Part shown: positions 1 to 64,000 of the stretch, piece by piece
Position numbering within the stretch: position 1 is the first letter of the stretch
Layout of the letters: every line of letters begins with the position of its first letter
Assembly (NCBI GenBank): GCA_936450465.1
Contig: OW388292.1
Span: forward strand, 4,731,756 to 4,795,755
DNA: 64,000 bases
Direction: 5' to 3'
Source: Gibbula magus
Taxonomy: Eukaryota; Mollusca; Gastropoda; Trochida; Trochidae
Translations under genes and position numbers: made by a program
The notes under the pieces: generated by a model
What the model was told of the DNA's origin: nothing
Database searches by the model: none
What the model saw: only the letters and a program-made list of their open reading frames with translations

Positions 1-2117
1 CAAATGTAATCTAAATTCTAAAGAACGTGTATTAACCTAAAGAAAAACGATAAAAGATATAATCAAGCAATGTTATTGTGTAAAATAATTCAGGTCTTTT
101 TCTTTCTCAGCATCTGCCATTTTGTTTTGCATCTGGTATATTAATGATTATTAACAAAATAAAATATGTAATATTTTATAAAATATATAATAGATGGCCA
201 TAAAAGAGCAGCTTTTTTATATTATTTGATTTAAAGAAACACAGCGTGATGATGATATCATGAAAGCCACATGCTATTTGGTAAGTAAAGTTGCTACACA
301 GCATCATGTTTAAAACCGCAACATGTAGGCACATAACATTTACCTTTCTTATCCCGTAAGCGCCTGGCGTGCAGGAGCGGATTGTACTACTGTGCACGTT
401 AATGAAACGTGTTAGGTGGAGAAACTACACGTGGTGAAATGTTCCCCGGTTGAGACGTTATTGAAAGATCAGCATTATACAAGACGAACACGGCACATAC
501 TTCATTAATGGAGCCTATGCTAGTTGCTTCAAACAATGGAATATTGCTGATAAATTAAAATCCATTTTTGAACTGGTTTAACATAAGTACAAAGCGATTA
601 AAGCTATTAAACAATGGACGTAAATACATCTATCTCATTTGAAATTTTCGGCGTCTATTAGTGTGGTTTTGAAATCGTTTTATTTCTTTAAGGAATATGT
701 AATATATGTGTGGGATTAAAACATTTCCGTTCGTCCGTCCGTCTGTCCGCCTGTGTTATAGACTGTTACAGAGTAAAATATAAAGGTTGCAGAGTAAAAC
801 ACAAAGGCTGTTCATGATATGTTTATGACAACGTTGCATAATATAAGTATTTATTACCTGAGGAAGTGTGTAATATAAGTATTTATTATCCAAGTACTGA
901 AGTGAGGTGATGCCTTCGAATGGCTTCGAAATTTCAAGATTTCATTGAAATGAATTAGATTTGAACTATGTACAGATATAGGTTAAGTCAAGTTAAACAG
1001 ATTTAATGACATCCGAAATGTTGCATGCGTATTATGAATGCCTATAAACAAGAAAGAAGTACCCTACGGTGTACATGTCAGAAGTAAATATCAAATATAC
1101 CATGCTCACATGTTTTCTACTGAAATACCGTAAAGCAAACCACAATTTTGTTAAGTTTCATCGAATTTCCACTTTCCAGAACATTGTTAATGTTTTTGAA
1201 TTCTGTCTTTTGGTATATAAAGGGTCATCTCGATCGAAGCTACAGGCAATCAGCACAAACCTACTGAAAAATGTCACCTTTGTATAGGGTTATTGAACTA
1301 TTCTGCACAGCATCAATGCAACAAACAGGTGCCCTTCATCATGGCGTCATCGCGTCAACCAACCAACGTGCCACCAGCACGAGTTTGACATTCACGTATA
1401 GATTACCTGTGATTATGTCTTACATTAAAGGGGCTGTAGCACGTTTTCTGCATATTTTTTTCTCTCAATTGTGCCGTGTGTTATTAAAGTTTAAACCATA
1501 TATGTTTACCAACAGCAAGATGGTTGAATTCATGTCCAAATGACGCATCTATGTGTTTTTATGAGCTATGCGGCGAGGCTCATGTAGCTAGGCTAACTCA
1601 GACTGTGCACCGGAGACACAGCCAGTGTTGACACGATTCTACAGAGAAAACAGCTTCAAATAGAAACTTCAAACAAGCCAGGACATTGTTCGACCGAGTT
1701 TTAAAAGCAAACGTTGAGTTGGTCCTGACCTCCAAACGCGACATCTGAAACCCAATATTAAAAGTAAAGAAAACATGTAACTTTTTGTTTTCAATTGAGC
1801 ACGATATTTGTTAGCGATGAAAACAAACGTCTTACGTAATGTGAAATCTGCTTGCTCGATATTGTCTAAACATGGTCCGGAGGTTTCCCAAACCAAGTCA
1901 GTCTCATTGTTGACATTGATTGCTCACCCCCAGATCGGGTTCTACAAAAGACGACGTTCCGGGAGTTAAAACGAAATTTGAACGTGAGTGTAGCTCTTGG
2001 AAGCTCCTTACAAACTGACAGCTACTTCTGATAACTGTTCAGTTCTTTCGGACACGCACCGCGGACTGCCGGACTGTCCGTGACAAGAGGAACCCCTCTC
2101 GATATCCACTTGACCGC
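1..2117. other. No gene recognised; AT-rich sequence
   Basis: No exon with supporting splice signals or family similarity is visible. A GTCCGTCCGTC tract near 727-745 resembles the internal tract of the TIR elements at 26.4 and 44.4 kb. At 1425-1447 the start TTAAAGGGGCTGTAGCACG matches one end of the inverted-repeat element at 46367-46728, so a partial copy of that element is probably present. The stretch could be intergenic or a 5' intron of the SEA/EGF gene. Confidence 0.5.
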
Positions 2118-2668
2118 TGTGACGAAGTATGTGTATCTGTATCTATCTGTGACGAAGTATGTGTATATGTATGTATCTGTGACGAAGTATGTGTATATGT
2201 ATCTATCTGTGACGAAGTATGTGTATATGTATGTATCTGTGACGAAGTATGTGTATATGTATGTATCTGTGACGAAGTATGTGTATATGTATGTATCTGT
2301 GACGAAGTATGTGTATATGTATCTATATGTGAAGAAGTTTGTGCATCTGTATCTATCTGTGAAGAAGTATGTGTATCTGTATCTATCTGTGAAGAAGTAT
2401 GTGTATCTGTATCTATCTGTGAAGAAGTATGTGTATCTGTATCTATCTGTGAAGAAGTTTGTGCATCTGTATCTATCTGTGAAGAAGTATGACATTGTGT
2501 ATCTGTATCTATCTGTGAAGAAGTATGTGTATCTGTATCTATCTGTGAAGACGTATGTGTATCTGTATCTATCTATGAAAAAGTATGTGTATCTGTATCT
2601 ATCTGTGAAGACGTATGTGTATCTTTATCTATCTGTTAACAAGTATGTGTATCTGTATCTATCTTTGT
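2118..2668. repeat. 30-bp minisatellite, ~18 copies
   Basis: Tandem units of 30 bp of the form GTGACGAAGTATGTGTATCT followed by GTATCTATCT. The leading half carries GACGAAG, the middle GAAGAAG and the end GAAGACG, so the array is regionally homogenised. The unit is a multiple of three and lacks stop codons in one frame on each strand, which produces long open frames on both strands. I read these as by-products of the repeat and not as genes. Confidence 0.93.
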
Positions 2669-2904
2669 AACGTATGTTGTCGCTAGAAAATTTAATTGTT
2701 CAACAGAACTAGGGCATCTTCGTTTTAAATACTTGATGTCCTCGGAGAAGAAAAAATATATACATATAGAGTTATTAAGGTAGTGTATATATAACTAGGT
2801 TTACGTCGTATTTAAGTCTCCCATTACCCTTTAACAGCATAAATGTATGTGTTAATGTATTTCATGTGAGGTGCCAGTGTAATAAAATATATGTATATCT
2901 GTCA

Positions 2905-3228
2905 CTCTCCTCATGATCTACTATGATCTACTATAATCTACTTTGATCTACTATGAATTACTATGATTTACTTTTATCTACTATCATCCTCATGATCTAC
3001 TATGATCTACTATAATCTAATTTGATCTACTATGAATTACTATGATTTACTTTTATCTACTATCATCCTCATGATCTACTTTGATCTACTATGGTCTACT
3101 ATGATTTATTATGATTTACTTTTATCTACTATTATCCTCGTGATCTACCATTAATCCCCATGCATGATCTATTATGATCTAGTATTATCCTCGTGATCTA
3201 CTATGATCTACTATTATCCTCGTGATTG
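2905..3228. repeat. Degenerate GATCTACTAT array with ~80-bp higher-order unit
   Basis: Short ~10-bp units (GATCTACTAT, AATCTACTTT, GAATTACTAT, GATTTACTTT) are organised into a longer unit that starts at TCCTCATGATCTAC. That longer unit is repeated about three times before it decays. No coding potential. Confidence 0.85.
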
Positions 3229-3491
3229 CAAGTACTGTTAAATTACACATGTTGTTTACTAACATATATTGTTGATTACAAAGCCTGTTTAAGCGACATA
3301 GACTATTTAAGACACTAGCTGTTTGAAATGACGACAAAGGTCAGTCTGACCTTCCCGGTGTCAACATTTCATTGATCCAGGTGCACTGCATGCTTCTTCA
3401 ACATCAAGTACCCATGCACCCAACCAAGTATGTAGTTTTTCTCAAGCATATTTATCCGTTTGCACAATACTTCACGTCAGACGAACACATT

Positions 3492-3624
<133 letters not shown>

Positions 3625-3703
3625 CCACTCATCATCTGTACACTTTTTATCTTTTCAATGATATTGAACTACTTGTATAATTATTCTATTTGCTGTACTA
3701 CAT

Positions 3704-3725
3704 CCCCCCCCCCCCCCCCCCCCCC
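3704..3725. repeat. Poly(C) tract, 22 nt
   Basis: A run of 22 C residues about 80 bp after the GA tract. Such runs are prone to assembly length error and can form G-quadruplex or i-motif structures. Confidence 0.95.
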
Positions 3726-5037
3726 TCTGCCTACAGTCAATATAGTGTGACTTTGCATACAGTGGGGTGGTAGCTAGATTGCCTACAGTCATAGTCATTC
3801 ACCCCGGAATCACTGCAGTGGAATAAATGAGCCTGTGTCTCATGGTGTGAATATTGTATAGAACAGGATTTAGCATTGTTATCTTGTTCTTGTATTTTCA
3901 TAGGTAAGATTTATTCTCTCTTGAAGGAAATTGTAGGTGTTGAGAATTCAGGTGTGTAGTAACACCATCTACTCACATCCCTTGACGGAATAAGGATAAA
4001 CTTTTATAATGAAAACACTTCGCTTTGATAAAAGTTCTTTAGGGATTAATGACCTAAATGATCCACTTATCAACCAGTCACATCCTGTACTCACAGCTTT
4101 TGAGAGCCAGAAGAAGACGCCGCTCTGGGTACAGCACGAGACGACAGCTAGAGGATGGTCACACAGTACCCCCTCTATAGACACAGTATAGTCGCTTTAT
4201 GCACGCTCACGAGAACACATCCATGGCAATCCTCAGCTAATTACAAATAAATTCGACTGAAATTATCTGAGGCGTCTTGGTTGTTAACAAGTCGACAGGA
4301 AAATATCGCACTGATGATATCGTACTGAGAATATCGTACTGAGGATATCGTACTGAGAATGTTGTATCACTTTAGTTAGCCGATCCGCTTCATTTAATAC
4401 TAATTTGCGCTTTTAAAACATGTCACTTGAACAAAAGATGTTCACTTTGACAATGCATTTTCTGAAAGAATTAAACTTATGTGATTGAATGTTTGTTATT
4501 TTGCTGGGAAATAATGTTCAAATTGTGTGTCTTCAGTCTTTTGGCAAAAAACAGCGACGAGGTAACCATTCTCTTCCAAACGCGGTTATCTACGACATTT
4601 CTTCTCACGTAACTTCTATAACAGTTGAGCCGTTTTTCTAGTAAAACTCGTTCTATAATCTCCCCACTTTCTATCAAATGAAATCACGCCTTGCATTGAC
4701 TTAGATCGACCGAGGTACTTCAAATGTCTTAAAAAGGCTTTCAAATAATGTTCACATGATCTTCGAAAATGTCTAACATAAATATACATTAATCAAACAA
4801 ATAACCTTAGGCTAGTTTCAGTTTTGTCTCAGATTTCGTCTGCTCTATTATCATCTTGATTATAGTAAATGTTGTCACAAATCAAAGAAGCATAGATCGA
4901 GAATCATAAATATAAATAGGAAATGTTATCCAGAGATTCAGTTATGATATCATTGCAAATTATAAATGGTCATCTTTAAAATTCCCTAATTCTACACAGA
5001 AAACAATCCACTTGTAACTTGTCACAGAAGTTACATT
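3726..5037. other. No gene recognised
   Basis: Only short open frames without family similarity or paired splice sites. Near 4300-4355 a short phrase around ATATCGTACTGAG is repeated three to four times. Confidence 0.5.
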
Positions 5038-5184
5038 GGAATAAATGACTTGAGTGACCTCTGTAGGGAATAAATTACTTGAGTGACCTCTGTAGGGAAT
5101 AAATGACTTGAGTGACCTCTGTAGGGAATAAATAACTTGAGTGACCTCTGTAGGGAATAAATAACTTGAGTGACTTCTGTAGGG
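5038..5184. repeat. 29-bp minisatellite, ~5 copies
   Basis: Unit GGAATAAATGACTTGAGTGA plus CCTCTGTAG, with single-base variants (AATGAC, AATTAC, AATAAC; the last copy has TTCTGTAG). Confidence 0.93.
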
Positions 5185-6114
5185 AAAGAATGCTAGATAT
5201 GAAAGGATTGAATATCTCTGCGGTTAAGAATCAGAAGCAAGTGTCGCATTGAGGTGAAGTGGTTTGGACCTGATGATTTTATTATCACGTCTTTTATCAA
5301 GATCCTAACCATTGTGATTCCCGCTATTGGTATATACAGCTAATATATTAGCTTTCACAACATCAGATCCCAATGGCTTTATGTTATGCTTCTTGTGAAC
5401 ATGTTCTTTTCACTGACTTGTACGTGTTACTATTACAGGTCCACGTAATGATACTAGCTATCAGTTGGAACTGTACACAGCTAGGTGTATTGTCTTTTGT
5501 CGATATACTAGAAACATCTTTTAATTCTAAGAAGGTATGCTTGAACGTATTCTCATTTGTTATCATTTGTATCTCGTTTTAGATAGCATATATTTCCCTG
5601 ACTCAGATATGTATTGAAGTGAAGCGCGCACCTGCCCTGGGTACCGACAAGCAGCAGGTGTTACACAGGGAGCGAGTGAGTGTTACACAGGGAGTGGGTC
5701 TGTAACGTGGAGCTTGTTGATTCTAACCCTGGCTCAATGTCAGTCTCGTCAACACTACAACTGACAGCTTGTCAACCCATTCCGCGCATGCTACTATATC
5801 AGGGTCAGAGGTCACGCCTGTGTCCGGTACATGCAGGTGTATCCCATCTTCTCCCCTGCACTCATCAACAAACCTACTTTTCAGACAACGAAATTATTCC
5901 TATGTCAGTAGGAAATGACAACTATGCCGTTCATCTCTCAAATAGTATTTTAACAGTTATAATTAAACAGTTAAAAATTGTAAACATATAATTTTGAATA
6001 GGATTATTATGACACACTACTCGCCACAAATACATTATAGACAACAAGTGGGGTGCATTTGTGATTAAGGTTTTCTTATGCTGAACTATTCAAATAAAGA
6101 CTCTGAGTCAATAT
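5185..6114. other. No convincing gene
   Basis: A polypyrimidine/AG site ends at about 5440 (ACTATTACAG), but no downstream donor gives an open exon in the phase required by the exon at 7421. The rest shows no family similarity. Confidence 0.45.
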
Positions 6115-6730
6115 CTGAGGTAGTCAGTCAGGTCATTCAGTTTAAGAGAACCAAGTTCTGGGGTAGTCAGTCAGGTCATTCAGTTTAAGAGAAACAAGTT
6201 CTGGGGTAGTCATTCAGGTCATTCAGTTTAAGAGAACCAAGTTCTGAGGTAGTCAGTCAGGTCACTCAGTTTAAGAGAACCAAGTTCTGAGGTAGTCATT
6301 CAGGTCATTCAGTTTAAGAGAACCAAGTTCTGGGGTAGTCAGTCAGGTCATTCAGTTTAAGAGAACCAAGTTCTGCGGTAGTCAGTCAGGTCATTTAGTT
6401 TAAGAGAACCAAGTTCTGGGGTAGTCAGTCAGGTCATTCAGTTTAAGAGAACCAAGTTCTGGGGTAGTAAGTCAGGTCATTCAGTTTAAGAGAACCAAGT
6501 TCTGGGGTAGTAAGTCAGGTCATTCAGTTTAAGAGAACCAAGTTCTGGGGTAGTCAGTCAGGTCATTCAGTTTAAGAGAACCAAGTTCTGGGGTAGTCAG
6601 TCAGGTCATTCAGTTTAATAAAACCAAGTTCTGGGGTAGTCAGTCAGGTCATTCAGTTTAATAAAACCAAGTTCTGGGGTAGTCAGTCAGGTCATTCAGT
6701 TTAAGAGAACGAAGTTCTGGGGTAGTCAGC
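6115..6730. repeat. 43-bp minisatellite, ~14 copies
   Basis: Unit of 43 bp beginning CTGGGGTAGTCAGTCAGGTC and continuing into a segment that ends in CAAGTT. Variants include GAGG/GGGG/GCGG starts, AGTCATTC for AGTCAGTC, and TTTAATAAAACC in two adjacent late copies, which indicates local unequal exchange. Confidence 0.95.
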
Positions 6731-7420
6731 TTCTTTATTGCAATGGATGCAGCGTTTTCTTTTTTTAAACTAACACAAAACCGGTCAGTATTGACATCGA
6801 TCAAAAGGTCGATTTCAGTGGAATTTAAAAAAAACTTTGGCGTCCTTTCTTCATTAAAACTATTAGAAAGCCTGGTGCTATGGGGCGTTTTCTAATGGAA
6901 ATATAGAAATCGCACAAAATTAAAAAGAAATGTTACCAAATCAAAAAAGAAATCTCCTCAATCAAAAACTAAAATTCCAGAACTAAAAGTTATGGCTCGG
7001 TTAAGCAACGATTTGTTTCCTCGAAATATTGAAAGGTGTTCACATTGAAAGAGCCGCTAGCAGTGTTCGTATTATAAGTGAGACCGTCTTCTATGTAATG
7101 GCCTATTTTACCCTTTTAAGTAAAGATATACTGCCCACGATTTTATTATAAAAAATGTGTGTGCACATATCATGTTTCCCTGACGACCATTGCTTCGTAT
7201 TCAGCGCAAATTCCCGTAATTTACCATCTGTGACGTAATAAAGAAGTTGTCCTTGGCGTCATCGTAGCTTGCATTCGCAAGAGAAGCGAGACGTTTTCTG
7301 GCTATTTTCACGCGAATAAAATGGGTGTTAAAAAAATTCATTACATTCGTACATGTGATATATGACCTTTACGAAACTCATTCAAATGTCTATCTTTAAT
7401 ATTGTATACCTGTATTGCAG
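6731..7420. other. No gene; flank or intron before the first recognised SEA/EGF exon
   Basis: AT-rich sequence without recognisable exons. It ends in the polypyrimidine/acceptor TGTATTGCAG at 7411-7420. Confidence 0.5.
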
Positions 7421-7897
7421 GTATCAGTCGGCAGCAGGAATCAGACGCTAAAGCAACTACCAGCACCCAGCCAGATAAAACAACACAAATCACAGATTCT
7501 TCAAAAGCACTCACAGATTCCAAGGATGGAACTGAGAAATCCCCTCCGATGAAAGACGCAGGTGAGACATCTGCTACAGCGAACCAATCAACCGGAAGTA
7601 TTGTTCAGAACGATGGCGACACGAATGTCCCGGATGGTGAGAACGCTGAGTTATCTGCCCCTGGTGTACGTGATATCACGGCCGACGTACAAAATGCGAA
7701 CGTCGAACGTTCATTGGCTGAGGAGAGTACCAGTGCAGTACCACTGGGTGATAACTTTGCAAATATTACTCAGCCTACATGCAATCAAAGAACCCATCAA
7801 GGATGTGACGTCATTAATTATGAGCGATGTACTGAACTCGGGACATGTGAGTGCCTTAGAGGATACCTCAAAGACGTGATCACAGAGAAATGTATAG
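7421..7897 (+). CDS. Exon: Ser/Thr-rich stalk and first EGF-like module
   Basis: Acceptor TGTATTGCAG, donor ATAG|GTGAGT, phase 1 on both sides. The first ~115 residues are rich in Ser, Thr, Asp, Glu, Lys and Gln with almost no aromatics and no Cys, as in an O-glycosylated stalk. The end holds six Cys in C-x7-C-x7-C-x5-C-x-C-x12-C spacing, an EGF-like pattern. Symmetric phase 1-1 fits an extracellular module exon. Confidence 0.83.
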
Positions 7898-10800
7898 GTG
7901 AGTTATGTTGTGAGGGAACTCATGTGTTCCTCTAATATTTTGAAATAATAGTAAATGGTAGTTGTAGTGTATGGATTGAAGTTTTCAAGTTGATCAAAGT
8001 AAATAAAAAAAATACAATACAATTCCGCGCTAGTAAAGAGACAAGATTTAGTGTTTTATCATGACAATTATATGTTTCTTGACTCGTAGTGCGATGTAGT
8101 ACAATGTAGTGCGATGTAGTACAATGTAGTGCGATGTAGTACGATGTAGTACAATGTAGTGCTATTTAGTACGATGTAGTACGATGTAGTGCGATGTAGT
8201 GCGATGTAGTACAATGTAGTGCTATTTAGTACAATGTAGTACAATGTAGTGCTATTTAGTACGATGTAGTACAATGTAGTGCGATTTAGTACGATGTAGT
8301 ACGATGTAGTACAATGTAGTGCGATGTAGTACAATGTAGTGCGATGTAGTTCGATGTAGTACGATGTAGTACAATGTAGTGCGGTGTAGTACAATGTAGT
8401 GCGATGTAGTACGATGTAGTACGATGTAGTACAATGTAGTGCGAAGTAGTACTTTGAAGTATCCAGCTTCTTTGTAATTAGTTTTATGACCAATGAAGAT
8501 TGATACTTTTAATTCGCTATGAATACTTTAGGTAATTAAGTACGTGTCAAACTTTCGGAAAAAAACGTTCAATTGATATCATTCCAAGGAAGGTTTTACA
8601 AGTTTATAACTGCTATAAACTTAAACCAAGTTGATGCAGTGTAAAGACACATTATCGGCAGAAATATGCTTTTATGCTGAACCATCATTTTGTAAACGTT
8701 TCAGTCGTTGACCACGGAATGGTCTTTTGATCCCGGATGTTAATGATTTTACGAGATATTAGTAAATGGCATGATCTACATCGCTGTGTCAGCAGAATTA
8801 AAATTGTATACCAAAGTACTCACGAACATAGACATATTATGTTTGTTTTTTTGGTCATTTTTATATATTTTGAAACCGCTAAAAGTATGTTAGGTAAATA
8901 TCCGATGACATTCCTTCTTAATCTAATAACAGATAATTACAGTAAGTATCTTAATCAAGTAACATATAAACGTCAAAACCCATTTTATTTCTATTTCCGT
9001 GAGAACTTCACGTTAATCCTCATGACCAGTTTATCTGTTAAGTTTAGCCAACTTCACTTATTTCAATTGTTGCATACTGCTTACTATACATTGTACACCG
9101 TACTTGGAGTCGTGTTCAATACCCCGAGTTAATCCTGATTGTTGCTGTGTTGCAGCTGCCCAGTACTTCACGGGTCAGATCGAGCTGGCCAATGAGTACA
9201 CAGATGACCTGTCCGACACGGACAGTGAAGCTTACAGGACACTCACGTCCCAGCTGCGGCAAGTTGTAAGTGTCGCTACCATAGAACAGATAAACCACAC
9301 GTCTGTTTATAGCACATATACATGTTTTTTTTCTTGTTTTTTTTTTATATAGAGATACGTTAATTCTAATTAACATATCAAGCAAATACAAAGTTTCACT
9401 CTTGATTTAATGAATAACAAATAAGAAAAGGTCTAAGATAATAATAACAACGTCTTCTGTTGTGCTTCCTTCCTATTCTTATAGTTATTTATAATTTAGA
9501 ATGATACTAAGGAATCCTCGTCCAGGAGTTTTCAAACTAAGGCATTTTGTCCTTATGGCTTTATATACTTTGCTTGTCTGCTGTGTTTTTCCTGCATATT
9601 CGTCAACCGACATGGCCTTTATAAATTTACTGCATTGAATCATTTATTTACCAAACACTTGAATTATATTTTACTTATCCGTGTATCCGAACCTCAGAGG
9701 CCAGGTTATTTGTATATAAAGAACAATAAAGCTGTCATGTTCTCTTTTTCATTCACCGATATTGAATCAATTACTTGGAAATATTTGTACATATACAAAG
9801 AGCTGTTGGTATTAAAGTTAAAAAAAGATACCATGCAGAAAAGTGAAAGTATTGTGAATTTTGGTTGAAAAATAAAACAAATTGTGCTAAACCTGTCCTT
9901 CCAAGATAGCCGTTAAATTGAAATGTTTTAACTTGTTTTTTCGCATGATTCAAAATATTCAAATGATCCAATTACGCTATCTTACAATGATTCTTACAAG
10001 CTTTGTAATATATACAGTAACTGACAATGTATTGCTAATTCCATTATTGACAATAACTACAATGGCGGCCAATTTGTCACCTAAAGTGATCTTGTCATTT
10101 GGAAAATAAAACCATTAATGAATACAAGGAAAATGTTGAAATAACTTACATCACGCATTCCTCTTAACTACAGCAACAATTCCATGACCTATGTCTGTTA
10201 GCAAACCTCAAATATTGAACTACACCGCCCTGTATTACTAGGATAGTTGATGTTAGCTAACTAGAATTCAACCCTCATCTCATCGTCAACCAGCTTCATG
10301 GTCTACACGACCCTGTATTACTAGGATAGTTGATGTTAGCTAACTAGAATTCAACCCTCATCTCATCGTCAACCAGCTTCATGCTCTACACGACCCTGTA
10401 TTACTAGGATAGTTGATGTTAGCTAACTAGGATTCAACCCTCATCTCATCGTCAACCAGCTTCATGGTCTACACGACCCTGTATTACTAGGATAGTTGAT
10501 GTTAGCTAACTAGAATTCAACCCTCATCTCATCATCAACCAGCTTCATGGCCTACACCACTCTGTATTACTAGGATAGTTGATGTTAGCTAACTAGAATT
10601 CAACCCTCATCTCATCGTCAACCAGCTTATTTGCTCTACACGACCCTGTATTACTAGGGTAGTTGATGTTAGCTAACTAGGATTCAACCCACATCTCATC
10701 GTCAACCAGCTTCATGCTCTACACGACCCTGTATTACTAGGATAGTTGATGTTAGCTAACTAGAATTCAACCCTCATCTCATCGTCAACCAGCTTCATGG

Positions 10801-13800
10801 TCTACACGACCCTGTATTACTAGGATAGTTGATGTTAGCTAACTAGAATTCAACCCTCATCTCATCGTCAACCAGCTTCATGGCCTACACGACCCTGTAT
10901 TACTAGGATAGTTTATGTAAGCTAACTAGAATTCAACCCTCATCTCATCGTCAACCAGCTTCATGCTCTACACGACCCTGTATTACTAGGATAGTTGATG
11001 TTAGCTAACTAGGATTCAACCCTCATCTCATCGTCAACCAGCTTATTTGCTCTACACGACCCTGTATTACTAGGGTAGTTGATGTTAGCTAACTAGGATT
11101 CAACCCACATCTCATCGTCAACCAGCTTCATGCTCTACACGACCCTGTATTACTAGGATAGTTGATGTTAGCTAACTAGGATTCAACCCTCATCTCATCG
11201 TCAACCAGCTTCATGGTCTACACGACCCTGTATTACTAGGATAGTTGATGTTAGCTAACTAGAATTCAACCCTCATCTCATCGTCAACCTGCTTCATGGC
11301 CTACACGACCCTGTATTACTAGGATAGTTTATGTTAGCTAACTAGAATTCAACCCTCATCTCATCGTCAACCAGCTTCATGCTCTACACGACCCTGTATT
11401 ACTAGGATAGTTGATGTTAGCTAACTAGGATTCAACCCTCATCTCATCGTCAACCAGCTTCATGGTCTACACGACCCTGTATTACTAGGATAGTTGATGT
11501 TAGCTAACTAGAATTCAACCCTCATCTCATCGTCAACCAGCTTCATGCTCTACACGACCCTGTATTACTAGGATAGTTGATGTTAGCTAACTAGAATTCA
11601 ACCCTCATCTCATCGTCAACCAGCTTCATGCTCTACACGACCCTGTATTACTAGGATAGTTGATGTTAGCTAACTAGGATTCAACCCTCATCTCATCGTC
11701 AACCAGCTTCATGGTCTACACGACCCTGTATTACTAGGATAGTTGATGTTAGCTAACTAGAATTCAACCCTCATCTCATCGTCAACCAGCTTCATGGCCT
11801 ACACGACCCTGTATTACTAGGATAGTTGATGTTAGCTAACTAGAATTCAACCCTCATCTCATCGTCAACCAGCTTCATGCTCTACACGACCCTGTATTAC
11901 TAGGATAGTTGATGTTAGCTAACTAGGATTCAACCCTCATCTCATCGTCAACCAGCTTCATGCTCTACACGACCCTGTATTACTAGGATAGTTGATGTTA
12001 GCTAACTAGAATTCAACCCTCATCTCATCGTCAACCAGCTTCATGGCCTACACGACCCTGTATTACTAGGATAGTTGATGTTAGCTAACTAGAATTCAAC
12101 CCTCATCTCATCGTCAACCAGCTTCATGCTCTACACGACCCTGTATTACTAGGATAGTTGATGTTAGCTAACTAGAATTCAACCCTCATCTCATCATCAA
12201 CCAGCTTCATGGCCTACACCACTCTGTATTACTAGGATAGTTGATGTTAGCTAACTAGAATTCAACCCTCATCTCATCGTCAACCAGCTTATTTGCTCTA
12301 CACGACCCTGTATTACTAGGGTAGTTGATGTTAGCTAACTAGGATTCAACCCACATCTCATCGTCAACCAGCTTCATGCTCTACACGACCCTGTATTACT
12401 AGGATAGTTGATGTTAGCTAACTAGGATTCAACCCTCATCTCATCGTCAACCAGCTTCATGGTCTACACGACCCTGTATTACTAGGATAGTTGATGTTAG
12501 CTAACTAGAATTCAACCCTCATCTCATCGTCAACCAGCTTCATGGCCTACACGACCCTGTATTACTAGGATAGTTTATGTAAGCTAACTAGAATTCAACC
12601 CTCATCTCATCGTCAACCAGCTTCATGCTCTACACGACCCTGTATTACTAGGATAGTTGATGTTAGCTAACTAGGATTCAACCCTCATCTCATCGTCAAC
12701 CAGCTTATTTGCTCTACACGACCCTGTATTACTAGGGTAGTTGATGTTAGCTAACTAGGATTCAACCCACATCTCATCGTCAACCAGCTTCATGCTCTAC
12801 ACGACCCTGTATTACTAGGATAGTTGATGTTAGCTAACTAGGATTCAACCCTCATCTCATCGTCAACCAGCTTCATGGTCTACACGACCCTGTATTACTA
12901 GGATAGTTGATGTTAGCTAACTAGAATTCAACCCTCATCTCATCGTCAACCAGCTTCATGGCCTACACGACCCTGTATTACTAGGATAGTTTATGTAAGC
13001 TAACTAGAATTCAACCCTCATCTCATCGTCAACCAGCTTCATGCTCTACACGACCCTGTATTACTAGGATAGTTGATGTTAGCTAACTAGAATTCAACCC
13101 TCATCTCATCGTCAACCAGCTTCATGGTCTACACGACCCTGTATTACTAGGATAGTTGATGTTAGCTAACTAGAATTCAACCCTCATCTCATCGTCAACC
13201 AGCTTCATGCTCTACACGACCCTGTATTACTAGGATAGTTGATGTTAGCTAACTAGAATTCAACCCTCATCTCATCGTCAACCAGCTTCATGCTCTACAC
13301 GACCCTGTATTACTAGGATAGTTGATGTTAGCTAACTAGGATTCAACCCTCATCTCATCGTCAACCAGCTTCATGGTCTACACGACCCTGTATTACTAGG
13401 ATAGTTGATGTTAGCTAACTAGAATTCAACCCTCATCTCATCGTCAACCAGCTTCATGGCCTACACGACCCTGTATTACTAGGATAGTTGATGTTAGCTA
13501 ACTAGAATTCAACCCTCATCTCATCGTCAACCAGCTTCATGCTCTACACGACCCTGTATTACTAGGATAGTTGATGTTAGCTAACTAGGATTCAACCCTC
13601 ATCTCATCGTCAACCAGCTTCATGGTCTACACGACCCTGTATTACTAGGATAGTTGATGTTAGCTAACTAGAATTCAACCCTCATCTCATCGTCAACCAG
13701 CTTCATGGCCTACACGACCCTGTATTACTAGGATAGTTGATGTTAGCTAACTAGAATTCAACCCTCATCTCATCGTCAACCAGCTTCATGCTCTACACGA

Positions 13801-16800
13801 CCCTGTATTACTAGGATAGTTGATGTTAGCTAACTAGAATTCAACCCTCATCTCATCGTCAACCAGCTTCATGGTCTACACGACCCTGTATTACTAGGAT
13901 AGTTGATGTTAACTTACTGGGATTCAACCCTCATCAACCAGCTTCATGGTTTACGTTCTGATACATCTCGACTCGTAACTTGGATAAATCACCGACTTGG
14001 TCAGCTTAAGCTATGACATTCCTTAAATTTTTATTCACGACTTGGCCTCATTGAATATATAAAATATCCTGCTTTATGTCGAGATGTTATTGGTGTGGGA
14101 TCTCAGTCGTGAATATGTACTGAAGAAGCGGATATGAGTTTCGATTGAAGCCATTTGATTGGATTAAAGTTCAAGCAAGGTAGTTTACAAGTCGTGAATG
14201 AATCCAGGGTAGACGTGAGCTACACCCTGTCAGTTATATATTGGTAGTCCAAGAGATGTTGAAACTAACCTGAGTTATATATTGGTAGTCCAGGGGAGGT
14301 TGAAACTAACCTGAGTTATATATTGGTAGTCCAAGAGATGTTGAAACTAACCTGAGTTATATATTGGTAGTCCAGGGGAGGTTGAAACTAACCTGAGTTA
14401 TATATTGGTAGTCCAGGGGAGGTTGAAACTAACCTGAGTTGTATATTGGTAGTCCAGGGGAGGTTGAAACTAACCTGAGTTATATATTGGTAGGCCAGGG
14501 GAGGTTGAAACTAACCTGAGATCGTTATATATTGGTAGTCCAGGGGAGGTTGAAACTGACCTGAGATCGTATTCAGCTAACGTTTTAATGTCTGATAGAG
14601 AACGATGAACCAGTAAATGCGCATGTATAAGAGCCTATATAGCACCCATTGGATACTGTCCATAGATCCGAGACAGGGTTGTTGGGATAAAACAAAGGTT
14701 CTGGACGTGAGCGTTTATTCACCACATGCTGCTGGATGTCTATAGGTCCTAACCAGAGCAAAGATACCAACAAATTTGCAAATGCCTGTTTGCAGCTTCT
14801 ACAGGCCTTCCAGAGTCAGGACGTGACGGGCATCCTGCACATTGATGTGGTCAGCATCGCCTCAAACAGGGTGCTGGTCACTTTCGAGGTGGCGGTGGAC
14901 AAGGTGAACTCGGGTGGACGTCAGTACCTGCAGAGTCAGTACAACCAAGGACTGACCAATATCGCCCACTGGGACGAGGCGGAGGGACTGGTCAAACTGA
15001 AGGGAACCAACCTCGTGCTGGGGACGAATGGGAGCATCGCCCTCTATATCAGACCCATCAGTGGTGAGTTACATGTATATCGAACTCATCAGTGGTGAGT
15101 TACTTGTATATCAGACCTTTCAGTGGTGAGTTATATTACTTGTATATCAAACTCATCAATGGTGAGTAACTTGTATCTCCAACCCATCAGTTGTTAGTTA
15201 CTTACATACCCAACCCATCAATGGTGAGTTACTTGTATATCCAACCCATCAATGGTGAGTTACTTGTATCTCCAACCCATTGGTTGTGAGTTACTTATAT
15301 ACCCAACTCATCAAAGGTGAGTTACTTGTATATCCAACCCATCAATGGTGAGTTACTTGTATATCCAAACCATCAGTGGTGAGTTAGTTGTATATCCAAT
15401 CCATCAATGATGAGTTACTTGTATATCCAACTCATCAGTGGTGAGTTACTTGTATATCCAACCCATCAGTGGTGAGTTACTTGTATATCAAACCCATCAG
15501 TGGTGAGTCACTTGTATATCCAACCCATCAGTGGTGAGTTACTTGTATATCCAACCCATCAGTGGTGAGTTACTTGTATATCAAACCCATCAGTGGTGAG
15601 TTACTTGTATATCCAACCCATCAGTGGTGAGTTACTTGTATATCCAACACGTCAGTGGTGTTTTGCCGTTAAATACCATATCCTAAAAACTCTACAAGTC
15701 TACAGGAACTTATGTTTTATTTCTCTTGTGCATCCGTGTATTGTTTACATTGATTGTATGACATATAATAAATATTGCAACATCAAATTTAACATCCTTT
15801 TACCACGTATATCTTTAAATTCAAATTATTCATAAATGTATTTTTTCTCACGACCTAATTTACACTTTACATAAACAAACATCATGTTTTAACATAAATA
15901 AAAATGTCAGTCAAGAGTCAAACAAAGTTCACATGTAGAAGCACTTAAACTTTTCAAACTGACCTTAACTAGAGCTTACATTGATCTTATTTTTATTTTA
16001 TTTTATATTATATATACAAAATAGAACTTTAATTTTAACAAAAAGAAGATATTCTACTACAGATGCGAAGATACGAGTATCAATAAATACTCACATTGAA
16101 ACTACGTTGTGTAAGAAGAAAGTCCACATTTTCTATTCATCAGAGTTCCCAAAATAATTACCAATTAGATAGAAAAGTAGATAATACAGGTTGGTCGTCT
16201 CCTAGATATATAACGATCTCATCTCATCTCATCTCATCTCATCTCATCTCATCACGTCATCGTATTGCTACATGACGTCATTCTATAGCTTTGTTGCCTC
16301 ACTAACTGAATAGAATAAATGACTAGCTATAGCATACGAGTTTATTTCACTTACTAGGATAGTATGTTATTCGAATCAGTGATTATGTTTCGTAAAATCT
16401 CAATGTTTAATTAAACAAATTATCAAATGATATAGTCGACAATGTAGTACTGATGTGAATAACTCATGCACGTGACGATCGACACACGGTAGTGTTTTCC
16501 TGGGAGCCCACCTCTCCTGAACGATGATGTTTAAAGAATCGAATGTCTCCGGTGGTTGAAATGTGTGCCTTGACAAATGGTTTTGTATTTTTTAAAACAA
16601 TGCAATCATTTTAATATTAAATGATGGACAATTAAAACAATCATATTTATAATTTGTTTGTAAGAGTTGTGTTTTAATGACAAAACTGAAGAAAGTAAAA
16701 GGGAAGGTGACTTATTATGAGTTTGAAACGGCGTCAGTGGCCAGGTGATCAATATTTACCTGCACTTTTACCTATCGGGTACGTACTGAGTATCAGAAAC

Positions 16801-18625
16801 TTTAATAATACTGCGAAAAAAACATCAACATGTAAATTCATGTACCAAAAATACATACATCCAGCTTATAAACTATTTGATAGGTATAAGTTTTACATAC
16901 TTGGTTCTGCCTTCTATGTTGCCTGTAATTCTGCTGATATTTAAAGCACCTGTATATTTCAGAAACGAACCACTGCGTGGAGCGGCAGCACAACTACTGC
17001 GGCCTGAACGCCAGGTGCACCCACAGCATGCGTTCCTTCACGTGCCGCTGCGAGGACGGGTACGACGACGTATCCCCGGACAAGACGCGCAGCCCCGGCG
17101 AACTGTGCGCTGGTGAGCAAACACTGACTGGGTTTATCGCTAAATATTGTCCTGTTGTACTCACGAATATTTGAGGTGTAATGTATCGTCAAGTACGACG
17201 CTAATACATCAAATAAAACTTCGGCATACCATTACTTGACAATATGTTTGTTTATAAAGATAATGAAATGGTTCAGAAAGGAACCCAGAGGGAAGATGAA
17301 GCAACAGGGTTGTATACACATCCACAGGTCTTCATGCCTAATCTACAGTTTGAAGCTTTCTTCTCACATACGTCATTTGGCGCACTTGTGAGACTAAGTT
17401 ATATTTTTGAAACATTATTAGTTTATCTTTATGAACAACTGTTCTTTAATGTTTTATGACGTCCTATACCAATCAGTCGTCAATGAATGAAAGGTTTCGA
17501 CAACATCTTTTATTAACTTTATTTCCATATATTATTAAAAAGTTCACTCAATGTCGAACCTTGTCTGTCGTAATTAAAACAGCGATTTCATCACCCCATA
17601 TAAGGACATACACATTAAACGTATCTGACTCTCATTAATGTTTGGTTTATACTTGTTTACAAAACATATTTTTGTCAAAGACATTCAAAATCAACTTTTT
17701 ATCCTGCAGTCACCAGTATTTGGTTTTGGAAAGTTTGGTAGCGTTTTGTTTGGAGGTTAGTTCAGTTCCGACCGTGTAATACTGCAGTTACAGCTTCTGT
17801 AACGCTTAATTGATATAGCATTGTACCTGATAAACAGTGTTCTACGTTCCAGTGGCGTGTCCTTGTCGCAACAACGGCACGTGTGAAGCTGTGGGGGGCA
17901 GTGTCGTGTGCAGGTGAGGCACTATGCGTTTCCTTCTTCCCAGTTTAGAAACACTTTCGCTAAAAAAATCTGACACTTTGTAAATTTAGTGAAATATATT
18001 ACACATCTTTAAGTTTTTTTTACCTAGAGTTTTCGTTTGGCTTTCAGTTGTCTTGAATTTGTATTTTATATGTTTGGACTTTATGTATGTTATGTGATAA
18101 TGCTATTGTACCACCAACATGTTGTTTGATAATAAAAAAAACTGAATTCAGCGTCATTCAGTTTAAGTTCTTATTTCAATCTTTGCTTGCTGGCCTAAAT
18201 TATTGAATATCTTATTCCCTTATCTCACAGGTGCCCCCAGTGGTTTATTGGTGGAAGTTGTGAGATAAACGGCAAAGGTGAGCATACATGAACAGATTCA
18301 AGCTGGAACAAACTGTGACTTTAATGATTAAGCTTGCGAACGAAGTAAAAAATATGCATAACATGTAAGTTACTTGAACTTTACACATAAAAATGGATAG
18401 TAGATGCAAGTAAAGAAATGATTTTGTAAACGTTAACTGCCTCAATGTCTAATTCCCAGCTCATTAATTATTCTGTCTGTCTGTCCCTAGACCTGCTGAT
18501 CATCTGTGTGAGTGTCCTGGGGGGCCTCCTCGTCCTCACGCTCCTCATGTGCCTCGTCTGTATCTGCGCCGTCAAGAACAGGTGCGTGGACTGTAGTCCT
18601 CAATCTTCCCTAATATATACCGGCG

Positions 18626-18668
<43 letters not shown>

Positions 18669-20180
18669 CTAAAACTACCATTAAGCGTGTGTGTACTGGC
18701 CTAAGTACAGTTGATAATGTGTTTGCCATCATAGGTACCAGTATGAACACGGGTTAAAACTATTTCTCTCATGATACAAAAAATACCCCCAAAATCTTTG
18801 TGTTATTCTTAAGCCAACTCGTTCCAGTATTAATAGAATAAGTATACTTTATCTGAGACGTTTACACTGCCTGTATATTTGAAAATACAAATATACAATC
18901 ATTTTATTTAATATTTCCCGCATGTTAACAGAAAGTCGAGCAGGTCAAGCACCGTGGGAGTGGGCAGTCTGGACACCAGTGTGGTCAAGCTGCCCCGGGT
19001 CTGGATGGACGGTAGTCGCCCTTATGAACTACCGCCCCGCGATACGCGTCGCTGGAGCTACGTATCCGAGCCGATACGCTACGTGGACGAATACGTAGGT
19101 TCATGAAACCATGATCAAACTCATTGCATTTATATGGAACATTAACATGAACTCATTATAATTAAAGACCATTAAGGAGTGTAAACATTTTAATTCAGTT
19201 GTGTTTTAAAACATATTCAAATGTTTCAAATTTTGAAAAGTATTCATTATGTGGACTCCTCAATGTAAAAATATATGTGTAGACAGCAGCTGCCATGTAG
19301 ATGTGTTGTCGTAAGGTCGTATAGATTGTTAATAGAACCCCGCCTCATATATGTACGTATTGAACATGTTTCTCTATGACGACACTACAACACACTTGCA
19401 GATGATGGACGACTACGTGCACGCCGAGACGTTACCGCTGCCCCGCTCTCACGACGCTAAGAAGAGGTTCTATCCCGCTTACGGGGTAATTCTCTTTTAT
19501 ATATTACTTTCTTATTTGATGGTGCTTTTATTCCCCCTGTTCATTCAGACCTTTACAGTAATTTTCTATCATATGATACAATGTTTAATACAAAATTACC
19601 CTATACAAGGATGAAATATTGATATAGGTACATTCTATGTCCTGTGTATTATATGAATGTTCTATAGGTCTAGGAATAAGTTCTTCCTCAATAATATACA
19701 ACACCTAGAGTATCAAGTGCAACCACGCGGATTGAGAGACTTTAGATAGAGTATGTTTGTGTATTATAAAGCTGTGTGATGTGTACATTTTGATTAGCGA
19801 CCGGACCTTTTTTGCTATGATCTTCTATATTATCAGTATATGGATACACGTACAATTGATACTGCAGAATCTAGTTTAAGAATGAATAATTTTCAAATTA
19901 TACTGGAATGTAGTTTGTTCGATGTTTGGAACTAGACATGTTGAACCATACCTTTATGTACTCCTGTCGGCACTGTTGCCTGAACATTCGTGTAACGAGT
20001 CGTGATTCAGAAATAAAGTAATGTGTCATCACATAGTAAATATACATTTCATTTGTTCCCCTAGCCATTTTATATATACATTTTACAGTTTATTGAATAA
20101 ATATACAACGTCTCATTTGTCCCCAGAACCAGGCCTATAGCAGCTCAACACTCAACATCCGTCCAGGACCCCGACATTAA
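7421..20180 (+). CDS. EGF-SEA-EGF-EGF transmembrane mucin-like protein, ten exons, 5' end missing
   Basis: Exons 7421-7897, 9156-9265, 14757-15063, 16963-17112, 17853-17913, 18231-18277, 18491-18581, 18932-19094, 19402-19485, 20127-20180. All introns are GT-AG and all phases agree, giving about 513 residues ending in TAA. Visible order: Ser/Thr/Asp-rich stalk (~1-115), six-Cys EGF-like module, SEA domain, two EGF modules, one transmembrane helix, then a ~100-residue cytoplasmic tail with many Tyr and Arg. EGF-SEA-EGF-TM is the layout of transmembrane mucins such as MUC13/MUC17 (known), so a cell-surface glycoprotein at an epithelium or sensory surface is a reasonable inference. The SEA strand has SNRVLV where cleaving SEA domains carry GSVVV, so autoproteolysis is doubtful. 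No signal peptide is seen; at least one upstream exon must exist because the first exon enters in phase 1. I cannot name an orthologue. Confidence 0.85.
8087..8460. repeat. 10-bp GTAGT(A/G)C(G/A)AT minisatellite, ~37 copies
   Basis: Units GTAGTGCGAT, GTAGTACAAT and GTAGTACGAT alternate, often as 20-bp dimers, with GCTATTTAGT and GCGATTTAGT variants. The minus-strand Tyr/Thr/His-rich open frames are repeat artefacts. Confidence 0.95.
8839..8893 (+). CDS. Possible alternative first exon with signal peptide (speculative)
   Basis: An ATG opens 18 codons (MFVFLVIFIYFETAKSML) that look like a short signal peptide. They are followed by G|GTAAAT, a phase-1 donor. The next exon of the SEA/EGF gene (9156) accepts phase 1, so an internal promoter could yield a form whose signal peptide leads directly into the SEA domain. 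No promoter element was identified and chance cannot be excluded in AT-rich sequence. Confidence 0.2.
9156..9265 (+). CDS. Exon: N-terminal part of the SEA domain
   Basis: Acceptor TGTTGCAG, donor CAAGTT|GTAAGT; phase 1 in, phase 0 out. Encodes AQYFTGQIELANEYTDDL and onwards, the typical opening strand and helix of a SEA domain (F-x-G-x-I, then Y-T-D-D-L and S-E-A-Y). Confidence 0.85.
9266..10227 (+). other. Intron sequence, no gene seen
   Basis: First part of the 5.5-kb intron that splits the SEA domain. AT-rich, with no supported exon on either strand. Confidence 0.65.
10228..13945. repeat. 83-bp minisatellite, ~45 copies, inside the SEA-splitting intron
   Basis: Unit of 83 bp starting CCCTGTATTACTAGGATAGT and containing the perfect palindrome GTTAGCTAAC and GAATTC/GGATTC variants. 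Variant markers (CTTATTTGCTCT, CCCACATC, GGTCTAC/GCTCTAC/GGCCTAC, GTTTATGTAAGC) recur in the same order around 10.63, 11.04, 12.29 and 12.71 kb, so multi-unit blocks have been duplicated. The array is highly homogeneous until the last, decaying copy at about 13.9 kb. It is not a CRISPR array because the units abut without spacers. Confidence 0.97.
14231..14568. repeat. 41-bp minisatellite, ~8 copies
   Basis: Unit GTTATATATTGGTAGTCCAG followed by a ~21-bp segment ending CTAACCTGA. The final two junctions gain a GATC insertion. It lies in the same intron as the 83-bp array. Confidence 0.93.
14757..15063 (+). CDS. Exon: C-terminal part of the SEA domain
   Basis: Continues the SEA domain: a Leu-rich helix, DVTGILHIDVVSI, then SNRVLVTFEVAV and a closing LVLGTNGSIALYI strand. 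Start 14757 (after TAACCAG) keeps phase 0 with the previous exon. An alternative acceptor at 14746 (CTATAG) is phase 1 and would need an unseen exon. The donor is ATCAGTG|GTGAGT (phase 1). The autoproteolysis motif GSVVV is replaced by SNRVLV. Confidence 0.8.
15054..15664 (+). repeat. 31-bp minisatellite made of tandem 5' splice sites, ~19 copies
   Basis: Unit ATCAGTGGTGAGTTACTTGT plus ATATCCAACCC, 31 bp. The first copy is the 3' end of the SEA exon with its donor CAGTG|GTGAGT, so the array is an amplified exon-intron junction. Most units keep CAGTGGTGAGT; a few are damaged (GTTGTTAGT, TTGTGAGT, GATGAGT). Using the second donor would place TG next to the A of the following exon and create a TGA stop; later donors read through an earlier in-frame TGA. 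Confidence 0.93.
15665..16962 (+). other. Intron remainder, no exon seen
   Basis: AT-rich intron sequence with a pentanucleotide (ATCTC)n tract at 16216-16253. It ends in the acceptor TATATTTCAG at 16953-16962. Confidence 0.7.
16963..17112 (+). CDS. Exon: EGF domain (six Cys)
   Basis: A GC-richer exon of 150 nt, phase 1-1. It encodes NHCVERQHNYCGLNARC and then FTCRCEDGY with a late sixth Cys, a classical EGF pattern. It is flanked by TTTCAG and GCTG|GTGAGC. A whole domain on one symmetric exon is usual for EGF modules. Confidence 0.92.
17113..17852 (+). other. Intron, no other gene seen
   Basis: GT-AG intron of 740 bp. Open frames within it have no splice or family support. Confidence 0.75.
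17853..17913 (+). CDS. Exon: first half of the membrane-proximal EGF domain
   Basis: 61 nt, phase 1 in and phase 2 out. Encodes CPCRNNGTCEAVGGSVVC (C1 to C4 of an EGF module) and splices to the exon at 18231 within the codon before C5. Confidence 0.88.
18231..18277 (+). CDS. Exon: second half of the membrane-proximal EGF domain
   Basis: 47 nt, phase 2 in and phase 1 out. Encodes CPQWFIGGSCEING, the C5-x8-C6 end of the EGF module. Acceptor TATCTCACAG, donor AAAG|GTGAGC. Confidence 0.88.
18491..18581 (+). CDS. Exon: transmembrane helix
   Basis: 91 nt, phase 1 in and phase 2 out. Encodes a ~24-residue hydrophobic stretch (LLIICVSVLGGLLVLTLLMC and on) followed by a Lys-Asn-Arg stop-transfer signal, giving type I topology. 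The Cys residues near the inner face could be palmitoylated (inference). Confidence 0.9.
18629..18667. repeat. (TA)n microsatellite
   Basis: About 20 TA units, 48 bp after the transmembrane exon's donor. Confidence 0.97.
18932..19094 (+). CDS. Exon: cytoplasmic tail, part 1
   Basis: 163 nt, phase 2 in and phase 0 out. A Ser/Arg-rich juxtamembrane start (RKSSRSSTVG) leads into Pro/Arg/Tyr-rich sequence with RPYELPPR and YVDEY. The PPR and Tyr motifs could serve SH3 or SH2 partners (inference). Confidence 0.87.
19402..19485 (+). CDS. Exon: cytoplasmic tail, part 2
   Basis: 84 nt, phase 0-0, encoding MMDDYVHAETLPLPRS and then a basic Tyr-containing end. Acceptor ACACTTGCAG, donor ACGGG|GTAATT. 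Confidence 0.85.
19486..20126 (+). other. Last intron, no other gene seen
   Basis: AT-rich GT-AG intron ending in TTTGTCCCCAG. Confidence 0.75.
20127..20180 (+). CDS. Exon: cytoplasmic tail end and stop
   Basis: Encodes NQAYSSSTLNIRPGPRH then TAA. NQAY followed by Ser residues is a plausible phospho-Tyr or sorting motif (inference). Acceptor GTCCCCAG. Confidence 0.85.
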   Translation, partial: NQAYSSSTLNIRPGPRH

Positions 20181-21600
20181 ACTTGGGAGAGCAAAAACAA
20201 CTAGATTCTCTGACTTTCTATTGCACTTACTGTCATAGTACGAGTTGTTCTGTAAACATTAAAATAATGTTTTAGAGTAGAATATCCTCATTGTGATGTA
20301 TGAGATTGTATTAATTTTTATTTTAATTTCATGCCGTGAACTTTATTCATACACTGGCTACACGAGTGTTTCGAAGACTTTCTCGTGTCGTGAAGCTAAC
20401 AGCCTGGTCGATCCATGTAGCTCGACTCCACGACTTAGTCTGTAATCGACATCTTTATTTGCAGTGTATACATGTCTAGATGCGTTCAAGTTAAAAGTAT
20501 GTTCAATGAGTATACAAGCCCAAGGAACTAAAGAAACCTGAACAATTGATCAAGAGAATAAAAGTGATCAATACGAGTATAGAGTTTAATTTATGTTCTT
20601 GTTAGACATAAGTTAAAATTTTCCCTCCGCGGTGATTCATTAACGGTCTTAGTGAACAATTCATAAGAATTAATTCAGTTTTCAGTTTCCAAATGTCTTT
20701 ATAATATTTCGTCTGACTATATGAAATATCAAAGAAAGAAGAAACCAAAGTCAAAGCATGGTGGAATTTCTCGCAGCTAAAGGGAGGTAACTCCTCATCG
20801 TATGTCGACTGGTTCCTTGTGCATTGACTTTGTTATGTCGACGATCAGTTGTGTCTGGATTTATGATGAGATTTCATTTTGCATTTAACATTATTATCGG
20901 TTATAGATGACACATGTGATGGTGTCCGGGCAATGTTAGAACTTTCATTTGAAGTTGAGGCATATTTGTATTATCGAAATATATGACTTCTTACATTGGT
21001 GTGTATTGAGTCTTTATCATAGGCTACTCAAATCAAACATGAAGTTTTAAAATAGTTTCCTTTTCAACTTTTTAGGATTTTTATACATGACATTATGACT
21101 TATATAATTACACGTAGTTCCATTAATTTATATGATATCCCTGTACATACTATTGGACACATCTATATGTATATATAATGTTGTATATACTACGTGCATG
21201 TTCTAGTCGGTGTTCACGTGACGAGTCCAGTACTCTGTGTCTGTAAGATTATGTGTAAATAGTCCCTCCATCAACTCCATTCTTCGTCCTGAAATATAAA
21301 GTTCTCTATTTTGATTTTTTGTTAGGTTTTAACATACGTATAAACCTAAATAATCATGGTTGTATTAAGTTTCGATTTGCAATGATTTCATGTGTACCTT
21401 TTACGATAATTTTCGATATCAAAAATAATAAATTACGTTGAATTCAGTGTATCATCAAAAATATATATAGATATATGCTCTGCCTGTGCCAGAATATTGC
21501 CTTTGCTACTATTGTGTACATATTTCCTACTTTTATTACATGTTTATAATAAACCGATAGCCTGGAGTAGTCTGAGAATCAGAAATAAAGACATAAAATT
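20181..21600 (+). other. Probable 3' UTR and poly(A) signal candidates of the SEA/EGF gene
   Basis: No coding sequence. AATAAA hexamers occur at 20557-20562, 21548-21553 and 21584-21589; the transcript end could be any of them. Confidence 0.45.
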
Positions 21601-23345
21601 GTAACATGAAACCAGCGTCCTTGTGTTTACTTCTGATTACTCTGAGATGGACTTGGAATCATGTAGAAATATGATAAATAATCATATATATAATACCTTT
21701 CTTTGTTAATAAATCTGTCCATCTAGTATGACGCCTCCAATCCTCGGTAGGTATTGAGGTTATTTCTCCTAGCTGGTTGTGCACTTCAAGTTGTTGCTAT
21801 ATCTGTTCATCTGATACTGATATTCCATCCTCGGTAGCCACATGATTAGGTTTAGGAAGGGTTGGCCTATCAAATATATAACCACTGTTCGACATTATTC
21901 ACAAGTTTATTAAACACTCTTGATAAAAGTTCAAACTCACATTTTAAAGGAAGAAACAAAATCTCGCGATATATTTTGTCAACTGTATTGATTATCTCTT
22001 ATTCCATAAACACATGGAAGACTCAATTGCAACATCAAGCAACATTTCAATGGGAAATAGGTTTTATGTTAGGCTCAAGGTTTTCTAAAAGATATTTTCA
22101 TTTATTTAGCATGCGCTAAATGCATGTTTGGATTATACGCATCTGGTTTCATCTGAAATGGGAGTGGTCAATTTTGAGGTGATTTTCTAACAAGCATATA
22201 TCGATCATGAACTTTATTGAACATGTTCAGACATTCAGATTACTTAATTTTTCATTTAAAATGAGGAATTTTAGTGTCTACCGGTAACAAATAGTATACT
22301 GTTATTCCTTTAACACAGAAAAACGACAAAACTCAGATCGATATAGTTAGTTTACCTATAGGCCTACATTACATTAGAAAGCAAATGCATCATCGATAGC
22401 TAAATGGATTCAAACCGAGCCACATATATCGTGAGCTAATTTCTATTTTAGGCAGTAGGTCACTCTGAGAGTTCGAAAGCATGCTTAGAACATATCTGTC
22501 GGCTGCTGGTTACAAGCACTAGAAACCTCAGGCGAATGATGACGTCACGGGGAAAATCCCATTAGGAGCACGAATTCACAACAAAAGAGTTCCTCTCTTA
22601 TCTTACGAAAGTTGACAATATTCTCACGATATGTACAGCTACGAACTATATAAGAATATTTTGATCTTATTATAAGTATCTTTTAATTTATCGTAAGAAT
22701 TGTCGAAAGAGGATACTAATTCTTAGCTCTACGAATGGTTTGAGAGTAGGGCGCATGGTTGAGTATAGGCCTCGAGGTTTCTATATATATATGCATGTCA
22801 ACAATAACCGGCCTTCCTTTGAAGAAGAAAACAAATCTACCATGATGGGTTTTAATCATATATATAAAATGACGTAATGACTGATGTAGTTCACGATATC
22901 TTCCGGTTCAAGAGACCAGGGTTTACCCGAAAGGGGATTTTCTTTGTGTATTATCCTATTTTTACATGGTCTACGTTTAAACCGAAAATAGGAATCAGAC
23001 GACGAAGATGCACTACACTAGGTAAGATTTAAAATTGCTCTCTAAATATGATCATTTTCTTGTACAACTTAGTCTAAACTCGCACTTTATCTGAATTACA
23101 ACACCATGGTAAGCGATGAAATATATGGTAACTTGCAGATCCAGGAGTTTTTCACACTAAAGGGATTGAAGAGGGGGGCTTCCAAACTACAGGAATATAT
23201 ATCTATAGCGCGTTCGTGTGAGTCCTGATGATGGTGACGATTTAATGAGATAATTAAAACTTTTCTGATTCTGAACTGCTATGGGTTTAAGTGAATTTGA
23301 GAACAAACTGAGACACAAACATCCACCCATCCACACACACTAGCA
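21601..23345. other. Intergenic, no gene seen
   Basis: AT-rich. Two similar phrases containing CCATC/CCAATCCTCGGTAG lie near 21720-21840. A ~200-bp segment near 22800-23030 (CAGGGTTTACCCGAAAGGGG) resembles 56890-57110 (CAGGGTTTGCCGAACGGGG), so it is a dispersed repeat. Confidence 0.55.
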
Positions 23346-23379
23346 AACACACACACACACCCACACACTTGCACAAACG

Positions 23380-23411
<32 letters not shown>
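23346..23411. repeat. (CA)n microsatellite, interrupted
   Basis: CA dinucleotides with short interruptions (CCACACACTTGCACAAACGTT). Confidence 0.95.
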
Positions 23412-23415
<4 letters not shown>

Positions 23416-23507
23416 ACCTAGTGATGTTTATGATTTAGTAAAAATACACGGTTATGATATTTAAGTTTATCATCCAAACTGGCTCCCACAGTAGATATCG
23501 CTTGTGT

Positions 23508-23655
23508 GAGATGTAGAGGATATCTGTCTTTTCTTGTCTAATACCATATTTATCTCATCGAGTGAGGTAGAAAGGTTATATAAAATATGTAACTTTTGTA
23601 CCTCACGAGATGAGATAAACATGGTATTTGTCAAGAATTGACGGATATTCTATTT
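23508..23655. mobile_element. Foldback (MITE-like) element, ~150 bp
   Basis: The arms are inverted copies. The left contains ATACCATATTTATCTCATCG then GTGAGGTA; the reverse complement of the right contains ATACCATGTTTATCTCATCT then GTGAGGTA, with similarity extending about 55 bp. The short loop has no coding capacity. Confidence 0.7.
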
Positions 23656-23989
23656 ATCATATGATATTATCCATGTAATTACGTCCGAAAAGGGTCGTTT
23701 TCACGCCAAGCGGCCGCAAGGAACAGCCCGTCGCCACAGTAACACTGCCAAATCGCCGCGCGAGACCATTGTTTTATGACGTCAAATTACATCAGTCACC
23801 GTTCGCAGTTATTTTCACTGTAGCTAGACAGACAGTTTATTTCACTGATAAATCCCAGTATTTCACTGCTCGTCATATAATAACAAGCGATATCTACAAG
23901 CGATATCTACATTGAAGTCATCGCTACAATCAAATCGTCATAATCCTATTACATCATCAGTTAATGACATCACAAACCTTTTGCATCAC

Positions 23990-24030
23990 AAGATACAAGA
24001 TACAAGATACAAGATACAAGATACAAGATA
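23990..24030 (-). repeat. (CTTGTAT)n tail of a LINE 3' end
   Basis: Five to six AGATACA/ATACAAG heptamers. They adjoin the minus-strand LINE relic and sit where a non-LTR element's simple-repeat tail is expected. Confidence 0.75.
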
Positions 24031-24408
24031 TTTATTGTACATAAAACACCCATTGTGGGCAGTGTACAAAGTAGTTAACACATGTTAAGTAAATATATAC
24101 AAGAGCATTAATATATCTCAGGGTGAGACAATTATATCAAACAATGCACATTATAGATTGTACAATAATTAATCAATGTGGCTTAATCTCATTGAATACA
24201 TGTCATAAAGTATTTCACAAGTGATAGAAGCATGATGACTCTTGGGGTTTAGAATTGATGAGAGGAGCTCTTTCCTTGAGACCCCCACGAGACCAGTTGA
24301 TGAAATTAGTTTCGAGCGATAATGAGCATAATTTGGGCATTCAAATATGAAATGTTCTTCCGTTTCTGTAACACCCTGACTGCACTGTTGACAGAGGTCG
24401 TTTATGTT
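24031..24408 (-). pseudogene. LINE 3' end (RT C-terminal Cys/His motif), truncated
   Basis: Read on the minus strand from 24408, the frame encodes CQQCSQGVTETEEHF then ECPNYAHYR and stops at about 24169. C-x2-C...E-x-x-H...C is the C-terminal motif of many non-LTR retrotransposon polyproteins. A short 3' UTR follows and then the heptamer tail. It is a 5'-truncated copy. Confidence 0.75.
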
Positions 24409-24420
24409 ATGTGATTAATT

Positions 24421-25026
24421 ATGCACTGATATAACGCTATTTAGGTTCATGTATAGCACTGGCACATCTTTAAGGTCCTAAAAAACTATTATATTATCAA
24501 TACAAATTATTACGTGAACACTAAAATAAAGTACAATTGCAAGATTGGGAAGACATATTTACACATTAAATCTCCTTCACTTCTCCGAATATCCGCCTTA
24601 ATTTACCACCGGCGACTTGTGCCAAATCCAAATTCATCTGAAACAGCATATTGCGAAAATGAAAAGTGTAGTTATTTTGTCCCATATTATTGCTAAATTA
24701 AAAAAAATGTCATATGAATTCTTTGGTATCTATTACCAGAATGGATTTAAACGTTTAACCAAAACTGAATAGTTTGGTATGAGGAAACTATGTACAACGA
24801 AACTCGTCCGAGTGCCATATACACTGTAACATTGGATGTCTGCCTACAATTAAACATGTTTTACGTGAAAATATAATACTAAGATGGCAATATGAATCTA
24901 CAACATAAATGACAGCTAGAATGTCATCAAATCATTGTTCTTTAGCTGACAATCGGCCAGTCCTTCTTAAGCACACCATGTTTTCCCATGCATTTCCAAA
25001 TTAATAAATGGCTTTTAAATACTTGT
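24421..25026. other. No gene seen
   Basis: AT-rich sequence between the LINE relic and the TIR element. Confidence 0.5.
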
Positions 25027-26137
25027 TGTCCCCCGCCGCAACGCGGAACGGGAGACTGTGTATTCAGCGGCGTCCGTACGTCCGTACATCACATTTCTTG
25101 TTTACGCGATATCTCATGAAGCGTTGCATCCAAAGTCTTTAAATTTGGTGTCAGCCTACATTGGGGAAGGACGCAGACACCAGCCGATTTTGTTGACCTT
25201 GACCTTATTTTCAAGGTCAACACGACACTTTGACCACTTTTTGAACCCTTGTTTACGCGATATCTCATGCAGAGTTGCATCCAAAGTCTTCAAATTGAAT
25301 GTCAGTCTATGCCGTCTCACTAACTTGCATAGCTCTAGCGGCACTTGTTTACCTCGGCTTGGGCCTTGCAGGCACTTCTCTCTAGTCTAACTGAAACATC
25401 AGAGAAACGATGTGATGATTCCTGATCATTTTATTCCGTCAGAGTTCTACATAGATAAATGTTCCTGCGTGTGGTAAAAGAACTGTGACGCCTATATCCC
25501 CATAGATTTATGGAAAACAAAACACGCTGGGTGAAGACCCATACTCCGGAAAAGCACATGCGAAAAAACTAGGTCAGAGTGAACCGGACCTTTTTAACAG
25601 AAGAGTTCCTAACATAACAGACCACTAAAAAATATCACGTTACATTGTAACGGCACATCAGTCTACATTTGGGGAAGACGCAGACACCAATCGATTTTAG
25701 TGATATTATCATGACTGGTTGGACCCAAAGTCTTCAAATCTGGTGTCAGCCTAAAGTGTGGGATGACGCAGACACCAGTCGATTTTTTTGACCTTGACCT
25801 TATTTTCAAGGTCACCACGACACTTTGACCACCTTTTGAACTCTTGTTAACGCGATATCTCATGAAGCGTTGCATCCAAAGTCTTCAAATTGAATGTCAG
25901 TCTGCATTGGGGGACGACGCAGACACCAGTCGATTTTGGTGACCTTGACCTTATTTTCCAGGTGACTGTGACACTTTTCGAACTCGCAACGTTAACGCAA
26001 CATCTCATGAACCCGAGCACCCAAAGTCTTCAAATTTTCTGATCATCAAGACACATTTTACCAGTAATGCAATATATAAAGTAGCTCATTTTGACCAATT
26101 GATGTGTATTTAAACTCAATGTTACCGGCGGGGGACA
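25027..26137. mobile_element. Non-autonomous TIR element with internal ~170-bp repeats
   Basis: Perfect 12-bp terminal inverted repeats TGTCCCCCGCCG / CGGCGGGGGACA. Inside, a ~170-bp unit recurs three to four times, with GCGATATCTCATG, CATCCAAAGTCTT, GACGCAGACACCAG and ACCTTGACCTTATTTT. A different ~280-bp segment (25385-25660) interrupts it. No transposase is encoded. Confidence 0.75.
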
Positions 26138-26392
26138 TTGCCATGTTAGTGGCAAACACTTGTCTTAACATTAAATCCCGGGTCAGTCCGAATATGATTC
26201 TAAATTGTGCTTTTGTTTTTAAAGCCCTGAAACAGTATCAAATATAAGAATGACATCATCGGGAGAAGAAAATTAAAATCAAAATCTTGAGAGTAAAAAA
26301 AAACTGTTCACCTAATTAAAAATTTTCTACAACATTGGTACACAGTTCAGCAACAAAAACTTTATTATTATTATACATTATTATCCCCCGCC
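26138..26392. other. Spacer between two TIR elements, no gene seen
   Basis: Nothing recognisable apart from the AT-rich background. Confidence 0.5.
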
Positions 26393-26869
26393 ACGAAGTT
26401 GAAGGGGGATATAGGTTTTGGCTCCGTCCGTCCGTCCGAGATAAGAGGGCAGTTTTTCTCAGAAACATTTTAAGATAGGATTACCAAAGTTGGTGTGTTG
26501 CTTGAGGACATAAATACCTCGATGGAGTTCGAAAATGAGAAGCGTCCAATTGTTTTTTTCCGGAGTTATTGCCCTTGATCGGGTTTTTTTTTCGACTCTG
26601 TTCCAGGTAATTTCAAAGGAGACAGCTTTTCTCAGAAACTGTTTCAGATAGGAGATCCAAATTGGTTGTGTGGCTTGAGGGTTTGAAAATTAGAATCGTG
26701 TGATTCAGGTATCTTCAAAGGGGATAACTTTTCATTGAAACTGGTTAAGATCAAATCAGTTGTGTGGCTTGAGGGTATCGGTACCTTGATGGAATCAAAA
26801 TGTGAAGTGCACAATTATCTCTTCTCGAATTATTGCCCTTGTGCCAATTTCTTGGGTCTGGCGGGGGAT
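26393..26869. mobile_element. Non-autonomous TIR element (ATCCCCCGCCA ends)
   Basis: Perfect 11-bp ends ATCCCCCGCCA / TGGCGGGGGAT, a GTCCGTCCGTCCG tract near the left end, and internal repeats of TTTTCTCAGAAAC and GTGTGGCTTGAGG. The architecture matches 25027-26137 and 44427-45129. Confidence 0.75.
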
Positions 26870-28784
26870 GTTGATGACTATGTCTTCTTGTTACTGAATT
26901 TATTATTACTGTATCTTACGTAACCTTTGACGTTTATATATACTTTTTACGCAGCTTTAAAAAACAATATCAACATGGTGTCTTGAGATGGAGTCAAAGG
27001 CTTCCCTAAAAACATACATGTAATATAGTTTCTTCTTTTTTCTCGAGAAACATACTTCTGCCTTATTTCATTTTAGGAAAAAGCTATGGACACTTGTAGA
27101 ATAATAATTTTGTCTAAATTCGGCTTGGAGTTTCATTTTTATATTAGTAGACATTGTAAAATCTATTTTGAAGAATCCCCGTAACAGATTACTGACTGAG
27201 GAATAATTCAGGATTATTTCTCTATCATTAGTTTTATGTTTATGGATTATAACTGCTTTAGTTCAGTGTTTTAGTTCATGAAAAATGGTTTTTGAAACAA
27301 AAAGATAATTTCAGAATCAGTAAAATATCATTCAAGAACAGTTGTATCATTATCATTAACACCATCTTCACAACGTCACGGGCGTAACGAGAAGATTTTC
27401 AAATCATCTCCCTCCGCCCTTGACCTCACGGCCCGCTTTTTCTGCGCTAAGATTTTAGCGTACTGCAGGCTAATCCGATAGGCCAATCAGAAGAAAGCTT
27501 GCAATATGAACTTCTATATTTAGACTGGAAAACACCTTTTCTAATTCGTCCAATTTCTCCGCTTATTTTGGATCGCAAACTGTAGCACACTTTTTGACAG
27601 TATTTTGATCAGTCCCGGACTTGTATAAACTTTCAATTGATGCAATAAAATAATTACAATTCGCTTTCATAAACCTGTAATCGATAATCAAAACGTCGAA
27701 GCGGACAGCTTCAAAAGCCATAAAGTTGGCACATGGAGTGGACCCACTGTTACGATGTTACTGTTTGATAACTGCCAAACTGGATATATTCATAAATTTC
27801 GCGTATGATTTTGCGCATGTTATCAGGTATCGTTTGTTAATTTCACAACACTGCAGCTGGAAGTACGTTGAGTGATTCAATTTAGTTGATTGTCATAGTT
27901 TTTAAAAAGTCATATAAGCTAAAAAAATAACTAGCACATGTTATTCACTCCCAAATCGAACAAATCAAGTGTTGAGTTTGAATGAAACGAATCTTTAATG
28001 ATTTCACACTATCTTTTTTTACAAAATACAAAATAACGCGTGTAGCATCATGGTATTTCGATTTAACAATCTCAATTGTGATTTGATTTCTTGCTTGATA
28101 AACTGTGCCTATAACAATTGATAACTCTTATTTATAAATGTTACAATTAGAACGCTATACTAACTGAAATATTCTTATTCAACGCGACGATTTGTATTCA
28201 AATCTTTTAACTTTGTTTGAACGTGGGTATTTCTCATTTGCATATGAACTACATATGTCTCCGTTATAAACTTAACAATCAACTAATAACACTTCCTGGC
28301 TCGCATTTGGTCTTCTTATTTAATAAGCATGTTTATGATGATATATTTTCATGTATTTAAGTACTATACGACGAGTATTGCAATGTACAAGAAGCAACGT
28401 TTACCCAACGTATGTTTCTAATAATAACAATTTTAGAATTATCGCTTCTGCAGTACCGAATGTAAACGGTGATTTCATTGGCTGTATGTAAGCAGCTGGT
28501 AAGGGGCATAACTCGTGATCACAATAGATGTCGCTGCTTCGTTACACTGTTATCTGGGCTGTTGAGGGCAAGGTAAAAAATGCATAGAATTTATTTCTAT
28601 ACGTTTTCACCTTGCCGTGGGAAGATGCATTAACACAATCATCTACATCATCAAAAATAAGTTTTTCGCCGGTAGTGAAACATCTTTATTAATCTAAAGC
28701 TGTGCATTACTTCCCCCAGAGATTCTTTCCATTGGAATCAGACATAAAGAGTTAGAATCCATCCCTCACATCGTTATAGTTTAT
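26870..28784. other. Intergenic, no gene seen
   Basis: AT-rich. No exon with matched splice sites and family similarity was found. Confidence 0.55.
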
Positions 28785-28886
28785 TTAGGATAAAACTACC
28801 TTCAATAGTACACATTCTTGTACTTTTCCTGGGCGAGTCCCTTGTAGGATTCGAACCCTTATCCTCAGAGTAAGGCGACTATCGCC
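28785..28886 (-). mobile_element. tRNA-derived SINE fragment (family 1)
   Basis: The minus strand carries a B box GGGTTCGAATCCTAC and a body with AAAGTACAAGAATGTGTAC, shared with 54895-55068 and 35595-35705. The tRNA head is truncated. Confidence 0.65.
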
Positions 28887-30052
28887 GGTGTAATGAAGAA
28901 AACGGGTCCTCGTTGAATAACGGTCCTATGGTCATTATTCAAAATTGATCCTGGTCCTAGGTCCAATTTCAACAGGAAGGGCGTTGAAAACGTTCAAAAG
29001 TGGTCCCCCTTCAGAGGTGTAATGGTCCCCCTACACATTGAAAACCGACCCCATTGAAAAAAGGTCCCGGATATTTTCTCAAAGTTGAAAACATATCCTA
29101 TTCATCATTTTTGCGAAATGTACCTATTATAATAATTGTGATTTCCCATGCTCCTACATATCTTTTGCAGTTTGTTATCGAAATATTTTAAGTCTAATAT
29201 TATGATTATTAAGCCTAAATTACCTAAATAGTGTGATTTTGGACCAATAAACTATAAAACCACACATACAAAATAACGTTGCATGTGTAAACCATTAAAT
29301 TGTTATCTCTTCCGTTTCAGTATTGTCGATACCAAAGTTGTTCTGTTGAAATGTTTGTGAAAATTCCTACCACTATCTGTTGGAGTGTAAATCATAAAAT
29401 GTACAAAGAAATACAATGATGTCCAATTTACTCAGTATCACCACTTTGAACATAAGAACATAAGAAATTAAGAACATATTTAAAGATGCATGGTCAATTT
29501 TACATGATATTTTATTTGGTTCTAAAATGTGCTGGTTTAGGTAATCTTCCTACTCGACTTTCTTTATATTCAGTCCCAGATGCTTAATATATCAAATATA
29601 TATATGTTTCAATGAAAACAAAGGAACTGTCTCATACATGTGCAGAAGCCGACAATTATGGCTCTGCCTCACGTATGTACTCGTGTAAGATCTATTAAAC
29701 GTTATGAGCAAATCTGTCTGCATATCTTTATTGAAGTTTCCACAATTACGTTTGGCTTAATAGCTGCAGCAAGCCGGATTCAACGACTTTGAACGGTTGT
29801 ATTTTCGTTATACCGAACTGACTGACGTGAAACTGATTATTTTCGGTTGATAATATGCTGATAATATATGTTGAGAATTCCAAATTGCATAAAACAAGTT
29901 ATAACATTGGACACATATGTGACCTCACCAACATGATAATGCCCCATTAAATCTTTCTAACCTACATTGGCCAATCTAAAATGTTCCACTGTTTCCCATG
30001 TAAACTGTTCCCTTCTGTCAATTTGATATACATACGACTAGTTTTGTTGATT
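28887..30052. other. No gene; dispersed GGTCC/GTTGAA-rich element at the left end
   Basis: From 28887 a segment beginning CCGGTGTAATGAAGAAAACG, with repeated GGTCC and TTGAAAA phrases, runs to about 29080. An inverted relative lies near 35220-35415. The remainder is featureless AT-rich sequence. Confidence 0.5.
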
Positions 30053-30530
30053 GGGTGATTGGGTTTGTGGACTGATTGGGGACCTGTGGTTGGGTTTGTG
30101 GACTGATTGGGGACCTGTGGTTGGGTTTGTGGACTGATTGGGGACCTGTGGTTGGGTTTGTGGACTGATTGGGGACCTGTGGTTGGGTTTGTGGACTGAT
30201 TGGGGACCTGTGGTTGGGTTTGTGGACTGATTGGGGACCTGTGGTTGGGTTTGTGGACTGATTGGGGACCTGTGGTTGGGTTTGTGGACTGATTGGGGAC
30301 CTGTGGTTGGGTTTGTGGACTGATTGGGGACCTGTGATTGGGTTTGTGGACTGATTGGGGACCTGTGGTTGGGTTTGTGGACTGATTGGGGACCTGTGGT
30401 TGGGTTTGTGGACTGATTGGGGACCTGTGGTTTGGTTTGTGGACTGATTGGGGACCTGTGGTTGGGTTTGTGGACTGATTGGGGACCTGTGGTTGGGTTT
30501 GTGGACTGATTGGGGACCTGTGGTTGCGTT
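30053..30530. repeat. 31-bp minisatellite, ~15 copies
   Basis: Unit TTGGGTTTGTGGACTGATTG plus GGGACCTGTGG. It has no stop codon in several frames on the minus strand, so its Pro/Gln/Ser/Asn/Thr-rich open frames (93-nt protein period) are artefacts of the repeat. Confidence 0.95.
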
Positions 30531-32750
30531 GTGGCTATGCCTTCTTCTGTTTCTGGAGCTCTTGCTTTTTGGGGAATTTGTTGTTGTACATGCAAGTGTT
30601 AACAAGTTCGTTGCATTTGTTGAGGGTGACCATGTTTGGTTTGCAGATTACTGCATTACCTATAATAGACAATAATAGACTAGTCCAAACCGTTCACTAT
30701 ATAAACTACAGCAAAAACAGAGCAACAGACAAAGCAATTGCCTTATTGAGTGTCCCTGATATAAAGGCCTAAGACAAACAACTGGCTTTAACCGGTACCC
30801 TATCTCTATAAAAGAATTAACTGAATATATAATAAATAAGACCGTCCGTAAAAAGCTCGAGCTATTCCTTCTTGAAAGCGAACTTGACAATAAGCTGCAA
30901 ACTAGCCTTTTATCCAATTTTTATACTATAGATATAACCCAAAAACAATTTGTATTCCACCAGTCATCTTACTCATTTTATTTTTAATATTCCTCTTAAC
31001 TTTTTTTTTATTCATTGCTAACTTTTGAATGCGTTTACCTTCTTTAACTCTTTTAATAATCTGAATATATGTCTATTTATCTTCTGTTTTACTCTCTATT
31101 TTATTTTTGCACTCCGTCAGGGAAAATACTTTAATGTCAAAACTGACGTTAAACACGTGTTTACCACACACCATCATCTTCAGTTATGAGTTGTTGATGA
31201 CAGTTGTTTTATAGTTAGTATTTTTATTCCGTTGTCTTTATACCTTGAGATGATATTTCTCAAGGTAGGTTAAACCATTTAGCAGATTTAAATCAATTAT
31301 TTTATGTATATTCTCGCCCGATAGCAACGTGTGAATATCAGCCCTTCCTAAACGAGAAGGCAAAGACACTGACGTTAAGTATCAGTCATGTACACATAAT
31401 ATGATCATACTTTAGTTAGTGGTTTTTATGTCCAGTTCCTGTGTTTGTTTTGTATGGATGTACTGTTGAGGGAATGTTTAAGGATCCTTATCCATATTGT
31501 TATTGACGTGTTTTTTTATTCCTTGGATTTTGTCAGCAAGATTCGCCAAAACAAACGGCTGACTCAAATACAACCAATTTCACATGCAGATAGATCTTCC
31601 TGTAGAATGGTGCTTATATAAGCTTTTAAGCACTAAATATCGTTAAAGGACATTAAAGCGTTATAGATTGGGATTTGCATTGTTTATATGGAAAATCGTA
31701 ATACTATTTTCATAGTCAGTGTTTGAAATCACGTGAATTTTCAAAAAGCCAGGGGAGATAACTAAAAGAAACCTAGTCGTCGAATCTAAAAAATTTCATA
31801 AATCAATAATAGAATTACTGGCAGTACTGGAAATAAACATAACTAATTACTTATTGTAACCTGTTATATAATCTAATGCTTCTAGCGGCTAAATTGTCGT
31901 CATCTGAAATTTGAGGAGAGGTTTTAAACAGATATTTTACTCACGAAAACGGTACCCTTTTGCGACAATTGATTTTTGTCAGTTACTGGCGTAACAGTTA
32001 TGAATAAATAAAATTGTAAAATATTGAGTTGGAATAATTTCGCACGAGTTCTTTTCAAAAGACATTCTATATTCATTTGAACTAATTATCAAATCATGAG
32101 CGGCGTTACGATATAATAACACTGCATGGTGCAGTTCGGCTTATCGAAATAAAGTCTTATTTTCCATCTCGATCACATTCGCTTCTGGATAACTCAATAA
32201 TTTGAAATAATCATTGTGATTCTAAACACGATCTCTTCTCAAGGCTCTGATTAATTCCTACAAACACGGAGCTAGTGTTGACAAAACTAGGTATTTTAAA
32301 ACAAGAGCCAACAGTGACAATATCATCAATGACATTGTCCCACCGGTCCAAGGTTGCCCTATGGGTGAAATAGCGACCTGAGCACGATGCTTAAATGTGA
32401 TGTCATGCACATCATGTCCCACTTTGTCTGCAACATCTACGATATAATACGTGATATCAATGATATCAACTAGTGATTTGAAATAATCGTATATATAAAT
32501 GTAATCAGTTTGCTGGTGAATGAGGGTTTTAAAAAAGGATGTGTAACGACATGTCTTTGGTCAACTTTAGAGGTCAGATAAGAATAGTATGTATTCGACA
32601 ACAGAGGGAAAAGTTCTTCACAAGGTACGATACTGATAAACATGCGAGGCTATGCCGAGTATCTTTATCAGTATCGGACCGAGGTCAACGATATAAGGTC
32701 ATCAACTGACATCTGATTTACTGCATATAGTTATCAATATCATACTGATA
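30531..32750. other. No gene seen
   Basis: AT-rich. A short palindromic stretch lies near 32625-32685 (GATACTGATAAA ... TTTATCAGTATC). Confidence 0.55.
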
Positions 32751-32824
32751 TGTATGTCTGCCTGTATGTCTGTCTGTATGTATGTATGTATGTATTGATT
32801 GATGGATGGATGCATGCATGCATG
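32751..32824. repeat. Compound tetranucleotide microsatellite
   Basis: Successive (GTCT/GTAT)n, (GATG)n and (CATG)n stretches. Confidence 0.9.
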
Positions 32825-32861
32825 TTATTTGTATTTATATGTCTGCCTTTTAAATGTTAGA

Positions 32862-33608
32862 GAGAGATAAGATAAGATACATCTAATACAGTCTCCAGTA
32901 TTTAAAAAAAAACCTTTAAAACATACACCAGTCATATAAACAATATTATAATCATTATATACACTTGTGTAAATTGATCATTCAAAATTCATTCAAAAAT
33001 TGTTCCATTAAAGGCATAAATGCTATTCAGAACAAATGATTGACGAAACCTGTTTGTTCTACTCGTCGGCATACGCAGTCTGCGTCCAGAGGACAGTGAA
33101 GAATAATCCGCAAAAAGTTGAGTTGAGTCACTTAAAATTTTATTTGCTTTTTTTGAAAGTTGTTGATCATAAAAACTGCCGATACTTTCAATAAGAAGTC
33201 CAATAATTTTTGAAGCGGTGTTAACAATTTTAGAGAGTATTTTTTATTTTGAACAGACAAGTTTCCGTACCAACTCAAAAAATAAAATGTTACCACACTT
33301 TGAATAATCGTTTGGTAAAATAACCTCAAAATAGTTTGATCTATTTAAAGATGTTTCAACTTCCACAAAAAATGCAATCGTTGCTGTCCTTTCTCATAAA
33401 TTTTGTCAGTGTTTTCATTCCAAGAAAGTTGCCGGAATCTAAGACAGTACCCGAATATTTATATTCCGTTACTCTTTCTATTTCACTATCATCAATAGTC
33501 ACAGGATTTATTATAGACCTAGTTTTCCTGAAATCTATGACCATTTCTTTGGTCTTCAACATATTCAAAAATAAAAAGTTTGATTTGCACCATTCTACAA
33601 ATTTTGAT
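32862..33608 (-). pseudogene. LINE reverse-transcriptase C-terminal relic
   Basis: Read leftward from 33608, the minus strand shows FVEWCKSNFLFLN, then KTKEMVIDFRKTRS, then IERVTEYKYSGTVLD, and further on LFYQTIIQSVVTF and WYGNLSVQNKK. These are the usual post-YxDD motifs of Rex/CR1-like non-LTR reverse transcriptases. Frameshifts and stops disable it. It ends near GATAAGATAAGATA, the reverse of the TTATC tail seen on the LINE at 60.3 kb, so both belong to the same family (inference). Confidence 0.8.
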
Positions 33609-35594
33609 TTTTTTTTTCAAATTTGTAACACATATCTAGATTAAATATGTATCTGACAACAGAGGGAAAATATGCACACACGCATATAACTATATACACA
33701 TACACGTTCACGAGAACGGCAGGGGTGGATATTTTGACGACACCGTGTTGTGTATTTACACGTATAAAATATTTTTGATAAATGGCAGATTGTTTATGCA
33801 GTTAGAATGTAATACATATGCGCAGTATACGAAAGATATGATGACAAGTTTGAGTTCTGCTCAGGAAATGAACATACCCCTAAACAGTACAATTCCAACT
33901 CTTTTCCATGGAAACGTAATAATCTATTAAAAAAATCAAAATCAAAAGGCACCACTTCAGTAAATTGGTAATAAACATGCACTGTTTCTGAAAGATGTGA
34001 ATAGTTTTTGATTCGGATCCGGAAACGAATCGACGATTTTACGAGATACAAATTGAGAAACATTAATTGGGTGCAATCAGAGACGTCAATTCAATATGAG
34101 CATTCATTATGTTCCCGTAACCCGTAACACTAGAATCGCTTCACATGCGCGATATTCACACAATTACAAGACAGAAGTCAGTCGGTGATGTATTCAGACA
34201 TTTGAAAGGACCAAACTATGGGACTGTAAATTTTAATCGCTAGGCGAATATAAACGCGAAATATCATCGATCTATAACATAGGTTAGCATAGGAGAGTGT
34301 TATTGGAGCATCCTCTGTGGGCAAATAATGTTGCCATTCATTAAAGTGATTTGTCTTTCAAATAAATAAATCAGAATCAAGAACAAAAGTATCAAGATCT
34401 GATCTCTGTGTGGTCTCGGCGTGAGGATTGGTCGTGGTGTAAGGCGTGATTCGGTCTGAGAATGGTTAGGGCGATTCACATTGAACTGATACATAAAGTT
34501 CACTAGATTCGGCACTAATCAAGATTTAATTTTTCTGTTTCGCTAATACTCGTGCCTTACTCAAATTTGACTAGTGTAATTAAATAAATTTTGTTTAATC
34601 GTAGAAATCACAAATTACGTTTTAGTTTCGAAGCAACGGATTCACACCATATGCATACATGTATTACGAAAATAGAAATAATGCACATCCTTGTAATATG
34701 TACAATCAACACTCTGCCAAATAAGCTATTTGAAAAATACGTATTCATTGTTTAAGTAAATTTCTAAAAACTGGAAGGAATTGCAACGTTGCATTAAATC
34801 GACTGTCCCGCATTCTAACGGCCAAGGAGCGTACTTTAAAAAATAACCGATTTTAAGATTAACTTTACCTGAAGAGCACAAGAGAGACAAAAACAATATT
34901 GACATAATTAATTTATGCAAACAAAAATTTGAAAAATGCATATAGATTGAAATTACCCTACGTATATTTGTCATTGTAAATTTCTATTCTGACATTCCGA
35001 GTTTAACTTCCCTTTTCCATCCCAGGTCAATGTCTTCCGTAATACCCGTTTGAATAGTGTCACATGACCATGACGAGTCGTACGGCTGGTCTATCCGACA
35101 AATCCGCCTACACGGTTTCGTACGCATTGGCGATTGACCAATCAGAGTTCAATAACTTTATGAATGGTAATAACACTATTTATATTGTTTCTCTTATAGG
35201 CTATCAACGAGAATGACAGTGACACTTTCAGAAAAGGTACACTTTCAACGTTGAAAAGGTGACCTGCAAAATGTATGATTTGAAAAAGTGACCACATCGG
35301 GGACCAAATTTAACAGGTGGGACCAAAATACAACGACAATGCAGTCACCTTTTCAACATTGAAGTTAGGTCCTGTCACTTATTCAACGTGGACCCGTTTT
35401 CTTCGTTACACCGGCACTGGCCGTACCATCAGTTTACCACACTACAACCGGGCCTCGACAAGAATCGAGGTCCAACAAGCAATAGTTGAGCTATTTTTAC
35501 GTCCAGTACCCTCTGCTAGATGTGAAAATTGCACAGCTTCCACGGATGAACGCGTTATAGATAGACGCCTTTAAGATAGTGAACAAATATAACA
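33609..35594. other. No gene recognised
   Basis: AT-rich sequence with short, unsupported open frames on both strands. CCAATCAG occurs at 35138-35145 upstream of the OAS-like gene, but no TATA box or transcription start is evident. The inverted relative of the 28887 element lies at about 35220-35415. Confidence 0.5.
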
Positions 35595-35705
35595 TTGTTA
35601 CATCTGGGATACACTTACTTCAATAGTACACTTTCTTGTTCCTATTCGGGTCAAATCACTAGCGGGATTCAAACCCACACCCTCAAAGTAAGGCTAATTT
35701 TGTGC
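35595..35705 (-). mobile_element. tRNA-derived SINE fragment (family 1), degenerate
   Basis: The minus strand carries a degraded B box (GGGTTTGAATCCC) and the AAGAAAGTGTACTATTGAAG body shared with the copies at 28.8 and 54.9 kb. Confidence 0.55.
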
Positions 35706-36325
35706 CTTAATTTTCACTTAAGTATATGTTACCATAATTAGAATGCATACATTAATGCGTTACATTCTTCTGAATATTCAGGAAAAAATCAAAAATGCTT
35801 ATTTTCGGACCGCTAAAAACGTTTGCGAAGTTTGAATTATACAATTTTTTAATGGATAGGTTCTACATAAACGTTTTAGTTCTTGAAATTTTACATAAGT
35901 AGGTGTCAATAAAGTTCAATATTATAATTGTATAATTTTTGAGGAAAATGGTGATTTTCAAACAATCTTCTTTGACCGGTCACACGTAAACTATGAGAGA
36001 CGGATGCTTGAACACTGTTGTCCTAAATAAAATGATACATCTGCTTCAAAATGAGCTACTAAACATATTGGTATCTTTGGTGGTTTACGACAATTCTCCA
36101 AAGAAAATACACTTCGAAAAGTCTAAAAATCACAAAGTTTCTTATGTTTTGGCAAATGTTCAAATTGTGACCTAACTATCAACCTTAACATGATATATAT
36201 ATAAAGCCGAACTGTTTGGTAACGTACCTGCATCAGATTCCAATACGTAACTTTGATATGTCTTCATGTTTTAGTTATGTCTCTTTGATACATTGTATTA
36301 CATTATATTAAACTGTACATTGCAG

Positions 36326-36761
36326 TTGTGCGACTAGCGAGCCGGATCAGTTCCGCTGTATCAGTTGTCGTCAGGAGTTTATCTGTGACGAGGACCTGTA
36401 CAAACACCTGTCCAGTTCCAGACATCCATACTGTTTCTACTGCGGCCCTGATGAAGATATCAGCCAACACACATTATCAGACCATTTCGAAATAATACAT
36501 TCGAACTTCACGTGTCCTGAGTGTTACGAGTTCTTCTCCTTGAGACACACCTGGAGACAGCATCTCAGGACTCACTGGGACTACCAGGAGCCTAGACGTC
36601 TCTATCTGCGCGATGTCATGGTGCCTGGAGAAAGTCTGCAGGATTTTGCCAATCGGCTGAGTCCTTCTAAAGAATTTTATGAACGCTGCTCTGAAATCGT
36701 CGGCCGAATTGAAAAGTTCATGAACCACAACACTTCTTTCAAGAATGGAAGCATTCTGATG
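36326..36761 (+). CDS. Exon A1: three zinc fingers and linker
   Basis: Acceptor ACATTGCAG, donor CTGATG|GTGATG; one leading base, then 145 codons, phase 0 out. Finger 1 is C-x2-C-x12-H-x5-H (C11, C14, H27, H33). Finger 2 is C-x2-C-x13-H-x4-H (C36, C39, H53, H58). Finger 3 is classical C-x2-C-x12-H-x3-H (C63, C66, H79, H83). A 62-residue linker starting WDYQEPRR contains the pre-catalytic helix of the OAS core. Confidence 0.88.
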
Positions 36762-39700
36762 GTGATGTATACTTTTAATATGTAATCATTTCATTGTAAA
36801 CGTTGATGATGTTTAGTACCAAAATTAAGAAATAGTATTTTTGTGTTTGTAATTTAATAAATAAGAAATATTCCAACATATTACATTTGCAAAAAACACA
36901 CTTTAATAACTATCAGCGCGAATGTGAACCTCCTTTCTAAAAAACAAAAAAGGAGAATTTGAAACACCAAGGACCACACCTGAGAACCTCTGACCCTTGA
37001 CGTGAAGAGGGATTGAACGTTGAAATAATCCTCATTGTTCCGGTCTCATAGTTTGTTGTTTTGTAATAGATTTCACATGCATGGATCAAATCTTTTTTTG
37101 TTGTTGAATAATTGCTACACTTTCTTTATTTGAGTCATAACAATTAGGAACACATATTTTTGGCTGCACGATGTATCTAACTCTCCGATTGCCTTTGGTA
37201 TTTTCTTGAAGGTGTATCCATTGTGTTGTTATATAGGGGTCAATTATTCCCAAAGTTATAAATGGTGTTATTTTTCGAATAGTACTGACTCACAGTGCAG
37301 TCCTTTAGTGTCAACATTGAAAACAACGGGCTTAAATTATGAAACTTGGGATGAATGATCAATTGGCATGTAGAAATTGCCTAGGATCCATATTTTTTTT
37401 ACCTCGGGAACCTGGTCACGTGACCTAAAATCCAAAATGGCCGCCAAAATTCTGTTAAAATCCTTTCTAAACCAAATAAATAATTACATGCATGGATTTA
37501 GCAAGATTTTTTTTACATTTTAAGTGAATGTGTACAGAATACATCTACTTCAGCACACATAATCCCTTATTTGTTTTATTTTATTGCATATTTTGTAGAC
37601 AAAAAGTCAAAAGTTTTTATAGATTTTTGGTTGTAGCTTTTTAATTGATTGTTTTACTTTGTTTGATCTATGACCATTCTTGCACGTCGGACATGCTTAT
37701 ACACAATGTCTTATATGTATATGTTCAATATGTACAGCTACTTTTCCAATGTTTAAGTTTGAAATTAAACACCTGAATTTGTTTTGTTTCCATGACTTCA
37801 CATCCAAAATGGCCGCCAAATTTCCGTTAGTTCTAAGTCAAATAAAGACAAAAGTAAGGAGTGATATATGATCGAAAACCTGACAATGTACTGCAATTGA
37901 TGCGGGTCAATTAGTCCAAGGTAATTAATTTCAACAGACAAAAAATTAGGTTCTAATTGTTTAAGAGGTCATATAACTACTGTATTTTAATGGGACGTGC
38001 AGTTTCGGTTTCTGCACATGTATAATGATGTTAGAAACTAATAATTATGATATAAATTGCGATTGGGGATGAATATGCAAGGTGAGCGAAATTATTTGAA
38101 ATGAAGCCAGCACATAGGGTTTTAAATACAAATAAGATATTATTAAAAACGAGGTGAGGTGAGGTGAGTTAGGGTTTAACGCCGCTTTCAAGAGTATTTC
38201 ACTTATATTGCGGCTGCTAGTATTATGGCAGGGAGAAAGCCCGCAACGCCATGTGGCTATGCATTGCGGTGAAACCTGCGAGCATCGGCTGGAACTAGCG
38301 AACCATGGGTGGTACTGCACTGAAATTCAGTGTAGCATTGCACCCAAACCTTACTGCGTGTAGAACAGTTCTCTACTGCAGACAAAGTTGCCGAGCCCCT
38401 GGCGGGATTCGAACCCCGGACCTCTTGATCCGAAGCCGAACGCGCTAACCACTGCGCTATCCCGCCCCCCATTAAAAACGACACATGCATCTTAACCATG
38501 TCGTATATATCAGTTTGTAAGGATCAACTTAACAATACATCGTTTATATTGAACTAATGTAATAAGAGTTCTACTGAATTAATAAAACTTGAATCATCTA
38601 GGTTAGACGTAAGTGGTTCTGCGATCTCTCTGAGATAGATCCTGCAACTTTAGTAACAATTAGATAGTTGCTGATAGTTGAGGTATACATGTACACTACG
38701 TACTAAATACATTCAGGCTGGCTCCGTGGGCAAGAGGACAGCGCTGGCGGATGGTGCTGACATTGACATGATGTACTACCTGAACATCTCAAAACTGGAC
38801 GACATGATGGACACCCTCCCAACCATCATTGAACGCCTCAAACAGCATGTCCAGAACGGTGACCTCAACTGGGCAACTGGTTTGAAGTTTGTGAAAACGA
38901 CGCCTTTCTCCGTTCAGTTCCAACTGAGTATAGGGAACCAGCCCCACATCCCTGTCGACCTCCTGCCTGTTGTGCACATCCTGAAACCGAGCGCAAGCAA
39001 AGGTTAGTTGACTAACCACAGATTGTCAATTACGACAGTCATGTTTACTACTAATATGAAATATTCGTGAATCAGAGCAATGAGTGCCTGGTGCTTTCAT
39101 CCAGACGACAAACTGCAAGGTCTACAGAAGTTAGTTGAGGAAAGAAAGGTTGGTACGGGCGAAGCTCTCTTTGCAATTAGATCATTGAACATATATATCG
39201 GTTCCAGTTATCCTATTTTATTTCTGCGGATCATAGTGGTGTAGTGGTAAGCTTGCACCCCAAAGGTTCGAATCCCGGTAGAGACACCAATAATTAGTGA
39301 CCTGGGTCTCATACTGTGTTGTGTCCCTGGGCAAGGCACTTCATCCGCATTGCACTCAGTCCACCCAGCTGTTTAAATGGGTACCTGAACACGCCACATC
39401 GTCACCGAACAGCATTGCGTTGGATATATAAGGCGTTTAACTGATCATTAATATCAGTAATAGTACAGTTTATTACTCGCCCGTGTAAGAACTGCAGTGT
39501 AATATTTATACGGCAATATTAAACTAGTGTAATACCGCCGCGTGTATGACGTCACAATAGTTTGCGGTTATTACGTCACAATTGGAGTAACGTCGTCACA
39601 ATGGTGTCGGACTGGCGGAAATCATAGCTTCAGAGCCATGTCGGCTATTTCGCTGGATTATATGTTGGCGAGTAATAAACAGAATACTAAACTCCCTTCT

Positions 39701-41495
39701 ATTGAATACCATTTTTATTAAACTCGTGAATGATTTGGTATCAAACTCGCTTTCGCTCGTTTTATACAAAATCATTAACTCGTTTAATAAAAATGGTATT
39801 AAATAGAAGGTCGTTTAGTATCCTCTATGTATGTTGCGAATATTTGGATAGGGTCGGCTGCATATTTTGTTGATTCCAGAGAAGTTGTACACCAGAATGA
39901 AGACGATGGACAGAAAGAAACAGGATTACTGCAAGCGATGTCTGTCCAAGGTGCAGGTGGACTTCGTGAGGAAGGTACCACGCAACCTGAAGGACGTCAT
40001 CAGAGTGGTCAAGTCTTGGGTCAAGAAGATCAAAAAGGTTAACGAATCTTATGATTCAGAACTGTTACGGTTTCTATTCAACATTTCAATAAACGGAGAT
40101 CCCAAACTAGGCTGATGGTGGCTATAGATAGTCTGTAAGCTTTAGATGATAGAATATGAATGAGAGTAGAGTTTACAGTGTAACGGCACAATTAATCTTA
40201 AATATCATGGCCATAGAAAGAGTTCAAAATTGAAACATACAAAAATTATTCAGTTGTGTTAAATTTGAAAAATATTTACCATGTATACTCTACTCGAAGA
40301 ATTGGCCCATTAAAACGTTTAATTCTAAATAATCTATTGAAAGAAATTACCCATTAACTACACTTATATATTTATTGCAGGATGAGCGATGTGGGAGTGT
40401 GTTGTCCTATTTCTGTGAGCTGGTTGTGATCAGGACCTGGATGAACCAGAGAAAACCAGTTAACCATGATATAGACCTCCACGCCTTTGTTTGGCTCGTC
40501 CTGTATGAACTCTGCTTCTGTGAAACTATCCGCATCACGTGGCCCGAACGTTATCAACACCAAGATTTCACAGAGGAAATGTGAGTGTATTGGCACTTTG
40601 TCATCAGTTTACAGCTAACTGACACGTACATCTAAAGCTCACTTCTCTAGAAAGGAACAAATTTATCATCTTAAAGATTTACATTTGTTACTCATGTCAG
40701 AACAAATGAACTCAAGCCTATTCAATAAATACTTTAGCTGCACCCTACAGAAAGACGAATCGCTGTGATAAGTACAACGTTAAAGAATAAGGGAACTCAG
40801 AAACTCCTAAATAATCATATACAATATCAGTTTGAAGACAGTCACATGTTTCAATCTACAACAATGGAAAATGTAAATGGTTTGAACTATGGATTTATGA
40901 ACTATGGCGACTTATTGCTCATACATACCATACAAAATACAGAGGTATGAAACGAGCGAAATCGATTTTGATACCAAATCATTAACGAATAAAATGGCAT
41001 TAAATGAATGAATGTTAAGTATTCTTTTGGTTGCCTACCAAAATTAACCAAGATCCCACGAGTGATGTACGAGGCGGTACGATCGTTGGTTGCTACATTG
41101 CAACTCCAAGCTATTGTGACATAATATTTGCATTGCTGTTTAAATATTGCTCTGCAGTATCTTTCAAGAACGGGTAATGAATAAACGTATCATATTTCAG
41201 CGACGGCCCCATGGTCCTGGATCCTGCCAACCCGTTCTGTAACGTGGCCCCAAAGATACAGCACGCTGCTGTCATCAGTCGGAAAGCAAGACAACTCCTC
41301 TTTAAACAGACCAACACCGTCATAAATCTATCTGATGATGATCTCTATGAAATGAAAGAAATGGAGAATGTCACCAAGTCTCGATGTGGCACGAAATGTT
41401 GTCTTGCTGTAGTAATTATTCTCTTTCTTTTGGTCATCTTCCTTGCTTGGTATTTCTGGCCAAGACCCGAAAAGTCCCGAATGCGATGGAGTTGA
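36326..41495 (+). CDS. Zinc-finger/OAS-like nucleotidyltransferase with C-terminal membrane anchor, copy A
   Basis: Exons 36326-36761, 38717-39002, 39880-40037, 40381-40580, 41201-41495; all GT-AG with consistent phases; 457 residues seen, ending in TGA. Order: three C2H2-type fingers (9-83), a linker, an OAS-type nucleotidyltransferase core (146-~240), an OAS1_C-like helical half (~241-395), then a 19-residue hydrophobic helix (428-446) and an 11-residue basic tail. OAS hallmarks: AGSVGKRTAL, the metal-binding pair in DGADID (Asp160, Asp162), a third Asp in PVDLLP (Asp226), LKDVIRVVKSW and MVLDPANP. OAS enzymes make 2'-5' oligoadenylates from ATP when bound to dsRNA (known). Activity and ligand here are inference. 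The N-terminal finger module and tail anchor are unusual for OAS. The start codon lies in an unseen upstream exon, since the first exon enters in phase 2. Copy B follows 23 kb downstream on the same strand. Confidence 0.88.
36762..38716 (+). other. Intron A1, containing a SINE
   Basis: GT-AG intron. Two segments around 37430 and 37800 share CCAAAATGGCCGCCAAA, suggesting a diverged internal duplication. The tRNA-derived SINE at 38145-38470 is on the minus strand. Confidence 0.75.
38145..38470 (-). mobile_element. tRNA-derived SINE with conserved central domain
   Basis: On the minus strand the tRNA-like head (38395-38467) begins GGGCGGGATAGCGCAGTGGT, with a B box GGGGTTCGAATCCC. It is followed by a body that ends in the reverse complement of GGGTTTAACGCCGCTTTCAA. 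That TTTAACGCC core resembles the central domain shared by metazoan SINE superfamilies (possibly the Nin-DC type). It is not a functional tRNA gene. Confidence 0.75.
38717..39002 (+). CDS. Exon A2: nucleotidyltransferase catalytic core
   Basis: Phase 0 in, phase 1 out, 95 codons. Starts AGSVGKRTALADGADIDMMY: the G-S-x-G-K loop and two metal-binding Asp. It ends with PHIPVDLLPVVHIL, the third catalytic Asp on its strand. Spacing fits OAS proteins (GGSxGKGT...D-x-D...VDVLP). Confidence 0.92.
39226..39432 (+). mobile_element. tRNA-derived SINE (V-type body)
   Basis: A box near TAGTGGTGTAGTGGTAAGC, B box GGTTCGAATCCCG, then a conserved body with CCCTGGGCAAGGCACTTCAT and CACCCAGCTGTTTAAATGGG. The latter resembles a central domain widespread in aquatic-animal SINEs. 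It lies in intron A2. Confidence 0.7.
39470..39825. mobile_element. Two adjacent foldback elements in intron A2
   Basis: First: TTTATTACTCGCC near 39471 and its inverse GGCGAGTAATAAA near 39668. Second, 39688-39822: the left arm AATACTAAAC...CCATTTTTATTAAACTCG is matched by the reverse complement of the right arm over about 58 bp. Neither has coding capacity. Confidence 0.65.
39880..40037 (+). CDS. Exon A3: OAS C-terminal domain, first helices
   Basis: 158 nt, phase 1 in and phase 0 out. Encodes KLYTRMKTMDRKKQDYC, then VDFVRKVPRNLKDVIRVVKSW. It corresponds to the OAS segment in which LK-x-LIRLVKHW follows the QR-x-F region. The high Lys/Arg content fits nucleic-acid contact (inference). Confidence 0.9.
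40381..40580 (+). CDS. Exon A4: OAS C-terminal domain, middle
   Basis: 200 nt, phase 0 in and phase 2 out. Encodes CGSVLSYFCELVVIRTWMNQ, aligning with the OAS segment LPPQYALELLTVYAWE, and ends with ETIRITWPE then a GAAAT|GTGAGT donor. Confidence 0.88.
40581..41200 (+). other. Intron A4, no other gene seen
   Basis: GT-AG intron of 620 bp. Near 40985-41030 a short ATTAACGAATAAAATGGCATTAAA segment resembles the foldback arms at 39.7 kb. Confidence 0.75.
41201..41495 (+). CDS. Exon A5: OAS end motif plus membrane anchor
   Basis: One base, then 98 codons including TGA. Encodes GPMVLDPANPFCNVAP (the OAS P-V-x-LDPADPT-x-N motif), a hydrophilic spacer with acidic DDDLYEMKEME, then CGTKCC before LAVVIILFLLVIFLAWYFW and a basic tail RPEKSRMRWS. 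A single helix at the extreme C-terminus suggests a tail-anchored cytosolic-facing protein (inference). Confidence 0.9.
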
Positions 41496-42426
41496 AGGGA
41501 CATCTTCAAACTCGATTACTTTGATTTTGAAATGACAAGTGACTAAATGCAATTGTAAAATCGATACTAATGATAGCCAGGGACCAGGTAGGTTGCGAAT
41601 GTAATTCTCTGGTGTTTAGAGGAAACTAGGAGGCTATTGGTATTATAGAAAGCTCTTAAGAATTACTGTGTATTTGGTCATACTGCTCCATCAAGGTATT
41701 TTCAATTTGCAATTCCACTACACATACCCTGATGTCTGATACACCACCTAAGCCAGTTGTTTTGGGGTTGGAGGATACTTTCTCTGAAGCTTTGGAATTA
41801 TTTATAGCTTAAACCACTTAATATATATACCTTAACAAATGTTTTAACGATTAGTGTTGTAAAGTTTTGCAAAGTCATTTTATTTTAGTTGTTGATGTCA
41901 TTAGATCAACAAGTCTTGATTCATTAATGAACATTTCAATAAGAAGGCATTTTATGTGTTCACCTAATTCATGGCTCAGCCTTGGTCATGTAAGAAGCAG
42001 TATGCTGCATATTGCAGATTCATGTTTGCTTGCCTTGCAGTAACACTATTACTGTTAAAGTTGTTTATTAAGATATCCACTGGTTCTCTGACATATATCA
42101 CACCATTGGTAGGTTACTGTAGATGCCCTTAAGGCCTTTATGTGTTCGTCAGGGGAGATTTTCAGCTTATGTAAAATATCAATTGCTGAAAGATTTTCGA
42201 CGCCACGTATTTGGGACACCAGTTGGTAAGCACCCATCAATAGATCTTGGTGTTTGTTTTTGGATGAACATGAACCGCATTTTTAGAGGACATTTTGGAA
42301 TTTGATGTATCTTCAACATGTTCAATTTCAAGGCATATTACTTGGCCTTTTTGGGAATGAAACCAAACATATCTGGACACGTATGTATATGACAATGTCT
42401 TTGTTATGTCAGAACTATATTTTGAG
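41496..42426. other. Probable 3' UTR of copy A, then unassigned sequence
   Basis: No AATAAA is obvious in the first 500 bp. Open frames on the minus strand at 42055-42437 may be a further decayed part of the Helitron relic upstream, but I see no diagnostic motif. Confidence 0.4.
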
Positions 42427-42724
42427 GTCCTCATCACCTATTGGGATGGAGCTTATCACCTATTGGGATGGAGCTTATCACCTATTGGTATGGAGCTTAT
42501 CACCTATTGGTATGGAGCTTATCACCTATTGGGATGGAGCTTATCACCTATTGGGATGGAGCTTATCACCTATTGGTATGGAGCTTATCACCTATTGGGA
42601 TGGAGCTTATCACCTATTGGTATGGAGCTTATCACCTATTGGGATGGAGCTTATCACCTATTGGTATGGAGCTTATCACCTATTGGGATGGAGCTTATCA
42701 CCTATCACCTATTGGGATGGAGCA
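42427..42724. repeat. 22-bp minisatellite, ~13 copies
   Basis: Unit CCTATTGG(G/T)ATGGAGCTTATCA, two alleles intermixed. It lacks stops in all three plus frames, which yields spurious Leu/Tyr-rich open frames. Confidence 0.95.
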
Positions 42725-42780
42725 TGATACATATTTGTCGATAAAATTTTAAAATGTTAATATTAGAAGAAGTTTCAACT

Positions 42781-43215
42781 GTTGGTGATCCCTGCATCAA
42801 TACAGCCCTAATACACCTTCAAATACGATGTGATCCTCGTTGTTTAAATTCCACCGTATACCGAAAATCTTGCATGTCACCCATCATTCCATGTTTCATC
42901 AAATGATTAACGAAAAACTGCACTCGCTGATCTATGTCTTGCTGCAGTCAGAGGATTCCGTGTCCTCCCATGACGTCCCCTACACTTAGTTGGGCGTAGT
43001 ACTGTGATTCTATGGCACAGCTAGTATCCGGCCAGCAAAGATCTGCAGCACATAGTGTAAGGAACAAAGTGGATGGGTCAAGTTGTCTAATCATTGCAAG
43101 AAGGTCATACATGATCTTTATTCAATAGGCTGATGAACCTCTGATACGATCTTTCCTAACTATGTCCACATGATTGGACCTATCTGGTAGCATCGCAGCA
43201 CAAAAGTGACACATT
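42781..43215 (-). pseudogene. Helitron-type N-terminal (Rep-associated) domain relic
   Basis: Read on the minus strand from about 43120, the frame encodes MYDLLAMIRQLDPSTLFLTL then CAADLCWPD, and later DQRVQFFVNHLMKHG and DFRYTVEFKQRGSHRI. This is the Helitron_like_N pattern (MIRQLGPPTFFLTLSAADLRW...RVQ...YFYRVEFQQRGSPHIH). At least two stops interrupt it, so it is inactive. The Rep HUH motif and helicase are not seen. Confidence 0.75.
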
Positions 43216-44426
43216 CTGTTGACGCTTAATTTCTTAAAGCAATGTTGATACAGTCATGAATGTCCTTAAATCCGCCACATTCTGTCCATAAAACAGACAT
43301 TCGGTGTTTGAGAAAAATGTTTGATCATTATTTAATCATCTTTGATCTTTAATCGATTAGAAAGATTCACAGGTCTGCTTACTTCGAAGCCAAAGTTGTC
43401 TGTCATGTTTGGCATATAGGTTGACCAAAGTTCCCTGTCATGTATGGCATATAGGTTGACCAAAGTGCGAGTAATGGTCCTGCAGAGTTTTGTGACATTG
43501 ACCTCATTTCAAGGTCACAACGATACTTTTTACCCTTTTACCCTCAAGAACCGTTGACCGGATTATCTGTACATGTATTTCTTACATATAGCTTCTCCTA
43601 AAGATGAAGGGCTGATTATACTTGTGTGGCCTTGACATTATTCTCAAGATCACAGTGGAAATTTTTCGGCATGTGAACTTGTATGTTAAACTTGTCAGCA
43701 AAAAATCTCAAGAACCGTTCCCTGGAATGTCACCATATTTTACAAAAAGATTCTCCTAGGGAAGACAAAGGGCTGATTGGCTAGGTTGTGGTGACCTTGA
43801 CATTATTCTCAAGGTCGCAGCGGAATTTATGGCAGGACGTGCATGTTAAGCTTGTCAGAGGAATATCTCAAGAAACGTTCCCTGGTTTCACCATCATATT
43901 AATAATAATATTATATAACATTAATTGGTGGTCTTGACAATATTCTTTAATTTTGAAGTATTAATTTGCGGCGAGGGATCATGTCATCCTAGCGACAACT
44001 GCTTGTTCTTTTTCTACTAACTGTGGCAGGTTTTACATATCTATTTACTATTTTCAAGGCAAGTTTGCATAGATTCAAGCTTTGATATATATGTAAAGTC
44101 AAATTCAAATTATGAACACTGTCTGTGTTTGTTTAGAATACGGTGACAAGACATACATTCAAATTTTGGAGACACAGAAAACTCTCTCTTGAAAAGTTCT
44201 TAATTTTAATCTCATACGTCTGTTTTTTACTTTAACTTTCCACAGACAAACGTCTATGTCCTTTTTACTTCTCAATGGCCTTTTTGCTTTTTGTCACTAT
44301 TCAAATGTTTCCAATGTTATAACATTTGACCATGTGACCTTAACCTTGATGTAGGGTCCATTTTGTGATAAATAAATATTTGATTGTTTTGTGAAAGGCC
44401 TTCAATATTTAACACGCTTGTGTATT
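43216..44426. other. No gene; decayed GACCTTGAC-type repeats
   Basis: Near 43480-43950 phrases such as CCTTGACATTATTCTCAAGG and ATCTCAAGAACCGTTCCCTG recur two to three times, resembling the internal repeats of the element at 25.0-26.1 kb. No terminal repeats were found. Confidence 0.5.
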
Positions 44427-45129
44427 ATCCCACCGGTATGTAATACCGTGGGATATAGTCATCACCCCCGTCCGCCCGTCCGTCCGTCCGTAATCATTTC
44501 GTTTCCGGAGCAGAACTCGAAAACCGTTCATGATATCTTTCTGAAACTTTGCATGTGTATTACCCACTAACTGAAGTGGTGCCTTTTGATATTTTCAGAT
44601 TTCTGAAAATTTTATTTGTGGTCGTTTCCATAGAAACATGTTGAAGTTGGACTTTGTTCAGAGACAGGTTCGTTTCCGGAGCAGAACTCGAAAACCGTTC
44701 ATGATATATTCCTGAAACTTTGCATGTGTATTACCCACCAACTGAAGTGGTGCCTTTTGATATTTTCAGATTTCTGAAATTTTTTATTTTTGGTCGTTTC
44801 CATAGAAACATGTTGAAGTTGGACTTTGTTCAGAGACAGGTTCGTTTCCGGTGCACAGCTCCAAAACATTTCATGATATCTTCCTGAAACTTTGCATGTG
44901 TATTACCCACTAACTGAAGTGGTGCCTTTTGATATTTTCAGATTTTGTCCATAGCAACATGGGAGGGATGTTGGTTGTTGTTGATTTTGACTGCCTCTGG
45001 AGCAGACGTCTAAAACCCTTAAGATACCTGAAACTCAGCATCTGTAATACATACTAACTGAAGTACGGTATTAGATACACAAGTATCTGTCAAAGATGTG
45101 TTTTACAAATTTTGTGGAACCGGTGGGAT
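44427..45129. mobile_element. Non-autonomous TIR element with ~172-bp internal triplication
   Basis: Perfect 11-bp ends ATCCCACCGGT / ACCGGTGGGAT and a GTCCGTCCGTCCG tract near the left end. Three tandem copies of a ~172-bp unit start at 44501, 44672 and 44844 (GTTTCCGGAGCAGAACTCGA). No transposase. A minus-strand fragment of the same unit occurs at about 55680-55735. Confidence 0.8.
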
Positions 45130-45179
45130 ATGTCATCTTCTGATGACCCTTGTTTTTAATAGGTCATTAAATTACCCTT

Positions 45180-45472
45180 ACATTTAAACTGCATATTTGG
45201 AGGATAAAGAAACCGGGGGTTCTTGTCCGCTTTGTCACTTAGGTACAGAAGATAAATTTCATGTATTATATATGTGTAGTAAATATTCAACTCGATGTCA
45301 ATATTACAAATCAAAATATGATCAATATGTTAAACAGGACAAATGTGAATATCACCAAATCTGTTGCCTTATACCTCAAACATGTATTCACTATCAGATC
45401 CCGCACGTGATCTCATTGTATTCTTTATTGTATCTGTACTTTAGGCCATGTGCCAAAACTACTGAAATAAAC
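45180..45472 (+). pseudogene. LINE C-terminal end fragment
   Basis: Encodes CPLCHLGTEDKFHVLYMC followed by SKYSTRCQYYKSKYDQYV and a hydrophobic end, matching the C-x2-C...ED-x-x-H...C tail of non-LTR polyproteins. No RT domain precedes it. Confidence 0.65.
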
Positions 45473-45757
45473 AATAGCTAACTATTCGACTATCGTTCTT
45501 ACCTTATATGATGTTTTAGATATTTCACGGTAACATTCTCGTAACACAAGATCATTATGTAAGGATACGAACGTTTAGTGAAACGGCACCCTGGACATAA
45601 GATCCATAAGTCCGATGTGGACTTCTCCTAAAGAATCTCTTCCAAGGTGAAACTAACACAGGGTACTAGAGGCTGCTCGTGGCTGGACTCTTGCCGTTCA
45701 ACTGCACTCCACTGTGCGTCTCTCTGTCTCGGTAGTCTACTCTCGTCAGGCATATTG
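45473..45757. other. No gene seen
   Basis: Spacer between the LINE fragment and the 26-bp satellite. Confidence 0.5.
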
Positions 45758-46225
45758 GGTGATCAGTGTGTCAGCAGTGCATGGGTGATCAGTGTGTCAG
45801 CAGTGCATGGGTGATCAGTGTGTCAGCAGTGCATGGGTGATCAGTGTGTCAGCAGTGCATGGGTGATCAGTGTGTCAGCAGTGCATGGGTGATCAGTGTG
45901 TCAGCAGTGCATGGATGGTCAGTGTGTCAGCAGTGCATGGATGATCAGTGTGTCAGCAGTGCATGGATGATCAGTGTGTCAGCAGTGCATGGGTGATCAG
46001 TGTGTCAGCAGTGCATGGGTGATCAGTGTGTCAGCAGTGCATGGGTGATCAGTGTGTCAGCAGTGCATGGATGATCAGTGTGTCAGCAGTGCATGGGTGA
46101 TCAGTGTGTCAGCAGTGCATGGATGGTCAGTGTGTCAGCAGTGCATGGATGATCAGTGTGTCAGCAGTGCATGGGTGATCAGTGTGTCAGCAGTGCATGG
46201 ATGGTCAGTGTGTCAGCAGTGCATG
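45758..46225. repeat. 26-bp minisatellite, ~18 copies
   Basis: Unit ATGGGTGATCAGTGTGTCAG plus CAGTGC, with ATGGATGATC and ATGGATGGTC variants. Confidence 0.95.
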
Positions 46226-46254
46226 TCCTCATCCTGGGGAGAGAAGCAACGTTT

Positions 46255-46366
46255 ATTAGCATCAACATCAACATTAACATGACATCAATAATAACATTAA
46301 CATGACATCAATAATAACATTAACATAGACATTAATAATAACATGAAAATGACATCAATAATAACG
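46255..46366. repeat. Degenerate ACATTAACATGACATCAATAATA repeats
   Basis: Four to five irregular copies of a ~23-bp phrase. It resumes after the inserted element (46729-46760), so that element probably landed inside this repeat. Confidence 0.8.
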
Positions 46367-46728
46367 TTAAAGGGGCAGTAGCACGTTTTTTGCAAAATTT
46401 AATTTTTCAAATTTCCCATTTATAATGATAGTTTATGTCATTTAAACTAACTTAAGAGGGTAAAACATCTTATTACACAAACCAATTATCTGTAGCGGTA
46501 AAAAATATCTTGCGTATAAAGCAAAAATTGCATGGCGGCCATTTTATTGTGAACACAATTTATTATTTTATATTACAAAAACGTTTCCCATGGCTTTACC
46601 GAAACATGTACACTCATTTTAAACTTTATTTTCCGAAGAGAGAAGGATGTTTTACCATTGGTGAAATTATTTTTCAAATACATTTCATCAACTTATTTGA
46701 GCGAAAAAACGTGCTACAGTGCCTTTAA
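46367..46728. mobile_element. MITE with ~27-bp TIRs
   Basis: The left end TTAAAGGGGCAGTAGCACGT matches the reverse complement of the right end TTAAAGGCACTGTAGCACGT. The 362-bp element is inserted in the ACATTAACATGAC repeat. A relative of one end is at about 1425. No coding capacity. Confidence 0.75.
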
Positions 46729-46983
46729 CATTAACATCGACATCAATATTAACATCAACGACATATTATATTTTCATCAGACGAGCAGCACGGGGAATTT
46801 GTATTGTTTAATGTGAAGACCAAAGTCTAGTATTCCTATGTTTCAGACATTAGAGCACAGTCAAATGCTTTCGTCCAATCATATGATTGTATTGTGGTCA
46901 CGTGGAGTACAAATATATCCCGATAGATGTACACTTGTCTGGTTGCGTTCGGGTATCATGCTCATAAAACTGGTTCACACACT

Positions 46984-47021
46984 TTTATTAAAAACAAACA
47001 ATGCCAACTGATTGTTTTATT
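46984..47021 (-). promoter_or_regulatory. Two poly(A) signals for the small minus-strand gene
   Basis: On the minus strand AATAAA occurs at 47021-47016, about 20 nt after the stop codon, and again at 46989-46984. Both are well placed for 3'-end formation. Confidence 0.5.
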
Positions 47022-47039
47022 TATGTGGATAATACACAA

Positions 47040-47840
47040 TTAAACACTTATTACAATGACAACTGAATTGCTGTGTTCCCTTTCCGAAAGGAAAATGTCG
47101 CTTGGTCTTCTATGTTCAGGAGCTTGAGATTCCTAAAAGAAGAATATAAGCATGTAAATAAAGCAAGTAATACGAGGTCAGTTGAAAGTTTTCAAGTGTA
47201 TTTAATTTATATCTCGAAAGTGAGAGAAACAGTGACACTCATCAACTAATGTTACCACTGTTTGAAAATATTATAGGTTGTTTTATTTTCTGTTTCCCTC
47301 CAACGATATATAAAAAATAGTATTCAGAAGTTATAAAGAACGACATAAACATGAGGAGAAAGTGACATAAAATTGTCTACCTTTTTGGAGTGTAAGAGAA
47401 TAGGTGCTGCAGTGTCGTCTCGCCGAAACCTTGTTTTGCTATTTCCTATCTCTAGTTCTTCCCTTTTAACCTTCTAAAATAGAAAATCTTGAATAAAATG
47501 CAGTGAGGGTTGTGTAAATCATTCATAATTAAGTGAAAGTTAATTGTTTCGATAGTATCGATAGTTAACCTTACTATTGCGATAGCGATAGCGATAGTAT
47601 GTTTGTATATACTATCGATATAGTACTATTGCCAAGCTAACTATTGCGATGCATCGATGCACATTAGCATATTACCAACTCACAAATTTATAAATGAGCT
47701 TAACAAACAGCTTAACATGACGGTAAAAATAGTTGAAATACAAAAACAAAAAACATTTTAAAAGGTAAGGAGTGAAAAAGTAAAGTTACCTTTCTGAATG
47801 AGTAGTGTACTTGTCCTTGGACTGTCCATGATGAAGCCAT
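47040..47840 (-). CDS. Small three-exon gene, 78 codons, unknown function
   Basis: Minus-strand exons 47840-47790 (ATG start; exon from 47858), 47473-47381 and 47132-47040 (TAA). All three join in phase 0 with strong signals: TTTTTTTTAG and CTATTTTAG/TTCTTCTTTTAG acceptors, AAAG|GTAACT and AAAG|GTAGAC donors. The product opens MASSWTVQGQVHYSFRK, is rich in Lys, Arg, Glu and Ser in the middle, and ends SVVIVISV. No signal peptide, clear domain or family is recognised. The bases before ATG (AATGAATCAGTTCACACA) are also open, so the true start may be in an upstream exon. Pseudogene or chance remains possible. Confidence 0.5.
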
Positions 47841-47858
47841 TGTGTGAACTGATTCATT

Positions 47859-48325
47859 CTAAAAAAAACACTCGGTCTTTATAGGCAATGAAATGTATTA
47901 GTGCTCAATCTTTCTGAAAAAAACGTGCTTATCGTGCATGCTGCTGATTCAAGCACGACGCTTATGCTTTAGCACGATTCGTAAGTTTTATATAAAATGT
48001 ACGCAACATGCGCCTCGGACAATTTAAGAAATTCAGTGCTCACAGTATCAATGATGACGTCAATGTCCCTAACATTTGCATATAAAAATGAGAAATGTCA
48101 ATGTTTTGCATGTTGTGTTCGAGAGAATGTTTCCCAAATTCATTGACAATTCATTTTCATTTAAGACATTTTTTCACGACTCAAGCATTTGACTGTGCTC
48201 TAAGAGAGATAGCGAACTCGCAGCAGTACATTAGCAGTACTCGCGCCTCGCCCAACCCTCTCAAACCCGTACATATATATCCCGATAATGTACTGCTACT
48301 CGTCCTCTATCTATTACTAAAGGGA
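47859..48325. other. No gene assigned
   Basis: An ATTTGCATATAAAAATG stretch at about 48075-48091 combines an octamer-like and a TATA-like motif on the plus strand, but only an unsupported 79-codon frame follows. Confidence 0.4.
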
Positions 48326-49252
48326 ATGGAGTGAGTGTGTATGTTTGTGAGGGTTTGTATCAAATCCCACCTAATATAAGTAATGATGCCAATGTAATGT
48401 TAGTGAGTGTGTATGTTTGTGAGGGTTTGTATCAAATCCCACCTAATATAAGTAATGTTGCCAATGTAATGTTAGTGAGTGTGTATGTTTGTGTGGGTTT
48501 GTATCAAATCCCACCTAATATAAGTAATGATGCCAATGTAATGTTAGTGAGTGTGTATGTTTGTGAGGGTTTGTATCAAATCCCACCTAATATAAGTAAT
48601 GTTGCCAATGTAATGTTAGTGAGTCTGTATGTTTGTGTGGGTTTGTATCAAATCCCACCTAATATAAGTAATGATGCCAATGTAATGTTAGTGAGTGTGT
48701 ATGTTTGTAAGGGTTTGTATCAAATCCCACCTAATATAAGTAATGTTGCCAATGTAATGTTAGTGAGTGTGTATGTTTGTGTGGGTTTGTATCAAATCCC
48801 ACCTAATATAAGTAATGATGCCAATGTAATGTTAGTGAGTGTGTATGTTTGTGAGGGTTTGTATCAAATCCCACCTAATATAAGTAATGATGCCAATGTA
48901 ATGTTAGTGAGTGTGTATGTTTGTGAGGTTTTGTATCAAATCCCACCTAATATAAGTAATGTTGCCAATGTAATGTTAGTGAGTGTGTATGTTTGTGTGG
49001 GTTTGTATCAAATCCCACCTAATATAAGTAATGATGCCAATGTAATGTTAGTGAGTGTGTATGTTTGTGAGGGTTTGTATCAAATCCCACCTAATATAAG
49101 TAATGTTGCCAATGTAATGTTAGTGAGTGTGTATGTTTGTGTGGGTTTGTATCAAATCCCACCTAATATAAGTAATGATGCCAATGTAATGTTAGTGAGT
49201 GTGTATGTTTGTGTGGGTTTGTATCAAATCCCACCTAATATAAGTAATGTTA
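48326..49252. repeat. 72-bp minisatellite, ~13 copies, open in one frame
   Basis: Unit of 72 bp starting GTGAGTGTGTATGTTTGTGA and including ATCAAATCCCACCTAATATA. GATGCC/GTTGCC and GAG/GTG variants alternate, so the effective unit is often a 144-bp dimer. Because 72 is a multiple of three, a 24-residue repeat stays open for ~310 codons, but it has no splice context or known family. Confidence 0.93.
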
Positions 49253-49940
49253 CAAACAGTCAATAGCAGTATTGAAATGTCCTTTTTATTACAAGTGACA
49301 TTAAATGTGGCACTATGATAATTATTTCCAAATTATAATTATGTGCATCTGTTTACTAACATAACCTACTTCAAATTCTGAGGTGATAGATATTAAATCA
49401 GTGGTGGTGCTATGCCAGCTGATGTTAAAGCAACTAAAAGCAATCTGTAAGCAATGGTATGAATAGATTATATATTCTATGATTGTTTGGAATGGTTGTG
49501 AAATAAGTTTTCAGAATCTGAATAGTTTATTAAATGCAATAGAGGCATGATGAGGCAAAAGTGATTCGGCAATTAACATCAAGTCTCAAGAATTGATAGA
49601 AAAGTAAATGTTTGAAAAGTGAAATTATTTGATCTGTCAGCAACTCAAAATAAATCTTTATGCATACCCATAACGAATTCAATCAATATTCAGAAAGTCA
49701 AGTTTCTGTTTTGTCTCTATTGTCTTTCATCAATGTATCAGGATCTTCAGAGTCCTCCTGCAAAGTATTCCCAAAAATCAAAGTTTAGGGTTTTCATTAA
49801 ATTAGTATTCCAAACCCTGGATCCTCTGTCTTGTAACACACTATTCTTTATCAGTTCTTTAAAGCTGAATCGCTATGTGCTTTTCAGTGCATTTAGCAAG
49901 GCGCATAAATTTTTGAGACATGGTAGAACTTTTTCCTAGC
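49253..49940. other. No gene seen
   Basis: AT-rich sequence with one unsupported 106-codon open frame. Confidence 0.5.
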
Positions 49941-52694
49941 TTCCTTTATTCAGGTCGTAGAGCGCTGCTCGACACTCAGTGTCAACATGTTCCTTGTTTC
50001 CTTTATTCAGGTCGTAGAGCGCTGCTTGACACAGATATCAACATGTTCCTTGTTTCCTTATTCAGGTCGTAAAGCGCTTCTCGACACCGATATCAACATG
50101 TTCCTTGTTTCCTTTATTCAGGTCGTAGAGCGCTGCTCGACACAGAGCGGCAACATGTTCCTTGTTTCCTTATTCAGGTCGCAGAGCGCTGCTCGACACA
50201 GATATCAACATGTTCCTTGTTTCCTTATTCAGGTCGTAGAGCGCTTCTCGACACAGAGTGTCAACATGTTCCGTGTTTCCTTTATTCAGGTCGTAGAGCG
50301 CTGCTTGACACATTATCAACATGTTCCTAGTTTCCTTTATTCAGGTCGTGGATCGCTGCTCGATACAGATATCAACATGTTCCTTGTTTCCTTTATTCAG
50401 GTCGTAGAGCGCTGCTCGACACAGAGCGGCAACATGTTCCTTGTTTCCTTATTCAGGTCGCAGAGCGCTGCTCGACACAGATATCAACATGTTCCTTGTT
50501 TCCTTATTCAGGTCGTAGAACGCTTCTCGACACAGAGTGTCAACGTGTTCCTTGTTTCCTTTATTCAGGTCGTAGAGCGCTGCTCGACACAGAGTGTCAA
50601 CATGTTCCTTGTTTCCTTTATTCAGGTCGTAGAGCGCTGCTCGACACAGAGCGTCAACATGTTCCTTGTTTCCTTTATTCAGGTCGTAGAGCGCTGCTCG
50701 ACACAGAGTGTCAACATGTTCCTTGTTTCCTTTATTCAGGTCGTAGAGCATTCTCGATAGAGAGCGTCAACACGTTCCTTGTTTCCTTATTCAGGTCGTA
50801 GAGCGCTTCTCGACACAGAGTGTCAACATGTTCCTTGTTTCCTTTATTCAGGTCGTGGAGCGCTGCTTGACACATTATCAACATGTTCCTAGTTTCCTTT
50901 ATTCAGGTCGTGGATCGCTGCTCGATACAGATATCAACATGTTCCTTGTTTCCTTTATTCAGGTCGTAGAGCGCTGCTCGACACAGAGCGGCAACATGTT
51001 CCTTGTTTCCTTATTCAGGTCGCAGAGCGCTGCTCGACACAGATATCAACATGTTCCTTGTTTCCTTATTCAGGTCGTAGAACGCTTCTCGACACAGAGT
51101 GTCAACGTGTTCCTTGTTTCCTTTATTCAGGTCGTAGAGCGCTGCTCACCACAGAGTGTCAACATGTTCCTTGTTTCCTTTATTCAGGTCGTAGAGCATT
51201 CTCGACACAGAGCGTCAACATGTTCCTTGTTTCCTTTATTCAGGTCGCAGAGCACTGCTCGATACAGAGCGTCAACATGTTCCTTGTTTCCTTTATTCAG
51301 GTCGTAGAGCGCTGCTCGACATAGAGCGTCAACATGTTCCTTGTTTCCTTTATTCAGGTCGTAGAGCGCTGCTCGACACAGAGTGTCAACATGTTCCTTG
51401 TTTCCTTTATTCAGGTCGTAGAGCATTCTCGATAGAGAGCGTCAACACGTTCCTTGTTTCCTTTATTCAGGTCGTAGAGCGCTTCTCGACACAGAGCGTC
51501 AACATGTTCTTTGTTTCCTGTATTCAGGTCGTAGAGCGCTTCTCGACACAGAGCGTCAACATGTTCCTTGTTTCCTTTATTCAGGTCGTAGAGCGCTGCT
51601 CGACACAGAGCGTCAACATGTTCCTTGTTTCCTTTATTCAGATCGTAGAGTGCTGCTCGACACAGAGCGTCAACATGTTCCTTGTTTCCTTTATTCAGGT
51701 CGTAGAGCGCTGCTCGACACAGAGCGTCAACATGTTCCTTGTTTCCTTTATTCAGGTCGTAGAGCGCTGCTCGACACAGAGCGTCAACATGTTCCTTGTT
51801 TCCTTTATTCAGGTCGTAGAGCGCTTCTCGACACAGAGCGTCAACATCTTCCTTGTTTCCTTTATTCAGGTCGTAGAGCGCTGCTCGACACAGAGCGTCA
51901 ACGTGTTCCTTGTTTCCTTTATTCAGGTCGTAGAGCGCTTCTCGACACAGAGCGTCAACATGTTCCTTGTTTCCTTTATTCAGGTCGTAGAGCGCTGCTC
52001 GACACAGAGCGTCAAAGTGTTCCTTGTTTCCTTTATTCAGGTCGTAGAGCGCTGCTCGACACAGAGCGTCAACATGTTCCTTGTTTCCTTTATTCAGGTC
52101 GTAGAGCGCTTCTCGACACAGAGCGTCAACATGTTCCTTGTTTCCTTTAGTCAGGTCGTAGAGCGCTGCTCGACACAGAGCGTCAACGTGTTCCTTGTTT
52201 CCTTTATTCAGGTCGTAGAGCGCTTCTCGACACAGAGCGTCAACATGTTCCTTGTTTCCTTTATTCAGGTCGTAGAGCACTGCTCGACACAGAGTGTCAA
52301 CATGTTCCTTGTTTCCTTTATTCAGGTCGTAGAGCATTCTCGATAGAGAGCGTCAACACGTTCCTTGTTTCCTTTATTCAGGTCGTAGAGCGCTTCTCGA
52401 CACAGAGCGTCAACATGTTCCTTGTTTCCTGTATTCAGGTCGTAGAGCGCTTCTCGACACAGAGCGTCAACATGTTCCTTGTTTCCTTTATTCAGGTCGT
52501 AGAGCGCTGCTCGACACAGAGCGTCAACATGTTCCTTGTTTCCTTTATTCAGGTCGTAGAGCGCTTCTCGACACAGAGCGTCAACGTGTTCCTTGTTTCC
52601 TTTATTCAGGTCGTAGAGCGCTGCTCGACACAGAGCGTCAACGTGTTCCTTGTTTCCTTTATTCAGGTCGTAGAGCGCTGCTCGACACAGAGCA
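49941..52694. repeat. 57-bp minisatellite, ~48 copies, each with a 3' splice-site-like block
   Basis: Unit of 57 bp: TTCCTTGTTTCCTTTATTCA then GGTCGTAGAGCGCTGCTCGA and CACAGAGCGTCAACATG. Each copy has a polypyrimidine stretch followed by CAG/G. Units of 55-56 bp occur, and two larger blocks are duplicated (about 50290-50520 with 50850-51080; 51410-51545 with 52320-52455). Both strands stay open in 19-residue periods because 57 is divisible by three. I treat these as satellite, not genes. Confidence 0.95.
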
Positions 52695-54835
52695 GGGGTG
52701 CAGGTCTCAGGCTTAAAATCCATATTTTTCTTTTTGCATTCATGATCTCATAAAACATGTTGTTATGTGCTTCATTTCATCCATTTGTTGACTATTCTCT
52801 TGTGATCTCTGTGTTGATACATAAGAAAGTGCATGGAAAATGTCTGTTATAATATTGTAGCGATTATTGCATCAATTACAGAATGACAATGATTATATGA
52901 AATTACTGTGATATGGGTCCATTCAAGGGTACATCAATAATGTATGGTATAACTCAAACATTTCATGTAATAAGAATTGTAATGTGTGAAATAACTCTCT
53001 CTTAACCACTCAAGCAGTTAGTCTAAAATTTGGATATTCATAATTCGTAGGAATCCATATAGCTTACTATTAAGTAGTCAATTTAGAATTATTCTTCTAA
53101 AAAAGGGTGTTTTACAAAGCAGTAGAAATATTTATCATTAACCTTTTTTCTCCCAGTGTTCCGATGTGGGAAATTGCTTTAAACCCTCGTTAAAAAGGAT
53201 TCTCATTTTAAAATTATATTTTTATTTGGCAGTCTTAATATTGACATAATTACCCACAACTTGATAGGTCATACCAGTTTGTAACATTTTTTTACTGTAT
53301 AATGACGATGACCTAAAAATGGGTAAAAATCAGTTTTTTAGACAAAAACATATTACAGTTTATTTATTAGATTTGAAATTTTATGAAATTTTTTTGGTTA
53401 ATATTTTCTGATAAACAAATGATGATGCTATAATAGTTAAAAAATAATTTCGTTTTAAAAGTAAAACAAAGAGTAGAAATGAATGGTTAAAGTTGATTGT
53501 TCCCCAGGAACATTGGGAGGAAGATCACAAACGTTATCAAAATGGGTAAATTTGACTAGAAGAATAAACACATGACAAAATATCGGTCTAATGATTTCTT
53601 TCAAGGTTGTTTGGGTTAGTAAAGGTTGCTTCTTGGTTCATTGCTGGCTTTCGCTTTTTGTCCACCTGTTCGGGTTACACTGGCAACATCATTTTGGTTT
53701 CTGGAACTTCGATGCAGCAATTTCTGCCAATATTATGTTCCAACCCTAAGGAAAAGAATATTTTTGCAGATATTTTCAATGTATGCTAAATGATTAAATG
53801 TAACAGTCTGTTATTGTTTTTGTTATATAAAGTGCAAAATACATACGGTTGACATGACATGACATGACATAGTGTCCAGTATAATTGCTAAGGAATCGTT
53901 CTCTCACACTTTTTCCCATACCGAAAACAGATAAGAAATTACTATATCAGGCATATCGAACATGGACACGTGATTAATACAAGTGTAAGTTATTATTTTG
54001 AAATATATACCAAGAACCCTGTACAGGTTTTTGTTCACATCGTTTCGTTCTGGTTCTGTGTGAATCAGGAATGATTAAACAGGACACAACATATGCAATA
54101 TAATTATTTGCAAATAGTTTGCCAGATGTTTTCATCTTTATGTCCAAATATAATAAATACTACGAGTAAAAAAGTCGATTAAAATATTCAAAACATTCCC
54201 TTACTCAAATTTTGAGCGCAAAGTGTCTTTTTCTATTGTCGATAACTTTGAACGAATAATGAAGATGCAAATATGGTGTTTTCTTTTAATTGAGACATTG
54301 TAGTAAAAATTATCCTTTTTAATCATTTAGAAATTTAAGGCAGAGTATATACCATACACATTTACCCTCAAATTAAAACACATTGATTAACTCAAATGTT
54401 GATGAAATACTGTTTGAACTATACTTTGATGGGAAAACTGATATTTTATCAGTCATGATACACACTTATAAATTAAACATGCCTAGATTTTCCTATGCAA
54501 ACAGTTTACGTAGTCGCACTGTCACAAATATCCAGCAAGCTATTGATGTTGTCGAAATGTTGTACTTTCTCCAAATGCTGGTTATAGTCATCAGCATAGC
54601 GATTTTACAAGCACAAAGGTGATTTGTAAGTCCCTAAGATAATCTGAGTGCGTTAATCTTAGTAAAGGTTGCTTTCACTAGAAAATACAATCTGGTTGAA
54701 ATTGTAATGTTTTTGTGTGAAACTTGACATTTGTTGCTGTATTTCGTATAATATGCAATACATCTCCAGGAAACAAAGTCAAAGTTCATACCCTGAGGTG
54801 TTTCGGTGGGAAATAAAAACATAGGGATCATATAA
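52695..54835. other. No gene seen
   Basis: AT-rich. A (GACAT)n tract lies near 53851-53872. Short open frames at 53607 and 54383 lack support. Confidence 0.55.
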
Positions 54836-55070
54836 CATGGTTATATTTGGGATAACACTACCTCCGGCCGAGTCCCATGCGGGATTCGAACCATGCGGGA
54901 TTGTCGAGGCAAAATGGTCAAGTGGTAAGCTGTTGGTACAGTCAATGCTGGCGATAGTTGCCTTAATTTACTCCTAGGGTGTGGGTTCGAATCCCGCATG
55001 GGACTCAGCCCGAAAAAGTACAAGAATGTGTACTTTTGAAGGTAGTGTTATCCCAAATATAACCATGTTA
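54836..55070 (+). mobile_element. tRNA-derived SINE with an inverted partial copy (hairpin)
   Basis: The body has an A box near TGGTCAAGTGGTAAGC, a B box GGGTTCGAATCCC and a tail ending GGTAGTGTTATCCCAAATAT. Upstream, 54836-54892 is the reverse complement of parts of that tail and B box, so the locus folds into a hairpin with ~55-bp arms. Family 1 relatives are at 28.8 and 35.6 kb. Confidence 0.75.
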
Positions 55071-55480
55071 TATTTCTTCATTATCTAAATGGTAAGTATT
55101 TCTAATAGGGATCATGACTTACACGTGTACCACGTTTGGTGCAGCTAGCATGTATAGTTTAGAGATATGCAGCAGTAGATACTTCCTCATTGAAGCACAG
55201 TATAAGTCACTATTCCATGAAAACCGCAAAAAGTAAAATTCATATGAAGGTGAAACCCACATTTGGGGATCATGACTGATATGTACACCGCGTTTGGTGC
55301 AGCCAAAGTTTGGAAGAGATCCACCCTTTATGTTGAAAAAGAACACAACAAACTTCTTAAAAAGCAATAGAATATATATTTTTTTGCTGGGATTGTTGAA
55401 TGAGGTTTTGTGGACCGTGGTTGCTGAATCTTGTTGTAAACTCTGTTTTTGTGAGTACAGAAAACATTGCACAGCACGAA
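55071..55480. other. No gene; short direct duplication
   Basis: GGATCATGACTTACACGTGT near 55110 and GGATCATGACTGATATGTAC near 55267 begin two diverged copies of a ~150-bp segment. A 134-codon minus-strand frame crosses both and has no family similarity. Confidence 0.5.
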
Positions 55481-55590
55481 ACAACGTTTTTGTGACACAA
55501 CCCTGACTCTGCCTGATGTACATGTATTATAGTATATACACCATGAAACAGGCAGAGTCAGGGCCGTGTCACTACAACGTTGTTTCATGA
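55481..55590. mobile_element. Foldback element, ~110 bp
   Basis: The left arm has AACAACGTTTTTGTGACACA then CCCTGACTCTGCCTG. The reverse complement of the right arm gives AACAACGTTGTAGTGACACG then CCCTGACTCTGCCTG. The loop is short. Confidence 0.7.
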
Positions 55591-57300
55591 TGTGCAAGTT
55601 GAAAGTCGTTGAAAGATTTTAGGGTGAAAAATTTTAGGGTTATGATTGGTCTACGTAATAAGTTTCTTTGAGTTGCGCTTTGCGGTTTTGGAGTTCTGCT
55701 CCAGAAACGATTTCGGGACGGCCGGACCGCCGGATAAATATTAAGAAAATATGACAAGGCTTAAATCAGCCAGTACTTGAGAATGGCGTGTGTAGAGAGG
55801 TTGGATTCATGGAGGAGGTCATAAAACAAGCTACAGATTCGCTTTTCATTTTCTGTTTATCTCTTCTAATTAATTAAAGCTCTTAGATGTATGTAAGATA
55901 GTTTCTCATTACCCTTTTGGGTGGTATTTTTACTTCAGTATTTTAAATACACCAAATGCTGTTTTTAATCTGTGTTGTGCAAATTGTGAAACGTTAGTAA
56001 ACTATACTAACTTGCAAAAACAACGCCACCAAAATAAATGCATGAAACATACATCCAAGGGTAATATAAACCACTGAAACAGAGTAACATCAATTTTCCA
56101 GAAATTCAGCTTATAATTATTAATTAAAGTTAGGTTTTGGAACATTATCTAATCATTTTTCTGAAACACACGCCTTCTAAAATATTTCGTTTAGGAATCA
56201 CCATATGGACTAGATAGTACTCTAGAAACTAGAGAGATAGAGACTTGATTAGGGTGAAAAGAAAACACGTTGATTTACGTGCAGGATGTTGGGCACTTGG
56301 CCTATTAAGTATATTCTAAAGAAGTGAAAATGGCTGATGTCTACAGGGCCTAGATTTTCGAAGCTCTCTTAGCGCTAAGACAGTCGTAAGAACCATACAT
56401 TAACATTGGCTAACGACTATCTTAGTGCTAAGAGAGCTTCGAAAATCAAGGCCTAGGTTTTGAAATCGGCTCTCATATATAGCAGAGGCTCCATATATGC
56501 CTATGCTGGAACGTTCGCCGTTGCATAATATAGATTAGATAACGTGCATGTCATTCCTATCATTCCAAGTGTGTGCGATATCAGGTATAAATCTCAGGTG
56601 GAATATTACAGCCAAGATATCACAAAGGGAATTCACCGTATTGCCACAGCAACAGAATCTGGGCTACTTCAGCTGGGTAGTCAGGCGTATACCCTTTGGA
56701 TTGACTTGACTCGCTTCGTGTCGCCCTCGTCAGCCACACCACACCCAGCATAAATATAAACTCACTGATCGCAATCATGTGGTTAACTTTGGAAACAAAA
56801 TACAGATCGATTTTACATGCACTTCTGAATATATAAAAATGTAACATCGATAGTATTTATTTATAGATAAACATGGACTACAACGCGTGACCTCAATTCT
56901 TTAAAGGCAAGAGTCTTTTGTATTACGTCATATATAATGTTGCAAGGTGAAACCAGGGTTTGCCGAACGGGGATTTTCTTTTCGTATTACTCAGTCCTTC
57001 TTCATATCCAGAGATATGGCAATGAACGTGTGCAGATGATTTTAAACCGAAAAGTGGGAATTGGATAACGATGGTGTACGCTAATAGGTAGGATTTAATC
57101 TTCAAGTAATATGCTCAAAACTTGAATTGATCTTCCTAAACTCGTAACATTGATAGATCAGTGGTGAAGTGTCGTAAAGCACGTTGGAGGGGTGTTAAAA
57201 CTAGTCAATATGCAGGCGTACGTGTGACGTGGTCTATCATGGTTGCATTTTGTTTGTTTACTCGTATTACTGTTTTGTTTGATTGAATTGGTGACTTGCA
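55591..57300. other. No gene seen; repeat debris
   Basis: Contains a minus-strand scrap of the 44.4-kb element (~55680-55735), the foldback at 56347-56454 and a relative (56890-57110) of the dispersed repeat at 22.8 kb. Confidence 0.55.
56347..56454. mobile_element. Foldback element, ~108 bp
   Basis: Arms of ~45 bp: GGCCTAGATTTTCGAAGCTC then TCTTAGCGCTAAGA on the left, with the near-exact inverse on the right. The loop is about 20 bp. Confidence 0.8.
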
Positions 57301-57304
57301 GAGA

Positions 57305-57379
57305 GTCAATCTAGTTAAAACTAGCTGTAATGTTATACGCCCTCTAAGTCCTGTCCTCTAAGTTTTAACTAGATTGACA
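57305..57379. mobile_element. Small hairpin, perfect 18-bp arms
   Basis: GTCAATCTAGTTAAAACT and its exact inverse AGTTTTAACTAGATTGAC are separated by about 40 bp. Confidence 0.65.
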
Positions 57380-57402
57380 GGGAGTGAGTGTGTGTTCAGT
57401 CA

Positions 57403-57730
57403 GGTGGTATTGTAGTTTATAAGGCTTAAGTCAGGTTGGACTGCAGTTTATCAGGCTTAAGTCAGGTTGGACTGTAGTTTATCAGGCTTAAGCCAGGTTG
57501 TATTGTAGTTTATCAGGCTTAAGTCAAGTTGGACTATAGTTTATCATGTTTAAGTCATGTGGTATTGTAGTTTATCAAGCTTAATTAAGATGCTACTGTA
57601 GCTTATCAGGCTTAAGTCAGGAGGTACTGTAACTTTTCATTCTTAAGTCAGGTGAGACTGTAGCTTAACAGGCTTAATTAAGATGGCACTGTAGCTTATC
57701 AGGCTTATGTCAGGAAGTACTGTAAGTAAG
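57403..57730. repeat. Degenerate ~31-bp minisatellite, ~10 copies
   Basis: Unit GTAGTTTATCAGGCTTAAGT plus CAGGTTGGACT, with diverged copies towards the right. Confidence 0.88.
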
Positions 57731-58500
57731 GTGATGATGTAGTCTTAAGTTAATTACATAACATACGTGCAGAGGCTAGAATAATGTGTTACTAGATTTG
57801 TTCTGGATACCATTGGATGCTTACTAATTTGGTATTTAGAAGATGGTATCAGTGTTTGTGCCATACTATGCTTACAACACAAGTGCTTGACAATTTATAT
57901 TCCCGAGCGTGGGCGCGGGATATATCAATATTCAAATGCGAATGTCCTAAACATCGTATGACACTTGGGTGGGATTCTCTATGTTCTATTTATTATTGAA
58001 GTCACGAAATTAAGGAAAATACGCTAAAATCTACTTTTAAACATGTTTTAATGTACTTCTTTCATGTCTATTCTTTATGATTTATGAATACTGTCATTCT
58101 TTTTCCCTTTACCCTTGAACTCTATTTCATACAATTTACATTACGATCACATTAGAAACCTGATTAAGAACAGTAGATTACAATCCTTTAATCGTATTTT
58201 TTCATTTCAGCCAGTTATTAATGGTTATCAATTATATATTTTATTTACATATATTATTTAGAAAAGAATATTTATTATTATATTTATATTTCAATGAATT
58301 ATGATACATTGAGATAAAATTATTTCCTTAACCCTTAACCCAATACAGGCCCACGGGCTCCCACCCTATATACTACTTATGTTTACATTGATGGGCGGTT
58401 CCACAATGTCGGGTCATTTTAGGAGGCTTGCAACAGTGGCTACTTGCCACCAATCATCCGTGGACTAGAAATAGTCTAACAGAGAGAGTGATACCAGGTT
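57731..58500. other. No gene seen
   Basis: AT-rich. Open frames have no supporting context. Confidence 0.5.
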
Positions 58501-58935
58501 CTATTCTCGCCTTACTTCATTCAGACGATTGGACATTTCTTATACAATGATGGGTGAAAGAACTAAGTTTTCACTTGAATGGTTATGTTCAAAATGGTTC
58601 AATATATCAACTTTTGACAATCCCACTCAAAATTTTCGATACAGATTACTTCACGGAACAACACCAGCAAGATCTTTTCTTTATAAGATCGACCGAAGTC
58701 ATCAATACTTTACTTTTTTAAACCAAAATCAAAACTATTTAACACTTAATCTTTGAATGCTCAAAAGTGAAAACTTTGATTGCTAATTTTCTTCGATGTT
58801 TAGAAAATGAAATAAGTCGCAAAATTGATAATAACACTTATCACTTCTACTTGCAGACCCCAAAGATGGTATTCCAACGATTCACGAATCACGTAAAAAC
58901 TATCGTCAAGAAATATAATATAAATGTAATATAAA
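58501..58935 (+). pseudogene. LINE 3' coding relic (RT zinc-binding-like region)
   Basis: Encodes FRYRLLHGTTPARSFLYKID, then after a frameshift FECSKVKTLIANFLRCLENE. This resembles the region of non-LTR polyproteins where F-K-x-L-H...P-x-x-x-FLYKI precedes H-x-F-F-x-C. Frameshifted and truncated. Confidence 0.55.
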
Positions 58936-59747
58936 TTTAAAGACTTGAATTTAGACCACGTCCTTAAAGTTATAAAATACAATTACAACATAGAAACACA
59001 TATCTTAGGCAAAGACAAGGCAGCATTTATCAGAAAATTGAATGGCTGTTTCTCTATTTAATAACTCTTTCCTGCACTCTTTCAATTTCTCTTCCCCCCT
59101 TTCTCTTTCATTTGCGCACTTGTACATTTGTACCTCTTCCCCTTCAATTGTTTCTTTACACTATACCTCAATCATTAGACCTATAGTCAATATCTATGTA
59201 TGTTGTTATTTATATGTCATGCTTTTTACTATGTTATTGTGATGAAACTAAAAACTACTGAGACACCCCCACACATGAATGACCTCATTTGTTTAATCGT
59301 GGTACTTCTATGTGTAATAAACACTTGTGGGGGGAGAAAGGTTCTATTGATCTGTTTTAAAATCGGATAGTTCATCAAACGAATTATTTGGAGGAACATA
59401 CATGGGTAACATACCCTTCTACGTCTTACTTTGTGAGAAATCCTACCCAAAAAAGTACAGTTTGTCCTGTTTGATAGAGGAATCCTTTTAAATATACAAA
59501 ATACAAAATACAATATTGTGTAGTTTACCCTTGTCACAGATTGGAGTAAATGGAGCTAATCAATGTAACGTTGTAGTGACACCAAACAATTATTTTGGAA
59601 AACGAAATATATTTTGATCCCCTCTTAAAATTGTGCTTCAACTTACAAGTGTTTAGCATTTTGTCAAACCGTAAGAATGTCAAACTAAACATAAATTTGT
59701 TGATTTCTATATGTTGCTTATATAAGCCTGTTGTTACCTTTCCTCAG
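58936..59747. other. Upstream region of copy B; no exon assigned
   Basis: A T/C-rich stretch at 59080-59110 holds two ISRE-like motifs. The first coding exon of copy B should lie here or further upstream, ending in phase 2, but I could not identify it. The region ends with the acceptor TACCTTTCCTCAG. Confidence 0.45.
59080..59109 (-). promoter_or_regulatory. Two ISRE/IRF-like GAAANNGAAA motifs
   Basis: On the minus strand GAAATTGAAA (59089-59080) and GAAAGAGAAA (59109-59100) both match GAAANNGAAA, 20 bp apart and about 640 bp before the first recognised exon of copy B. Vertebrate OAS genes are driven by such elements (known). Function here is inference, and the T/C-rich context raises the odds of chance matches. 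Confidence 0.3.
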
Positions 59748-60186
59748 AAACTGTTCTGCTACTACCGAGGCCTCTCTGTACCACTGTGTCAGATGCAGCA
59801 AGGACTTCAGACGTGACGAGGACCTCTACAAGCACCTGTGCAATTCGGGACATCCATACTGCTTCTACTGCGGCCCTGATAACATAATCACTTCTTCGTT
59901 ATCACATCATTTTAAGACGATTCATTCCAACTTCACATGTCCAGAGTGCCCCAGGGTCTTCTACCTGAGAAATGCATGGAAGAACCACATGAGTTCTCAC
60001 TGGGACTACCAGGAGCCTAGACGTCTCTTTCTGCACGATGTCATGGTGCCTGGAGAAAGTCTGCAGGACTTTGCCGATCGGCTGAGTCCTTCTAAAGAAT
60101 TTTATGAAAGCTGTTCTGAAATAGTCAGCAGAATTGAAAAGTTCATGAACCACAACACTTCATTCAGGAATGGAAGCATTCTGATG
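59748..60186 (+). CDS. Exon B1: three zinc fingers and linker
   Basis: One base plus 146 codons, phase 0 out (CTGATG|GTGACG). Finger 1 has YHCVRC...YKHLCNSGH, finger 2 YCFYCG...HHFKTIH, finger 3 FTCPEC...WKNHMSSH. Zinc ligands are kept while most other finger residues differ from copy A. The linker WDYQEPRR onwards differs at 6 of 62 positions. Confidence 0.87.
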
Positions 60187-63158
60187 GTGACGTTTATGTT
60201 TTAAATATGTTATCATGCTATTGTAAATTTGCTACTTACAAAGGCTGAAAATGCTTTGGATTCCCGACCGGTTTCACACTATTTAGTTATCATCATGGGA
60301 TCTTTATTAAATAAATTCGCTTACAGAGCGAGGCGAGGCGTAGATAATGCTACTGTGTCTCTGTTAAACTCTGTTTATCAACATCTTGAGAAACCTGCTG
60401 CCTATCTCAGAATACTGTTTGTTGACTTCTCCTCAGCCTTTAACACCATTCAGCCTCACATTTTGATTAAGAAATTAATTGATTTAGATATATGTCCTTC
60501 TCTGGTTAAATGGATAGCCTCATTCTTGACTGACAGGTCCCAATATGTCAAAATGAAAAGTTCTTGTTCCCGGACTGTGACTATTAACACCGGTGCTTCT
60601 CAAGGATGTGTATTGTCTCCAATACTTTTCACATTGTATCCTAATGACTGTGTAAGTTCTCAACCGAACTGTTCTAGGTTCAAGTTCGCAGATAGCTATT
60701 AGCAGTCTACTCTTTGACAGTGAGAATACATATAAAGGTGAAATTAACTTTTTGGAACTAAATGTATCAAAACAAAGGAACTTGTTATAGATTTTCGAAG
60801 GAATAAGCCAGCAGCTGCTGGTAGTCCAGTCATTATAAATGGAGATGTTGTTGAAGTAGTTAGTAGTTACAAATATCTTTGAACTCAAATTGATAATAAG
60901 TTAAATTTCTCTGAAAATACCGATCGTATTTATTATAGCAAGTGTCAATCTCGCCTTCATTTCCTCAGGAAGCTCCGATCTAACCACATTGACTCAAACT
61001 ATTTTGGCTCTTTTCTATAAAACCTGTGTTCAGTCTACTCTCATGTTCTCTATCCAATGTTGGTTCGGCCCCCTGTCACCAACAAATAGAAACAAATTAA
61101 ATAAGATAATTGAAAAAGGAGAGAAAATTTCTAATCGTATCTTTAAGACATTAGATGAACTTCATGAAGGACAGGCTCAAAATTTGGCTTCAAAAATTAT
61201 CTTTGACCCTTCACATGTTTTGCATGACTGTTTTGAATTGTTACCCTCTGGCTGTCGGTATAATGTACCGACGTGCAAAACCAAACGTTATAAAATGTCT
61301 TTTGTACCAAAGTCAATTTCTCCCATCATCATACTCTTTGTCCATGTTATATATCCATGTACGTATTCCATGTATTTATTATAAATTAATGTGTATAATT
61401 TTTTATTTATGCTCACTCAGTCGTGAAACAAATTCCCTAACGGGCAATACAAAATTATCTTATCTTATCTTATCAAGTTCCCATGATGATCATTGAACAG
61501 TGTGAAACCAGTCGGGAATCCAAAACATTTTCAGCCTTTCTTTAGGTGGATACTGGACAAAGAAACTATCTTTCTTATCTGATGATATAAATGTTGACTT
61601 TCCACAAGTTTATTTTTAAAGTATTAGAATTTGCAAATCTTGGCACAGTCGATGTTACATTACATTTACATTAGAGTTGAATCCTGCAGGATTTAGTACC
61701 AATTAGATGGTTGATAGTAAGGAATTACTACATGTTACACAGGCTGGCTCCGTGGGCAAGAGGACAGCACTGGGAGATGGTGCTGACATTGACATGATGT
61801 ACTACCTGAACGAAACCAGTCTGGACGACATGATCAACACCCTCCCAACCATCATCAAACGCCTCAAACAGCATGTCCAGAACGGTGACCTCAACTGGGC
61901 AACTGGTTTGAAATTTGAGAAAACTACGCCTTTTTCTGTTCAGTTCAAACTAAGCATAGGGAACCAACCCCACATCCCTGTCGACCTCCTCCCTGTTGTG
62001 CACATCCTGAAGCCGAACACAAAAGCCAATAGAGGTTGGTTGTGCACAGTTATGTGTCAGCGTTAATATTGATGTTTAATACTAGAAAGGACAACTCACA
62101 AGTCAGGGCCATGAATGCCTCTTGCAGACATTCTGAAGCAAAACTCCATGTCCAACATAATTAACTGCGGAAAGATGGGTCCTGGTCGGTGCTTTCGAAG
62201 CTCATTTTGCAGTCAGACGTTCATCAGTCAATGTCAGCTATCAATCAATCAATCAGTTATAACAACGTAATAACCTTCAGAGAGATTCGCAAACATTATT
62301 GTCTGCTGTCGAAATCTTGACAATACATTTCTATTGTAATGATAATAAATTCACAAATATTCAACTTCCCCTTGAATTAGTCTGATTTCAATATATGTGA
62401 AACAAAGAACTTAATGTCAGTACGACATCACACTTTCCAAGCTACATTCATTTATCTGAGATTATAACATTGCTGCATCCTGTTCCTCAGCTAGTGGGGT
62501 TCTATTGAATAAGTATCTGTTGATTTCAGAGGAGTTGTACACCAGAATGAAGACAATGGACAGAAAGAAACAAAAATATTGTCGGCGCTGTCTGTCCAAG
62601 GTGCAGGTGGACTTCGTGAGGAAGGTACCACGCAACCTGAAGGACGTCATCAGAGTGGTCAAGTCTTGGGTCAAGAAGATAAAAAAGGTCGGGGAGATTT
62701 ACGATTCTGAGCTGTTATGTTTATTTTTTACCATTCTAATGAATTAGGCTTGTAATGGCGGTCTGCAAACTTCACGTAAAGTGTGTAAAGTGTTAATGAC
62801 CTTGAAGAATTCGATCTGTCATCCGAACTATCTAACTAAAGGAACAACAAATCAAGGGCAAAACTAGGGCTTCAGTCCTATTGAATAGCAAAACGTTAAA
62901 CGCGAACTAACCTATAGGAAGAAATTACCCATAGACTGCCCTTGACTACTGACTGCAGGAGGAGAGATGTGGGAGCGTGTTGTCCTACTTCTGTGAGCTG
63001 GTGGTGATAAGGACCTGGATGAACCAGGGAGAACCAGCCAACCAGCATATAGACCTCCACGTCCTTGTCAAACTTGTCCTGTATGAACTCTGCTTCTGTG
63101 AAACTATCCGCATCACTTGGCCCGAACACTACCAGCACCACGATTTTACAGTGGAAAT
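59748..63158 (+). CDS. Zinc-finger/OAS-like nucleotidyltransferase, copy B (3' end outside window)
   Basis: Exons 59748-60186, 61743-62034, 62530-62687, 62959-63158; phases are identical to copy A, including the leading single base of the first exon, and 362 codons are visible. All finger Cys/His, the G-S-x-G-K loop, both Asp of DGADID and the Asp of PVDLLP are kept and the reading frame is intact, so the copy looks functional. The final exon (LDPADP-like motif and membrane helix in copy A) is not present before 64000, so anchor status is unknown. The nucleotidyltransferase exon is ~90% identical to copy A and the fingers ~59%. Intron 1 carries a LINE fragment between inverted repeats and intron 4 an inserted MITE. 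It is a tandem duplicate in the same orientation. Confidence 0.87.
60239..61543 (+). mobile_element. LINE RT fragment enclosed by ~66-bp inverted repeats, in intron B1
   Basis: The left arm (60239-60303) contains AAAGGCTGAAAATGCTTTGG and ATTCCCGACCGGTTTCACAC. The right arm (61476-61543), inverted, gives AAAGGCTGAAAATGTTTTGG and ATTCCCGACTGGTTTCACAC. Between them lies a 5'-truncated non-LTR element whose TTATC tail abuts the right arm. The LINE probably inserted into an older foldback element; no clear target duplication was found. Confidence 0.7.
60305..61475 (+). pseudogene. Rex/CR1-like LINE reverse transcriptase, truncated
   Basis: Encodes FVDFSSAFNTIQP, then GASQGCVLSPILFTLY and a damaged FADD-type site (FKFADS then frameshift). 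Next come KTKELVIDFRRNK, SSYKYL* and RLHFLRKLRS, and it ends in (TTATC)n. It starts inside the RT domain (5' truncation), with at least two frameshifts and one stop. It is the same orientation as the host gene. Confidence 0.82.
61743..62034 (+). CDS. Exon B2: nucleotidyltransferase catalytic core
   Basis: Phase 0 in, phase 1 out, 97 codons. AGSVGKRTALGDGADIDMMY and PHIPVDLLPVVHIL are retained. About nine substitutions and two extra codons near the 3' end distinguish it from copy A. Confidence 0.9.
62035..62529 (+). other. Intron B2, nothing inserted
   Basis: Shorter than intron A2 (495 against 877 bp) because the SINE and foldback elements present in A2 are absent here. Those insertions therefore probably post-date the duplication. 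Confidence 0.75.
62530..62687 (+). CDS. Exon B3: OAS C-terminal domain, first helices
   Basis: 158 nt as in copy A, phase 1 in and phase 0 out. ELYTRMKTMDRKKQKYC and LKDVIRVVKSWVKKIKK; only about three residues differ from copy A, making it the most conserved exon of the pair. Confidence 0.9.
62959..63158 (+). CDS. Exon B4: OAS C-terminal domain, middle
   Basis: 200 nt, phase 0 in and phase 2 out. CGSVLSYFCELVVIRTWMNQ is identical to copy A, then diverged at NQGEPANQHIDLHVLVKL. It ends at GAAAT|GTGAGT, so a further exon is required beyond the window. Confidence 0.9.
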
Positions 63159-63354
63159 GTGAGTGTATGGTTATAATAAGTATATGTGTTTAATTTGATG
63201 AAATCTGTAAACTATGGACACTCGAATCTCAGTGCCAGGAGTAAATACGAAGTTCAGATGACATGAGTGACTCCTGTGGAAACAAGACAGGTTAATTAAG
63301 TTTAAGTTGATTTCCTATAAGCCAACGATGAGTATACCACATGACGTCGCCATA

Positions 63355-63742
63355 CATCCTCGGTTACCCAGGGTTTTATATATGATCCATTTCTCTCCAC
63401 TATATCACCCCTGGGAAACCCTATCAGAAAAATCTGTACTAAAATTACCCGCCCTTGGCCCGCGTGACGAAGTCAGTAACCAAAGAAAATGCTTACAGGA
63501 TAAAACGGAAATGGTCAATGGAGATAACTGGTGACGGTTGACTTACAAAATGACCGCGCGTGCTTTTCAACGAAGTGATAGGAATTGTCATTGGCTCGCA
63601 GATCCAAGCTGCATAGCAGTTTGATTGGCTCACGCCGGCCAAGGGCGGGTAATTTTAATACAGATTTTTCTGATAGGGTTTCCAAGGGGTTATATAGTGG
63701 AGATTAACGGAGCATATATAAAACCCTGGGTAACCGAGGATG
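63355..63742. mobile_element. Mutator-like MITE, ~110-bp TIRs, 9-bp target duplication
   Basis: Ends CATCCTCGGTTACCCAGGGT and its inverse, with arms matching over about 110 bp (including TATCAGAAAAATCTGTA and ACCCGCCCTTGGCC). It is flanked by direct repeats GTCGCCATA at 63346-63354 and 63743-63751. Long TIRs with a 9-bp duplication are typical of MULE-derived elements (known). It sits in intron 4 of copy B and encodes no transposase. Confidence 0.85.
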
Positions 63743-63751
63743 GTCGCCATA

Positions 63752-64000
63752 CTGAATAAACGAAACTTAAACCTTAAGGACCACCTTCTTAATAGATATC
63801 GATGTATTATATCACCATATGAATTACTTAATAGTAACTACTGAAGTAATAAATATATCATTATAGTAACTACTTAGCTGTTCAATATTGAAGTATGAGA
63901 TAGATCACTATATTAACTACTTAATAGTTAAATATTGAACTAATTGATATATCATAATTATATAAACAACTCAATAATTCAATATTGAAAAGTGGGTGGC
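63752..64000 (+). other. Intron B4 continuing to the window edge
   Basis: AT-rich sequence with loose repeats of ACTACTTAATAGT and TCAATATTGAA. The last exon of copy B is expected downstream. Confidence 0.6.

Follow-up and report, generated by a model that had tools for sequence, protein, structure and literature searches.

The window analyzed here, a stretch of 64,000 nucleotides from Gibbula magus, contains two related genes, A and B, both on the + strand. Gene A comprises five exons that splice in phase at AG/GT borders to encode 457 residues up to the stop codon. Exon 1 (36327..36761) is a single open frame encoding three C2H2 fingers, a linker, and the first helix of an oligoadenylate synthase (OAS) fold. 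The nucleotidyltransferase core lies in exon 2 (38717..39002), the OAS1_C domain starts in exon 3 (39880..40037) and extends through exon 4 (40381..40580), and exon 5 (41201..41495) holds the end of OAS1_C (LDPANPF), a spacer, the tail anchor, and the stop. The original prediction of three fingers, a full OAS core, and a C-terminal helix in phase-consistent exons is upheld by these five in-phase exons at 36327-41495. It had also raised the alternative that the fingers and the OAS exons are separate genes, which is excluded because a single open exon encodes both the fingers and the first helix of the OAS fold. The gene model stands in its five exons but is incomplete at its beginning. Exon 1 is preceded by an in-frame stop at 36309-36311 and its first methionine is residue 98; as no start codon precedes the fingers, a 5′ exon is missing from the model. 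Base 36326 is the last base of a codon split with this upstream exon.

Membership of gene A in the OAS superfamily is indicated by its OAS1_C domain (PF10421), which scores 55 bits against a Pfam cut-off of 19.9. Among solved structures, the protein matches OAS2 (4.3e-20) and OAS1 (1.4e-10), and D160, D162, and D226, whose codons start at 38759, 38765, and 38957 in exon 2, align with the catalytic aspartates of both. The Mab21 domain PF03281 gave no match in gene A at E values up to 1. In human OAS1, the base contacts to dsRNA are made by Lys42, Ser56, and Thr203, according to the available text of PMC7367156. None of the three is kept in A or B (0/3), where Asn, a gap, and Arg stand opposite, although these residues are not a defining feature of the OAS superfamily; in a separate structure-match alignment, Ser56 is opposite Gly. 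Six cysteines of the core (258, 261, 297, 305, 338, and 340) are conserved in A, B, and the Haliotis proteins and might group into a zinc site.

The first 90 residues of gene A harbor three non-overlapping C-x2-C...H...H motifs on the + strand: finger 1 (36357..36425; C-x2-C-x12-H-x5-H), finger 2 (36432..36500; C-x2-C-x13-H-x4-H), and finger 3 (36513..36575; C-x2-C-x12-H-x3-H). When this stretch was shuffled, three motifs appeared in 0 of 20000 trials and two in 1 of 20000; shuffling the gene B stretch likewise yielded three motifs in 0 of 20000. The ligand pattern C-x2-C...H-x3-6-H is present in all three fingers of both genes, all 12 zinc ligands are retained between A and B, and the indel in this region is in-frame. 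The profile search supports the original prediction for OAS1_C but not for C2H2 at the Pfam single-finger cut-off, which no gene A finger passes; the best is finger 3 with 15.7 against 25.2 bits. A profile of five homologues does resemble solved three-finger C2H2 chains over positions 8-86 (best E 6.4e-7). As a region query against the protein database, the gene A finger exon returned 16 candidates, none at E 0.01. The finger linkers in A and B are P-Y and S-N-F-T. Poly-zinc-finger arrays that read DNA typically have TGEKP-type linkers; none is found between the fingers of A or B, which makes DNA reading in the usual way unlikely.

Gene B lies 18 kb downstream and is a second copy with the same parts, absent from the original prediction. 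Exon 1 (59749..60186) encodes three fingers and the first OAS helix, with the acceptor phase of gene A, and exon 2 (61743..62034) encodes the catalytic core with 3/3 aspartates. Exon 3 (62530..62687) and exon 4 (62959..63158) follow on the + strand, and exon 5, which carries the tail anchor, is just beyond the window at C4:4796040-4796517. Intron 1 of gene B holds a retroelement fragment. Rfam gave no matches at gathering scores over the 64-kb window. Pairing of candidate start exons revealed no start-codon 5′ exon of A and B above chance; the best pair scored 27/48, a value also reached by 1 of 20 shuffled controls, and the best pairs fell within tandem repeats. A comparison of the DNA upstream of A and B returned repeat-like matches, none adjoining exon 1.

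Divergence between the two genes is uneven and falls sharply at ∼36571, in finger 3. The fingers are ∼4 times more diverged than the core, with a dS of 1.02 (95% 0.56-2.88) versus 0.28 (0.19-0.39). None of 5000 permutations produced a contrast this large, whereas 6 of 358 circular shifts did. The dN/dS values of 0.26 for the fingers and 0.21 for the core indicate purifying selection on both. These values bear on whether A and B are merely decaying duplicates with no function, an explanation to which the retroelement fragment and the broken relatives present in a chromosome 15 array lend some color. Such decay is very improbable given the selection on both parts and coding sequences of ∼1.37 kb (A) and ∼1.57 kb (B) that contain no stop and no frameshift.

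The order of fingers followed by OAS is also present in three proteins of the abalone genus Haliotis, P0001 (OAS1A-like), P0002 (uncharacterized LOC124153056), and P0008 (OAS1-like). In all three, finger 1 has a C2HC pattern and the fourth ligand is missing from finger 3; P0002 carries a long repeat spacer. Pairwise identities are 67, 80, and 67% in the fingers versus 81, 83, and 76% in the core, with the fingers lower in every pair (3/3). In G. magus, another eight open finger-OAS exons lie in a gene array on chromosome 15. Of the ten such exons found on chromosomes 4 and 15, nine have all three finger motifs, and their spacers vary from 26 to 347 residues. Pairwise finger dN/dS among five array exons is 0.20-0.54, with no sign of values above 1.

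These relatives also bear on where translation starts. A public polyA RNA-seq run for G. magus, ERR10123686, is listed in the available text of PMC10394393. If the mRNAs of A and B began at Met 98, the fingers would be untranslated and the products would be single membrane-anchored OAS enzymes, in keeping with the lack of an ATG before the fingers in exon 1 of either gene and of an upstream coding exon above chance. This start is improbable, as an ATG directly follows the acceptor and precedes the fingers in 9/9 chromosome 15 finger exons tested, and the Haliotis protein models begin before the fingers. The acceptor is followed by one split base and then codons in A, B, and nine chromosome 15 exons, and the finger dN/dS of 0.26, the in-frame indel, and the retention of every zinc ligand likewise argue for translated fingers.

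Recurrence in gene B, Haliotis, and the chromosome 15 array indicates that the finger-OAS fusion is real and old. The cores of A, B, and the three Haliotis proteins form a single clade of five in a 14-row tree (100/99). Topologies were compared in a tree of 17 rows, with two long rows of the 19, C15_L029 and Hasin2_u1, excluded. A single clade of these five cores with that of array gene C was rejected (p-AU 1e-7). A clade that also takes in the tree's four chromosome 15 rows was not rejected (p-AU 0.204), hence one old fusion with later finger losses is possible. Several array copies lack intact fingers, so the fingers appear dispensable in some relatives. Gene C has a tyrosine in place of the third aspartate, and both copies of its last exon (2/2) end without a membrane helix. 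This substitution, together with a GGS motif that reads AG for GG in A, B, and the Haliotis proteins, could point to silent signaling proteins resembling OASL, in which the core binds without synthesis. Such a role is quite unlikely for A and B because the three aspartates are kept in both genes, in the three Haliotis proteins, and in 7/9 array loci with exon 2 examined.

At the opposite end of the gene A protein, hydropathy predicts a transmembrane helix at residues 427-445 (41400..41456, + strand), 12 residues before the C-terminus. Its mean hydropathy of 3.02 was matched in 1 of 5000 whole-protein shuffles. Tail-anchored proteins have a single hydrophobic helix within ∼30 residues of the C-terminus. 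The 19-residue hydropathy maximum is followed by 12 residues in A, 16 in B, 5 in P0002, and 4 in P0008, placing all four predicted helices in this position; P0001 (isoform X2) has no tail helix. By eye, the Haliotis N-termini before the fingers are short and polar.

The favored reading, with a probability of roughly 0.55, is that A and B are tail-anchored oligoadenylate synthases of a vetigastropod snail in which the three-finger module takes over or adds ligand recognition. The C-terminal helix would insert post-translationally, leaving the fingers and core on the cytosolic side of an internal membrane. A marker of infection, either a nucleic acid or a partner protein, may then be recognized by the fingers, and ligand binding or clustering would turn on the OAS core to make 2′-5′-linked oligoadenylate or a related messenger. 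Copies with differing fingers and similar cores could widen the ligand range. We infer that the membrane-tethered oligoadenylate synthase uses the fingers as its recognition head, and regard the module as a candidate for a new means of directing an ancient immune enzyme. The selection pattern and the altered dsRNA-contact residues are consistent with this role. The fingers may instead serve only in dimerization, as a scaffold, or in binding a partner protein, with dsRNA on the OAS core still the activator. C2H2 modules frequently bind proteins, A and B lack linkers of the DNA-reading kind, and the core matches OAS along its length; this arrangement is possible but the less likely one, as the dsRNA base-contact residues are altered and the copies are less alike in their fingers than in their core. 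Counting against the favored reading are the possible start at Met 98, which would exclude the fingers, the ligand loss in Haliotis finger 3, the tyrosine of gene C, the anchorless gene C and P0001, the array copies with no intact fingers, and the lack of TGEKP-type linkers. According to the available text of PMC9334734, a gastropod, Aplysia, yielded no OAS.

A broader and rather doubtful proposal is that vetigastropods keep germline-diversified immune synthases with a shared oligonucleotide-making core and varied three-finger heads, the core being homogenized by gene conversion while the fingers drift or exchange. If true, a single messenger pathway would read many ligands. A separate recognition module and an anchor, present in many copies, would make the switching on of invertebrate OAS directly testable.

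Vertebrate OAS1 (4ig8, 1px5) shares with gene A the OAS1_C domain, the DxD + D triad, and the order of the core, but differs from A and B in the dsRNA base-contact residues. The matched chains have no counterpart of the gene A fingers or transmembrane helix; matches to solved OAS chains start near residue 100 and end by 393. P0001, P0002, and P0008 of Haliotis share the finger module and OAS core with A and B but differ in finger ligands. The cGLRs are animal nucleotidyltransferase sensors, some with ankyrin or TPR fusions (available text of PMC9980059). They resemble A and B as animal nucleotidyltransferases but belong to a different superfamily, Mab21, as stated in the available text of PMC10732462. 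The word 'zinc' is absent from the main text of the cGLR paper (PMC9980059), and no report of a finger-OAS fusion was found among the titles and abstract openings searched in the open-licence PMC literature. Membrane-anchored OAS, in contrast, is already known. In the portion of PMC13372824 available, mouse Oas1b is placed at the ER by a transmembrane domain at its C-terminus, and the protein is reported to lack 2-5A synthetase activity; the predicted tail helix of A and B is placed likewise, and no fingers are mentioned there. The same text describes OAS1 p46 as prenylated and OAS2 p69 as myristoylated, with antiviral action that requires membrane attachment; these are lipid anchors, again with no mention of fingers, as opposed to the predicted helix and the fingers of A and B. 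The anchor of the original prediction is therefore present as a predicted helix but is less special than implied. The mouse Oas1b and snail anchors are presumably independent in origin, and the snail anchor would give a protostome counterpart to mammalian OAS, in which membrane attachment arose repeatedly.

Gene A, rebuilt from the window DNA at positions 36327-41495, consists of five exons, bounded by AG/GT and consistent in phase, that encode 457 residues up to the stop, consistent with the original prediction that fingers, OAS core and hydrophobic helix are joined in phase. The complete OAS-like catalytic core is recovered as OAS1_C in a Pfam search (55 bits, cut-off 19.9), while SMODS is sub-threshold (25 vs 26.5 bits). 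The core matches the solved structures of OAS2 (4.3e-20) and OAS1 (1.4e-10), and two aspartates of the GADIDMM motif and one of the PVDLLP motif align with the catalytic aspartates of both. Judged by its domain and catalytic triad, gene A is a member of the OAS superfamily. The three C2H2-type fingers are also borne out, as three such motifs within 90 residues occur in 0 of 20000 shuffles, and Pfam reports one sub-threshold finger match. A five-sequence profile aligns with runs of three C2H2 fingers in zinc finger protein 568 (positions 8-86, 6.4e-7) and telomere zinc finger-associated protein (positions 10-91, 9.5e-6), and matches OAS2 and OAS1 separately from these.

The possibility that the finger exon and the OAS exons belong to separate genes fails at the DNA level, because a single stop-free frame in exon 1 (36327-36761) covers finger 1 and everything up to residue 145, where the first OAS helix ends (residues 100-145, a segment that aligns with OAS N-termini). 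Exon 1 has no methionine ahead of the fingers and an in-frame stop lies at 36309-36311; the acceptor, whose last base is 36325, points to a further exon upstream, and a search for a start exon there gave no candidate above chance. Elsewhere in the window, a weak IQCH-like ATP-grasp match at 14691-15095 (E 0.033, below cut-off) may be an exon of a neighbouring gene upstream, and long tandem repeats occupy 10220-13935 (83-base unit, 45 copies) and 49933-52693 (57-base unit, 49 copies).

All parts of gene A are present again, with identical acceptor phase, in gene B (59749-63158), whose last exon lies ∼0.3 kb past the window. The claimed C-terminal hydrophobic helix is found in A and also ends gene B (hydropathy 3.48), and both share the tail FLAWY(F/L)WPRPE. 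Intron 1 of gene B contains a reverse transcriptase fragment in sense orientation (60205-60699, RVT_1 4.1e-14). Across 358 aligned codons the two genes share 81% identity; they keep 12 of 12 zinc ligands, and their dN/dS ratio is 0.26 for the fingers and 0.21 for the core. Synonymous divergence differs between the two regions: dS is 1.02 in the fingers (95% 0.56-2.88; imprecise, as it rests on 83 codons) vs 0.28 (0.19-0.39) in the core, with dN of 0.27 and 0.06, a synonymous contrast reached by 0 of 5000 permutations and 6 of 358 circular shifts. Identity steps up at ∼36571, the end of finger 3 (near 59996 in gene B), from 166 of 240 aligned positions before it (36331-36570) to 169 of 180 after it, still within exon 1; the exception before the step is a 30-base stretch of finger 2 that agrees at 29 positions. 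Selection for altered finger residues cannot by itself explain the finger dS, as it does not raise synonymous divergence. Gene conversion of the OAS core, or exchange of the fingers, would give such a pattern. At the protein level the Haliotis finger-OAS proteins show a difference in the same direction but less marked, with pairwise identities of 67, 80, and 67% in fingers vs 81, 83, and 76% in core, and five exons of the chromosome 15 (C15) array also differ mildly (summed pS 0.48 vs 0.39, pN 0.20 vs 0.15).

Relatives in the protein database were sought among candidates sharing five-letter words, and eight lie within such reach (seven from 1068 candidates, eight from 2088); the finger exon of gene A as query retrieved none at E 0.01 (16 candidates). 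As the reach is bounded by word sharing, absence of the fusion from other lineages does not follow. Fingers and OAS occur together in three Haliotis proteins, of which P0002 (3.25) and P0008 (2.92) have a hydrophobic C-terminal helix and P0001, labelled isoform X2, has none. No finger module aligns in the remaining five (Haliotis double OAS, Mytilus and one Mytilus-like); in the two Mytilus-like proteins the hydrophobic stretch at the C-terminus is less pronounced (1.85 and 1.62). Six cysteines of gene A (258, 261, 297, 305, 338, and 340) do not vary between A, B and the cores of the Haliotis finger-OAS proteins, possibly forming a zinc site in the core; only 261 is common to all five aligned finger-less OAS proteins.

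The genome (1,470,318,725 bases, 140 contigs; window at C4:4731756-4795755) holds at least 22 matches to protein A (93 of 113 candidates scored), and among those listed A and B are the only close copies. The other listed OAS loci lie at C4:3.51-3.55, C4:61.48 and 61.90, and C15:40.97-41.23 Mb. One C15 match takes in the fingers, namely gene C (L030/L031, C15:40969001-40976262, minus strand), in which the third catalytic aspartate is tyrosine and two successive last-exon copies each end shortly after MDPANPF, without a membrane helix. The finger exon of gene C has at least 123 matches (150 of 1890 candidates scored). Among those listed, the strongest lie at C15:40.945-41.231 Mb, the weaker ones include A and B, and most of the rest are open frames on C6, C7, and C13 that match in the finger part only and look like ordinary finger proteins. 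Such a multigene array behind the fusion is unexpected. Fifteen array loci were examined (L032-L046, C15:40945470-41231230), and in eight (L032-L036, L042, L044, L045) the finger exon is open through the OAS helix, finger 2 of L034 lacking one cysteine. Stops interrupt L037 and L040, no intact fingers occur in the locus DNA examined of L038, L039, L041, and L043, and L046 has its fingers in a separate exon with OAS exons ∼1.6 kb further on (L029). All nine array finger exons tested for a start carry AG-G-ATG at the acceptor. The finger-helix spacer ranges from 26 residues (A, B) to 347, the long spacers being tandem repeats. The three catalytic aspartates are kept in seven of the nine array loci with exon 2 available, the exceptions being gene C, with its tyrosine, and L043, which is broken. 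The other six loci contain no exon 2; that of L046 is in L029 and keeps the aspartates.

Trees built on the OAS core unite A, B and the three Haliotis finger proteins in a single clade, both in a tree of 14 rows (100/99) and in one of 19 rows (100/100). In the larger tree gene C falls outside this clade, with C15 relatives L026, L021, and L022 (97/99), and L029 is placed elsewhere, unsupported. Constraint tests used 17 rows, leaving out two long ones (C15_L029, Hasin2_u1). Joining gene C alone to the clade is rejected (p 1e-7); joining all four C15 rows is not (p 0.204), and thus a single old finger-OAS fusion with later finger losses is possible on the core sequences. Alternatively, the fingers may have been gained twice, or transferred.

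A and B would presumably make 2'-5' oligoadenylate; a 2014 study by Pari reportedly claims, in its title, active OAS in protostomes. In the parts of the literature consulted, no report of finger-OAS proteins was found. A survey of cGLRs describes fusions to ankyrin and TPR modules, with 87% of the proteins having a single domain, and its main text has no occurrence of 'zinc' (PMC9980059); a CD-NTase survey has none of 'zinc finger' (PMC10732462). Lys42, Ser56, and Thr203 of human OAS1 are described as touching dsRNA bases (PMC7367156). In A and B these positions are Asn, a gap, and Arg, with Gly opposite Ser56 in a single-sequence alignment. Compared with human OAS1, the catalytic part is therefore kept whereas the base-reading residues are not, and OAS1-type base reading is not predicted for A and B. 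The change at these contact positions, together with selection on the fingers, favours the fingers as a candidate head for recognition or co-recognition. Lying 12-16 residues from the protein end, the C-terminal helix would act as a tail anchor that leaves both the fingers and the enzyme in the cytosol. The antiviral action of OAS1 p46, OAS2, and mouse Oas1b is described as needing membrane attachment, by differing means (PMC13372824), and the snail anchor therefore has a plain parallel: mouse Oas1b is attached through a C-terminal transmembrane domain (PMC13372824), like that predicted for A and B.
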